NCBI GenBank assembly: GCA_024663395.1 | Contig: JANFAH010000011.1 | Location: 1,703,804-1,767,803, forward strand | Direction: 5' to 3' | Length of the DNA: 64,000 bases | Source of the DNA: Pisolithus tinctorius | Taxonomy: Eukaryota; Basidiomycota; Agaricomycetes; Boletales; Pisolithaceae | Shown: one piece after another, positions 1 to 64,000 of the stretch | How positions within the stretch are numbered: position 1 is the first letter of the stretch | How the letters are laid out: every line of letters starts with the position of its first letter | Position numbers and translations under genes: made by a program | The notes under the pieces: generated by a model | Told to the model about the DNA's origin: nothing | The model's input: only the letters and a program-made list of their open reading frames with translations | Database searches by the model: none

Positions 1-21
1 AAGTGGCCAAACACTACATAC

Positions 22-405
22 CTTGATATGTCCATGGTGCAGTCCAACAGGTGCACCAATGCCACCAAGGGCATCAAGTTGTGAAGGGGCAAATGGCTTG
101 GTATCTGCCCCATCCACAGAGATTGGATCATCTCCTAGAGTTATGCCAGGCACCTCTGAAGTAGGTGGCTCAGTATTTGCCTTGTCCATGGGACTTGGAT
201 TATCTGCTGGAGTTGTGCCAGGCACTGCTGAAGTAGGTGGCTCAGTATTCACCTTGTCCACAGGACTTGGATCATCTGCTGAGGTGGCATTGGGCACCCC
301 CAAGGTAAGTGGCTCAGTATCTGCCCTGTCCATAGAACTTGGATTGCCTGCTAGAATTGTATTGGGAACCTCTGACAGCTCAAGATGTTGCAAAGTTCTC
401 TCCTT
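22..405 (-). CDS. Partial exon of unknown gene with 24-residue repeats, runs off the left edge
   Basis: The minus strand is open from a stop near 406 to position 22, where AAG is followed by a good splice donor (GTATGT at 21-16), so the gene continues beyond the window. The exon holds about four copies of a 72-bp (24-residue) repeat rich in Pro, Thr, Asp and Ser, with cores like VPGTTPADNPSPMDKANTEP. The plus strand of the same repeat is also open (131 codons) because the unit is a multiple of three, but the acidic Pro/Thr reading and the donor favour the minus strand. Function is not recognised. It could be a disordered linker of a transposon protein or of a host gene. Confidence 0.4.
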
Positions 406-1130
406 TCAGACTTGTTGAGCTAGCTTGTATGGCTCAAATGTGCACCTATGCCATGAAGTATAGTGTAAAATGTTATTCATGAGAGTGGATTGCATGTAGA
501 GCTCATGGGAAGTTGAAAGATGGATGCAAAATCAGCACCAATAACCCCCTACAAGATACTTCATCAATGGCAGAGCACAGAACAAAGAGACTATGTTGGC
601 TTTGTGACTAACATGACAGTGACAGCAGGTCCTCCCAAAATAATTATCAGCAGACCTGGATCCAGAAATGAGTCAATCAGAGCACCCAGCCCAATATGAG
701 TGGAGGATCATCATCCTGCACCAAAACCTCAGGATGGAAAACAGCACAGTAGATGGAGCACATGGCATACAAACCTGTCGCTATAAAGGTCGTTGTATGG
801 CATAGCAATCACCTTCCTGTTGCAGGATTTCAACAGACTTTTGTCTGAGAGGGGCATTGTACTCACCACAGATGGTAGCAGCCATCGATTGTCATTTAAT
901 TTGTGATTGTAACAATTGTTGTGCACTGATTAACATTTAACCATGTTATCATGCACTTGCATACTGTCATCATGGAAAGCAGATGTATGTGGATGGCACA
1001 CACACAAATCACCTATACATCCTTGGGTCTGAGTTTTCAAGGTGCTAAGAAGTTGGTAGATAGCCAAACTCATCACATCTTGGATGGTATATGACTCTTC
1101 AACAGATATGCACCTGCAAGACATGGACAT
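406..1130. other. No gene seen
   Basis: This stretch is AT-rich with only short open frames on both strands and no protein motif or repeat that I recognise. It may contain upstream exons of the partial minus-strand gene to its left, but no convincing splice chain could be followed. Confidence 0.4.
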
Positions 1131-1740
1131 GTGTCATATACCAAGAAACCCATGGTTTGGTCTTATGTTCAGAACACCAAAACAAACTATGTTCCTCACT
1201 ATACTTTTCTAGTTAGCTTTTGTACTGCCCTCACTTGTGCCAAGGCAGTGTCTGTCTTTGGCTCTCAGACCCCCACCTGCTCACTTGACTTTTAGTTAGT
1301 TCCTGGCATTGCTATTTAGTCCCTCACCAGTAACCCTGGCCTTTGGGTTGCTGGTCTTCAGTATATATACTCTATGTACATTGTACTTAGTTCCTCAGTC
1401 TGAATATCAACCTAGTTCACCCCCTAAGCTCCTAGCTTAAGCCCAAGATGACTCTCAGCTTTTGCTCCTGACCCCCTCAACTTTCTCTGACTTCAACCTG
1501 GCTTGTGCAAGGGTCTAGTGCATGAGCTAAGACCAAGGGTTGTTGCACCTGGCACTCAGCCTTCAGCCTTCAACCCCCAACCCAGTCATGAACTTAACAG
1601 TATATTCAGACTACCACTTGTGCAAGTCACTCACCACCCATGACCAGAACCTGCACCCAAGCTCAAGCAGACCATGCTTTAGAATCTGCCTCTGCCCCGA
1701 GACCAACTTAACCAGAAACCTCAGGTGACCCTCACTGCCA
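1131..1740 (+). repeat. Diverged LTR and gag start related to gypsy A
   Basis: The end of this block follows the LTR and leader of gypsy A (15030-15460) in order: AATATCAAC then TTAGTTC, then TGCAAGGG, a GCA(C/T)GAGCTAA motif, the LTR end TTAACA at 1599 (TTGACA in A), GTATATTC just after it, and then an ATG (1662) followed by a CAAGCTCAA stretch resembling the first gag codons of A. The 5' half is too diverged to align by eye, so the left limit is approximate. It is best read as an old 5' LTR plus the first bases of gag from a sister family of A. Confidence 0.5.
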
Positions 1741-1769
1741 GTTGGCCCTTAGTTCCCTCACATAGTGTA

Positions 1770-2815
1770 GGCACACTCAGTCACAACACATGGGCAGCCT
1801 GTGTGCCAAAACACCAACACTTATATAGACCCTGAGATGGGCCTGCCTAAATAGATTAGCCAGTACACATGGACAGGCCCAAGGGACTAAAGTGAGAGCA
1901 ACATATGTATGGGCCCACAAGTGCATTACCACAACATATGGGAGGGCCCATGGTGGGTAAGGATGTTGAAACATTTAGACAGGCCCATGACCAATTAAGA
2001 ATACTGAGCTGCAGTAAGACATGGACAGGCCCATCCTGGTAGGTTACACCCCTGTCACAACATCAAGGCAGGCCTGCCTATCATAACATGGAGAGGGTCA
2101 CAACATAAGGATGGGCCCAGGAGGAATATCATTTATGGTGTCACAACATATCAATGGGCCCATTCATAATAAGCCATACCCCTGTCACAACATAAAGACA
2201 GGCCTGTCAGTAATATCATTCCATAATGTCACAACATATGGATGGGCCTGTCAATAGTAAGATGTACTGCTGTTGAAACATAAAGATGGGCCCATCACTA
2301 ATATCATTTAATAGAGTCACAACATAAGGTTGGGCCCTTCAGTAGTATTATTGATATATATGGATGGACCCATCCACAGTAAGATGTCCCTCTGACAAAA
2401 CATAAAGACAGGCCTGTCAGTAATCTTATGTATAGCATCACAACATATGGATGGGCCCTCCAGTAGTATTATTTATACTGTCACAACATATGGGCAGGCC
2501 TGGCCCCAGTAAGATGTACCCTGTCAAAACATAAAGATGGGCCCGTCACTAGTATCATTGAATAGAGTCACAACATATGGATGGTCCCTTCAGTAATATA
2601 ATCTATATTGTCACAACATATCGACAGGCCCATCCACAGTAAGATGTACCTCTGATGAAACATAAAGATGGGCCCATCAGTAATCTCATGTATAGCATCA
2701 CAACATATGGATGGGCCCTTCAGTAGTATTATTTATATTGTCACAGCATATGGGTGGGCCTGGCCCCAGTAAGATGTACCCTGTTGAAACATAAAGATGG
2801 GCCCATCACTAATGG
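1770..2815. repeat. Tandem repeat, ~130-bp unit made of ~43-bp sub-units
   Basis: Phrases such as CACAACATATGGATGGGCCC, CATAAAGATGGGCCCATCA and CCAGTAAGATGTACC recur in fixed order. The phrase AAACATAAAGA falls near 2270, 2396, 2526, 2657 and 2788, giving a period of about 130 bases. Inside each unit three related sub-units each contain ATGGGCC or CAGGCC. No protein is encoded. The array abuts the 161-bp array. Confidence 0.85.
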
Positions 2816-3640
2816 ATGTGGTATCCCTGGCACCCACTGAACAGTGGCTTTCAATGGACACCATGCTGGCATGAATTGGAGATGATTTGAGTGACCCATA
2901 TCTTACAAGCTGCACCCTGGATGTATTTGGCATTAATCAGACTATTTCTAGCCATCCACCCATCTGTATTGAGCAGATGTGGTATCCCCAGCACCTGCTG
3001 AATGGCAGCTTTCCATGGACACCATGATGGCATGAATTGGAGATGATTTGAGTGACCCAGATCTCACAAGCTGCACTCTGGATGTATTTGGCATTAATCA
3101 GACTATTTCCAGCCATCTGCCCATCCACATTGAGCAGATGTGGCATCCCCAGCACCCCCTCAATAGTGGCTTGCCATGGACACCATTCCAGCATGAATTG
3201 GAGCTGATTTGAGTGACCCAGACCTCACAAGCTGAACCCTTGGTGTATTTGGCATTAATCAGACTATTGCCAGCCATCTGCCCATCCACATTGAGCAGAT
3301 GCAGCATCCCTGGCACCCACTCAACAGTGGCTTTCCATGGACACCATTCTGGCATGAATCAGAGCTGATTTGAGTGACCCAGACCTCACAAGCTGCACCT
3401 GGGATGTATGTCCCATTAATCAGACTATTGCCAGCCTTCTGCCTATCTGTATTGAGTGGATGTGGTATCCTTGGCACCCACTCAACAGTGGCTTTCCATG
3501 GACACCATGCTGGCATGAATTGGAGCTGATTTGAGTGACACAGATCTCACAAGCTGCACCCTTGGTGTATTTGGCAGTAATCAGACTATTGCCAGCCTTC
3601 TGCCCATCTGTATTGAGTCCTGGGATGTATGTCCCATTAA
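2816..3640. repeat. 161-bp tandem repeat, about five copies
   Basis: Landmarks such as TTTGAGTGACCCAGA, GGCATTAATCAGACTATT and CATGGACACCAT recur every 161 bases from about 2816. Serial minus-strand open frames of 85 codons start at the same 161-base step (3194, 3355, 3516), an effect of the repeat and not evidence of genes. The right edge fuses into the integrase zinc-finger region of gypsy C at ~3640, so the array either invaded or was built from the end of that element. Confidence 0.9.
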
Positions 3641-4826
3641 TCACTCCAACTAGTAGCTCAAATGGGTGTCTTCTTGTTATGGGCTCTAACAGTGAGTTTA
3701 GTTTGGGTGTGCTGAAGTTTTTGCATTTTGCACAGTCATGTATGGCCTTCATTACTGCGAGATCTATTTTTGGCATGTAGTAGCGATCTGTTAAACCGAT
3801 TTTTAGTGCATCCCGACCCCAGTGTCCTCCAGTTTTGTGCGCTTGTCATGCCTTTTCTTCAGCCTCTTCTCATGAGATACACTCTACCTTATGTCATGGC
3901 CTGATACTGGTGCTGCCATACAATCTCCATAGCTTACCCTCCTGTATCACTTACTGCTTTGCCTGATGTTTTGCCTTGCTATGGTCATGGATGGGTGTGT
4001 TTGCATTGGTGTTGAGTATGGCATCTACAACCTCATGGAACAGTGGTTCATTGTTGAAACATTGTTGTAATTCTTGATCACTCTGGGATAATTTGTCAAT
4101 GGTGAACATGTTGTTGATGAGTCCTAGCATTGTTTCGGGATCTGGGCTGACCAACCAGTTACTCCCATCTTCCTCACTGTCATGGTCTATGTTGTCCCAT
4201 TGTCAGCTTAGCCTGTCCATGACTACATTGAGATGCCCTGGTACATGTTGCACCGCTATAATGTTGTGCACTAGTATTCCATCTCACCATCATGCATGTG
4301 CTGCAGATATGTTGTTGTTTGACAGGATGTCCTTGAGGGCTTGACAGTCCATTTCGATTTCCACTGGGAAGCCCCATACTATGTCTGTGAAGCAGTCTAA
4401 GCCAAACTTCAGCACTGCCAACTCTAACAGGAACAGCTTGTAGTTCCTCTCAGTCAATGACATTTGTTTCAATGCAAACACTATTGGTACCATTTTTTTG
4501 ATAGTTTTGCCTGTTGGTGTTTGAATCTCATTACACTGTGTGAGTACAGCTCTGAAGCCTTCTTGGCATCCATCCATAGTTACTATGAATGGTGTCCCAT
4601 TGTATTGTGGCATGTGCAATGTTGGTTGGCTTGTTAATGCTACTTTGAAGTTTAGAAATGCTGCTGTGTGCTTGGGCTCCCATTTATCTAAGAGCTTGTG
4701 GTTAGTCAGGGCTTTTCAGTATGTGGACTTAGAGATGGGCTTAGGTATGTCAACTTGTTTTAGCAAATCCCAAAGCAGTCCCTCAATTTTGGCATACCCT
4801 CTGATGAGGTCTTGGAAGTGGCCTGT
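3641..4826 (-). pseudogene. Gypsy C pol fragment: RT end, RNase H, integrase zinc domain
   Basis: Reading leftward on the minus strand: the RT thumb (HFQDLIRGYAKIEG), RNase H (TPFIVTMDGCQEGFRAVLTQ, then LLELAVLKFGLDCF and VEIEMDCQALKDIL), and an HHCC integrase finger (HKTGGHWGRDAL ... DCAKCKNF) up to ITRRHPFELLV at ~3640, where the 161-bp repeat cuts in. The frame is interrupted by stops, including TGA at 4717-4719. The right edge is where gypsy B inserted; the missing upstream RT piece lies at 23038-23395. This is the basidiomycete Ty3/gypsy lineage without a recognisable chromodomain here, and it is dead. Confidence 0.85.
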
Positions 4827-5822
4827 TGTAAGACAAAACTTCTGGGAAGCGTGTGACTAGGGGAAGGCTGAAGGGAGAATTCCCTAGGATTGTCCCAAGG
4901 GATACTGCGTGGAAGGAGAAGTTGAGAATAAAGTTAGAAGGGGGTGGGGAATTCAAGTGAGAGCCATGGAATTTAATTCTGGACAGGTGTGGACATGTGA
5001 GGAACAGCAAGATGGGTATATGAAATTCCGGGAGGCTGCTATGCATCAAGAAGAGTGAATTCAAAGTAAAAGGGACATGGGATAAGGTGTGCAGGACTGG
5101 AGGACACAGGAGACACAAAGACCACTGGGGACACTGAAGACACTGTAGACTCTATATATGCACTTTAGACTCTGGGAACTCTCAAACTTGCAGAACACAC
5201 ACAGATAGTGACTCCAAAGGTGGGTGGTATATTTCTGATGCTATGGTGGAATTATATAGTACAGGGAAAGTAGGTACAAGTCAGAGTAAGGTGGGGTGGA
5301 AAAACTAAAAGATCAGTAAATAAAGGGAAGGACATCAGATGTCAGCAAAATACAGATGCATGTGAAATTGTCCAGTGGGTAGTAGACAAGAGTAAGAACA
5401 GGACAACAGTAAGGGGTATCTTCCAACAGAACGAGAGTATGCATACAAGTGGGAGGTGGAGCTGAGTGGCACAGGAGGGCAGAATGTAGTGTACTGGCAT
5501 GAAGTCCAGCTTGCAGAATTTAGGGCAACAGGGGAAACTGGAGTTTTTTAGAGGTAAGTGGCATGGATGACTGGTGACATGGCTGAGCAGTGGCATGGCT
5601 ACTGAATTCAGGATGACTCTGTGTGAATGTGGCATTTCCAGATCAGTGTTTTGATGACTGAGAGACATGCTGAAGGTCAGTAGAGACTCTGAAGGTGACA
5701 GGGGTTGGGAGGAAACTCGAGGACATGAGTGGGAAAAATTCCAAAATGGGTTTGTCATAGAGGCCTGTGGAATTTAGTGACAGATTCCTGTTCCAGCCTC
5801 AGGGAGTATATGGCTTCCTACA
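4827..5822 (-). repeat. 3' LTR of gypsy B
   Basis: This 996-bp block begins TGTAAGAC and ends CCTACA on the plus strand and aligns without net length change to the split LTR at 13995-14646/22690-23033. Most differences seen are C/T and G/A transitions. On the element's own strand it is preceded by a short purine stretch (CCCCAGGAGG, complement of 5823-5832) that can serve as polypurine tract. Confidence 0.92.
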
Positions 5823-5974
5823 CCTCCTGGGGACTTTGAATGCTGACTGTCCTCAGTCAGACCAAACTGAGGCATGACAGAGACAAGCGCAGAATATCAG
5901 CAGATGTTATGTAACAATGATGGCATGTGGTCAGAATTCTGCCTCATGCAGAGGGAAATTCTGCATTGTATGAG

Positions 5975-7679
5975 ATGGCCCTGCAGAATTTAAATGTGCT
6001 CAGAAGGTGGCTCACCACTCATCAAACCTTCACTCCCAGCTACACCCACATCCACTACCCACACGAATACCTGTTCTCCAACATGCAAGCCTACTCGATC
6101 CATGATGCATGGCCAATGTTCAGCATGAGGGACCAGGCAATCACCTCACTGTCAGCAGCTCTGAGGCACATCAGAGTGCTAATTGACACGGTGCCACAAC
6201 CAGAAGAGAGCTTAGAGGCAATATACAAGTGGGTGGGGGACTGGGACCAGACTTGGGTGAGTGCACCAGATACTCGTGCAATGTGACATGCTAACAGGTC
6301 CCCAGGCCGGTATTTACTTGTGGTGGAAGCATGTTAATGAGAACAAAATTTCCATCCCAAAGGTGTGTGATGCCAATCTCCGCAACATGACCGAAGAATC
6401 TGCAATACAGCAGAACAAGATGATCCTGGTGGTGATCGCCATAGCAGATCTTTGTCAGCTGGAAGGGCAGCGAAGGTTCCACATCGATGATGTCTTCAAG
6501 GACTACCAGGCGCAGGTCAAGGAGAGAGCACACTTGGAGGCTGAGAGGCTGGCCAAGGCACCATCAGTGCATACCCAGGGCCAAACAGCAAGAGATGAAG
6601 GCCAAGACCACATGCCAGTGGACACCGAAGGGGACACTGCAAGAGGAGGTACATGCTCAGCAGGGGGGGGCTCTGGCAGCATGATCAAGGGAAAAGGGAA
6701 ACAGCAGGTGCATGCGACATCCCTGACAACCCTGAGCGCAAACGCTGACTTCAATGGAAACTCCACAGGCTACCAGTGAAGAGGACGAGCTTGCTGATGA
6801 TGATGAGGGCAATGGTGAAGGCGAGCCAGGCCCTTCCACAAAGGGACTTTGCATGACTGGAGATGACGAGCCTTGTGAGGTGTGTGCCCAGACAAACAAC
6901 AAACCTTGTGTGCATCAGGCAGCCAGAGTCATCCTGCAAATGATGCCAGAAGGTGAAGTGCAAGTGCTTGCACTCTCATGGAGTAGGGTGGAAGGTGAGT
7001 ACTGCACAGGTGAAATTCCACAAGGGAACAAGTTTGACACCACCTTCAGCAAAAGAACTCTGGTAATGTTGGAGAGACCAGGCTGTCCCACAAATGGGTC
7101 AGATCAGTTATGACCTCAAAGGCAGCTCCTGTGGGACCTGCGACTGGACCCTCCAAGAAGCTCATGCTGAGAATCCTGGCTCGAAAATGGCAGCCTGATC
7201 CAACCCCTACACACTCACCTTCACCAGAACCTACCACTTCCCCCCACAATCCTTTGCCAACCCCTCATCTCTTTTGCCATGTGGCTACTCCAACACCCAG
7301 ACCTTCGACCCTACCAGCCCCTGTCAATGAACCCTCCACAGCACTCCCTTTCGACAAACCACAAATCGAGTTCGAGCCATTTTCTGCAATTGTGACTGGC
7401 TTGCTAAATGAACTGGGAGGTGTCAAAGAGCCAGTCTAGAGCGACACTCCTTTGGGTGCTGAAATTCCAGGGGTCAAAAACCCACATGAGCAGTCGACAG
7501 CAAGCATTGTCGAATGTCTGTGAGTGCTCGAAGTGAGGGCCAAGGACGAGGAATTTGAGCTGGAGCAGGTCTACCAGCTGCTGGAGATGTTGGCGAGGCG
7601 GGTAACACATCGGATCGAGACTGCATGGGCTAGATGGGAGGAGTTGCAAAGGTTGAAGGACAATCTCTGGGACCTGTAA
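5975..7679 (+). CDS. Antisense accessory gene of gypsy B (unknown function)
   Basis: This gene lies between the 3' LTR and the integrase end of B, on the strand opposite to pol. The first in-frame ATG is 5975. Exon 1 ends at 6256 (GDWDQTW) and joins in phase to 6306 (AGIYLWWKHVNENK) across a 49-bp intron with branch motif CTAAC. The following exon includes a helical, charged stretch (VFKDYQAQVKERAHLEAE). At ~6750 the frame changes near a run of nine G, then comes an acidic segment, a Cys/His motif (EPCEVCAQTNNKPCVH), a Pro/Thr-rich part and a helical C-terminus (RWEELQRLKDNLWDL) ending at TAA 7677-7679. A TAG at 7437-7439 and the frame change mean either more introns or decay. Its end faces the pol end. 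Not recognised as any named family. Confidence 0.6.
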
Positions 7680-7929
7680 ATAGTGTACTAGAGTCTGCAG
7701 AATTTTTTGTACTTGTATGTTCCAAATTTGCAAGAGTGTATCATGCATCAGTATTAGTACTACAGTAAGGGAAGGAAATGTAAGACTTCTGAAGGTAAAC
7801 TTGGTGTGGAAATTTTTTTTTTTTTGACTTTGTTTCTTGTGAGTGGTGTGGCTTTCATATATGAGATGAAATGGGTATCAATAAAGAAAGAATGGAGAAA
7901 GAAAAGAAAGAGGTAAAGAGAAGGATGGA
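7680..7929. other. Tail-to-tail 3' region of the antisense gene and pol in B
   Basis: The 250 bases between the two convergent genes include AATAAA at about 7879 in the plus direction, suitable as a polyadenylation signal for the antisense gene, and a T-run at 7811-7825. Nothing else is seen. Confidence 0.45.
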
Positions 7930-10900
7930 CTACTCATCTGACTCATCCAAAGGGACACCAGTGAGCATAGGGTCTGGGAATGAATCCTCTTCAAAGTGAT
8001 CCAGGTCTTGTGTGGAAGCACCAGTTAGCTGGGTGACTTCAATATGAGCATTATTCCATGGGAAATAGGGGTATAGGTGAAAGGCAGCAAAGTGGAATTT
8101 CAAGAGGGCACCATCTAATTCTGCAAGTATGTACAAGCCACCTTTAGTGTGTCTGACAATGATCATAGGCCCTAGGTAGCATGGCTTGGTTTTCCAGTTG
8201 AGTTCTAGTTCAATGCAGGAATTCTGAACAAGGATGAGTGACCCCAGTTTGAAGTTAAAGTCTTTGATAGAATGTGCAAAATGGTTGACAAATTCTTTGG
8301 CTGAGGCAAAGCAGGATTTTAGGACCAAATTGTGGATGCGAGCGAGGTCCTCTGGGCATTTCTGGAGTTGGTGAGCATGGTGTGCAATGAGGTCTGCAGT
8401 CAAGTAAAATTCCGCTTCAAATGGGGCTAAGAACATTGCTTCGACCAGATCAAAAGGGAGCCTGAGTTCGACACCATGAGCCATATAGAACAGAGAAAAC
8501 CTGGTTGCCTTGTGGACCATAACCCTCTCCACCAAAAATACCACAGGGGCAACCTCTGACCACCTTGATGCTTCCCCACTACAACTTTTCACCATTGCCT
8601 CTCTTACATCAAAATGCTGCTGTTTGACCACTCCATTAGTCTGCGAGTTATAAGGGGAGATGTGTATGTGACAAATTCTGAAGGTCTTGGAGAGCCAGTT
8701 GAGAACAAGAATGTATGGTCCCCCATTATCTGTGACAATCTCTGCAATGGCACCCCAATGGCACAGAATCTGTTCGAAGATGAACTTTCCAATGGACTTG
8801 CCTGTCTCTGCATGAAGCATAGCCCATTCGGGGTAACTGGTGAGTGAACAGCGGGCTTGGGTGACATAGCGAACGCCGTTTGACTTTGGCATTAAGAATG
8901 TGTCCATATATGCCTTGTAGAATAGGGGTTCAGAGATAGCAATGACTGGTGGGATATAAACACAGTCCAAATGACAGATCTGGCACTCATGGCATGATTT
9001 AACATACCAGCAGACGTCCTGCTCTAGCATGGGCCACCAAAAGTGAGTCAGCAAATGCATGTGGGTCAAGAAGATACCCTTGTGCCCTAGGTCATCATGG
9101 GCCTGGTGGAGAATTCCAAGGCATTTGTGTGGGGGTACCACTAGCTGATGCTGTCCCTGGGGATCCTTCCTCCACAGTTCTCCTCCTTTCATGAAATACC
9201 AAGTTGCCAGATGCACTAGGCTTTCCAACTCCCCCTCTCCCAATCCTTCTGGCATTTTCTTCATCTCCAAAAACTCCTTCACCACTCTCATCCTCTCCTC
9301 TCTCTGTTTCACTTTTTCTGACCTCAGAATTTCGGTCTCGAGGTTTTCTGGCATCAATTCTTCAGTGGTAAAGATACCTAGACTCTGTGACAGGGGGAGA
9401 GATGAGTCTGACATGATGCTCAGAATTTCCAAGGGGTAAGGTTGAGACTCAAAACACGCTTCCCTATGATTCAAGAGCTCAACTGCAAAAGCCCCACACT
9501 CATTGATCCAATCCTCATAGTCCTTGTCTCCCTCCTCATCTTCTTCTGCTCTTGGCCTCCTCAAAAGTCCATCCGGCGCTGTGTGCTTGTGTGCTGGAAC
9601 ATGTATGAGCTCAAAGTCAAATAGGAGAATTCTGGCAATCCAATGATTTATGGTCACATTAGGCTGTAGGTCAGGATTGTTAATCAACCCTTTGATGTAC
9701 TGTGCATCCACCTCAATGACTAAATTCCACATGCCGAAGATATGAAGTCAGATGTCATGCAAGGCATGGAAAAGCCCAAATAATTCTAGCTTAGCTTGGC
9801 TGTAGCAGCATTTGCAATTGTTGAGAGTTATCGAACCAAACCTAGCAGGGTAGCATTTGCCATCTTCCCCCTCCTGCATGAGGAGGTACCCAACAGCGAT
9901 GTTAGAAGTGTCAACAGCTAAGATGACTTTCCTTTCAGAATTATAGTTGATAGTTCACAACACAGGGGATGAGATGATCGCACAGTGGAGGTACTCCATT
10001 GCTTCCTTGTGTTTGTCATGGAATTCAAAGGGGATGTCCTTCTTGGTCAGCTCAACAAGGGGATGGGCATGTTTGGCGAAGTCTTTGATGAAGATCCTGC
10101 AGTATGAACAGAGACCTAAAAATACACGTACTTCAGTGACATTTGTGCAGTAAGGCCAATCTTTAATCTTTTGGACTTTAGATTTGTCTGGAATTCTACC
10201 CTCAAATGACACCTTGTGCCCAACCACTATGATAGACAGCGCAGCAATGATGCATTTCTTTGCTGACATGGTGGCTCCTGCATGACACAGATGGTGTAAG
10301 AGTCAGTTGATGTTCTGCAGGTGCTCCCAGATGAAGTGTCTAGTCCTGGAATTCTGTGGAATCATTTTGTAAGTCCCATCAGGATTTTGGTAGTGAGACT
10401 TGGGGGCTTTAATAGGACAGTCATTGATAAACAGAATGGTGACTTCCAGAATTTTGTCCTCTAAAATCCAACAGATGTCTCTGTGGAAAATTTGGACAGC
10501 ATTCATGTAGCCCATAGGAAGTTTGGTGAGTTGAAGGGTGCCGATAGGAGTTTGGAAGGTAGTGAGGTCTTGGTAATCGTCGTGTATGGTGCAATGATTG
10601 TATCCAACCATAAGATCTAAAATTCCATAGACTGAATGGCAAGCGAAGGCTTCAGCGATCGAATTGATGAAGGGGGGAATGGCTGAATCCTGGATAGAGA
10701 TGGTGTTTAGAGGTTGTAGGTCATGTATGAGGCACAGAGATTTTCTGTCCTTCTTGACCATGCAGAACCATTTTGAGCGGTAAGACGAAGTAGATGGTTC
10801 ATAAACCCCTGTGGAGATCTTTTCTTTGATGATGTTAACAACTTCACGGAAAATAGCAGGAGGGATGGGAATATTTCGCTCAATCCAAGGCTTGTGAGCT

Positions 10901-11574
10901 AGCATAGGTATCTTCAGGGATGGGAACATGTCCTCTCAGAAGGTCCCTCTTTCTGAAGCGTCCCAAGCAAAGGCATCCTCTTGCTCCCTCACCAACCATT
11001 GTACTAAATCTAATTCCATAGGCCAAAGGAACCTTGCCAGGTCCAGATTGAGCTCATCAGCTCTTTCCTGAGTAAACCTGGAACCTGGCACAAATGGAGG
11101 GGGATGGGTAGGTAAAACAGGCAGATCTGTGAGTGGGTCTTCGGCCTCCCAATGTTCTACCCAGAATTCAGCTGGCATCGAAGTTGGTACCAGCCTCACC
11201 TTCCTCGCTACAGGCTTGTACTTTAAGACATGATAAATGGGATCAAACTGATAAGTAGAGCGTAAGGCAGAGATTGTCAGTGGGGAAATGGTAGTAGCAG
11301 ATGAGAACAAGAAAGGATCAGTTGGAGAAACAGAACTGGTGTCAAAGGGATCGACAGGGGGCATACTGTTGCCTCGTAAATCGTAGGTAAATGCTGCAGC
11401 AGAATTTATGGCAGTGTCTGTGGGCAAAAACACAGTAGACTTCAAAGGGTATAAAGGTGGATCAGAAACATAAAGTGAACACACGGAGAAAACACAGTCC
11501 TGGTCTCCTTGCAGATCATGCGAGTCCTCGACTGATATTAAAAACCCTGTTTGGGAGGATTCATGTGGCGACAC
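7930..11574 (-). pseudogene. Gypsy B pol: RT, RNase H, integrase
   Basis: One frame can be followed on the minus strand from 11574 to 7930, broken only by TGA codons at 10936, 10303, 9955 and 9748. RT carries PIGTLQLTKLPMGYMNA and a palm box reading FIND where FIDD is expected (Asp to Asn, codon 10423-10425). RNase H and a connection follow (ILAVDTS, VEVDAQYIKG-like). Integrase has the zinc finger (HDDLGHKG ... CHECQIC), catalytic Asp in AYMDTFLMP and TDNGGPY, but Lys in NGVVKQQHFDVREA where the third catalytic Glu should be (codon 8623-8625). No chromodomain is seen. The N-terminal end overlaps the gag/protease ORF by 37 bases in the -1 frame. Confidence 0.9.
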
Positions 11575-13994
11575 ATTTGTTTTCGCATGAAGAAGTCTTC
11601 TTCATCTTTGGAATTTATGAAACGTGGGAGGGGATGCAGTCTGTTGCGAGGTTGTGTTGGAATGAAAACTTGTTTCCTGGAATTAGGGTCGCAGATCTCT
11701 AGAGAGTGTTCTCCATCAGGGAAATCATGAAGGACACTGGAGAGTACACAGAAGAAGGGATGACCGAGCCATAAGTCGAAAGGCATGCAATCAATGACTT
11801 GGATCTGTAGATGGGCCTCAACATTTCCTATGCACAAGGTGGCATTCTCTATGACCCTGCAGGTACTTTCTTTGGATTGGTTAGCAGCTTCCAGAGTCAT
11901 GGTCATGTCAGTATGGAGAGGGGCCTCTAAGGCTTCCCACAACTCCCATCGCAAAGCCACTACCTGGCATCTGCTGTCCAGAATACATTTGACATGGAGT
12001 TTGTCCATCAAGATTCCATTGACAGTGTGTAAGGGAGCCATAGCGAGGCCTATGCACTTCCCTTCTGTGTCTCTGACCCAATACTGCTCATAGGACGCCC
12101 AGGCAGCTGAGGGTGTTGTGTCTGATGCAGTTTCTAAACTCCTGACTGGGGCTTCCAAAGATGAGGCAGGGTTAGTTGGAGCGGGATTACTGACTGGGAT
12201 AGGAGCCACTGGCATGCTGGCCAACACTGGGACTGCTTGTGCCAGCCTTTGACGATGAACTGGGACTTCTACACTGTCAAAGCAAGCTGTCTTCTTTTTC
12301 TTGATAGTGTTCTTCAACTCTTCCACCTGTGCATAAGCCCTTGCTAAGGCATGTTGGTCCTCTTCATCAGCATCCTCCTCTAGGTCTTCATTGACTAGAT
12401 AGGAAGAGGGGTGTATGTCAACTTGGTATTCTGAGGCATCCTTGTTGCTGAAGAACATTGTACTGATGAGATGGGGAGGAGTATCATGCCCACAGGACAA
12501 GGATGACTGCTGGCCAGGCTGCTGAACTGAGACGAGGTTTGCTGAGGCAATGATCAAGTCGCACATGGTGAGGAAGTTATCAATCTTTTCCTTGAAATTG
12601 CAACCTGCAGCTGTCCTAGGAATGTCAGAGCCATCAGGGATGAAAACTCTTCCCCCAATCAGGGAGCATTTCCCAGCTTGTACATATTTGTGACACAGCG
12701 TACACTCTGCAGTTCTGTGGCCATCTGTTCCTCCACAGAAGAAACATCGTGGATTGAAGGAACGACAGAATTGGCCTTCTTGACCTTGTTGGGGAGGTGG
12801 GGCAGAAACAGGTTTCTGAGCAACATGAACATACTCTCGTTTCAAGATAGTAGGAACGGTCAGCAAGGAAGATGGAGTGGAGTTCTGGGGAAACAGTGCT
12901 GATGAATCTGGCTGAGGGAGGTTTTGTTTGGCTCCACTGAGCAGGTAGTTGGCATGTTTATAGACTGTGTCAAACTCCCATGGTTCATCGATGTCATGAT
13001 CTAGGTCAGAGAGTTGCAATCGTGTGAGCAAGGAATTCCAAAACCTCAGAGGAAACCCCTCAAGGAATTTCTCATTGATGTAGTCCTCAGGGAGTTTCTT
13101 CATCTTCTGGACAAGGCCAAGGATGTGTCAGAATTCTCAGACGTATTTCCCGAGATCTTCCAGTGATCCCATCAGTTTCTGAACTTGATGGTGGAGTAAG
13201 GTTTCGAGGTCAGCTTTAGTATAGCAATGATCTTTCACCGAGGCCCCTGGATAATAGTTCAGCAGTTCTTTGGAGAATGTGTCGCAGTCATTGAAGCCAT
13301 CAGTTGCAGCATCTAAGGTGGTCCAAAATTCTGCCTCGTTGTGGTCAGCATAATGAATGACCCAGTGGATCTTATCTTTTCCAGAAATGAGACCAGTGTT
13401 GAGGCAGAGTTGTTCAATGTCTTCGAGGTATTGGGTGATATCTTCAGTACACCCAGAAAACTTTGGGGCTTTGTTGGAACCCCTGAGCGGCATATCTTTT
13501 GCTCCAGACATTATGTGAGGTGGTGCAGGGGTCTGGATCGGAATTTGAGGAGGGATAGGAGCGGGATTCGAGAGGGTCAAGGCAAGAGTATTCTGTGTGG
13601 GTATTCAAGTAGAAAGGGTGATAGCAGAATTTGTGATTAGGGAGTAGGAAGGAAGGAGGAGCTGTTCAGCAGCTAGTTCTGAATCACTGGATGGCAAGGA
13701 TGACAAAGAGGTTAGTTCTGAGAGAGGTGAAAGTTCTTGATGTTCAGTGGGAGGGTTGAAGGGTTCATCAAGGTTGAAGCCTCCTGGAAACACTGGGTAA
13801 AATGCTGGGGACTCTGGGCTCTGAAAGATCTCATCTAAACCGAGATCTGAGTCTGATGAGTGTGGCTCTGAAATATCTCTAGGATCAGCTACTGGGATTA
13901 AGATTTCTGATGACGAAATAGACAGTCTGCAGAAGGGCTCTAGGAGGTCTTCAAGTTTGGTTCTTTGACAAGTGGGTTGTAAGGATAAAAACAT
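11538..13994 (-). pseudogene. Gypsy B gag and protease
   Basis: A single minus-strand frame runs from just inside the 5' LTR (13994) to TAA at 11538-11540, interrupted only by TGA at 13605, 13137 and 13128. It has a Ser/Asp-rich N-terminus, a capsid-like part (KAPKFSGCTEDITQYLEDIE ... FLEGFPLRFWNSLL), a zinc knuckle (CFFCGGTDGHRTAEC) and a retropepsin segment whose active site reads ILDSRCQ instead of ILDSGCQ (codon 11970-11972). Protease is thus in the gag frame, and RT follows by -1 frameshift. The heptamer G GGT TTT sits immediately before the TAA. Confidence 0.88.
11541..11547 (-). promoter_or_regulatory. Putative -1 ribosomal slippery site in gypsy B
   Basis: On the coding strand the heptamer G GGT TTT fits X XXY YYZ in the gag/protease frame and is followed at once by the stop TAA. 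A -1 slip reads GGG TTT TTA and enters the RT frame (TGFLISVED). Confidence 0.55.
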
Positions 13995-14646
13995 TGTGAG
14001 ACATGACTTCTGGGAAGCATGTGACTAGGGGAAGGCTGAAGGGAGAATTCCCTAGGATCGTCCCAAGGGATGCTGTGTGGAAGGAGAAGTCAAGAATACA
14101 GCTAGAAGGGGGTGGGGAATTTGAGCAAGAGCCGCAGAATTTAATTCCAGACAGGTGCAGACGTGTGAGGAACAGCAAGATGGGTATACGAAATTCTGGG
14201 AGGCCACTATGCGTCAAGAAGAGTGAATTCGAAGCAAAAGGGACATGGGATAAGGTATGCAGGACTGGAGGACACAGGAGACACAAAGACCACTGGGGAC
14301 ACTGAAGACACTGTAGACTCTATATATGCACTTTAGACTCTGGGAACTCTCAAACTTGCAGAACACACACAGATAGTGACTCCAAAGGTGGGTGGTATAT
14401 TTCTGACGCTATGGCAGAATTATATAGTACAGGGAAAGTAGGTACAAGTCGGAGTAAGGTGGGGTGGAAAAACTAAAAGATCAGTAAATAAAGGGAAGGA
14501 CGTCAGATGTCAGCGAAATACAGATGCACGTGAAATTGTCCAGTGGGTAGTAGACAAGAGTAAGAACAGGACAATGGTAAGGGGTATCTTCCAACAGAAT
14601 GAGAGTATGTGTACAAGTGGGAGGTGGAGCTGAGTGGCACAGGAGG
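13995..14646 (-). repeat. 5' LTR of gypsy B, first part (split by gypsy A)
   Basis: Starts TGTGAGAC and matches 4827-5478 of the other LTR closely. It is cut at 14646, where gypsy A begins, after one copy of the A target duplication GGAGG (14642-14646). The remainder resumes at 22690. Confidence 0.92.
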
Positions 14647-15359
14647 CGTCACGACTGTGCGTTCATTATAAGTCCCTATACACTCCGCACCCTACTCCGC
14701 CAGTTGTTCACTCACTCCGCACCAACTCCGCCCAACGTCTGCTGTTTATGAACCATCTCCACTCCGACTGCTGTCGGACTTGTGTTACTCTCCTACCGGA
14801 CCGAGCGGTCCGTTCTCTGAGGGGCATGTGACTACCCTCGCAGTCAGGTACTCCGCAGCGTGCTCACTGCATGGTCCAGCGCCTGGACTATTTCCTTTCC
14901 TGGATGTTCTGTGTTACCCGTTCGTGTGTCCTCCGTCTACCCTTCATTCGTCGTCCAGGAAATTTTACTTGAAAATTTATGAGTCTCCGTATGTCAGCTC
15001 CGATTCCGATTACTGTACCTCCGTAACAGCATAAAAGCATGTACTGTACTCCGCTGTTCTTTAGTACGAATATCAACTTAGTTCCTACTCCCTCTGATTC
15101 TGTCTTCTGTCTGTCGGAGCTATCTCTGACTCTCCGTCTGTACTCTCCCTCTGAAATACGAGGGCTGAGATCGTGCAAGGGGGTAGCGCACGAGCTAAAC
15201 CCGATGCCCTCACTCCGCTCTGCCTTTGTCTCGGCGGTCTTCGTTCCTGCCGACACTCTGCTAGTCGGAGTTCTGTTCTTCTGTGTCGGACTTGCTTCTG
15301 AACCCCTCTCTAGACCTTATATAGCGTCGGAGTTGGTCGGAGTAGGCCCAGACTTGACA
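14647..15359 (+). repeat. 5' LTR of gypsy A
   Basis: 713 bp, ends GACTTGACA, same length as the 3' copy with scattered transitions only. It contains many CTCCG-type motifs and a possible TATA-like ATAAAAG at about 15032. The leader GTATATTCGTAC follows directly; no standard tRNA primer site was recognised. Confidence 0.93.
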
Positions 15360-15421
15360 GTATATTCGTACTCGCACTTGTATGATCTCCTTTTCTGTCT
15401 CCCAAAAAAGCTTACACCATT

Positions 15422-16663
15422 ATGAGAACTCGAGCTCAATCCCAGAGAGAGGTCGCTGAGAACCTCGCTGTAGTGCTAGCTAATCCGTGTCGACTCCCTT
15501 CCGTCGTTGAACAATTCCAGTCTTTCTCCACTCGACACTGCTCTCACGCTGAAGGCAAAAGTGCTTCGCAAGCTGGTCGCTCCGACCTCCACCCAACAAC
15601 TTTCCATACTCCGTCTCCTCGTAACCGAGGTGATGGACCCGACCCCGACCCTGACTATCCTGATGGTGATCCCGATGGCGGGGGCAGCGGTGAGGGGGAT
15701 GTCCCCGAAGACCCGGCTGAGCCACCAGAGGATCCACTCATAGCCCTTGCTAGAGCTGTCCATGCACTTGCATGGTCTAGTTCGCGCACTGGGGACTCCG
15801 ATCCTAAGAAACTCTGTGAGTTCCTCGTCCAATGTGAGCTAAACTTCCAAGACCGCCCTCGCACATTCTGCTCTGACAGAGCAAAGGTTACCTTCGCTCA
15901 GTCTTATCTCAAGGGTATGGCTCTGGCTTGGTTCGAGCCAGATCTACTAAACCCCAACAACTATGACCGCCCGCTCTGGATGGACGACTATCACGAGTTC
16001 TTACAAGAGCTCACAACTAATTTCGGTCTGCATGATGCCATAGCGGATGCCATCCAACAACTCGAGAACCTCACCATGAAGGATGGGTCTCGAATTACCA
16101 AATACGTCGTGGAGTTCAATTGCTGGGCTTCACAGGTCAAGGACTACGGTGTCAGTGCGCTCCGCCACTGCTTCTATAGCGGACTTCCAGACCGCATCAA
16201 GGATGAGATCGCTCACGTCGGAAAACCTTCCACCCTCGCACAACTCCGTGAACTCGCTCAGACCATCGATGCATGCTACTGGGAGCGCAAAGCAGAGATC
16301 TCACGTACCACCAAGTCCACCTCCGACAAGTCGCAGTCTTCCAACTCTGACAACAAAACTAAATTGTTGTCCTCCTTGTCCTCTGCTCCAAAGTCCGACG
16401 CCAAGGGCAAGGGCAAACAGAAAGATCCGCCCAAGTCCGATGCATCTAAGTCCAATATTGCCCACCTTCTGGGTAAAGATGGCAAACTCACCTCCGCTGA
16501 GCGCCAGCATAGGATGAAGAACAACCTCTGCCTCTTCTGTGGCGAGGCTGGCCACTCCGCCAAGGACTGTCCCAAGTCCACCTCTCGCGCAGCCAAAGCC
16601 CGTGCAGCTATGGCTGGAACTCCGCCTACTCCGACTGAGGAGAAGGCAGAGCTAAAAAATTAG
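15422..16663 (+). CDS. Gypsy A gag polyprotein
   Basis: 413 codons, intact. The N-terminal third is Pro/Asp/Gly-rich (PDPDYPDGDPDGGGSGEGD), followed by the Ty3/gypsy capsid domain (KVTFAQSYLKGMALAWFEPD, DGSRITKYVVEFNCWASQV, YSGLPDRIKDEIAHVGKP), a Lys/Ser-rich linker and a CCHC zinc knuckle (CLFCGEAGHSAKDC, C-X2-C-X4-H-X4-C) for RNA packaging. The ATG lies 63 bases after the 5' LTR. The ORF stops at TAG 16661-16663 just after a slippery heptamer; pol continues in the -1 frame. Confidence 0.95.
   Translation: MRTRAQSQREVAENLAVVLANPCRLPSVVEQFQSFSTRHCSHAEGKSASQAGRSDLHPTTFHTPSPRNRGDGPDPDPDYPDGDPDGGGSGEGDVPEDPAEPPEDPLIALARAVHALAWSSSRTGDSDPKKLCEFLVQCELNFQDRPRTFCSDRAKVTFAQSYLKGMALAWFEPDLLNPNNYDRPLWMDDYHEFLQELTTNFGLHDAIADAIQQLENLTMKDGSRITKYVVEFNCWASQVKDYGVSALRHCFYSGLPDRIKDEIAHVGKPSTLAQLRELAQTIDACYWERKAEISRTTKSTSDKSQSSNSDNKTKLLSSLSSAPKSDAKGKGKQKDPPKSDASKSNIAHLLGKDGKLTSAERQHRMKNNLCLFCGEAGHSAKDCPKSTSRAAKARAAMAGTPPTPTEEKAELKN
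16654..16660 (+). promoter_or_regulatory. Putative -1 ribosomal slippery site in gypsy A
   Basis: A AAA AAT in the gag frame is followed directly by TAG. After a -1 slip the frame reads LVRSSRELAQPGGSVDPN and leads into the protease, with one TGA (16732) that looks like a decayed CGA. Confidence 0.6.
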
Positions 16664-19600
16664 TCCGCTCCTCCAGGGAGCTCGCACAGCCTGGAGGAAG
16701 CGTTGATCCCAACTGTGTGCAACCGGACATCTGACTCAATGCGTCCACTCTTTCCAGTCCCAATTCTTTACTTCCGTCTGTAACTCTTCCGGATTATTCT
16801 GTTGATACTTTTTCTGCGTTGATCGATTCTGGTTCTTCTCATTGCTTCGTAGACCCGTCTATAATCAAAAAATATGCCATTCCTGTTTCCTCTGTTTCTC
16901 TGCCAATTCCGCTCCGCTTGTTTGATGGTAGTACAAATGCTGTCATTTCCCAAGAAGTAGATCTTTCCCTCCGCTTCCCTTCCAGCGATGTCAATTCCAT
17001 TTCATTTTATGTTACTCCATTGGATTCTTCATGTTCGCTGGTACTAGGACACAACTGGCTCACCCGCTTCAATCTGTCGATTGACTGGGTATTGGGCAGT
17101 ATATCGTTCAAACCATCGCTACAGAGAATGCTGATGCCCCAGGCGCCTTCGTCGTCTTCCGCTGTGACCTCCGCTCCGGATCCGACACCCTCCGCTCCGT
17201 TTGCAGCTCCGACTGCACCTCCGACAGACTCGTGGTGCTCTGCTCCGCTCATCTCACTCATCAATGCTGCTGCGTATGTCAGAGCCTGTGCTCTCCCTGG
17301 CTCTAGACAGTTCCACTTACAGCTCTCCACTGATGATGTGAAGCTTCGTGCGTCCTCCACTTCCTCTCCGCCTCCTGACCTCTCCTCGGTTCCTTCTGAG
17401 TATCACGAGTTTGCCGACGTCTTTAGCAAAGACAAGGCCACTGAACTTCCACCACACCGCTCATTCGATCTCAAGATCGACCTCGAGGAAGGAGCTTCTC
17501 CGCCCATTGGTACAATCTACTCTCTTTCTCCGCCAGAGCTTGAAGCTCTCCGCACCTTCATTGATGAGCATCTTGGCTGCAGCTTCATCAAACAATCCAC
17601 CTCCGCTCATGGTGCCCCTGTCCTCTTTGTGAAAAAGAAGGACGGTTCACTCCGCCTCTGCATAGACTACTGAGGACTCAACAAAATCATGAAAAAAGAT
17701 CGCTATCCGCTGCTGCTCATCTCTGACCTACTCAATTCTCCAAGCCACGCTAAAGTCTACACCAAGATCGATCTCCACCATGCCTATCATCTGGTCCGCA
17801 TAGCAGACGGTGATGAGTGGAAAACGGCTTTCCGCACTCATTATGGTTCTTACGAGTGGCAGGTGATGCCATTCGGTCTGACTAACGCACCTGCGGCTTT
17901 CCAGCGATTCGTCAATAGCATCTTTGCAGACATGCTCGATGTCTGCGTCATGGAATACCTCAATGACATCCTAATCTATTCGCAGGACATGGAGTCGCAT
18001 CGCAAACACATAAAAGAGGTACTCCACCGCCTTCGAAAGCATGGCCTTTATGCCAAGCTGGAGAAGTGCGAGTTTCACTCTGACTCCGTCGAGTACCTCA
18101 GTTATGTTCTTTCTCCCTCCAGTCTCACCAAGTCTGCTGAGAAGGTTCAGGCAGTCTGCGACTGGCCTGAGCCACAGAAGGTGCGAGACATCCAGTCTTT
18201 CCTTGGTTTTGCAAACTTCTACAGACGATTCATTAATAACTACTCCGACATCATCATTCTGCTCACTCACCTCACGTGAAAGGGTGCTCCTTGGAACGTT
18301 TCTGAGGAGTGCCGCTCCGCTTTCCTCCACCTGAAGGATGCCTTCAGCTGCGCTCCTATTCTCACTCACTGGGTTCTTGATGCTCTGCTTACAGTGGAAA
18401 CCGACGCCTCCGACTATGCCATTGCTGGCATTTTGTTGGTCACCTGCTCCGACAGTGAACTCCGCCCAGTCGCTTTCTACTCTCGCACCATGACTGCGCC
18501 AGAACTCAACTATGATACCCACGACAAGGAGTTGTTGGCTATCTTCGAGGCTTTCCGCCACTGGTGGCATTACCTAGAAGGCTCCGCCTTACCTGTCGAT
18601 GTGGTGATGGACCACAAAAACCTTGAGTATTTTTCCACCTCTAAGGTTCTCACCCGTCGACAGGCCCGCTGGTCGGAGTACCTTTCCCAGTTTAATCTTT
18701 CTATCTGCTTCTGACCTGGCCGCTTGGGAGCCAAACCCAACGCACTTACACAACGTTGGGATGTCTACCCAAAAGGGGGGGGATAGGGACTACGCACAGG
18801 TAAATCCTCACAATCTCCACCCTATGTTTACACAGGAGCAACTCGCGTCGTCCCTCCATACCACCACCCTCTTGGCACCTGTACTCCGCGCCGCCATGGT
18901 CTTTGATGTTGAGTGCTTGCACTCCGACATCATCTCCGCCCTACCCTCAGACCCTGTCTCCACCAGCCATCTCCCAACTCCGACTAAGCCTCGGTGGTCC
19001 CTGGACTCCGACGGTCTACTCCGCCTTGACGGTCGTATCTTTGTCCCTGACATTGATGACCTCCACCTTCAAGTGCTTCAGTTCAAGCATGATCATCCTC
19101 TAGCAGGCCATTTCGGGCAAAATCGCACCCTAGAACTCGTCCGCAGGGACTACGTGTGGCCCAACCTCCGCTCCAACGTGAAAGAATACGTCAGGTCTTG
19201 CACCGCCTGTGGACGGAGCAAAACTCCGCGCCACCGCCCTTATGGTCTACTGAAGCAACTCCCCATCCCAGAGAGACCTTGGAACTCCATCTCCATGGAC
19301 TTCATCGAACACCTCCCCAATTCCAATGGCTACTCCGCCATACTCGTGGTAGTGGACTGCCTCTCAAAGCAAGCAGTGTTCATCCCCACCCACGACTCTG
19401 TCACCTCTGCCGAACTCACTAAGCTCTTCCTTACCCATGTCTTCTCCAAGCACGGAGTACCAGCTAATGTCACCTCCGACAGAGGTCCTGAGTTCGTCTC
19501 ACACTTCTTCCGCTCTCTAGGAAAAGCCCTTGATATGCGCCTTCACTTCACTTCGGGTTACCACCCAGAAGGTGATGGCCAGACCAAGCGAATGAACCAG

Positions 19601-20395
19601 ACCCTCGAGCAGTACCTTCGTGTCTACTGTAACTACCAACAAGACAATTGGGCTGAGCTGTTACCCCTAGCGGAGTTTGCTTTCAACAATGCACCAAGTG
19701 CGACTACTGGAGTTTCCCCTTTCTTCGCTAACAAGGGATACCATCCAAACCTGTCTGTGGTCCCTCACCAAGATGTCACTTCCCCAAGGGCTCATGACTA
19801 TGTCGTTGAGCTCTCCGCCCTTCATGACTTCCTCCGCTCCGAAATGTCCGCCGCTCAACAGCGCTACCAGGGTCCAGCAGATGCTAAACGCATACCTCCG
19901 CCTGAGTTCAAGGTCGGAGAACAGGCCTACGTCAAAGCCAAGTACTTCCGCTCCACCTGTCCTTCGGAAAAACTCTCCGAAAAGTACTTAGGTCCGTTCA
20001 CCATCCTGGCCAGGCCAGGTACGCATTCTGTCACCCTTAAGCTCCCTGACTCTATGCAGTCGGTACATCCGGTCTTCCATGTCTCACAACTGGAAGCCGC
20101 AGCGGCTAACCCTTTCCCAAACTGACATCAACCTCCACCTCTGCCAGTGGATGTCGATGGTGACCTTGAGTACGAAGTATCAGAGATACTCGACTCTAAG
20201 GTGGACCGCCGTCGCCGCCACTGTCAACTCTTGTATCTAGTCCACTGGGCTGGTTACGAGAACACCGACGAAGAAACCTCTTGGTTGCTTGCAACTGAGC
20301 TAGATCACGCTTCCGACATAGTATCCGCCTTCCATGAACACTATCACACACACCTGGCCCATACCAGCCTCCACCATAATACTCCGCCTACATAA
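16661..20395 (+). pseudogene. Gypsy A pol: protease, RT, RNase H, integrase, chromodomain
   Basis: One frame apart from TGA stops at 16732, 17671, 18277, 18712 and 20123, each where Arg is expected (for example LCIDY*GLNKI). Protease has [15 protein letters not shown] has KVYTKIDLHHAYH and VMPFGLTNAPAAFQ, with the catalytic box YLNDILIYS (Asp to Asn, 17962-17964). RNase H has TDASDYAIAGIL and THDKELLAI. Integrase has HHCC (HDHPLAGHF ... CTACGRS), the Asp residues in SMDFIEHLP and TSDRGPEF, and GQTKRMNQTLEQYLR with Lys for the third catalytic residue (19586-19588; 35 residues after the second Asp). The C-terminus is a chromodomain ([10 protein letters not shown] ... [18 protein letters not shown]), which in chromoviruses directs insertion to heterochromatin. 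Confidence 0.95.
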
Positions 20396-20582
20396 ACCTC
20401 CTCCACGGACCAACTCCGCCTCTTACCGAACTACCTTGAGTACTTTAGAATTTTCTCCGCTTATCCATTTCACTTCTCAGAGTCACAAGCAAAAACACAA
20501 GTTTATCTCGTAGTAATACAAAATATACAGACTAAAGACAAAAAAAAAGAAAAAGAAAAAGAAGAAAGAAAACAACACTACT

Positions 20583-21777
20583 CTACTCTTCCATCGCTTG
20601 TCCTCCGCCACCCTCCTGTTCTTCATCGCCTTCCTGCTCCCCTTTGACTTCTTCCTCATTATCCCCCTCTGCACCTTCATCCGCTTCCTCTCGCTGGTCC
20701 TCCGCCACCTCCGACTGCGGCCTCCTCCATCCTCCTCCTGTGCGTTTGAACTCGGCCACTCTGGCCTCACGCGCATCCTCCCTTCTCCTCATCTCCGCCC
20801 ACTCTGCCCAGGCACGGTACAGTGCCCACTCGTTGGCGGTCTGCTCTGCAGCCTCTGCCATCCACTCCGCTGCCTCTGCCATCCTCTCAAAGGCCAGTGC
20901 AGCGGTCTCATGCGCTTCGGCCTGCCTCTCCATGGCCTGCAGCTGCCGCTCCCTCTCCCACTCCGCCCACCGTGTGTGTACTCCTGCCCCTGAGGGACCC
21001 TCAAGCGGTGTTGCTGGCTCCTCCTCGCCCTCTCCGCCTGCCTCCCACTTGTCGTCCGCTTCCTCCGTCTCTGTCGCTTTCTCCTTTCCCTTCCCTCGCG
21101 TCCTCTTCTTCTTCTCCCCTCGGGAGCTCCCCGTCCCTGCTCTCTTCCATGAAGGCCCTGCCGCCACCTCTTCCTGCATCCAGCTGCACATCTTCTTCTT
21201 GTTGTGGCAGGGCACGCAGGCCCTGGTCTTGCCCTGCCCCGGCTCACACTGCCCTGCCATCAGACTCGCTATACAGCGAGTGCAGGGGGCTCTTCTGGTC
21301 GCGGTGACCACCACGGAGGTCCCAGGGACCTTCTGGGCAGTGTTGACATTGTACACCGCACCGCATAATCTAAGAAAATAAAAACTGCGAGTCAGCTCCG
21401 CCACTCACCTTTGTGTGGCCTCATTCTGCTTGGCCTGAGCCCTCTCCTCAGAGGCCCTCTGCCTCTGCCTCTGCCTCTCTGTCTCCTCCTCTGCCGCCTT
21501 CTTCCTCCTCCACTCTCTTCCTCTGCTCTGCCTCCAACCTCTCCTCCTCTGCCTTCCGCCTCTTGGCCTCCTCGCATTTGGCCTTGCACTCTGCCTCACG
21601 TTCTCTCTCTCTCCACTCGGTCTCCTCTCGACGGCGCGCCTTTTCCGCGGACTTCTCCCACTCAGTGTCGGTGGAGTTGTCTGTGAGAACGACCAGTTCT
21701 TCATCCGCGACTTGGGAGTAGTCATGGACATGGCCAGGGGTTGGCTGGGGGGTTTTGCTCTGGTGCTGGGAAGACAT
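20583..21777 (-). CDS. Antisense accessory gene of gypsy A, Cys-rich coiled-coil protein
   Basis: Starts MSSQHQSKTPQ at 21777. Exon 1 is a Glu/Arg-rich coiled coil (EWEKSAEKARRREETEW), shifting frame in a GAGGCA repeat near 21490. A 39-bp intron (21370-21408, GTGAGT..TTAG) joins ERAQAKQNEATQ in phase to RLCGAVYNVNTAQKVPG. Exon 2 holds a Cys pattern CTRCIASLMAGQCEPG ... CVPCHNKKKMC, a basic KKKRTRGKGKEKA stretch that looks like a nuclear signal, an Ala/Glu-rich helix (ERMAEAAEWMAEAAEQ) and an acidic tail ending at 20583. About 385 residues. The Cys pattern resembles fungal zinc-cluster proteins found beside basidiomycete retroelements, but I cannot name the family. The gene is convergent with pol, as in gypsy B. 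Confidence 0.65.
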
Positions 21778-21971
21778 GATGATGGGGGATGGGATACGAA
21801 GGTTCAGTACCCTAACACGTGTTTTTAAGCGGTACTTCAAACTCCGACAGAGCTCCGCCACGGCTAAAGCCATTATCCTTGAGGCATCAAAATAATTTCA
21901 AATGATCAACTCGTGTTGATCTCATCCCGTACATGCGGCCTTCAGGGGTTCAGGCCCTAAGGGGGGGGCAC

Positions 21972-22684
21972 TGTCACGACCATGCGTTCATTATAAGTCC
22001 CTATACACTCCGCACCCTACTCCGCCAGTTGTTCACTCACTCCACACCAACTCCGCCCAACGTCTGCTGTTTACGAACCATCTCCACTCCGACTGCTGTC
22101 GGACTTGTGTTACTCTCCTACTGGACCAAGTGGTCTGTTCTCTGAGGGGCATGTGACTACCCTCGCAGTCAGGTACTCCGCAGCGCGCTCACCGCATGGT
22201 CCAGTGCCTGGACTATTTCCTTTCCTGGATGTTCTGTGTTACCCATTCGTATGTCCTCCGTCTACCCTTCATTCGTCATCCAGGAAATTTTACTTGAAAA
22301 TTTATGAGTCTCCGTATGTCAGTTCCGATTCCGATTACTGTACCTCCATAACAGTATAAAAGCATGTACTGTACTCTGCTGTTCTTTAGTATGAATATCA
22401 ACTTAGTTCCTACTCCCTCTGATTCTGTCTTCTGTCTGTCGGAGCTATCTCTGACTCTCCGTCTGTACTCTCCCTCTGAAATACGAGGGCTGAGATCGTG
22501 CAAGGGGGTAGTGCACGAGCTAAACCCGACGCCCTCACTCCGCTCTGCCTTTGTCTCGGCGGTCTTCGTTCCTGCCGACACTCCACTAGTTGGAGTTCTG
22601 TTCTTCTGTGTCGGACTTGCTTCCGAACCCCTCTCTAGACCTTGTATAGCGTCGGAGTTGGTCGGAGTAGGCCCGGACTTGACA
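21972..22684 (+). repeat. 3' LTR of gypsy A
   Basis: 713 bp, TGTCACGA ... CTTGACA. It is preceded by CCCTAAGGGGGGGGGCAC, a clear polypurine-type tract, and followed by the GGAGG duplication. Confidence 0.95.
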
Positions 22685-22689
22685 GGAGG

Positions 22690-23033
22690 GCAGAGCATAT
22701 TGTACTGGCACGAAGTCCAGCTTGTGGAATTTAGGGCAACAGGGGAAACCAGAGTTTTTTAGAGGTAAGTGGCACGGATGACTGGTGACATGGCTGAGCA
22801 GTGGCACGGCTACTGAATTCTGGATGACTCTGTGCAAATGCAGCATTTCCAGATCAGCATTTTGATGACTGAGTGACATGCTGAAGGTCAGTAGAGGCTC
22901 CGAAGGTGACAGGGGTTGGGAGGAAACACAAGGACACAAGCAGGAAAAATTCTGAAATGGGTTTGTCATAGAGGCCTGCAGAATTTAGTGACAGATTCCT
23001 GTTCCAGCCTCAGGGAGTATATGGCTCCCTACA
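22690..23033 (-). repeat. 5' LTR of gypsy B, second part
   Basis: Continues the B LTR after gypsy A and matches 5494-5822. It ends CCCTACA, then the CTGT target duplication of B at 23034-23037. Confidence 0.92.
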
Positions 23034-23037
23034 CTGT

Positions 23038-23395
23038 TAGTGCAAGGAATGATGCTAGCTTGAGTGCATTGTCCAGTTGTTTCCACTTGACAATTGCTGA
23101 TAACTTTGCTAGATCTGGTTGCACTCCATGTGGTCCAATTGTTGCTCCAGTGAGCATTGTTTCTGTCATGTACAAGTGGCACTTGGTTGGTGATAACAAT
23201 AGTTTGCATGTTCTGCATTGCTGGAAAATCCTTCATAGTTTTGTTAGCATACCATTGAAGGTGTTGTCTGTGCAGCTGCTGTCATCTACGAATAATTCCA
23301 TTGTGTTGTCTGATAGTATGTCATGTAGGCAGTTGGTCACTGTTGCTGAGAACATTGTTGGTGCACCTGTCCATCCCACATCAGCAAAACTATGA
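23038..23395 (-). pseudogene. Gypsy C RT fragment (right part)
   Basis: On the minus strand the reading is WTGAPTMFSATVTNCLHDIL, then TMELFVDDSS (the intact RT palm box VDD), LLLSPTKCHLYMTETMLTGA and KLASFLALT, where it meets the B insertion. It continues at 4826. The left (N-terminal) end stops near 23395, beyond which the sequence is unrelated. Confidence 0.85.
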
Positions 23396-23768
23396 TGTGC
23401 TTAATCTGTCTTGATTCCAGCTTAATTACTTGGAAATTTTTGTCAAGAGTGTCAAGAGCACTAAGCTGTACCAAGCCAGTAAGTTGAGACACACCAAGCC
23501 ACACTAGCTTGATTTGGGTACTGTTGTGCACCATTTTTTCAGGAGAACACAGCCACAATGATGGCATTCCATAATTAGAATCAAACTCTGCACTAATTGA
23601 TTATGTAAGCATGCCATAATGATTGATATGGGCACCATTAGGGTCCATTTTTCAAGTTGAACACAGCTGTGTCCACATTGAATGATGCTCATGCCTGAAA
23701 TAGAATCAAACTCCACACAACATGCTTATGTAAACATTACATAATAGTTGATATGGGTATCATTAACC
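23396..23768. repeat. Two diverged ~115-bp direct repeats
   Basis: Phrases GATATGGG(C/T)A(C/T)CATTA, AGAATCAAACTC and CTTATGTAA recur about 115 bases apart (around 23511 and 23624, with a partial third start at 23748). No coding sense is seen. Confidence 0.55.
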
Positions 23769-23965
23769 TCCATGTGTTTCGAACGCTTTGTTTCTCAGTG
23801 GGAAACTATGTACAATGAGAGAAGGAAATGGAGATGTCGCGGTTTCTAAGTGAGATCTATATGCCAGGACGAAAAGCTTGACGATGGAACTGTGAATTGG
23901 GTGGAAACCCAAAGGGTTTTCCAGCCTGGAGGAGGAAATGTATCTGGGGCGAAGAGTGAGCTGTG
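23769..23965 (-). repeat. Terminal direct repeat B2
   Basis: 197 bp starting TCCATGTGTTTCGAACGC and ending GAGTGAGCTGTG. It is nearly identical to 24224-24420. It is the outer end of the element. Confidence 0.85.
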
Positions 23966-24223
23966 AGGGCGGGATGGGTACCGATCAGGTCAATTCTTCA
24001 TGGCTTTCCCAGATGACAATGTCCTGCCTGTGGGCATTTAGACCTGAGAGAGGGTGCGGCGGGTGGGTGCGAAAAACGAGAGGAGATCTGCTTGATGGCT
24101 GGAGGCGCAGAATCTGCAATTCGCGAAGTGTGCAGAGGACAAGAGACGCGTCACACTTCGCTTACTCACGCATGGACTAAATTCTATGCAATGCTCTGTA
24201 AACTCCGCTTACATAGAAAACTA

Positions 24224-24420
24224 TCCATGTGTTTCGAACGCTTTGTTTCTCAGTGGGAAACTATGTACAATGAGAGAAGGAAATGGAGATGTCGCGGTTT
24301 CTAAGTGAGATCTATATGCCAGGACGAAAAGCTTGACGATGGAACTGTGAATTGGGTGGAAACCCGAAGGGTTTTCCAGCCCAGAGGAGGAAATGTATCT
24401 GGGGCGAAGAGTGAGCTGTG
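24224..24420 (-). repeat. Internal direct repeat B1
   Basis: Second 197-bp copy, next to the recombinase gene. The 258-bp spacer 23966-24223 would be the A2 segment. Confidence 0.85.
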
Positions 24421-24502
24421 TCCCTTTGATGAAGGAGCCCAGCGACGCCTACAGCGAAGCTCTTAGCCCTGTGAAAAGGAGATGGGTGCTTACTGTTGGA
24501 TG

Positions 24503-25480
24503 TTAGTGGACTGGTGGCATCGTGTATCTTGTGAAATGTTCAAGTAAAGCTGGGGTGTCATTGAGGTATGGAGCTAGTATCATTGCGTGCTGGCGTGGAT
24601 ATAGGGTGAAGGAGTCTCCTGCCCACCTGCCGATTGTTTTGACTACGTCAAACGGCGTGCGTCGAAGTAAGTAGTGTAAGGTTCCTCCTATCCTCAGGCT
24701 GTGGCCCTTGATGTTTGGGATATTGTGCGCTGTTGTTAAGGTATTTATTCACCTGAGTACCTCCGTTTTCGAGAGAGGGTGGGGGCCCTCTGGGCCTCTG
24801 ATATTCCGTGGGTTTCGCAGAATATGTGGTAAGTGAGTAATCCGGTGCCGTAAGTTTCTTTGGTTTTCTCTGCCCACGACGCTCCAATTACTTCGAGGAT
24901 GCGATCGACTTGTTGCTCTGTTATGGTGTGAGCGCCTTCTTCCTCTGGGACACGTGTGATTCTCGATTGAGTGGGAGATGGTTGCCATAGCTGTAGACGT
25001 TCTTTGGCTAGGCAGTGTGGGTGTAGGGGTGAGGGGTGCGGGGTTAGGCCAGGGTGGTAGGGGCAGGGAGGGGCCATGGATGATAGGTAGTGGTTAGGTG
25101 TCGTGAGTGGAGCATCGAAACGTTGCCGAACTTCTGGTTTAGTTGTCGAGGAGGGATTGTTGGATGAGACTATACTTGTGTGTGGCTGCGGCTTGCCTTC
25201 GTTCCTTCGTTTCGAGAGTGATTCGAGCACGGTCAATGATTTTGGCTGCTGGGGAAGGGTATGCTCCTTCTCTCCTAAGCTGCAGCTCAGTAGCGTTGGG
25301 GGGGGCAGCTGCGTCGATGACAAAAGGTCGGATTTGTACAGGGATAGGGATTGGAGGGAGGAGAAGGTTTGGATGTCCGTATATTCCCCTTGATAAGGGG
25401 TCTGCTGGGTTGGCACCGCTTGGGACGTATTTTGTGTGTATTTGATTAATGCGAGGGGACCCGGCAACAAATGAGTGAAC
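24503..25480 (-). pseudogene. Tyrosine recombinase of the Ngaro-like element, internally deleted
   Basis: After a Pro/Ser-rich linker the minus strand encodes the core-binding start (VDRILEVIGASWAEKTKETY, then LLTYHIFCETHGISEAQRAP) and, around 24.75 kb, jumps to the catalytic end in another frame: NIPNIKGHSLRIGGTLHYL, TPFDVVKTIGRWAGDSFTLY, ending at TAA 24503-24505. HSLR is the H-x-x-R box and the Tyr in SFTLYPRQHA the likely nucleophile. About 150 residues between the two parts, including the first catalytic Arg, are missing, so this copy cannot be active. Confidence 0.82.
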
Positions 25481-27930
25481 TCATTTGAAAACTTCATTGA
25501 CTTGGGTATTGCGATGGCGACCGTTTCGCCAGCCTTCGACGACTCCAGTGTTATCTCCGAACGCAATGATTGAGCTGTCGTCTGCAACGACACGATCGAT
25601 TGCATAGACCAGAAATTCGAAGGTGACGGCTTCAGCCCATCCGATGTCTCTGGTGCCGTCTCGGCTGCTTTCCCAGCCTGGGATGAGTTTCCAAGCGCAC
25701 CAGTGTTCACTGATCTTGATTCCAATGCCAATTTTAGAGCTAGCATCAGAGAAGGCTAATATGTTGATGAGTTTATTGGGCGGGGAGATGGAGCGTTGGA
25801 CGTTGCCAGATTGTAGCTGGTCTGTCCACCAATCGATGTCGTTGGCTACTCTTTTGTCTGCCCGATGGGGCATAAGTGGCTTTGCAGCGCTTGTTTTTAG
25901 CATGGCCTCGAGGCCTGTTAGGTACGCTCTGCCACGTGGCAGGGCTGTGCAGGTGTGAAGTAATTTGCTGTATAGTTCTTTAACATCCTGTAGAACGTGG
26001 GTTGGCCTTTTGCGCCATGCATGGATTGCCTTCAGGTACTTCGTTGTTTTTGTTGGGCTTAGTGAGACGCGGTAGTCTTTGAGATCCCACAGAAAACCTA
26101 TGTATGTTGTGGAGTGGCTAAAGGGTTGATCTTTCGACTTCTCCCAGGGGATCCCAAGGTATTTTGATAACGCATCTATGTCTTCGAAGCTGTACGAGAA
26201 TGACGCATCGTGAGTGGATCTCGGTGATCTCCTTGACAGATCTTGAATCGGCTGCAAACAGTTTTCATTGAATTCTTCAGTTACGTCGTTGTCTTGGGTT
26301 CTGCCCGAGAATAAAATCCTAGCCCCTAGTTGCTGGGGTTCTGGTGAAGTGATTTCGGATTGCCATACTTTCCTTAGGCCGTTGTAGGCTGCGAGGTATT
26401 CCCGCTTGATGCGTGCGAAGATATGATCATCCACCGATTTGTCCATGGGTCTGATGCCGTGATGTCTCATGATTTCTGTACCGGTGTGAGGAATCCGCAT
26501 TCCCTGGACGCATAAGCCCCTATCATTAACCGTTCCATGACTACTGTTACGTCTGCTCCCATCTCACGTTCACCATTGTTCATGTGCTACCTTCCCACGC
26601 CCTCGCTCCCTCTCGTGTGGAGCTATACCCGCGGCCGCTGTGCTCCGGTCGTTGTTTTTCCTCGGACTCTTTCTCTTATCATGGTCTCTATTCCTTTAGT
26701 GCTTGTAATATACCCTCGGCCTCTGTTTGGCCTGTCTTCTGTGTACACGCTGTCGCGCGGCTTTCCTTTACTGTACCCTGTCTTACTTAGGTTCCGGGTT
26801 TGTCTGGAATATAAAACCCTGTACTTAGGTACAGAATGATACCTTTTGGCACTCAGAAGGTCACCATGAGTTTCTTTTCCACTTTGTCTACACTGCACAT
26901 CTCGCATTCCGCCGTGCACGAACTACGTATACCGCTCGCACCGCTCGCATTGCCAGTACTACTCTGCGGACCATGCCGTGCACGTCACGAAACACTACCG
27001 CTACAAAGTGCTGGGTCTCTCCTTCTAGTCCCGACAGTCCAGAATCCCTTGGGACGAACAATTCATTCCCTTCATTTTTTTATTGTTGTTATCTAAGCCA
27101 TCTAGCTCGTGTTATACAGCTACTTGGACTTTTCCTACACCGGCATCGGCCATGTTACCATATATGCCTGATGATGGTGATGCTCTGAAGGCGAGACAGG
27201 TGTCCATGCATCTGTGGGTGCCTGATATCTTTATTACGTTCGCTGGCCATTGCAAAGGGTGCAAGGGGATTGTGCGATAGGCTTTGGCAACATCTCTAGT
27301 CGCTAATTCAGATCCTGGTGGTAGGCATGCAAGTAATAGGTATATGATGGCGAATGTTCCCCATGTTGTTGGGAAGTCGTGTGCGTTGGTATGGGAGTTG
27401 ATTGAAGGATTGGGGGTTTGTTCGTTCGGGGAATGGGGGAATGAGAAGTTTTGTATGAGGCAGTATTTACCGGGGCGGTCTGACTTGGGTATGATTGATA
27501 GTGGGGACGACTGAAAGGGTCCTATTAGTTCGGTGATGGCATCTAGTGTGAGGGGGCCGATGTAGCAGCCTTTTTCAATTTCTTTAGTTATTGTCTTACA
27601 GAGTTCTTCGACATAAGTGAGAACGGAATCTCTGTTAGGGGGGGATTGTACACGCTTGATCGATGGAAAGTTTATACAGAATCCCTGGCGAAGGCCCTCC
27701 GGGATCTTACTGAAGCAATGGTTTAAATTAAACTTGTTGAGCTCTCGTTCCCAAGCCTCTACATTATATGGTGTCGTTGGATGCAGCCTTTTGTGTGCGA
27801 GGGCATCTCTGGGCACCATGTGTTGTTGCACCACACCCGGAGCATAGATGCTTGGTGTCATGGCGTGATACCATACATTGTGTGGGGTGTGCAATTTCAT
27901 GTTTTTGATATGTTTTGAAAGTCTCTGCAA
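25481..27930 (-). pseudogene. RT-RNase H of the Ngaro-like element, split by a solo LTR
   Basis: The RT N-terminal half (27930-27144) contains FQSSPLSIIPKSDRPGKYCL and ATRDVAKAYRTIPLHPLQWP and stops at NMADAG. Past the solo LTR the frame resumes as TEIMRHHGIRP then VDDHIFARIKREYLAAYN (palm box VDD), the thumb (TTYIGFLWDLKDYRVSL) and RNase H (NILAFSDASSKIGIGIKI, GWAEAVTFEFLVYAI, AFGDNTGVVEGW). TGA at 25481-25483 sits where Arg is expected, and reading goes on into NPADPLSRGIYGHPNLLLPP. Upstream, in another frame, a gag CCHC knuckle (CSGCGATTHGAQRC, ~27800-27843) overlaps the start of this ORF, so RT probably starts inside or just after gag. Confidence 0.88.
26485..27139. mobile_element. Solo LTR inserted in the Ngaro-like RT
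   Basis: 655 bp, TGTGAGGAA ... TTTTCCTACA with TG/CA ends and short inverted termini, flanked by CCGG (26481-26484 and 27140-27143). Cutting it out rejoins the RT in frame (NMADAG + TEIMRHHG). It has a TATA-like TATAAAACCC near 26811. It is rich in CpG compared with most of the window, so it is probably recent. The family is unknown; it is unlike the LTRs of A and B. Confidence 0.8.
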
Positions 27931-28000
27931 TTTTTTGCACCTTTTCCCATGCTCTCTGGACGATTGTTTCAGTTCCCCAGTGCTCTCCCCTGAAGGGATG

Positions 28001-29728
28001 AGCTTGGGAATGTTTTTGTGACTGCCAATCAGTATTAAAGTGCTGCCTAGATAGTCAGAATAGCAGTAAACAGCCTAGAACATGATGAAACCCCTAAATA
28101 CCAGCAGGAAGAGACCATGGCACAACACCTCAAGGTGTCTGCCCCACATAATGAGCTGTTGATATGTTGGAGTAGGGAGACCCAGGGACAGGAGGCGAGG
28201 ATACAGCCACAGCATGCTTAGTCAGACAGACACACATGCAACATACAGAGGCACATGTACAGTCAGGATATGATACACCATGAGTAGAGTTCATCCCACC
28301 AAAGTTGAGTCCAACCATTCCATGTGGTGATGAGAGTGGAACCAACCCAAGCAGCACCACTGCACTGTATCCACCATACCAATACTATACTGACACTAGT
28401 GAACAGATGCAAGGTGACTGCATGACCCACATGTGTACAGAGGGTACAAAAGAACAAGCTGAGTAACTAACTTGGAAGCAACCACCACACTACTATCAAT
28501 CTGCCTCACAGAAGTCAACCACAAAATGTACAGGGCCAGTTCATGTCCTCACGTACACTGGAGATCACAGCAGTGTGGTCACCCCTTGGAACCCCATACA
28601 CCAGTGACTACTCATTCCTGTCAGGTACTCAATCACTGGATATTCCACTATCGACTGTATGGCCCTGGCGAGACTGCCTAAGAATCACTTCAGGTAACCA
28701 TTTTTCATAAGCATTTAGGCTGAATAGTTTCTCCAAACCCTCTAGCCTAATAGCCTCCAAGACCAAGGTCTGCCCAGGGACATCTGGTCATGTCCCAGGG
28801 CTATGCAGATTTTTAGGCCCTGAGACAGATGGGACTTCCCACATAGCCATCCATTCAAATGCAATTATTTGGGATGTCCCAAGACTGCCTTGGGTGACTG
28901 GGGTCCCTACTCCTGAAAGTGCCACTTATATTAGCATTGAAATAGCTGCAGAAATCCTAGCCCCCTTGCTCCTCTGACAGATATAATACACAAAGTATCC
29001 TTTGACCTATACATCCCCTCCCATCCCACCATGCATAGTAGTATACAATAGTACTTTTCATGTACATCTTTGCAATGTGATTCTGCTCTATTGGGACATC
29101 TCACTAGTTGCCAGGGAGATGACCCACCTGGGCCTCCACATTTGCCTTGAAAATTGCAATAATAAATCCAATCAATTTGTGTCTATACCTCATGCAATTT
29201 GTACTGTATGAAGGAAGAAGTGAATGGTTTTTGAACACTTGTGTGACAAGCCAATATCTCAAAGTCCCCCACATAGAACATGGTGTTGGTCACCTTTGCA
29301 ACACCATCTGCAGAGGGCAGAATGTCCCAGATGAGCCTCTGAGGTTGTCATGGGGCATTGTGCTGGTCTGCAAAGGTCACTTAGGAGGATGTGCCATCAT
29401 AGCCCTCTGAGGCTGGGATGGGACATCCCACTGACTTTCATAAGGGGAGTGCATGGACCCATACCATCTGTGATGAAATCTGTTTGCAGTCCTGCATGTG
29501 ATGGGAGAGTTGCAATGAATGCCATTCACAAACCTGCATGTCATGTGAGAGTTATGCCAAGGAAGCATATGATTCAATGTGGAGCAAGCAGGCAGATCTT
29601 GCTCTTGCTTGTAATACATCAGGCCATGGCATTACTGCTCATACAAATTCTGACACCACAAGCTTCATCAAGCATGCCCATCTCCCCCAATCGATTCAGG
29701 CTGCAAGGACAATGTGGAGTATCTGGTA
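28001..29728. other. No gene seen
   Basis: Only short open frames, no motif and no clear repeat. It is CpG-poor sequence typical of old decayed DNA, ending at the copia target site. Confidence 0.5.
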
Positions 29729-29733
29729 CAGGG

Positions 29734-30076
29734 TGTTGGAGATATTTTGGGATATCCAGAGGTTAACATTGGCAAGTGTATCTCATACCTGTGCACATTG
29801 GTCCTACATTGCATTCTCTAATTTTTACTGGTCCAGATACTTTCAACCCTGGTCATACATAGCCACTATAAGGTATAAATGTCATCCACTCATAACTGGG
29901 CACCTCAGTCGTCATATCCCTGAACTGAGGTGAGCCCAACTACCTACCTTCACTACCACTTGTACTCATTTACCATAGTCACTCATTTGCTTTTAGGTAC
30001 TCCTAATCTGAGTCATTGTATCCCCAAGATTGAGTTGTTCATTTGCTTTTAGCCATTTTCATCGCTCCCTGTTACA
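29734..30076 (+). repeat. 5' LTR of the copia element
   Basis: 343 bp; starts TGTTGGAG, ends GTTACA. It has a TATA-like TATAAATG at about 29874. Confidence 0.93.
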
Positions 30077-30081
30077 GGTTA

Positions 30082-33000
30082 TGAGCCTTTCTGTTGCTAC
30101 TACCTCATCAGGCATATATGCCATGCCAAAACTTACCAAGAAAAACTGGGTAGAGTATAAGATGAAGACCATGATGTCGTTGACAGCACATGGTTCACCT
30201 GCCACCTCAATGGCACTGTGTCTACTGCCCAGCCACTACCAGTTGATGACAAAACTGGTAAAATCAAGATCACTGACAAATCACATGATGCAACCCCTGC
30301 CAAGATTGAGACAAGTCTAGCCCTTTCTGATGCATTCAGGCAAAAGGAGGCACTTGCAATCCAGCAGTTATATGCTACGATCCCAAATAGCATCTTAATA
30401 CAGGTCCAGCATCTTGACTGCCTGGCTGACATTTGGTTGGCCATCTGGGCCATCTATGAGACCAAGAGTGACATGATGCAGGTAGATATCCAATCTTGCC
30501 TGCAGAATATGAAATGTGGTGAGAGGGATGACATGCAGAGTCACCTCACTACTATGATGACACTACAGGAGGAACTAGCTGGCATGGGCTCTCCAGTTGA
30601 TGATCATGATTTCTCAGCCATGATCATGAATTCCTTACCCAATTCCTTCAGGACCCTCTTGTGCACTACTACTGCCACAATCCATGCCTCTGGACAGACT
30701 CCTACATCCAGTGCTATCAAATCTGTTGTCCCTGAGGAGGCCAATCATTGCAACATTGGGAAGGATGTGTCAGCAACAACTGATGCAGCACTCAATGCTT
30801 CTGCAAAGAATGGTTATTGCAATCGCAGGTCGAGAAATTCAAACAAGACTTGTTTTAGCTGCAATTGGGTCAGTCATCTCTCAAGGGATTGTTGGCAAAA
30901 GGGGGGAGGAAAGGAGGGCCAGGGTCCTCATCAGAAGTCAACACAGTCAGCCAACACAGCCACAGCTCCTGCTGATGATTTTGCATTTGCCACAACAACC
31001 CTGTTTCCTGAGGCCACTCTCCTCTCTGTCCCTGCTGAACAGCATGGTGCTATTGTCAACTCCAGTGCAAGCTCTTATTTTTGCCCTGATTGTGCAAAAT
31101 TCACATCGTTCACCCCCATCACTCCAAAACCAGTCAACATCACTGATGGACAAACCATCTATGGAACTGGATGTGGTGATGTTGTCATCAAGTTGCCCAA
31201 AGGAACTGAGTGCAGCCATGTTACCTTGAAGGATGCACTTTTTGCTCCAGACATCGCTTTCACCCTCATATCAACCATGCACATCACTTTGGCTGGCTTT
31301 TTTGTTCAAATGATTAAAGGTTTCTGTGAAATCTGGTCACCTGAGCCATCTAGTGTGCTCATAGCCTGCATCCCAGAAGTCAATGGCCTGTATAATGTTG
31401 CCACAGCTATTGAGGTCACAGCCACCACTTGTTCACCTCACACCCACATGTCCCTTCACCACTTGCATGAATGCATGGGCCATATGTCATGCAGTGCTAC
31501 AAGGACTATGGTGTCTAATGGCATGGTAGAAGGCATTGAGATTGCCTCCCAGCCTGACAACAACTTCCGTGAAACATGCATCAGGGCAAAGATCACTTGT
31601 GTTCCTTTTCCCACCAAGTCAAACACCCATGCCACAAAATATGGTGAATGGATACACACTGATGTGTGGGGTCCTGCTCAGGTTGTGTCACTCCAAGGAA
31701 AACTATACTATGTTTCCTTCACTGATGACTTCTCACATGAAACAATGGTTACCTTTGTCAAGAAGAAGAGTCTCGTCTTCACAGCTCTTCAAGACCATGT
31801 CCAATATGTCCTTAATCAGCACCATGACACCAAGGTCAAGTTCATATGATGTGATCGAGGCAGCAAGTATCTGAGCAATGATGCCAAAGGATACTTTGCA
31901 AATAGAGGCATCCAACTTGAGTTGACCATGCATGACTCACCCCAGCAGAATGGTGTTGCAGAATGGGCAAATCACACCCTTGTTGGGCAGGCACATGCAC
32001 TTCTTATTGGTGCAGGTCTCCCACACACACTCTGGGCAGAGGCTGTTAATCATGCCACATACCTCAAGAACTGCTCTCCAACTTACACTCTTATCAACAA
32101 GACCCCCTACAAAATGGTCCATGGGCACAAGCCCAACCTCTCTGACCTTCAACGCTTTGGATGCAAGGTTTTTGTCTGCCTCAAGAGTGTGGGAAAGCTT
32201 GATGAGCAGGCCAAAGAGGCCAGGTTTGTCAGCTATGACTCACAAAGCAAAGGCTACAGGATCTGTTGGCCAGAAACTTGCTGAGTATTTGTTGAGTGAA
32301 ATGTATGCTTTTCCCCAGAAGAGGTTAGACAAACTCCAGGAGCTTCTACTCAAACTCCAGATGTTGTTGAGTTCAAGGGGGAGACTGAGATAGTCAACCT
32401 TCAAACAATGTCATCAAACACTCCTGAACCATTTCCTGCTGATGTCCCATTGCCACTGTCACCTCTAACCACTCCACTGAGCTCACCATCATCACAACAA
32501 GACAGGACCATACCCATTCTACCACTCAATGTCCCAGTTCCTCGTTTCCCTTGCAAAGCCTCATCTCACAAACCTGGCTTCTATGCAAGCAAGAGTTTCC
32601 CACCACCACATGCTAATGCAATGTGGGAGGTCGAACTCGACACTGACAAAGAATTCTGTTCAGATGTTGATGCTGTTGATGCTGTTGAACATGCTATCAC
32701 TTCAGTTGAAAGTGATGAGCCATCTGTTGATGAAGCCCTTCAAGGACCAAATGCAGACAAATGGCATACAGCCATGGGTGAAGAAGTTGCCACAATCAAG
32801 AAGATGGGCACTTGGGAGCTCATCAATCCCCCTCCTGGTGCTAATATCATTGACTCCCATTTTATCCTCAAGGTAAAATGTGATGAAAATGGCAATATCT
32901 CGCACTACAAAGCTCAACTTGTTGCAAATGGACAACAACATCATGAAGGCATTGACTTTAATGAAACTTTTGCAGCCATTGCAAAACTCCTGTCCATCCA

Positions 33001-33619
33001 AGCTGTCCTTGTCAATGCTGCTTCCCAGGGTTGGGAAATCCACCAGATCAACATTAAGAATGCATACCTCAATGCTGAACTCACTGAAAACATGTACATG
33101 TGCCCTCTGCCTAGTTATCTCAAACCTGGCCAGGAAGGCAAAGTCTGTAGGTTGCTTAAGTGTCTTTATGGCATGAAACAGGCTGGTTTCAAATGGTATC
33201 ACACCCTTTGTGAGTTCTTCAGTGAAATTGGTTTCATGCGATCATCAGTCAATCATGCAGTCTTCTTCAGGCTTGGTGCCAAGTTATTGTCTGTCATCTC
33301 TGTCTTGACAGATGACATGGCACTTACTGGAAAGACTATCACAACAATATCTTGGGTAAAGGAATGATTTAAGGAGAAGTTTGATGTATCTGATCTTGGA
33401 GAGATCAAATGGTTGCTCAGGCATGAGGTTAAATACAACAGGTCTGCATGCACACTGTCCATCTCACAGCGGACATACGTCGACTTGCTGGTTGATTGCT
33501 TTGAGTTGTCAGATGCAAATGCTGTCTCCACACCCATGGAACCTGGCACCATCTTATCCAGCAACCAGTCACCCTCAACTCCTCATCTTGTTGCTGAAAT
33601 GAAGAATGTCCCCTACAAG
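30082..33619 (+). pseudogene. Copia gag-pol: gag, protease, integrase, RT
   Basis: Starts MSLSVATTSSGIYAMPKLTK, changes frame near 30.2 kb and continues with the gag core (LYATIPNSILIQVQHL) and a zinc knuckle CFSCNWVSHLSRDC. Protease reads IVNSSASSYFC where IVDSGAS is expected (31058-31060). Integrase has the HHCC start (LHHLHECMGHMS), WIHTDVWGPA, then TGA 31847-31849, CDRGSKYLS and SPQQNGVAEWANHTL with the catalytic Glu kept. TGA at 32282 and 32297 precede NVCFSP. RT has WELINPPPGANIIDSHFIL, QINIKNAYLNAEL (first catalytic Asp to Asn, 33050-33052), CLYGMKQAGFKWY and VLTDDMALTG, TGA at 33365, then DVSDLGEIKWLL. It is interrupted at NVPYK by the solo LTR. Confidence 0.92.
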
Positions 33620-34018
33620 TGAAGCAACCAAAGACAAAAGTCTTCTCAGCTATCACTTCAAACCAGAGAGTTTGGGAGTGGAACCCGTTGATTGAGGGAC
33701 AAGCTCAAAATGAACTAGATTAGAGAGTCCAGCTATGAAAAACGACGGGACTTATATACTGCCTTACTGTTTGTACGTACTGCCACGAGAGATCGTTCCA
33801 GAAAGAGACAAACAAGAGAGAGAACTATGCTATTGGACAAACGCGAACATGTGTTAGCAATGAGGCATGGCCTTACTAAGTATCATGTAAGCGTGAAAGA
33901 GTAAGCAAAAGGAAAAGTCCGAGATGACTAAGCATCCCTAAAGCGGAGCCCTAACCAGAGGGACAATATATATAGGCAAGTAGGGAACACAGAAGTGGAA
34001 AGTCTACCAGTCGTTACA
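33620..34018. mobile_element. Solo LTR inserted in the copia element
   Basis: 399 bp, TGAAGCAACC ... GTCGTTACA, flanked by ACAAG (33615-33619 and 34019-34023). Removing it restores NVPYK-EIVRSFAWATLGSCPD in frame with copia pol. It is more CpG-rich than its host. The family is unknown. Confidence 0.85.
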
Positions 34019-34144
34019 ACAAGGAGATTGTCAGGTCATTTGCATGGGCCACTCTTGGCTCTTGTCCTGACATTTCCTTCCCCACTTCCATTCTCTCCCA
34101 ATTTCTACAGAATCTGGGCTGCACACATTGGGAAGCTGCAAAAT
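34019..34144 (+). pseudogene. Copia pol piece between the two insertions
   Basis: Reads EIVRSFAWATLGSCPDISF, then SILSQFLQNLGCTHWEAAK, the usual stretch between copia RT and RNase H. It ends at the Harbinger insertion; the next codons (WVIHYLKG) are at 38038. Confidence 0.88.
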
Positions 34145-34297
34145 AGTGGCACTCAAGGTGGTGCTGGAAGTGCTCTGGAATTGTTCTGGAATGGCATCTG
34201 CAACTGGCATTGGCCTTGCAGAGTTTGAAAAGTTATGTCTCCTCTATGACCACACATTCAGTGCTCTGCTCGCCTGCAAGCAATCTCAGGTCAGCCC

Positions 34298-35992
34298 ATG
34301 GCATCTTCAAGTGAACAAGCCCATCGAGGAGGATCCAACAGACCCACTGGGAATTCAGGCTCTGGTTGTGGATCGAGCAGTAGATCTACTCGTGGCAGAA
34401 CCAAGGGCAAGAACCCGGCTTCATCCAGCCAGTGGGCTGTCACCACTACTGGTGATGCATCTACTACAGAAGGTCTTCAGCCGAAGAACATCAACTGGGA
34501 CATTCCTCATACTGATATACTTGTCAACTGGTTGCTCACCCATCCCACAAACCGGAGAATCCTTTTTAGTGATAAGATCACAACTGTCTCACCACCTTCA
34601 CCTGACGAGGGGCCAGTGGGCCATAACAAGAAAGAAGTTCAAGCAATTATTGCTGAAGTTGTATTCAAGAATCATCCCTACTACAAGGACATGTACATGG
34701 TGGGCCCTGCTAAGTTCCAAGTTAGCATAGGCAACTGCATCACTACATCAGTCTCCTCTTCATATTTTATCTGTGATTTTTTAACGATCATTTAGGCTGA
34801 AGGGATCATATCGCAAGTGCCATGCATGCTTTAAACAATCAGGGGCAGGCATTGTGCCTGGTCATGCAAGCTATGCAAATCTCCATTGTAAGTTATCAAT
34901 CAATCTAGTGGGATTACAGTCGCTGTTCTCAACACTTTACCCTGGTACGATGATCTGCATTCCATCTGGCAGGGCAACCCCTCCTTCGACTCTGACCTGA
35001 ATAATTCTGGGCCAGACAAAAATTGTGCTGAAGATTTTTTAGCCATTGTCCAAAATAAATCATCTGGTACACAGAAGACTTCAGACTTGGGAGTGGGGTC
35101 ACCTGCCACTCCAGCAGATGAAGGTACCCCTTCAAATACTGGGACTGAGGAAATGCGCAGTGATCAAGATCTGGAGGATGGTGAAGTTGATGAGAGGATG
35201 TTTCATGTTGGTGATCTAGTCGTGAATGAGGGGGATGAATTTGCTGATAGTATCTTTGATCTGGAAGGCATGGACCCTGGCTTTGGAGATGGAGAGGATG
35301 TTAACATGGACTCGGTGTTGGTTCACAGTGATCAGGTGCATTTCTATTGGGACATCACTAATGGATCATTGTTAATGAATCAGCAGTCATATCCTCAGCT
35401 GTTGACTCCTGAGGTGCGGTCTCAATTTTCCCTCCCTCACAAGTCTTGCACACCTTTCTTGGATAATTGCTCTGCATTCTGCCAATCGCCATACCTTCAT
35501 CCCCCCACTTCCACTGGAAGCATCATTTCCTCTGCATCATCATCATCTAGCTCTTCCCACAAGGGGAAGGCTGTTGTGAGGACCCTGTGGTCCTCATCAT
35601 CCAAGACAACATCAATGAAGGCAAGTTCTCTCCCAGTCACTTGCAACAAGTCTCAACTTCAAAGCCAGGTCATTGACTTGAGTCAAGAGGCTGAGTCAAT
35701 ACTAGCATCCTTGTCTTCTGGTAAGACTGCACAGTACCTGGCGAAGATGCAGCATATGCTGAAGGATTGGGAGCTCGAGTTGAGGAAGGAGCAGCTCAGG
35801 ATGCAGTGGAAAGATGTGGAGGATAAGTATCAAAGGGAGCAGGAGCTCCAGAAGCTTGATATTGAGCTGAAGAATGCCGAAGAAAATGCCTTCATGAAGG
35901 AGGCCAAAACCCTTTGACTCAAGACTCAACTCGCAGAGCTCATGAAGAGTGGCACCAGCTCTGGCTCAACGTCTTCTGACCCCACTGCTTAG
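34298..35992 (+). CDS. Harbinger accessory DNA-binding (Myb/trihelix-like) protein
   Basis: Exon 1 starts at ATG 34298: a Ser/Gly-rich leader, then NINWDIPHTDILVNWLLTHP, NRRILFSDKI and VQAIIAEVVFKNHPYYKDMY, a helical domain of the type fungal Harbinger elements use for DNA binding. After one or more introns (34.73-34.93 kb, borders not fixed) comes LPWYDDLHSIWQGNPSFDSD, an acidic middle, a Ser-rich part and a C-terminal coiled coil (LEVEDKYQREQELQKLDIEL-like, 35.7-35.9 kb). TGA at 35915-35917 stands at a likely Arg codon; reading continues to TAG 35990-35992. The partner protein would help the transposase bind the element ends. Confidence 0.7.
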
Positions 35993-36346
35993 GCCAGCCA
36001 CCCTTCGCAATCACATTCATTTCTTTTTTTAATCCATTGTCACATCTCAGCTTGGCTCGTCATCTTTGTTGTACTTGTGGTACATGCTCGCCCTGGACTG
36101 TATTACTTCTCTGTCTCCCCCATACTCACCCCAACACTGTATCAAGATGCAATGTAGGGTACATTTCATTTTCAGAATGCATGTGGTATCATAAGTGACT
36201 TCTCCAAGGTCAGTCATAAAGCACCTGGATCCTGTGAAGACCCCTTACACACCCTCATCGTCAATGGGTGGGACTTAGCTGACTCCTACAGCATTGCTAG
36301 CTATGCTCCCTCAACTTTATATGGCGACCATTTTGGTCTGTTTACA

Positions 36347-37840
36347 CTAGGTATGTTTGTGCCCCAGATATTGGAACAGCTCATCTAACAGCCTCATTTG
36401 AAATTGCTGACCTGGTGTTCCCACAGCCTCTCCTACCATGACCATGTCACTGTCCTGTTGGCCCGACCCCTCCTCCATTGCCCACTGACTCGAGGGCTCA
36501 ATGATTCCAACCATCTCCTCCTCACAACAGATCACCATGTTATGCAAGATGATGCAACACATTACCCAGTAAACTGCGACCTTAACATCCCTCTCATTCT
36601 GGATTTTCAAGCACAGCTCATGGAGACTCTGAAATTGACCCTTCAAGGCAGCAAATGTGTGCTCAATGTGGATGTGGACCTTTCAACATGATTAGCATGC
36701 ATACCAGTATGAGGTATTATATAAATTCTGATCACGAGATAGCTGCCCACCCTTGGGTTTTTTAAAAGGAACAGTGCACCATTCCTCTGTGGGATATGCA
36801 CTATCTGCCCAGGTCCAGTGATCTTCAGGGATAAGGTCTCCCAGTCGTGATGCGATGTGAGTACCTTGAAATGCCCATGTGTCATGGATGCTTCCAGGGT
36901 GACCAAGCCCATAGTCAACCACGAGAAGGTTGTGTGGCATGATAACAAGCTATGAGCAGTAAGTATTCCATTTTGTGTGCATTGGAATACACACCTGACA
37001 ATTGAGTGAATACCTTGATTTTCTGTCATAGAAGCTCTCCCCAAATATTTGGGGCTTTTCAAAGAGTGGAATTGATGAGCCATCTGCAGCAAAGACTCCA
37101 TTTCTCCATGCCGGACATGTCTGCGATTCAGTGAAGGTACATGCTCTTTCCATATCCTCTGAGTCATGAGGGGGAATATTGACAAATGTGTTGTGCTCAT
37201 CCAGTATTGTGACCATGACCCGATTGGTGAAATTGATCACCGATCCCACACTAACCCCAGCCCACTGCGCCACATCCTCTGGCAATGCTGCATTCCCATA
37301 ATGCCCCACATGGAAAAGGAGAGTTGCAAGTTGAATGGCGACCAGCAACTGACGATTTTCAGAGCTACTATGAAATATTGGGTGGCTACTTATTTGATCA
37401 AGGATACGATTGAAAACTTCTGGCCATACACGAAGGCATCTAAGGAACAGATGAGGGTGATGGTCAGCAAAATGGTCAAGTAGGCCAAGCTGCAATGACC
37501 GCATCAATGGTACAGTGGGTTTTTCAAGAACCCACACATGCTCTACTTCATCCTTCAGAGCCTCAATTGCATTCAGGAGCTGTCCACACTGCCTATCCCT
37601 CTCAACCGTCAAGTCTGTATCGTCAGAAATGCTGGAGTTGGAATCCATTGAGATCAGAGACGGCGGAGTAATGAAGAGGATGCTCTGAGATGAATCAGAA
37701 TCCCCATATGTTGCAGTTGAATCACTATTATTGCTACTATCAATTTTGTGACATGCATTTTCCAGCCTGGCTGTTGCTACTTCCAAGCTAGCTTCATCAA
37801 GTTGTCTGAGGAGATTTTTGTGGAGAGATTCACAGGGCAT
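36347..37840 (-). CDS. Harbinger DDE transposase, possibly broken
   Basis: Minus strand from ATG 37840. A Ser/Asp-rich N-terminus is followed by a helical region (QLATLLFHVGHYGNAALPED, WAGVSVGSVINFTNRVM) and the catalytic core: first Asp in GVFAADGSSIPL; a 45-bp intron (36950-36994) joins SLNCQ in phase to LVIMPHNLLVVDYGLGHPGS with the second Asp; then IHDTWAF and DHWTWADSAYP. The third acidic residue is the Glu in HIHIEHTFAALKGQ, but it is separated from NTSYWYAC by in-frame TAA and TGA, and no canonical intron I could find removes both. The C-terminus VYWVMCCIILHNM is typical. Function: cut and paste of the element. Confidence 0.82.
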
Positions 37841-38040
37841 TGTTCTTCAAGACTTAGCTATTTAATTATTTGATATACTGCTAAAACTACTGTAATTTAT
37901 TTTGAGTCTGACAGGATGCTGCACTGTTCGGCTTCTTGGAGTTGAAAATGTAGTGGCCAGAACATGTTTCCAGAGCCAGTGCCAGAACACAGACAGAGTG
38001 CTTCCAGAGCGCTTCCAGCGTCACCTTGAGCGCCACTAAT

Positions 38041-38563
38041 GGGTCATCCACTACCTCAAGGGCATGTGCGACTTCACACTCCAGCTCACTGATCCCAAGG
38101 AAGGCATCATTGCCTATGTTGACACAGATTGGGACTCACAACCCATTGTCATTCCAACTCCAGTCATATTGTCTCACTTGGAGGCATGCCAACTGCCTGG
38201 GGATCTCACAAGCAGAACATCATCACACTCTCATCTACAGAGGCCAAGTACATTGCAATGACAAATGTGCTCAAAGACATCATGTGGCTATGCAACCTTC
38301 TCAGCAAGATTCATGCACCTGTTATCCTTCTGACTCCTCTCATGTGTGACAACCAAGGCACCATCATGCTCACCATGAACAACAAGTTCCACCCACACAC
38401 AAAGCATATTGACATCCAGTATCACTTCATTCGGCTTGCTGTTGATGAGGATAAAGTCATTCCCATCTACTGCCCTACAGATTCCATGGTTGCCAGCATG
38501 TTTACTAAGCTGCTTGCATGCCCGAAGCTTCAAAAGTTTGTCAAGATGGTCGGACTTGCTTAG
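38041..38563 (+). pseudogene. Copia RNase H domain
   Basis: WVIHYLKGMCDFTLQLTD, then AYVDTDWDS; a frame change near 38.16 kb is followed by SSHIVSLGGMPTAWGSHKQN, LSSTEAKYIAMTNVLKDIMW and HIDIQYHFIRLAVDEDKVIP up to the end of pol 14 bases before the 3' LTR. It is the continuation of the copia pol after the Harbinger element. Confidence 0.9.
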
Positions 38564-38576
38564 ACTTGAGGGGGAG

Positions 38577-38920
38577 TGTTGGAGATATTTGGGGATATCC
38601 AGAGGTTAACATTGGCAAGTCTATCTCATACCTGTGCACATTGGTCCTACATTGCATTCTCTAATTTTTACTGGTCCAGATACTTTCAACCCCAGTCATA
38701 CATAGCCACCATAAGGTATAAATGTCATCCACTCATAACTGGGCACCTCAGTCATCATATCCCTGAGACTGAGGTGAGCCCAACTACCTACCTCCACTAC
38801 CACTCATACTCATTTACCATAGTTGCTCATTTGCTTTTAGGTACTCCTAATCTGAGTCGTCTAACCCCTGAGACTGAGTTGCTCATTTGCTTTTAGCCAT
38901 TTTCATCACTCCCTGTTACA
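38577..38920 (+). repeat. 3' LTR of the copia element
   Basis: 344 bp, nearly identical to 29734-30076; follows the tract ACTTGAGGGGGAG. Confidence 0.94.
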
Positions 38921-38925
38921 CAGGG

Positions 38926-39759
38926 GCAATTGCACAATCAATATTGATATCATGGTCTGCACTGGTTGTTGCTGCAGTCCACTTGCACTGGAAACTTTGA
39001 CTGTGAGTGTCCTGCCTGTTGACTTGGTGCAGCATCTGATGTCCACATCACCACAGGCTGACTGGAGTGGCCTTGAAACTCTGGGACTTATGCAACAGGC
39101 CACTGACCCTTCTTTCACTAAGTATGCATTATATATGGATGGGACTAAAATGCACCTTCTTCCCTTCACTGGCATTGAGGCTGTGGTGGGTAGCAACATG
39201 CTCCTCTTCTCTGATTGTTTTCTAAATCTTAGTGCAAGTAACTCAGTGATTATGGTCATTTTGATCCGACTTTCAAGTGCAATGGCAACATCTTCAAAGA
39301 CCTTGCAGCAGTAGATATAACATATGATCCAATAAGGCGCAGCTCTCTACTGGAAATGATAGGACAGTGGCAACAAACATCATGACTGCACAGGCTTCCA
39401 GTGACAGTTCTTCTCAGTTGCTTTTATGTCAACCTGAAGGCCTATCACCTCCAAACAACCAACAATTAGTGTTATTACTGAAGGAGCTGTCCTGTCATCT
39501 TACTGCATCTGCAAAACTATGTGAGCAAGTGAGCAGGTTATACCACTCCCCATTTAGAATATCTCCATTTAGCTTGCTTGTGAATTATGAGAAGTGTATG
39601 GCTTATTTACCACAGCCTTATTGAGATCCCAGCACTGACATCATCTTATCAGTGTTGTCATTGGAGACAAGAACACTGATTATCATGTGTAGTACTAGTC
39701 ATCATAGATCATTACGAGCTTATGTACACTGCAAGTAGTGTTCTACAAGTTCCCTTCCA
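38926..39759. other. Right flank of the copia insertion, no clear gene
   Basis: A plus-strand frame at 38952-39314 is protein-like in places (YALYMDGTKMHLLPFTGIEA) but matches nothing I recognise and has no convincing start or splice sites. The rest is non-coding to my eye. Confidence 0.3.
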
Positions 39760-42334
39760 CATGCCAAAATGCTAGCAGTAAATTCCGAGAAATGGTCTAG
39801 TGTAGTAATAGGTCCCTCACTCCTAAGGTCCTGAATACATCAAAGGGCATTATTGTAGTGAGGTTTGTATATATCTGCCTTGAACTCGGCCTCATGGCCC
39901 CTGACAAGGTTTGTGAGCCCCCACCAAATGATGGTGATGGTGAAGGTGATAAGATGATTGAGATTGTCTGTGTCAGGGGGGATGACAGATGACAGTTTGT
40001 GACAAGGCAAGAATACAGCTTTGTGAATGATGGTTCTCACAGCATGGCAGTTGAAGAAGCTGGTCACTGTTTGTCCTGTTGGAAACTACCAAAAACATTA
40101 ATCTGCCATAAAGATAAAGTTTCACATGGGGAAAGATGTACCAGAACCTCTTCATCGACAAAATCCCATCTGATGAGGAGGGGTTCCAAACTGGTTCTCC
40201 ATGTCTCAGTGATCTGAGTCATATGTGATGCATTAATGGGCATGTGCAAGTTATACAAATCCTTGAGATTTAATCGAGCAATGGTCTTGAACATACTGGT
40301 GACCTCGTGAAGCTTGTGTTTTGCATTATCACAGAATGTCTTCATATTTTTCTTTGAATCCAACCAAGTTTCTACTCCATGTCAGTAATGAGTCATTCCT
40401 GGTATCTGGTACTCACTGCCTGAGGACCTGAATATGCCTTCTGCAAGATGAATTGCTAAGTCTTCAATATACTTGGAATCAGCAGTCATCCATATCAGTC
40501 ACTCCATCATGAAGTATCGACAACGTTCTTTCTCGGCTTTGTCCTTGAAGCACTTCATGACATGGTCAGGGATATGCATGGTTGCAGTTGGCTGGAGATT
40601 GACAGGGACTAATTCTGGGGTGTTGGCTGCAGGGGGATGGTCAGTAGGGAGGATGGGTAAATGGACGCACTTGGTTGGCTGGGTTGAGTTTTGAACTGGT
40701 CATTCCCTATCCAGAACAATGTGAACATGGTCAAATTCCTCACCTCTGGCAACTTCCCCCCACCAGTTTGGCCTGTTCCCTGCCATTGCAATGTGAGCAG
40801 AAAATACTCTGTCAGGTGGCATCCATGACTATGTGCTGTGGGTGGAAATCACCAGTTCTGGGTGATGTGGGTTTTCAGTAAGTTGTTCAATCTCATGAGG
40901 TGCAAAGATCAACAATGGATCAACCAGAGATGTGGGAGGATAGCTGATATCCATAGATGGCAGGTAATAGACATTCACTGATGGGGGATGATTTGACAGC
41001 AGGTGATAGGCATTCACTGATGGGGGATGATACATGGTATTTATTGTGCTAATGTTGTAACAATTGATTCGAGTGTCGAGCTCTGGGGGAACATGGTGGC
41101 TGATGTCATGACCATCACAGCTTCCTTCACCCTGGCCAGTCAATTCCAAGTATCCCTGTGATAGAATGTTTGTTAGTTAGTGAATCAGTGGGTCTATCAA
41201 AGCTTACCTCATCTCTGAAAATTGGCCAATCCATGGTGGTGGGAGCAACAGAAGAGGGAAGAAACCAGATTGAGGCACACAAGATATCATTTGATCATCA
41301 TATATCAAATGGAGGGTAAATAGTACATTTGAGGCACTACATAGCCACATTTTCAAATATATGAATGGCAGAGCTACTGCAAGGTGATCAGCTAATGTTC
41401 ATAAATAAAATGTGCAGCCTCACCTTTCATTTCTGAGTCATCAGTTATGTGCTATCTACTGGTCCCATAAGGCCATCCTTGCTGTCATTCACACCCAACT
41501 CTGCATATCTGTCACCAGCATTGCAATCTGATGAGCCATCAAATTTGCTTGATGAGTCATGAACATGGCATTGCACTTCCTCTTCAAGTTGATTGAGCTG
41601 GGTGTTCATAGTCTGAAATGTCATAATATCCTTGTTGTATGCCTCACAGCTGAAGGCTAGGAAGTTCTCCACATCATCTATTTCTGCCACATGATCCAGA
41701 TCCACATCACCTTGTCCATCCCCCAGATACTCCCCATACTTCTTATGGTTGGCTTGATAGATATATTTCATAAAATTGCTGTAGTGCTCAGCTTCCCTGA
41801 GCTCCCAGGCTGAGGACAGTGCTTGATAGTGCCTAGTCTCACAACCTGCATTTTCATCAAGACCACCTCTTTTATCACCACATCTGGAAGGTCCTTGATA
41901 CTGTTGTGAAAAAGGAATTTCCCCTGTGATGCAATGAATTAGGAGTCCACAATGTTAGAAAGAGCAAGGGAGTAATGCATCTCTAGCATCATTTGGGTGA
42001 ATAACTCCTGCTCCCCCTCTCAGAGACTTCCTCACAAAGTGGAGCTCCAAAGCCTCCCCAATGTCTGGCTTGGGATAAGGTGAAAACTTTATGCAAGCAA
42101 TCTTTTCAGTCTGCAGACCCCTCCCTGTGGTTCTCTCTGGAGCCATAGTGGTGTTGGGAGTGTCCTCAGGGCTGCCAGGCAACAATGGAGCAATGCTTGA
42201 GGGTGGGGGGAGGAAAGCTGACTGCTGAGTGGGGCTGGATAAGCACTGCATGAAAGAGGTGATGAGGGCTGAGTGCTACATGGGGAGGACCTGAGGGGTT
42301 TGCAAAAACTGGATTGCATTGATACAGGAGTCAT
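39760..42334 (-). pseudogene. Decayed DUF6532-like gene
   Basis: On the minus strand protein-like pieces follow one another in order: an acidic/Pro-rich N-terminal part (42.3-41.4 kb, KYIYQANHKKYGEYLGDGQG), a middle segment (PDHVMKCFKDKAEKERCRYF near 40.5 kb), then FCDNAKHKLHEVTSMFKTIA (40.3 kb), TSFFNCHAVRTIIHKAVF, a hydrophobic helix (LITFTITIIWWGLTNLVRGH, 39.9 kb) and IYKPHYNNAL. The final part resembles the C-terminal domain of the large basidiomycete family annotated DUF6532, common near transposons. Numerous stops and frame changes. The assignment rests on pattern memory only. Confidence 0.4.
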
Positions 42335-42479
42335 GGGGGGTTCAGCTTGAATGATAAGAGGCAGTATTTCCTCAATCTGTGGCTAGCTCTGGTGGGCAAT
42401 TGCAGAGGTAAAAGTTGGTCAGAGTTTGAAGGACTTAGCAAAATTTCTACACTCATGACCCATGGACTGGTCATGGAGG

Positions 42480-45400
42480 CTGTCTGTCTTTGAGTTACAA
42501 TGGCAGAGACAGGATACATACCACCAGAACTGGCTCATATCTTGGAAGTTCCGAATCCTGGAAGGTTTGTATCGATGATATTGACTCAGTTTCTACTTAC
42601 AAGAGTTCTAGATATCAGTGTCCAAACATAACTTGCAAAGTGTTCTTCAAGACCCATGATATGTTGATCCAGCATATCAGGATCTGTTATCCACTCATTC
42701 CATTTCATTCCTCAACAGCACAAGATGCTCCTCTAGCTTCATTTGGTCAATCTTCGCACTCAAGGGCTAGGTACCATGAACAATCAGGGTATACTTTCAG
42801 GAACAAACCAAATACATTCAAGCAGTTTCATGATGGGCCTTTAAAGCAAGAGTGAGAGATCAATGTGTACTATCCATTTCAGTCTTGGGCAGAATGGTCT
42901 TTAGCCAAGTTTTTCGTGGAGAACCTCACACAACCTCAGATCAAGAGATTCCTTGCTTTGCCCTGGGTACTACCAGTTTTACCTCAATAAGACCATATCT
43001 CACTTATTTTCCTTAGTTCCATGATAATCCCTGGCCATCCTTTACTTCAGTAGAAGAATTGCTCAGGTGGATGGATACCCTTCCCTCAGGGCCAAAGTGA
43101 TGGAGTACCATTCTAGAAGTTGAAGGTTACAAAACAACTGATTCTATACAGCTGATTTGGTGTGATGCAGAGGAGGTCACAAGGTCCTTGTTTGGAAACC
43201 ATATCTTTGGTGCCAATATGATGTTTGACCCTATTCTGATAACCAATGCTCTTGGATGGGAGTACAGTGAATGGTTCTCAGCACATGAAGCCCATTGCAT
43301 CCAAGTATGTTCATAGAGTGATACAACTTCACTACAGAAACTAACAATGGTCTTCTGTTAGGATTCCCTTGCAGAGGGTGCCACAATTGTACCTATTCAT
43401 GCCACATCTGACAAGACTCCTGTGACAAGGATGACTGGAGGACTAGAAATGCATTTCCTCTTAATCAGTATCAGCAATATTCCAGGGAACATCCACATGG
43501 CAGCCACCTCACATTCATGGCAATGTGTCGCATTCATGCCAATACCAAAGTTTGATGTCCCTAAGGGAATCCAAATGATCCTCCAAACATGAATCTGGCA
43601 CAAATGTGTTGATATTGTCACTGCAGGCCTGAAATGTGTTGCAGAGATTGGAACCATGATGCTGGACCCTCATGGATACCAATGCTATTGTTTCATGCCA
43701 CTAGTGGCATGGACTGCTGACCTCCCTGAACAGCTAATGATCACATGCATCTCCAAAAGTGCTTCCCCTGTCATGGAAGCAACCCATAAGCAGTTTGGTG
43801 ACAGTCACTCCCATTCATCTTGTACAGGCAATCTCACTCTCCAGCACATTGAACAAGTTGCTTGGGGTACTCACCCATGGAATAATCTGAGCTGCTTTCA
43901 AAGAGAGGCAAAGATGATACAGCTTAGCAGTGTCCACCTTCCATTTTGGAGAAACTGGCCATTTGCAGACCCCTCCATCTTCCTTCTGCCCAAAATCCTT
44001 CATACATGCCACAAGTTTTTCTTCAACCATGTCCTCTCATGGTGTAGAGAGTTACTTGAGGATGACCTCAATGTGTGATTCAAGTGTCACCACAAATGCA
44101 TTGCAGTGAGGCACTTTGCAGGTGGTGTTTCACACATCAAGCAAATGATGGGCAGAGAACACTGTGACATCCAGTGTAACATTGTTCCCATGATCACTGG
44201 TTGTGTACCCCCATGGTTCCTCCATGCCATACATGCTATTATCAGCTTCATATACCAGGCACAGAGTCCCATACACACAGATGTTTCCATGAAGGAAATG
44301 GAATCATTGCTGCAGGAGTTCCATGTGCACAAGGATGCCATTATCAAGGCAAATGCCAGAAAGACAAGATCAGCTGGTACCAAAAATAACTTCCACATTT
44401 CAAAGTTGGAGCTTTTTCACAGCTTTGCAGCAGCAATTTGTAATAATGGTGGACTAATACAATATACTGCAGATGTCAGCAAATGCCTTCTTATCACCCA
44501 CTGCAAGTGTCCATTCAAACATACTAACAAGAATAAAGACTTTTCAGAACAAGTCATCCAATTACTCAATCATGAAGAATCTATGCAGCAGTTTGATGTA
44601 TACTCATTGATACACTCAAGTAACATACCCCTCATCAATGCTGTTTCCATGGAAGAGGAAGAAATCACTGCAACAGATCCAATGTTTGCATGGGTAGGGC
44701 ATGTCCTACCTGAGGAGCAATGGCAACTCCATGGTCCCTGCCCAGTCTGCAATTACTTTGCTGATGGCATTCTCACCAATCATACTCAAACCACCCTCCA
44801 CATCATGTCATGCTCAGATGAAACTAATCTGTCACTGAACAACATCACTGAACAATATCAGCTCCCCTACTTTCAAGACTGTTATTTAGAATTTCTTCAA
44901 TCGCATTCCCTTGACCTCCAGTTTGATGTTTGTACTTTCAATCATATTGCTGTGTGGCATAAGCTCAATGTTCAGCTGCATTCCACATTCCACAATTCTA
45001 TGATTCTTCCAAGTCAAGTTGTTCAGGCATTGTGCCCCTCTCAGGATTTCCCATATGGATGCTATGATGTTGTTTTAATCAGCCCCTCAAATGACAGTAT
45101 GTAGCTTTCACATGTGTGTTGATCTGTATTAATACATGTACCATGTACAGCTGCCAGTTATGTTGCACAAGTTTGCACTATTTTCCAGCCTCATGCATGT
45201 CCACACTCCAAGGTCAAAACCCCTCTGTATCTCAACCATCCCCTTGTTTATCTACAACCCTTCCATGTTATTGCCACCCTGCAGCAGCAACCTGAGCTGC
45301 AGATGTGGACCCTGGAAAGGTGCTTCTCCCATATGGAGGAAGGCAGAGAGACATGAGAGGGACTGGTCATGCCCATGACTTGGATCTCACATGCACTAGA

Positions 45401-45560
45401 GCTTGTCCCCATTTTTGGTTCTGAAAAGGTGCCACCTAGCATATCATCTGCTACATCACAAGAGCTTTACCACCATTTTTTCCTCAATCACTTTGCAGAC
45501 AAAGAGATATTCAACACATTCCACAGGGGGCTCATTTTGCTAGTAATTCTGATGGGGTAG
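42480..45560 (+). pseudogene. Plavaka-type DDE transposase
   Basis: It starts with a C2H2-like finger (YQCPNITCKVFFKTHDMLIQ), then GANMMFDPILITNALGWEYS, THATSDKTPVTRM-like (ATIVPIHATSDKTPVTR; first catalytic Asp region), AATSHSWQCVAFMPIPKFDV, PLVAWTADLPEQLMITCISK, PSIFLLPKILHTCHKFFFNH, VSHIKQMMGREHCDIQCNIV and the cysteine-rich helical C-terminal half. An intron (45094-45147, GTATGT..ACAG) removes a TAG. The last conserved block is ISHALELVPIFGSEKVPPS then LNHFADKEIFNTFHRG. TGA at 43590 and 44076 replace expected Arg codons. Plavaka is a CACTA-related cut-and-paste family of basidiomycetes. No terminal repeats were found. Confidence 0.85.
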
Positions 45561-46101
45561 TGTAGTAGGTACACTATGATGTATTAGAATCCTACAAACC
45601 ATGATCAGTTTGACTGCATCTGGATAAGATCACTGTCATAATCATAGTAATTGTTATCACTAGTACCATTATCATGTTAGGTAGACGATCTCTGTCCTCC
45701 AGATGGACTTTCGACCAATCAGATGTGTTTCTCACATGGAACATAAGCATTGTAAATGATTAGGTGCAGGTAATCCAAGCAGCCCACTTGTTCAAACTGC
45801 AGATGCAGGGTGAGATTACTGCCATATCAAATACTCTTGGCATCAAGGCATCTATTATTACTGTTGATAATAATATCGCATACTAGGCCCAGTGACCATT
45901 AGCTGCTTGAAGAAATGGCCACTATCTACACGCAAGTCTACCACATGCTTCGACAATTGTGAGTATTCACTTACCCTCTGTTTTCCATTCTGAAGCCCAC
46001 CACGCCATGGGTTCAGAAAGGCTAATATGGACAGAAGCTGCATGGAATATAATATGTCCAGACCGATTACTGAGTTTACTAGTAGTCTTCTCCCACAGAC
46101 C
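45561..46101. other. Intergenic, possible 5' exon of the next gene
   Basis: No repeat is seen. A short exon 45915-45958 (MATIYTQVYHMLRQ) followed by a GTGAGT donor could join in phase to 46086 (LLPQTMASRNN) over a 127-bp intron, which would extend the small gene at 46102 upstream. Confidence 0.3.
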
Positions 46102-46568
46102 ATGGCATCAAGAAACAACAGTATTCATGACATGGTGCAAGAGATCAAGAGGCTTCAGACGATACTTGATAATATGGCGAACATCGATAAACAGTGTGCC
46201 CTTGAAGAAGATATCACCAGAAGGGTAAGGATGGCCTTGTGTTCACTGGCTTTTGAATTGAACTGGAACAGATCTTGTGGACCCGTCATTCTGGAGTCCG
46301 CTCTGCGGTAGGACATATACCAGCCAAGGTAAGCTGCTCATATAGTCAATCCCACGACCATCTTGTGACCTTAATCAGGTGCTGCACAATATTCTAGAAA
46401 ATGACAAGATGTGCAACCTAGTGGATCGAGTCAAGGTGAGTGACTGGACACACATGAACTAAAGTCATTGAATCACAGGCTGACCAGTTCTTGGAAGAAA
46501 TCTCCCGAGTCTTCAATGGCGCACTAGATAAATTGGCGAGTGATGATCAGGTTCACTTACGATGGTGA
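46102..46568 (+). CDS. Small four-exon gene, unknown function
   Basis: Exons 46102-46224, 46272-46328, 46379-46435 and 46479-46568 are joined by introns of 47, 50 and 43 bp with GTAAGG/GTAAGC/GTGAGT donors and CAG acceptors, all in phase 0. The product is about 108 residues: MASRNNSIHDMVQEIKRLQT, an amphipathic coiled-coil-like start (LDNMANIDKQCALEEDITRR), a middle LWTRHSGVRSAVGHIPAK, then VLHNILENDKMCNLVDRVK and ADQFLEEISRVFNGALDKLA, ending TGG TGA. Regular introns, intact frame and retained CpG set it apart from the decayed transposons around it. An upstream exon at 45915 is possible. No family recognised. Confidence 0.5.
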
Positions 46569-48107
46569 GGCTGTGACTCGCCTTGTACATTAACGTAAAT
46601 ACTGAATCCACCCCCCGTATCTCTTCCAGAATCATGGCCGATGCAGAGGCAGGTACCTCAAAATATCAGCTGCTCCTAGATGAGTGGGCACATGAACAGA
46701 GAGTACCAGGTGCTATGCATGAAGAACAAACCAGAACTTGAAACATGCCATTCTGTGGAGTGGTATTGGAGCATTTGGTCATCAGTACCGGCCTTATTCC
46801 TTGTTATGCCATTACTTATGTTATCATGTTGCCTAAATGACTTGACCAAATAGCACACATTAGGATTGCCATATATTTAGTATGGCTTGTGTGTGCCACA
46901 TAGTCAATGTTTTCCAAGACAGTGGCAATCATGCCATCTCAGTACAAGTGGCCTTCAGAACATCTGCTGGAATGACAGGCTATAAAACCACCATACAAGC
47001 ACACACCATTTTGGTGCATCTTTAGGGTTGGATCAGCATCTCTACCCAGACATTGCATCCTATGCATACTGTATATATGTTTAGCAAAATCATTGCAGCA
47101 GATTATAATGTCACCCCTAATCTGTCTTTGGGCATATGTAAATTATATGATAATTGTCAACTTGTGGGCATACAGTACAAATAATATGTGCCTTTAGCTA
47201 GAGTTCTTACATTGGTGCGTCTCTGGGAACCCTTGAGCATTTCAACACATTTATTATGCATTTACACATTTTGCATATATGTTTGCCATGTAAGTAGCAG
47301 TGGTTGACCAGATTTCTCAATTTTTATACTTGTCTACAATCACATTATATTGCATTGGCCACCCTGCAGGCATACAGTGTAATGAATATGGATATTTGGA
47401 CTACAGCATCAATTTGATGCACCACTAGGACTTTCTGAGCATCTCAACCCATAAATCATATATCATGCATTTGACATGTATATTCCATGGCACTGGCTTA
47501 CCAGGTTTCCACATGTCTCTGCCTACCTACATTTGAAGGATAGCTAGTAGTGAACAAGCTACAGTATGAGGGATTGAGAAAAAATTGAAGTATCTCTATG
47601 TACACATTACATGATTATGTAAGCAGACTCAATGCTGCTACCAGCCAGGTGCATGCCTACAACTGGAAGGCAAACCACCAAACACCTTATAGTGCTGTAG
47701 AGGACTCCTTCTGAACACCTTCAAGTTACAGAGACTGAAGGCTTGGACATCATTCTGACCCAAACAGCATGTAAGCCTCTTCATTTGATCAATGGCCAGT
47801 CATCATTACTGGCCTTATACCCTGATATTCCTTGATTTTCCATTGGCTATACTTGGGTTCACCATTGTGAGGGCTTTATATAACATTGCAAATCTGTATC
47901 CATGTATACCACTGGACCTGATGATGGCTTTGAGGTTATGAGTATGCTGGCATATGTAATAGTATTTCATTGATTCATCAATCATATCAAAGAAAGTAGT
48001 TCCACTATAAATATACTATCCTTTGCAACTCCATGCTCCTCCACTATACCCCATAGTGATGTCTGTACATGAGTATAGTAAGCAGAACTCACATGAACAT
48101 GGCACAC
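46569..48107. other. AT-rich intergenic DNA, no gene seen
   Basis: Short open frames only, strong CpG depletion, no tandem repeat or transposon motif recognised. Confidence 0.5.
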
Positions 48108-48235
48108 ATGCTTAGTCAGCAATGTGGCTGCTCAGTGCCAAGTCCAGAGGCACAGAATGAAAATGCAAAACAAAAAGAAAAGAAAGAACTTGGACTTCTC
48201 ATAGGTGAAGACCTTGTTATCCCTACATCCAAGGG
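48108..48235 (+). repeat. Dispersed repeat, copy 1
   Basis: ATGCTTAGTCAGCAATGTGG, GCACAGAATGAAAATGC and CAAAAAGAAAAGAAA match the copy at 50424-50560 over about 125 bases. Confidence 0.7.
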
Positions 48236-48459
48236 GGTTTAGATCACAACTGTCCTCAGCCATCCTCTCTCCTTGTGCAGACATCCTTGGCTTCACAAAC
48301 ACACCCTTCACCCCTCAACTCCCCACTCCTGAACATGCCACCTGTCCTCACTAACACTCTCTTGACCCTATGCATGTCCTTGACTTTGCAATGTACCCTT
48401 TGCACTCAACCAACAACTGTCTAAGGCACAACTCCTTCCTCTTGCAAAACACACTGCTG

Positions 48460-48463
<4 letters not shown>

Positions 48464-48499
<36 letters not shown>
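48464..48499. repeat. (CA)18 microsatellite
   Basis: 36 bases of uninterrupted CA dinucleotides. Confidence 0.95.
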
Positions 48500-48502
<3 letters not shown>

Positions 48503-50423
48503 TCATGAACCATGCTATCACCCTTCCTAATGTACCCCTGACCATGACCATGCACAAACACCCAGCCACCTTTTTCACCTTGAACACATGACCTCAACCT
48601 CCCACAACCACCAAGACAACCTTTGAGCTGGACAATGATGGAGGTAACTCTGGACAAGTAAGCAAGTTGGTGATGAATCAAGTATGAAGCAAGGGGGGGA
48701 GTTCACCTTTCAAAATGCAGTACATGGTGCAAAATGGTGACAGGGTACTAGCACAGTGCAGTGCTGGCACACTGGGCATTGGCCTTTTATGAAGTAAGCT
48801 GAAAGACTAATAGTGTCAATTGGAGGTCTACTATGTGTCTATAGGCTCTGCAATAAAAGCGATGCAAATGCAACACTCCCAAGCATCTTTGACACCCTCT
48901 GTGCTCCAGGTCACCCAATACTCCACCCTTTTTGGGCAAATCACTTCTCCTGCCATCGCATGACCACTAGACACTCCCCTTGGCGATTGTGATGAAGTTC
49001 CAACACTTGCAACTGCTTTCAGGCCACCTGCACATGCTCACTTGTGCTCTTCAGGCCTGCACTATCAGTTATGTAAGCATGTTTCTGTCACTCTCACTGT
49101 ATTCTTGTTCACATCCCTTTGGACCACTTGTGCTTCCTTGCACTTCCCTTGCTATAGCCACTCCTTTGGTTGCTGATGCCAAACTGGCCTAATGGCCATT
49201 ATTACATTGATCTCAACTAATTACCATCCTTTCTTGTTGCTCTTTTCACTTTTGATGTCGCTTACTTCATAGTTACATACTCTGCATGTAGCTACACTTA
49301 TACCTGTCTTCATCAACAGGAAAAATAACAATTTTGAAGCCCCCAGGTTAGAGACAGAGAGAGCAAGCAGAATAATGATGTTGAGATGACCCCTTTCCTT
49401 TTCCCTGCCTAGCACTGAGTTGCAGGAATATTTCCAACACTTTTCTAGCCTGGCTCAAGGCCTGTGTGCCCCTTAATCCACTGTGCTTTTAATTTACAGG
49501 TTGAGCAACATGCACAACTTGGTTGCATTTGTTCCCTATCACCCTCCTACTGCTAGAGCAACTCCACTTGGGTCAAACTCACCCCTTCAGATTGCCTATC
49601 CCTAGGCTGGAGCCTACATCCCCTTACTAGGTAGCAGATACCTGCTCCACACAACATCATGGTGTCTCTGTATGATATCCAACATGGAGATGGCATCTCC
49701 TCTTGCCAGGTGTTTTCCAATTTGCATGCAAGTTCATAGAGTCACTTTGAACTCTTCTCTTCTGGCATTTTGTGGGTGTTGTACTTGTCATGCTGTATAT
49801 TGATGCATTCCTTCTTCAATGTCATTGGCTACTCTAGAATAACACAACCATAAGTAAAAAGTCATGAAACAAGAACAAGAACTTGGGCTGTTGGGCTCTA
49901 AGGGCCTAAACACATCCAGGGCAGCCAGGAAAGTAGTTCTGCCTTCATGTCTGAGTCTTCTGGGTAGTTTCTTTCCATGGGATCTTGCAAGACCTTACCA
50001 TTGGTGTATTTCCTGAGTGCAATGAGTGATTGCAATACCCAGTGAGTAAGCTGCAGTTCAAGCTTGGACATCATTTGCTCAATAAAAGCAATGTTACCTT
50101 TGATTTTGGCTGCCAGTGGGAGGGTCTTCTCCTTGTACATTGTTGTAGATTCTCATGTCATAACAGCTCAGGTGTTGGTCATACTTCATTGCAAACAGCT
50201 GTTTCCCCTAGAATAATGTAGTTGTAAGTAAAATGTTCTAAAACAAAACAAACCTTTGAGCTCTTGAGCTCAGCATCTGCACCTGTCATGCCTCATCTCC
50301 ATTGAATTACAATTCTTGACTCTCACAGCCTGTGATTGACATCCAGTTTTGTCATTGTTGTTTGCACTTGTTCACTCCAGTCATCCTTTGAGTGTAGTGA
50401 TCTTGCTTAGTTGAATTATAAGC
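48500..50423. other. Intergenic, no gene seen
   Basis: No frame above ~80 codons, no motif or repeat recognised apart from the flanking dispersed repeat copies. Confidence 0.5.
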
Positions 50424-50560
50424 ATGCTTAGTTAGCAATGTGGCTGCTCAATGCTAAGTCCAGAGGCAGAGAACAAAAATGCAAAACAAAAAGAAAAGAA
50501 AAGAAGGGGGCAACTTGGACATATTGTAGGTGCAGACCTTGTCTTCCCTACATCAGATCA
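50424..50560 (+). repeat. Dispersed repeat, copy 2
   Basis: Second copy of the repeat at 48108-48235 (ATGCTTAGTTAGCAATGTGG ... CAGACCTTGTC). Flanks differ between the copies. Confidence 0.7.
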
Positions 50561-51170
50561 CCTGATCCTGAGTTATATGCAAAAGTGGCTCAGACTACTG
50601 CTGCACAGAATTGGACACCTAAGTTGTCCCCAGAGAGAGATCAGCTGGTGGAATGTACAGCAGGAAAAGTGAGAGAAATGGTGCAGGGACATGCAAGATA
50701 CAACCCTAAATCTTCAAGGGCAGGGAGAGGTGAATTTCTCAAATGGCAATGGCTGGGGCAATCAACAGAGTTCATGGAGATGGTAGAACATATCTAGACA
50801 GACATACAACACATCATTTGAAAGCTCTCATAGACTAGTATCTCATCCCTGAGAAGTGAGAGCCCTGGTGGTGAGATGGGTGAGACACAGCACAGATTAG
50901 TCATGAGGGGGAGGAGACTGTTAATTATTGATGGGCACTCAAAACAAAATGAAACCAGGAGAGATGGAGAAGGAAAGCAAGACAAACCCAGCACAAAAGG
51001 AGTGAGAAGGAATCCCATCAGGAAAAGGGGACTTTGCTATAGGTGGTTTTTTGGCTTTTTATTCACTTCAGTCAACCCCCCTCAGAGACCTATTAGGTCT
51101 GGAGATGTTGATATAAGTATTAACCTAATAGGTGTCATTTTGGTGGGAATTCCCAACTTTTGGGGATTCT
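50561..51170. other. Intergenic, no gene seen
   Basis: A plus frame (50438-50797, 119 codons) overlaps the dispersed repeat and has no recognisable domain. Nothing else is supported. Confidence 0.4.
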
Positions 51171-51174
51171 CCAC

Positions 51175-51430
51175 CACCATTCCTGGAGATTCTCCATTGC
51201 CTAGCTGGAGATTCTCCATTGCCTAGCTGGAGATTCTCCAGAGCAGCAATTTAAAAGGGATGGAGAAAATGTTTTCTCCATAATATATATATATTATACA
51301 TCAAATGACAGGGTAGCTGGGGTCCAAATTGGACTTTCTCCAGGCTAAATAGACCCCCTTTCCAGGTTGATCCTGGGCTTTCCCCAGGCTAAATAGACCT
51401 GCTTTCCAGGTTGAACCTGGGATTTCCCCA
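51175..51430. repeat. Short tandem repeats (about 22 bp x3 and about 58 bp x2)
   Basis: GGAGATTCTCCATTGCCTAG is repeated head to tail at 51185-51240. A second unit with TTTCCAGGTTGA(T/A)CCTGGG and CCCCAGGCTAAATAGACC is doubled at 51335-51430. GGAGATTCTCC (near-palindromic) links this block to the 21-bp array that follows. Confidence 0.75.
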
Positions 51431-51839
51431 GGATCATCTGGGTGTTAACTCTCAGGAAACATCCCCCTGACCAAACACTCCACTCATCCTTATGCACTCA
51501 AACTAACCTACCCTGTGCTTTAGCTCACCCTGCCCTTCATGCTGCTCCAACAAGATGATGGAGGACAGTTTGGACACCAACCAGCTCCCATGATGAAGTC
51601 AACAAATATACCATTGAAAAAACCCTGTGATTTTCAGAAGTTGGGACACTACCATCACCTCTTTGTCACCAGGAAAATCACACAGGTGTGAGATGATGGA
51701 GACAAGGAACATGAAGCAGAGAGTATTGTTCTATGAACAAATGAACTGTTGAGTGGCTCAAACACTAACAACACCACAAGGTATATCAGCAGTTGGGTGT
51801 AAAGGACAGAGAAGGTGATCCTCTAAGTGCATACTCCAT

Positions 51840-52510
51840 GTCCTGCTGGGGATTGAGTCTATGTCATGTTGGGGATTCTCCTTGTCAAGTGTGGGGATTC
51901 TCCATGTCATGTTGGAGATTACCCATGGCCTGTGGGGGTTCTCCATGTCAACTGTGGGGATTCTCCATGACCTGTGGAGATTCTCCATGTCAAGTGTGGG
52001 GATTCTCCATGACCTGTGGAGATTCTCCATGACCCACTGGGGATTCTCCATGTCAAGGATGGGGGTTCTCCATGCCATGTTGGGGATTCTCCATGGCCCA
52101 CTGGGGATTCTCCAAGTCATGTTGGAGATTCCCCATGTCAAGGATGGGGATTCTCCATGCCATGTTGGGGATTCTCCATGGCCCACTGGGGATTCTCCAT
52201 GCCATGTTGGACATTCTCTGTGGCCTACTGGGGATTCTCCATGCCATGTTGGGGATTCTCCATGGCCCACTGGGGATTCTCCATGCCATGTTGGGGATTC
52301 TCCATGGCCCACTGGGGATTCTCCATGCCATGTTGGAGATTCTCCATATCAAAGGTAGGGATTCTCCATGGCCCACTGGTGATTCTCTATGTCAAGGGTG
52401 GAGATTCTCCATGTCATGTTGGGGATTCTACATGGTCTAGCTGGGCATTCTCCATGGCCCACTAGGGATTCTCCATGTCAAGTTGGAGATTTTCCATCCT
52501 TGACATGGCA
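51840..52510. repeat. 21-bp minisatellite, about 30 copies
   Basis: Units of the form GGGGATTCTCCATG followed by GCCCACT, CCATGTT, TCAAGTGT or ACCTGT alternate for 670 bases; a 42-bp double unit dominates at 52140-52330. Because 21 is divisible by three and the unit has no stop in several frames, open frames of 100-180 codons appear on both strands (for example GHGESPTWHGESPVGHGESP). They are products of the repeat. Confidence 0.92.
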
Positions 52511-52659
52511 GATCCCTACCCTTGACATCAATCACCTAGCACACCATAAGCCTTCTGGGCATCCCTGGATGCCACAAGTGCCCACCTTGATATGGTACAT
52601 GCAGTACAACAACGTCAAGACAAGCATGCAAGGAGTGTCATACATATAATTAATGATCA

Positions 52660-53840
52660 TCACAGGTGTGCCTGCAGGTGTAGGAGGTCCAACCTTTCCT
52701 GCTGAGTTCATCATCACCCAGTACAGCCAGCAGCTTCTACATGAGTTGGTGGACTTTGTTGACAATGTGTCCTGGTTCAAGGTTGCTAGGCTTGCAGTGC
52801 TCAATGTGGAAGATCTGAACAGCATTGTGAATGATAGTTTACAACTTGACAGGCATGTAGTGGGGAGTAATCAATACCAATCTGCAGAACTCCAGCATGG
52901 AAGCCACCCTTCTTGCCTGTAACATCAACACAGTACTTGTGCTTGAACTCCCTGCACAATGAGGTAATGTCCAATGGTGGAAGCTGAATGGTATACACTT
53001 TCCTTCCACTCTGCTGCCCAACACAGACAGACATCTGTGAGACATTGATATATGAACATTTTGATCCTGCAGTAACCATCTGCTTGACATTGTTGTCCTC
53101 CTTCAAGTGCTCCTGCACATATCAACCAGAATGGTCACAATCAAGGTTAAATTCACACTCAACCATACTTTTGAAGGATTCTAGGATAGTCATGCTAGCC
53201 ATGGCCTTCAAGTGGTTGTGATATGCATCATCAATAATCTCCTGGACCCTCTGCTTCCTTTCTGCAATTTTCTTTGGTGATGAAGCTTGTCACTTTCAGT
53301 CCAGCAATAGATCACCATTGCTGATACTGAAACCATTATGGAAAAGTCAGTAGTTGATGACCATTTGTATACCAGTGAAGACCTGACACATGACAGGACC
53401 TTTCTTGCAGAAGACAATATATATCAGACTGCCCTGGGTCACACCAACCATCTCTTTGTACATGAACTGGATGAGGTCACCCAATGGATCATGCATCACA
53501 CTGCCATAGTAGACCATGACATCCTCCAGCACCTTGATGAGACATCATTTGATATAGCCTGTCTCCACCATTGACAACAGTATCAATGAGAGCTTCTTGA
53601 CCAACCATAGCATGGAAACAGAACTCCTGCAGGGTCAGCACACACAGGTATGGTTCTCCATCAATCCACTCACCTCTGAACTGAAGTCATCCTTGGTAAA
53701 GTGAGGTAACATCCAATGGTGGAAGCTAAATGGTATAGACTTTCCTCCTACAACTCTGCCACCTGACACAGGTGGATATCTGTCAGACATTGATATATGA
53801 ACCTTTGGGTTCTGCAGTGACCATTCACAAGCAAGGTCAA
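52660..53840 (-). pseudogene. Fragments of the RNA polymerase II largest subunit gene
   Basis: The minus strand reads a decayed RPB1: [77 protein letters not shown], later [18 protein letters not shown] and, in another frame, [20 protein letters not shown] with HIVNKVHQLM. A separate piece to the right (53.8-53.4 kb) covers the segment between: LPHFTKDDFSSE, EALIDT, VETGYI and VLEDVMVYYGSVMHDPLGDL. The order is rearranged: the [11 protein letters not shown] region occurs twice (52.96-53.08 and 53.70-53.83 kb) and the first copy lacks the middle part. Stops and frame changes rule out function. It is a duplicated or captured copy, probably carried to the subtelomere. Confidence 0.75.
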
Positions 53841-54600
53841 GTCAGTTTATGCTCAATTGTAAAGTTACAAAATTATGTCTTGCCTACTAAACCTAGTGCA
53901 TGTTTTGATTTGTGTGCATCACCAAGTTTTCAATCATAGGGAATGAGTAGGCACACTGCAAAGTCCCCAGACATAGCATGCAGTGGGGGAGAAATGAAAT
54001 GTGGACAACAGCTTTTAAGAAATTGGTAAAGCCAGGAGTTGAGAACAGGATGGCTTCATCATCAACCTTTGCTTCTGAATGAGCCTTCAACTCCAAAGCA
54101 TCCTGAGAACAAGTGACTTTCAAGGTCAGTAATAGGGGGGAACTGCTCAGTGCCCATCTCAGCCAGGTAGCCAAGCTGAAGGCATGTGCATCATGTTCAT
54201 CACTGTGAGACTGCACTAGTACTGGCAAAGAGGACAGCACAAACAAGGGATGTAGTCATGCACATCAGCCCCTCTACAAATCATGAATCATCAGACACCT
54301 CCCAAAAAAACAATGGGCAGGTCAGACCATGCCACAGATATATTGAAACCTATAGGCTACCTCAGTAGGTGTGAAACTACTGAGGGAATAGTGAAGGGAA
54401 TGTATCACTATGTATGCCTCTAAGGTGATTATGTAAGCATGGCTGAAGCGCACCTAAGTCACCACCACACTGGCACTTTATAATCTCCAACAAGATAGGT
54501 GTCACCAGTCCAGCAAAAACACACAGGACAAACCAAATTTCAGACTGGACTTTGAGGCATCCAGCAACACATTATGTAAGGCAACACACTGTAAGATTAT
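53841..54600. other. Intergenic, possibly more pseudogene sequence
   Basis: A minus frame at 53893-54246 (117 codons) has no domain I recognise. It could be further decayed sequence from the same duplication as the RPB1 fragments. Confidence 0.3.
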
Positions 54601-54603
54601 ACA

Positions 54604-54905
54604 GTCTTTGACTCTGTATCTACAGCATTAATGAATGGGAAGTATAAGGGTAGGAAGGGTATCATTGGCAAACACTGGGCCATGTATAGAATTAGTGGGG
54701 ATGAAGTCTTTGACTCTGTATCTACAGTGTTAATGAATGGAAAGTATGAGGGTAGGAAGGGTATCATTGGTGAATGCTGGGCCATGTATAGAGTCAGTGG
54801 GGATGAAGTCTTTGACTCTGTATCTACAGTGTTAACGAATGGAAAGTACGAGGGTAGGAAGGGTATCATTGGCAAGCAACTGGGTCATGCATAGAATCAG
54901 TGGGG
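54604..54905. repeat. 102-bp tandem repeat, three copies
   Basis: GTCTTTGACTCTGTATCTAC starts at 54604, 54706 and 54808; each unit also has AGGGTAGGAAGGGTATCATT and GGGCCATGTATAG. A diverged fourth copy lies at 54980-55062. The unit is divisible by three, which keeps both strands open. Confidence 0.9.
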
Positions 54906-55139
54906 ATGAGATGGTAATTGAAATGCATATGACATACCTCCGCAGCAACAGCCATGTGGGGTGGTGCTCGCTGAAAGGTAAGGATCAGTGTCCATAGTAC
55001 TAATGAATGGGGAGGGGGGTATCATCAATGAGCACTGGGTTATGCATGTAATCAGTGAAGATGGGGGTATGTAACATAGGTGTACATAACGTACCTAATA
55101 ATCTAAACCGTCCGCCCAGTTCCAGTCTCGAAAGCGCCT

Positions 55140-56430
55140 ACTATAAAAGGAAATTCGAAAAAGCGCCTACTATATATGGTAATTGCACAACTCATCGATG
55201 ACTTGTGCAGGCAAAAACATGTAAAAAATCACACAGCCACTGAAAGCTGTGTATAGCCACCGAAAGCGCCTACTATATATGGACGAAAGCTGTGTATAGC
55301 CACAAAAGCGCCTACCATATAAGGAAACAGGTTTTATATAGCACAAGGCAACTACACAACTTATCGATGAGTTGCAATGGCCTGACACCAAAAAAATCAC
55401 ACTGCCACTGAAAGCTGTGTATAGCCACTGAAAGCGCCTACCATATATGGGTGAAAGCTGTGTATAGCCACAAAAGCGCCTACCATATAAGGAAACAGGT
55501 TTTATATAGCACAAGGCAACTACACAACTTATCGATGAGTTGCAATGGCCCGACACCAAAAAAATCACACTGCCACTGAAAGCTGTGTATAGCCACTGAA
55601 AGCGCCTACCATATATGGGTGAAAGCTGTGTATAGCCACAAAAGTGCCTACCATATAAGGAAACAGGTTTTATATAGCACAAGGCAACTACACAACTTAT
55701 CGATGAGTTGCAATGGCCCGACACCAAAAAAATCACACTGCCACTGAAAGCTGTGTATAGCCACTGAAAGCGCCTACCATATATGGGTGAAAGCTCTGTA
55801 TAGCCACAAAAGCGCCTACCATATATAGAAACAAGCTGTGCAATGCCCAAGGCAACTACGCAACTCATCGATGAGTTGCAATGACCTGACACCAAAGAAA
55901 AATCATCCTGCCACCAAAAGCTGTGTATAGCCACTGAAAGCACCTACCATATATGGGTGAAAGCTGTGTATAGCCACAAAAGCGCCTACCATATATAGAA
56001 ACAAGCTGTGCAATGCCCAAGGCAACTACGCAACTCATCGATGAGTTGCAATGACCTGACACCAAAGAAAAATCATCCTGCCACCAAAAGCTGTGTATAG
56101 CCACTGAAAGCACCTACCATATATGGGTGAAAGCTGTGTATAGCCACAAAAGCGCCTACCATATATAGAAACAAGCTGTGCAATGCCCAAGGCAACTACG
56201 CAACTCATCGATGAGTTGCAATGACCTGACACCAAAGAAAAATCATCCTGCCACCAAAAGCTGTGTATAGCCACTGAAAGCGCCTACCATATATGGGTGA
56301 AAGCTGTGTATAGCCACAAAAGCACCTACCATATATAGAAACAAGCTGTGCAATGCCCAAGGCAACTATGCAAATCATCGATGAGTTGCAATGGTCTGAC
56401 CACCAAAAAAAAAATCACACTGCCATTGAA
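55140..56430. repeat. 168-170-bp subtelomeric array upstream of the helicase gene
   Basis: Seven units; the palindrome centres at 55363, 55533, 55701, 55869, 56039, 56209 and 56379 fix the 168-170-bp step. Each unit has GAAAGCTGTGTATAGCCAC twice, GCGCCTACCATATATGG, a related AAAGCGCCTACCATATA and CAACTCATCGATGAGTTG. The minus strand stays open for up to 257 codons because of the repeat. The array ends about 90 bases before a TATA box, so it occupies the upstream control region of the next gene. Confidence 0.93.
55315..56296. promoter_or_regulatory. Nine CArG-type boxes (MADS-box sites) in the upstream array
   Basis: Perfect CC(A/T)6GG sequences: CCATATAAGG at 55315, 55483 and 55651; CCATATATGG at 55441, 55609, 55777, 55947, 56117 and 56287. 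CArG boxes are bound by SRF/Mcm1-type MADS proteins. Four more CCATATAAGG copies lie beyond the gene at 61706, 61758, 61810 and 62057. Binding here is inferred from the sequence only. Confidence 0.5.
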
Positions 56431-56518
56431 AGCTGTGTATAGCTGCTGAAAAAATTACACTGCCATGCAAAGCACCTACCATGTATAGATAACAGCTCTG
56501 CATAGCCACAGATAGCCA

Positions 56519-56528
56519 GTATATATAG
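56519..56528 (+). promoter_or_regulatory. TATA box of the subtelomeric helicase gene
   Basis: GTATATATAG lies about 100 bases before the ATG at 56622, between the end of the array and a C/T-rich leader (TTTCTTTCCTCTTTCCCTCC). Confidence 0.6.
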
Positions 56529-56621
56529 CATCCATTGTGAGAAAGGTATTTCTTTCCTCTTTCCCTCCCTCCATTTTCTTTCTTCTGATCTTTCCCATCA
56601 TCACCATCATCACACAGTAGC

Positions 56622-59600
56622 ATGGCTTACACATGCAGCACCTGTGGAGCAGAGTTTGACAACAAAAATCTACACAACACTCACAACAAAAAATGTGTCA
56701 GAGTATCAACCTTTTCTGCACCTGATGGACAGCAGGTTACAGTACACAGGACAGGCAGTCTATTCTTATGCTACTGTTCTGAGGCATCCTGCCCTAAAGC
56801 AACAGGGTATTCAACCACAGATGCCTTGAAAGCACACATGAAGAGGGCCAAGTCCACTTGGTTAGGCCCAGAAAAAAAGGTAAATCAAAGCATTCAAGAT
56901 TCAATTGCAACTGAAAAAACATGTAGAAACAGAGTGAAATGTCATCCTCATCATATAATACTACTGCCTCTGGCCATTCCAGTGCCATGGCCCCTTCAAC
57001 TAGCACCATGTCTGCACAACTCATCGATGAGTTGTGCAATCAAGGATCAGTAAGTGCTGTTTTGCTAGCTTGACAGTGGTCTTGACACCACAATGCAGGC
57101 CCCAGCTGGGGATATCAACATGCATTCCCCATCAGCAGAGTCTTCAGCCAGCAGCACAGACAGGGTAAGCTCACCCACCTTTGCACAACTCATCAATGAC
57201 TTATGCAAGCCATTGCAGCATGGACATGGATCCATAGCATCTCCCATGTCAGTGCAAGTGGGGTCTCCAGTCCCAGAGTCCATTCAAGACATTTCTTTCA
57301 AAGTAAGATTAATAGAATTTGGCAAGCTCATACTACGAGCCTGATCTCATGGTCACAGTCTTTGCTTGCATCCAAAAAAAACATACAAACCACTCAACCA
57401 GCCCAGTCACAGCTGTCTACTGTGGGTGGCCTCATCTACCACCCATATCTCAGCACACTCTACCTGGCTGTCAACAAAGAATTTCTCTGCCTTGTATGCA
57501 TGAGTTGCAAGATCACCATTCCCAGAACCAATGTGACCAACCACATTGCCACCAATCATTCCATCATGAACGTGGATCAGATCCAGCTCAATGGTGCCTT
57601 GTCAGAAACCAATGTCGCTTCTGTTCTCCCCACAGAAATCAGAGGACCACGAGACATTGTCCAAGGGCTGGCAGTCTGGGATGCATTTTCATGTGACCAC
57701 TGTCCAAAAATCTACACAACAGAGCAGAAAATACAGGACCATCACCAACGAGAACACAAGAATATCACAGCACCACGAGCATGGAGGATGTGCAGAGCTC
57801 AAAGCATGAATGCACAGGGCTATGGCACACATCGTATCCTCTGGGAAGTCAAAGAGCCAGCAGTGGCCAATGCCAAAGACATTTCCACAGGAGCATTGGC
57901 AAACAGCCTCCTAAAGGAATTGGAACAAGACTTCTGCATCCCCCCTCAAGCCAATCAAGACGAGCGCATGATCACTCCATGGCTCATGACAACACGATGG
58001 CATGAATATCTGGCTACTGCTCCACATGAAGTGGAAACCTTGCGAAACCTGGTAGCAATACCCAAGGACAACGATGAGACCTTGCCTGGACTGCGATTGG
58101 CAGTCACTCAGTATTTCAAGCATGCTTTGGACCTTTTGGACACCTCAAATGAGCTGGTCTTGCAGCGATTGAATTCGCCAGACCCAGTCAAAGAGTAAGC
58201 ACCATCATCACATGCATAACTCATCGATGACTTATGCACACACACCCTCACAACAGGGGCATCTCAAATACACCATTGCATAGGCACATGCTAGCAAAGA
58301 CAATGGATGGCTATGTCATCCCAGTGGCTGCTTTGCTGGCCTTTCTCCTTCACAAAGTGCCTAGAAGCGAAGAGCTAGCCAATGCATTGCAGACACTACT
58401 GGAAGGATTGCAGGGCAGGGCCAATCAAGATGTCATTTGCAAATGCATTCATGCAGTGTTGATCAGCACCTGGACCATTACCTGGAAACGAATCACACCT
58501 GGCACCATTGCAGATCCAACCGAAGAGTGTCTTGCACTCCTGACACTGCAGCGAGGGGGCACATTCAAGGAACCCAAGGACATCACCAACACCATTGCCA
58601 AGTTTACATACTGCATGCGCTTGACATTCCTCATGGAGATCCAGAACCGTGCTGCATCCACTGACCCAGAGGTTCAGCACAAAGCATGTGACAGCCTTCA
58701 GCCTTGGTTCACTGAAAAAACACTTTCAACATTTGCTCGTCTTCGCTCCCTCCAACATCGTGCCAGTGCCATCTCCTATGACACTATGGGCCTGCCAAAA
58801 ATTTGGTGGAAGGATACCGAAAACTGGACATCCATGCTCTACAAAGGTGAAGAGATCCAGTTCAGGGATCTGTGTTCCATGTTTGCAGACACAGAGGCAA
58901 GGCTAGTGGAGCTATGGGAACAATGCATCCTCAATGGCACTGCACAACTCATCGATGAGTTGTGCATAGTGGATGACCTCACCAACAGAGAGGTGGGGTA
59001 TTCCTTTGTTGCAGATCCCAGGAACACTGCATTCAAGTGCAAGGGACAACTTGTCCAAGCTGCATTGGCAGGTGAAGGAGGGTTTGTTCACTATGCTACA
59101 GTCTTGGCTGATGGCAAGGTGCAATGGAACAAGAGGGCACTGAGGACATGGCTTCAGGACTATGCAGAGATGGGAGCACTGTTGCTGTTGCGAGCAGAAA
59201 TGCTGAGTGGAGCCCCAGGTCGGGGCACAGAGCTGACTGCCATGACATATCGCAACACAAAGACACGGCCCACCCGTAACCTGGTCATGCTTGGCAACCA
59301 TCTCACCATCCTGTGCCAGTACATGAAGATGACTGCTCTCACTGGACGAGACAAGATGATACCACATGCTCTCGATGGCCTGACCAGCAACATCATGATA
59401 CAAGACTTGGCCCTGGCCCGTCCCTTTGCAAAGATTGCTGCCAAAGTATGCTTCCCAGACAAGCCAGAGATCAGGCAACTCTACCATGACCACCTGTTTG
59501 TCAACTTTGACAGACTGTTTACATCAGAGGACCTTTCAAACATCATGTCCAAATACAGCCTGCCCTGCCTCAAGTTTGCCTTGACCATCAATCCTTGGCG

Positions 59601-61219
59601 CCACATCCAGACTGCTTGGAAACGCAAGTTCCGATGTCTGGCAGAGGATATCATGGAGGAGGACATGGTGGACAATGTGGAAGCACTTCAGGCAGGGCAC
59701 ACGAGGTCCACGGAAAACAGAGTCTATGGGCTGAGCATGCAAGCCATGGCAGGAGCTGCAGAGGACATCCTCCCCTCCTATCTGAATGCCAGCACATCAT
59801 GGCAGAAACACTGCAAGGTCTTCCCTGGTGGCACACTCCTGCCCTATACCCAACTACGATCATCTGAATTGTCCAATAAAGGGGACACAACACAGCCACC
59901 AGTGCACAACTCATCGATGAGTTATGCAGCACTACCTGTTGAAGAAATTACACAGCAGGTGCTGAAAGGTCTGACTCCAATGTTATCATCCCTCATCCAG
60001 GCTGCTGTGGCAAGAGCACTAAAGGATTCAGGCCTCCCTAGTAAATCCAACCAAAAGGAAAAAGGCAAACAGAAAGCAGATGCCAGTCCTTCAATGACCA
60101 GGCACAGGCACAGGCACAGGCACAGGGTCCTCTCAGAAGATGACATGGGCGAGTTCCAATGTTACAGTGATGATGAACTCAGTGACAACAACTGGGAGCC
60201 AAGCCTTGCATCTGAACAAGAGAGGGAGATGATTGACACCAGGGATTCAGGTATGGAGCATAATGTTGAGTCTGGGAATGAAAAGTTCATTCATTTTGAC
60301 CCCAGGACCATCTCACACTACACATACACCAAGCCCAGTCCCCACCTCTAGTGAAGATGAGGAGCCTACCAGTGACATTGGCATAACTCATCGACGAGTT
60401 GTGACAGAACAGCATACATCACAGAGACCTGGTAGTATTCACCAGGGAAAAGGTAAGGTGCATTTAGATATATCAACAATGAGGAACTGACCCACATTTG
60501 ATGAAGAACACCATCAGGGCCTTGGCAAGGGATTCAATGCTGGCACAACTCATGGACATGTTGTGAACATGCCAAAGCTGACCATCGAGGACAGGGCTCT
60601 GCAGGTCATGAGCCAGATCCTTGCAAATGATTCAGTGACATGGCGATCTACCCAACAGCGGGAGGCCATGATGGCAGTCCTGCAAGGCACTACAGATGTG
60701 ATTGCAGTGCTACCCACTGGTGCTGGAAAATCCATGCTTGCAATAGTCCCTAGCATCATGGAAGAAAACATGGCAACCATTCTTGTCCTACCCCTCAACT
60801 CTCTCATCATGGACTATGAACACCGTCTACAACAGATGAACGTACCCTATCAGCTGTACCAGGGAGGTCAAGATGAAGAGCTGAACACAGTTCATAACCT
60901 CATCCTGACATCAGCAGACAAGGCTCAAACAAGCAACTGGCGACATGCAGTGATGAAGCTGTCATTGAAGAAGACCATTGCTCGCATCGTGTTCGATGAG
61001 GCACACATACCCATGACTGCTCGGAACTATCGACAGCGACTTGACAACATATATCAGGTCCGCATCACAGAATCACAGCTGGTCCTGCTAAGCGCAACCA
61101 TCCCCCCCTCTTTCATTCCTGAGCTCAAGGCAACTTTCAATCTCCTAATAATCTACTTTCCGGAGTCTGCCCCAGACTCCGGGTATTGCATTAGGATTGC
61201 ATTAGCGTCGCTTCGGTAG
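56622..61219 (+). CDS. Telomere-linked helicase-type gene: C2H2 fingers, recombinase-like segment, truncated RecQ-like helicase
   Basis: Seven exons (56622-56879, 56927-57049, 57099-57302, 57359-58194, 58257-60250, 60306-60452, 60507-61219) with 47-62-bp GT..AG introns join into one frame of 1424 residues. C2H2-like fingers: YTCSTCGAEF (res. 3), FLCYCSEASC, EFLCLVCMSCKITIPRTNVT (OrsD/DUF3505-like) and FSCDHCPKIYTTEQKIQDHH. Residues ~790-965 look like a tyrosine recombinase: Arg796 in GAPGRGTEL, NPWRHIQTAW (Arg922), then AGHTRSTENRVYG with His955 and Tyr964 nine apart. The C-terminal part has Walker A PTGAGKS (1257-1263), DEAH (1351-1354) and SAT (1383-1385) but no helicase C lobe: after ELKATFNLL it runs into repeat DNA. 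Full-length relatives sit next to telomeres in fungi and are linked to telomere maintenance by recombination. Exon borders are my reading; truncation likely removes helicase activity. Confidence 0.82.
61160..61182. repeat. Perfect hairpin at the gene/repeat junction
   Basis: CCGGAGTCTG, three C, then CAGACTCCGG: a 10-bp perfect stem at the point where helicase similarity ends and the ATTAGG-type repeat begins. Confidence 0.8.
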
Positions 61220-61660
61220 TGCATCGCTAGTGCAGGTATTGCATTAGGATTGCATTAGCGTTGCTTTGGTAGTGCATCGCTAGTGCAGGTATTGCATTAG
61301 GATTGCATTAGGATTGCATTAGTGTTGCTTTGGTAGTGCATTGGTAGTGCATTAGGATTGCATTAGCGTTGCTTCGGTAGTGCATCGGTAGTGCATTAGG
61401 ATTGCATTAGGATTGCACTAGTATTGCATTAGGATTGCATTAGCGTTGCTTCAGTAGTGCATCGGTAGTGCATTAGGATTGCATTAGGATTGCATTAGTG
61501 TTGCATTGGTAGTGCATTAGGATTGCATTAGTACTGCATTAGGATTGCATTAGCACCACTTCAGTAGTGCATTGGTATTGCATTAGGATTGCATTAGCAT
61601 CACTTCAGTAGTGCATTGGTAGTGCATTAGGATTGCATTAGTACTGCATTAGCATTGCTT
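61183..61660. repeat. Interspersed short repeats GCATTAGGATT / GGTAGTGCATC
   Basis: GCATTAGGATT, GCATTAGCGTTGCTT and CGGTAGTGCATCGGTAGT alternate irregularly for ~480 bases. The first ~35 bases encode the artificial C-terminus of the truncated helicase. Confidence 0.9.
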
Positions 61661-62115
61661 GCATGCATCCATGAATGCAACCAACACAGCCACTGAATGC
61701 AACCACCATATAAGGAAGTTGCATGCATGCAACCTACACAGCCACTGCATGCAACCACCATATAAGGAAGTTGCATGCATGCAACCTACACAGCCACTGA
61801 ATGCAACCACCATATAAGGAAGTTGCATGCATGCAACCTCACAGCCACTGAATGCAACCTCCAAGTGAGTGAATGCAACCTACACAGCCACTGCTTGCAA
61901 CCTGCACAGCCACTGAATGCAACCAACACAGCCACTGCATGCAACCAACACAGCCACTGCATGCAACCAACACAGCCACTGAATGCAACCAACACAGCCA
62001 CTGCATGCAACCTGCACAGCCACTGAAGGCAAGCTCACAGCCACTGAGGGCAACCACCATATAAGGAAATGCACAGCCACCAGGAAGTTGGTGGAGGGAA
62101 GCAACACAGCCACCC
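61660..62115. repeat. ATGCAACC/ACACAGCCACTG subtelomeric repeat
   Basis: GAATGCAACCAACACAGCCA-type 24-bp units repeat about 15 times; the first copies are expanded by ACCATATAAGGAAGTTGCATG (with a CArG box). ACAGCCACTG echoes ATAGCCACTG of the array upstream of the gene. Confidence 0.9.
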
Positions 62116-62126
62116 TAAGTGAAAAA

Positions 62127-62687
62127 AATAAGCGACCGGTTGCTTATCTGGATGCAAGATGACTAGCAAGTAATTAGCCAAAAAAAGCGGAGTAAGCAAT
62201 GAGCACTGACTACTGATGACCAACTACTGACCACTTACAACAGACATGGTGAATGTGTGTAGCAAAAATAAGCAACCGGTTGCTTATTTCTGGACAGAAG
62301 ATGAGTAGTGAGATGATTAGCAAAAAAGGGGGTTACTGATGATGACCTGGCAACTACTGAGTGACTTGAATAAGATGACTAGCAATAAAAGGGAAGATGG
62401 TAATGACTACTGACTACCAAGTAGCAAAAATAAGGGAGCAGTTGGCTATTTGGATTGAAGATGACTAGTGAGTTGATTAGCAAAAAAGCGGACTACCAAG
62501 GGATGTAGTGGTAACTACTGACTGACTATGGACAAGACATGTTCTGACTAGCAACTGACCAGCAAAAAATAAGGGACAGGTTGCTTATCTGAAATAGGGC
62601 TGACAGGACTACTGAGGGAGTGAGTGATTAGGATGATGAGCTGGCTGATGGGTATGGGTAGAGAAAATAAGCGACCGGTTGCTTATC
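62127..62687. repeat. 22-bp palindrome AATAAGCAACC/GGTTGCTTATT, five copies
   Basis: A perfect copy at 62267-62288; variants at 62127, 62429, 62568 and 62666 (start positions) spaced ~100-160 bases. Between them lie loosely repeated phrases such as GATGACTAG and ACTACTGA. No coding frame. Confidence 0.88.
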
Positions 62688-62799
62688 TGGAGAGGTAAGA
62701 CAGACTACTACTTACTATGATGACTACAGATATTACAGATTACTGAGTTGGTGATGGAAGTAGGGAAAGTAACTGCAAGTCAACTGGGATGAAAACCAT

Positions 62800-63080
62800 G
62801 GTAAAAAATGCGGAGATAACCCCCAAGAAAACCCCAGTAAATAACCCGGAAATAACCCCTGTGAAAACCCCGGTAAAAAACGCGGAGATAACCCCTGTGA
62901 AAAGCCCGGTAAATAACCCAGAAATAACCCGCATGAAAAGCCCGGTAAAAAAAACCCGGAGATAACCCGCATGAAAAGCCCAGTAAATAACCCGGAAATA
63001 ACCCGCATGAAAAGCCCGGTAAAAAAACCCGGAGATAACCCCCGTGAAAAGCCCGGTAAGTGACCCCGAGATAACCCCCG
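62800..63080. repeat. ~35-bp tandem repeat with CCCGGTAAATAACCC
   Basis: Units AAAAGCCCGGTAAATAACCC, GGAAATAACCCGCATG and AAAACCCGGAGATAACCCC repeat about eight times. The stretch ends in a run of 16 C at 63083-63098. Confidence 0.88.
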
Positions 63081-63082
63081 GA

Positions 63083-63098
63083 CCCCCCCCCCCCCCCC
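63083..63098. repeat. Poly-C run of 16
   Basis: Homopolymer that separates C-containing subtelomeric repeats from the nearly C-free tract to the right. Confidence 0.9.
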
Positions 63099-63099
63099 G

Positions 63100-63857
63100 A
63101 GTGAGAGTGGTGTTGGTAGTGAAAGTGTAGTGTTCGATGTTTTTAGTAGTAGTAGTAGTAGTAGTAATGGTAATGGTAATGGTAATAATAATAATAGTAG
63201 TAAGAGTAGAGTAGTGTGGGATGTTTTTGGTAGTGGTAGTGATAATAATGGTAGTAAAGTTGGTAGTAGTGTTGGTAGTAGTGTTGGTAATAGGAATAGA
63301 GTAGTGTGCGAAGATTTTGGTAGTAGTAGTAGGAATGGTAATGGTAGTATAGTTGGTAGTGTTGGTAATGGGAATAGTGTAAAGTGGGATGAAATGTGTA
63401 GAAGTGGTAGTGTAAGTAGTGGTAGTCGGGGTAATAGTAATAGTAATGGTAGTGTAGTGTGGGAAGTTTTTGGTAGTAGATGTGTAGTTGGTAGGAATAG
63501 TGTAGTGTGGGATGAAATTGGTAGTAGTAGTGGTAATAGGAATAGGGTAGAGTGGGAGGTTTAGAGTGGTAATGTTGGTGGTAGTAAGAGTAATAGTAGT
63601 AGTAGTATAGTTGGTAGTGTTGGTAATAGGAATAGAGTAGTGTGGGAAGATTTTGGTAGTAGTAGTAGTGTAAGTAGTGTAAGTAGTGGTGGTGGTGGTG
63701 GTGGTAGGAATGGTAGGAATGGTAGTGTAGTGTGGGAAGAAATTGGTGGGAGTAGTAGGAATGATAATAGGAATAGGGTAATGTAGGATTTGATGTGTAG
63801 AAGTGGTAGTGTAAGTAGTGGTAGTGGTAGTATGAGTAATAGTAATGGTAGTGTAGT
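63100..63857. repeat. Nearly C-free GGTAGT/GGTAAT cryptic repeat next to the telomere
   Basis: The plus strand consists almost only of G, T and A in units GGTAGT, GGTAAT, AGTAGTG and GTAGTGTGGGA(A/T)G. C appears only a handful of times in ~750 bases. The 144-codon open frame at 63130-63564 (Ser/Asn/Gly runs) is a by-product. Confidence 0.9.
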
Positions 63858-64000
63858 GAGGGTTAGGGTTAGGTTAGGTTAGGTTAGGGTTAGGTTAGGG
63901 TTAGGTTAGGGTTAGGGTTAGGTTAGGGTTAGGTTAGGTTAGTGTTAGGTTAGGTTATTTTAAGGTTAGGTAGGGTTAGGGTGTTTAGGGTTAGGTAGGT
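63858..64000 (+). repeat. Telomere repeats, mixed TTAGGG and TTAGG
   Basis: About 22 units, roughly half TTAGGG and half TTAGG, with irregular units (TTAGTG, TTATTTTAAGG, GGTGTTTAGGG) towards the end. G-rich strand 5' to 3' toward the right end, as expected at a chromosome end. The irregularity may be real or a read-end effect. Confidence 0.9.

Follow-up and report, generated by a model that had tools for sequence, protein, structure and literature searches.

Why does a single 24-bp palindrome recur, in all three reading frames and once in an intron, within one gene at the end of a Pisolithus tinctorius chromosome, and again in every unit of the repeat array upstream of that gene? The window, i.e. 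the whole stretch of 64,000 nucleotides that was analyzed, is the telomeric end of contig C11. In an earlier reading made from the letters alone (the sequence-only reading), the palindrome was proposed to be a protein binding or recombination site, or the footprint of a very short mobile sequence. The analysis presented here goes beyond that reading in describing the mobile element that carries the palindromes, a putative tyrosine-recombinase-like domain in the middle of its protein, and the different palindromes of other lineages.

The palindrome in the window and in the genome

When the window was scanned with the palindrome GCACAACTCATCGATGAGTTGTGC, 14 sites were found with 5 mismatches or fewer, and allowing 7 added one more to give 15 (two with 0 mismatches, two with 1, three with 3, seven with 5 and one with 7), all between positions 55185 and 60566. 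The numbers expected by chance, as the mean of 60 first-order Markov sequences, are 0.00, 0.08 and 0.32 at up to 5, 6 and 7 mismatches, respectively. Eight of the 15 sites lie in an array upstream of the gene and seven within the gene, which agrees with the earlier count of about 15 copies, one per 168-170-bp unit upstream and seven inside.

55185..56391, + strand: promoter-side array, 8 units of 168-170 bp with one palindrome each (at 55185, 55354, 55522, 55690, 55858, 56028, 56198 and 56368)
57014..57037, unstranded: palindrome, 0 mismatches, AQLIDELC in the by-eye exon model (scan; an overlapping open frame reads HNSSMSCA)
57183..57206, unstranded: palindrome, 3 mismatches, AQLINDLC (window scan and frame reading)
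58214..58237, unstranded: palindrome, 3 mismatches, inside a 62-nt intron (window scan and intron comparison)
58942..58965, unstranded: palindrome, 0 mismatches, AQLIDELC replacing the family-conserved LRVxY (paralogue alignment)
59904..59927, unstranded: palindrome, 1 mismatch, HNSSMSYA, in the recombinase-helicase linker (linker comparison)
60381..60404, unstranded: palindrome, 3 mismatches, ITHRRVV (window scan and frame reading)
60543..60566, unstranded: palindrome, 5 mismatches, TTHGHVV (window scan and frame reading)

Within the array, the first copy alone is near the full 24-mer. Six further copies keep the inner 18 bp (CAACTYATCGATGAGTTG) and differ from the 24-mer at 5 positions, and the copy at 56368 has an extra core change that brings it to 7 mismatches. 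The peptides read earlier from the gene copies (AQLIDELC, HNSSMSYA and THRRVV/THGHVV) and the single intron copy were all recovered, the copy at 57014 being read according to the by-eye exon model. At 60381 and 60543 the consensus would put a TGA in frame, and both copies deviate at exactly those bases. The proposal that the DNA word and not the peptide is being kept holds up well: the word occurs in several frames, in introns and in the promoter array, and at 58942 AQLIDELC takes the place of LRVxY with the length unchanged.

Across the genome, GCACAACTCATCGATGAGTTGTGC occurs at 242 places at up to 3 mismatches, against 0 for the reversed control, and its 18-bp core at 349 places at up to 2 mismatches (control 0). 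Of the 18 places in the assembly with 0 or 1 mismatch to the 24-mer, 14 are no more than 70 kb from a contig end; among 221 contigs, such end regions can make up about a third of the total sequence at most. The word is thus far from background frequency and is enriched near contig ends, an enrichment for which the sequence-only reading had proposed a test. The element copies on contigs C2 and C35 of the assembly (G000) have the same match scores; the assembly may therefore hold both haplotypes, and the copy counts may be inflated. An exact search of the genome_contigs collection with the 24-mer gave 0 matches.

Palindromes of this type, here called A, are also present in other dispersed repeats, as seen in 20 short loci around further A sites. 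These repeats are unlike the element and include the groups L047-L050, L053/56/59/66 and L052/62/63/65; at E <= 1e-4, not one of the 20 loci was hit by any of 120 element proteins. Several show Gypsy-like frames, named by eye. Another dispersed repeat (L067, C163:17001-25000) contains several palindromes within coding frames, where they are read as AQLxDxLC-like peptides.

The carrier element and its encoded protein

The palindromes of the window belong to an element that is joined to the 5' part of a second one, as follows.

55094..61143, + strand: A-type telomeric element, 3' end cut inside the helicase (copies elsewhere start within one base; CCTAATAATCTA at 55094)
61144..62790, + strand: B-type element, 5' part only and with an approximate right limit; B palindromes at 62126, 62266, 62567 and 62665 from a scan that read minus-strand loci unflipped (starts with CCTAATAATCTA)
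63861..64000, + strand: telomeric repeat (from the sequence)

On other contigs, the start of each copy of the element falls within one base of window position 55094 (CCTAATAATCTAAACC). On C41 the copy stops at the equivalent of window position 59707 and is followed directly by telomere repeats. The copy on C28 stops at 55440 and that of the window at 61143, each being followed by a second element start with the common motif CCTAATAATCTA; the C28 locus (L012, C28:840601-843343) has an A-type element cut at the equivalent of 55440 and then a B-type start, like 61143/61144 of the window. The first 168 bp of the B-type part at 61144 match the start of the B element on C43 at 98%. A pattern designed for counting starts gave 11/10 matches against 5/4 for its control, and element starts were therefore not counted from it.

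The 5' insertion end is CCTAATAAT, which differs from the palindrome. Five junctions have an empty counterpart, and all of these share CCT or more (3-5 bp: CCT, CCTA, CCCT or CCTAA) with the element end. The shared bases are CCT on C55 (5 of 5 empty copies), CCTA on C6 (4 of 5 empty copies, one reading CCAA), CCTAA on C28 (one empty copy, on C43), CCTA for the second element on C28 (the empty counterpart being the native A sequence in the window), and CCCT for a further 5'-end variant on C42 (4 uninterrupted copies). The right half of the target, which would give the 3' end, was not found in short stretches of C6 and C55 and 2.5 kb of C42. Judging from these junctions, the carrier is probably a telomere-associated mobile element with a fixed 5' end, for which insertion and joining to a broken end both fit.

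Two further observations concern the surroundings of such elements. Three 102-bp tandem repeats (54603-54909) lie immediately outside the A element of the window. At two adjoining loci on C6 (L008 and L009, C6:3175682-3180027), the 5' end and array are of A type and are followed by a different gene, likewise with A palindromes; this may be a further gene belonging to the element, or the element may here be in a non-autonomous form.

The gene of the window encodes several domains in series:

56622..56879, + strand: exon 1 (by-eye model) with C2H2-like fingers (zf-C2H2_4, E 0.031, under cut-off in A)
57464..57760, + strand: OrsD domain PF12013 (E 3.2e-8)
58195..58256, + strand: 62-nt intron holding a palindrome (sequence signals alone)
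58257..60351, + strand: open frame with tyrosine-recombinase-like domain (aligned residues about 15-475 of the ORF 58231-60351; R331, K366, R457, H490, Y499)
60491..61143, + strand: DEAD/RecQ-like helicase, truncated (PF00270, E 1.4e-16)

All introns were called from sequence signals and not from transcripts. In the B homologue, two zf-C2H2 stretches are matched (E 3.2e-7). The B copy also matches both DEAD and Helicase_C, which together with the DEAD match in the window indicates a helicase core at the chromosome end; we take this helicase to be RecQ-like. A search of positions 54001-64000 with 4227 Rfam models gave 0 matches at the gathering threshold.

The middle domain was compared with known structures by a fold search with its predicted model, mainly over residues 15-479. 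Among the 18 best structural matches, all but one (17) belong to the tyrosine recombinases or to type I topoisomerases with the same fold. R331, K366, R457 and Y499 are invariant among 29 sequences and H490 is present in at least 90% of them; H490 and Y499 are 9 residues apart, the same as in XerD. Conservation does not extend to the first His of HxxR, and residues 471-490 and 495-510 are modelled at low confidence. No Phage_integrase match was seen in a Pfam search of the A and B proteins, and a PF00589 search of the same genome gave 23 other places, none of them an element locus. A sequence profile search of the PDB gave no relative, and hhalign, with a 3-sequence profile, gave a probability of 0.1% against XerD, FimB and FimE. 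The support for a tyrosine-recombinase-like domain thus lies in the conserved residues and the predicted fold. A distant recombinase-like gene (L068, C41:543001-550000; about 21% identity over the aligned part) has no visible helicase frame, and no palindrome cluster was found in the 7 kb read around it.

Words and positions in related elements

Paralogues with about 52% identity carry other palindromes, which were found by a dyad scan that assumes no word and by a repeat search of four loci. The words are GCACAACTCGTCGACGAGTTGTGC for A2 (on C23), GAATAAGCRACCGGTYGCTTATTC for B (most copies), GAATAAGTGACCGGTCACTTATTC for B3, and ATTTAGTATACATGTATACTAAAT with the variant ATTTAAGATACATGTATACTAAAT for C. 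With 3 mismatches or fewer, a degenerate B 22-mer occurs at 312 places in the genome and its reversed control at 0; the B pattern gave 0 matches in the viral_contigs collection. The B copy on C43 has 18 sites in 10 kb, none of them inside the helicase. Within one element the sites differ by a mean of 2.7-5.2 positions, a figure lowered by the choice of sites at up to 6 mismatches from the consensus, compared with 11.5-19.9 of 24 between A, B and C. In this comparison as a whole, one C site was counted twice (two overlapping C15 stretches were joined).

Whether such sites diverge as fast as their surroundings, which the sequence-only reading had named as counting against it, could be checked in the B family. 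At 5 of 5 sites they do not: conservation is higher in the palindrome than in its 60-bp flanks (0.90-0.99 vs 0.69-0.87) in a comparison of 9 rows, several of which are near-identical.

The sites also stand at homologous positions. In each of A, A2, B, B3 and C, there is a palindrome in the intron of about 60 nt that separates NSPDPxK from GISNTP, spelled in words of the A, A2, B and C types, with the site of the B3 copy nearer the B2 spelling. In the linker between the recombinase-like domain and the helicase, a palindrome is read in codon phase 2 as HNSSMSYA in A, NSSTTCA in A2, NKQPVAYS in B and NKLPVTYS in B3; the alignment has many gaps here, and the sites are spread over 15 of its columns instead of sharing a single one. 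At the 58942 position the full site is found in A only and relatives keep LRVxY. The equivalent stretch of the C copy has 8 of 12 positions paired, which may be chance.

On C42, a second gene near a B copy (L084, C42:23801-26300, minus strand), whose membership in the B element is assumed, has 9 of its 9 B palindromes inside 57-71-nt GT-AG stretches, the introns being taken from the nearest donor and acceptor. Four GT-AG stretches are exactly 59 nt long, in repeated 107-bp units made up of a 48-nt exon and a 59-nt intron. The protein tree has A-type sites in the clade of the window and, judging from peptides, in another, non-sister clade together with A2; B forms one clade and C is a single row. 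As palindrome type does not strictly follow the tree, either A/A2 is ancestral or words have been exchanged, a point that counts against the binding reading proposed below.

Binding, rival explanations and known systems

We suggest, with a probability of roughly 0.55, that the palindromes are two-fold symmetric protein-binding sites of the telomeric element, most likely for its own protein, which would mark its own DNA. Confidence is high in the pattern that can be read from the DNA (sites, conservation, homologous positions, lineage spelling and fixed 5' end) and moderate in the mechanism. The polypeptide of zinc-finger/OrsD, tyrosine-recombinase-like and helicase parts would bind the palindrome as a dimer, with one 12-bp half-site per subunit. 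Since sites are spread across promoter, introns and coding parts, the protein might coat or mark its own element and not others, e.g., countering silencing or flagging the element for copying, and a joint change of protein and sites would give each lineage its own spelling. We infer the binder, its dimeric state and the effect of binding; the fingers and the recombinase-like fold of the encoded protein were counted in favor of binding by the element's protein, as were the genome-wide enrichment, conservation and homologous positions of the sites, their lineage-specific spelling, the intron sites of the C42 gene, and the absence of a palindrome cluster in the 7 kb read around the distant recombinase relative.

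A host DNA-binding protein might instead recognize the palindromes, whose sequence the elements would have adopted for expression or chromatin. The A palindromes in Gypsy-like and other dispersed repeats make a host factor possible as the binder, unless these repeats exploit the element protein, and the array units are in promoter position; their length of 168-170 bp is near a nucleosome repeat length. However, more than one host protein would be called for to explain words that differ so strongly between homologous positions, and the B places listed are found almost exclusively at chromosome ends (of 41 with the exact degenerate pattern, 40 are no more than 70 kb from a contig end). We consider a host binder rather improbable.

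Binding was one of the proposals of the sequence-only reading, and is the best, if putative, reading; another, a recombination site, has fared worse. The palindromes would then be core sites of the encoded recombinase, with two inverted arms and a 6-bp center, which the recombinase-like predicted fold would suit. Their 9-6-9 layout resembles the inverted repeats of 11-13 bp with a 6-8-bp spacer described in PMC3212892. Yet the element joins its target at CCT(AA) in a 5' end of other sequence, 91 bp outside the first palindrome, and one shortened copy (the B part at 61144-62790, compared with C43) has no clean break at a palindrome. Dozens of active sites would, moreover, be expected to make the element delete itself. 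We consider this role unlikely.

The palindromes might also form hairpins in RNA, e.g., to keep short introns together, or be extruded from the DNA as cruciforms. Perfect dyads, several of them inside introns of about 60 nt, would fit such a structure. Pairing was examined in sets of distinct 24-mers (54 for A, 46 for B and 9 for C; 300 shuffles), in which selection near a palindromic consensus raises observed and shuffled pairing alike. In A, pairing is 77.3% vs 74.4 +- 1.0% after shuffling, an excess of only 3 points that nevertheless lies above all 300 shuffles (largest 77.2) and speaks for structure and against separate reading of the halves; the pooling of A and A2 spellings in this set yields some excess by itself. 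There is no clear excess in B (79.5 vs 78.7 +- 1.0%) or C (79.6 vs 77.5 +- 2.1%). A hairpin, furthermore, has no need of one word common to all sites of an element, and sites are also present in the upstream array and in exons. Hairpins or cruciforms seem very improbable.

Left and right half-sites vary nearly independently within a subfamily, which fits each half being read separately. Each half-site seems to be kept for itself, as would be expected for a dimeric protein, rather than for base pairing. The commonest half-sites are GCACAACTCATC in A, AAATAAGCGACC/GAATAAGCRACC in B and ATTTAGTATACA in C. An A stands at position 5 in 100% of each of the three sets (A, B and C) and at position 10 in 75, 99 and 100% of them, respectively. 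The common A at position 5 would suit one ancestral site that diverged along with homologous binders. Loss of methylated CpG might explain the CG-to-CA/TG form seen in the difference between A and A2 and in a large part of the R/Y variation within B.

The third proposal of the sequence-only reading, footprints of a very short mobile sequence, would account for the many dispersed near-identical copies, unrelated repeats included, and is largely refuted by the length-neutral replacement at 58942 and by other words at homologous positions in relatives.

Among known systems, the nearest in behavior are the VANDAL elements of Arabidopsis and their VANC proteins. As described for these (PMC5735166, PMC10398659), an element is dense in a short word and words differ between related elements. 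Here too, a lineage-specific word is repeated over the element, often in tandem repeats and introns, and, as the unrelated repeat AT9TSD1 carries one VANC word, dispersed repeats carry the A word. By contrast, the VANC words described are 8-9 bp long, in one orientation and mainly non-coding, whereas those of Pisolithus are 24-bp palindromes, several of them coding, in different frames and at homologous positions. VANC proteins are anti-silencing proteins; the likeness here is one of word pattern in the sequence.

Cryptons, as presented in PMC3212892, are DNA elements with a tyrosine recombinase and, judged by the predicted enzyme, the nearest class of element. They end in 4-6-bp direct repeats that are thought to be recombination substrates; here, 3-5 bp are common to the 5' end of the element and its target, the right end not having been found. 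Unlike Cryptons, the present element has a helicase, OrsD and zinc fingers, a location at chromosome ends and internal palindromes, and no PF00589 match at its loci. Subtelomeric or telomere-linked RecQ-like helicase genes of fungi (PMC7473861) are likewise multi-copy and in some cases truncated. The account of those genes gives no domain beyond the helicase core, whereas here fingers, OrsD and a recombinase-like domain precede the helicase and the 5' end is fixed. A search of open-access literature found no paper describing the palindrome or a recombinase-helicase element of this kind.

If the preferred reading is true, it would be a second case, fungal and palindromic, of internal recognition words that change with lineage. 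It would give the subtelomeric RecQ-like helicase genes of mushrooms, whose role is so far unclear, a mobile-element context and a testable DNA target. The case would also be unusual in that homologous stretches of coding sequence are kept as DNA sites although the word in them is swapped. The change of specificity would become directly testable, as there are three or more palindromes and each is expected to have a matching protein. More tentatively, the palindromes might form a self/non-self code, in which each recombinase-helicase protein would read its own lineage-specific palindrome, lineages would be mutually exclusive, coding sequence would be bent to the DNA word, and Gypsy-like retrotransposons with the A word may exploit the system.

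Peptides compatible with the palindrome were also looked for in other species, where 35 of 120 proteins have both anchors. In proteins named Suillus, neither of the two best windows is at the spot about 15-19 residues before a conserved helix. Against a background of 2.3% per window at scores of at least 11, the peptides seen there in some other proteins are only suggestive. They score 10-12 of 12, namely HNSSTSYA and HNSSMSYA in Pisolithus, HKSTTTYA and HNLSPEYA in Boletus edulis, and HNLAHDCA and HNLAPECA in others.
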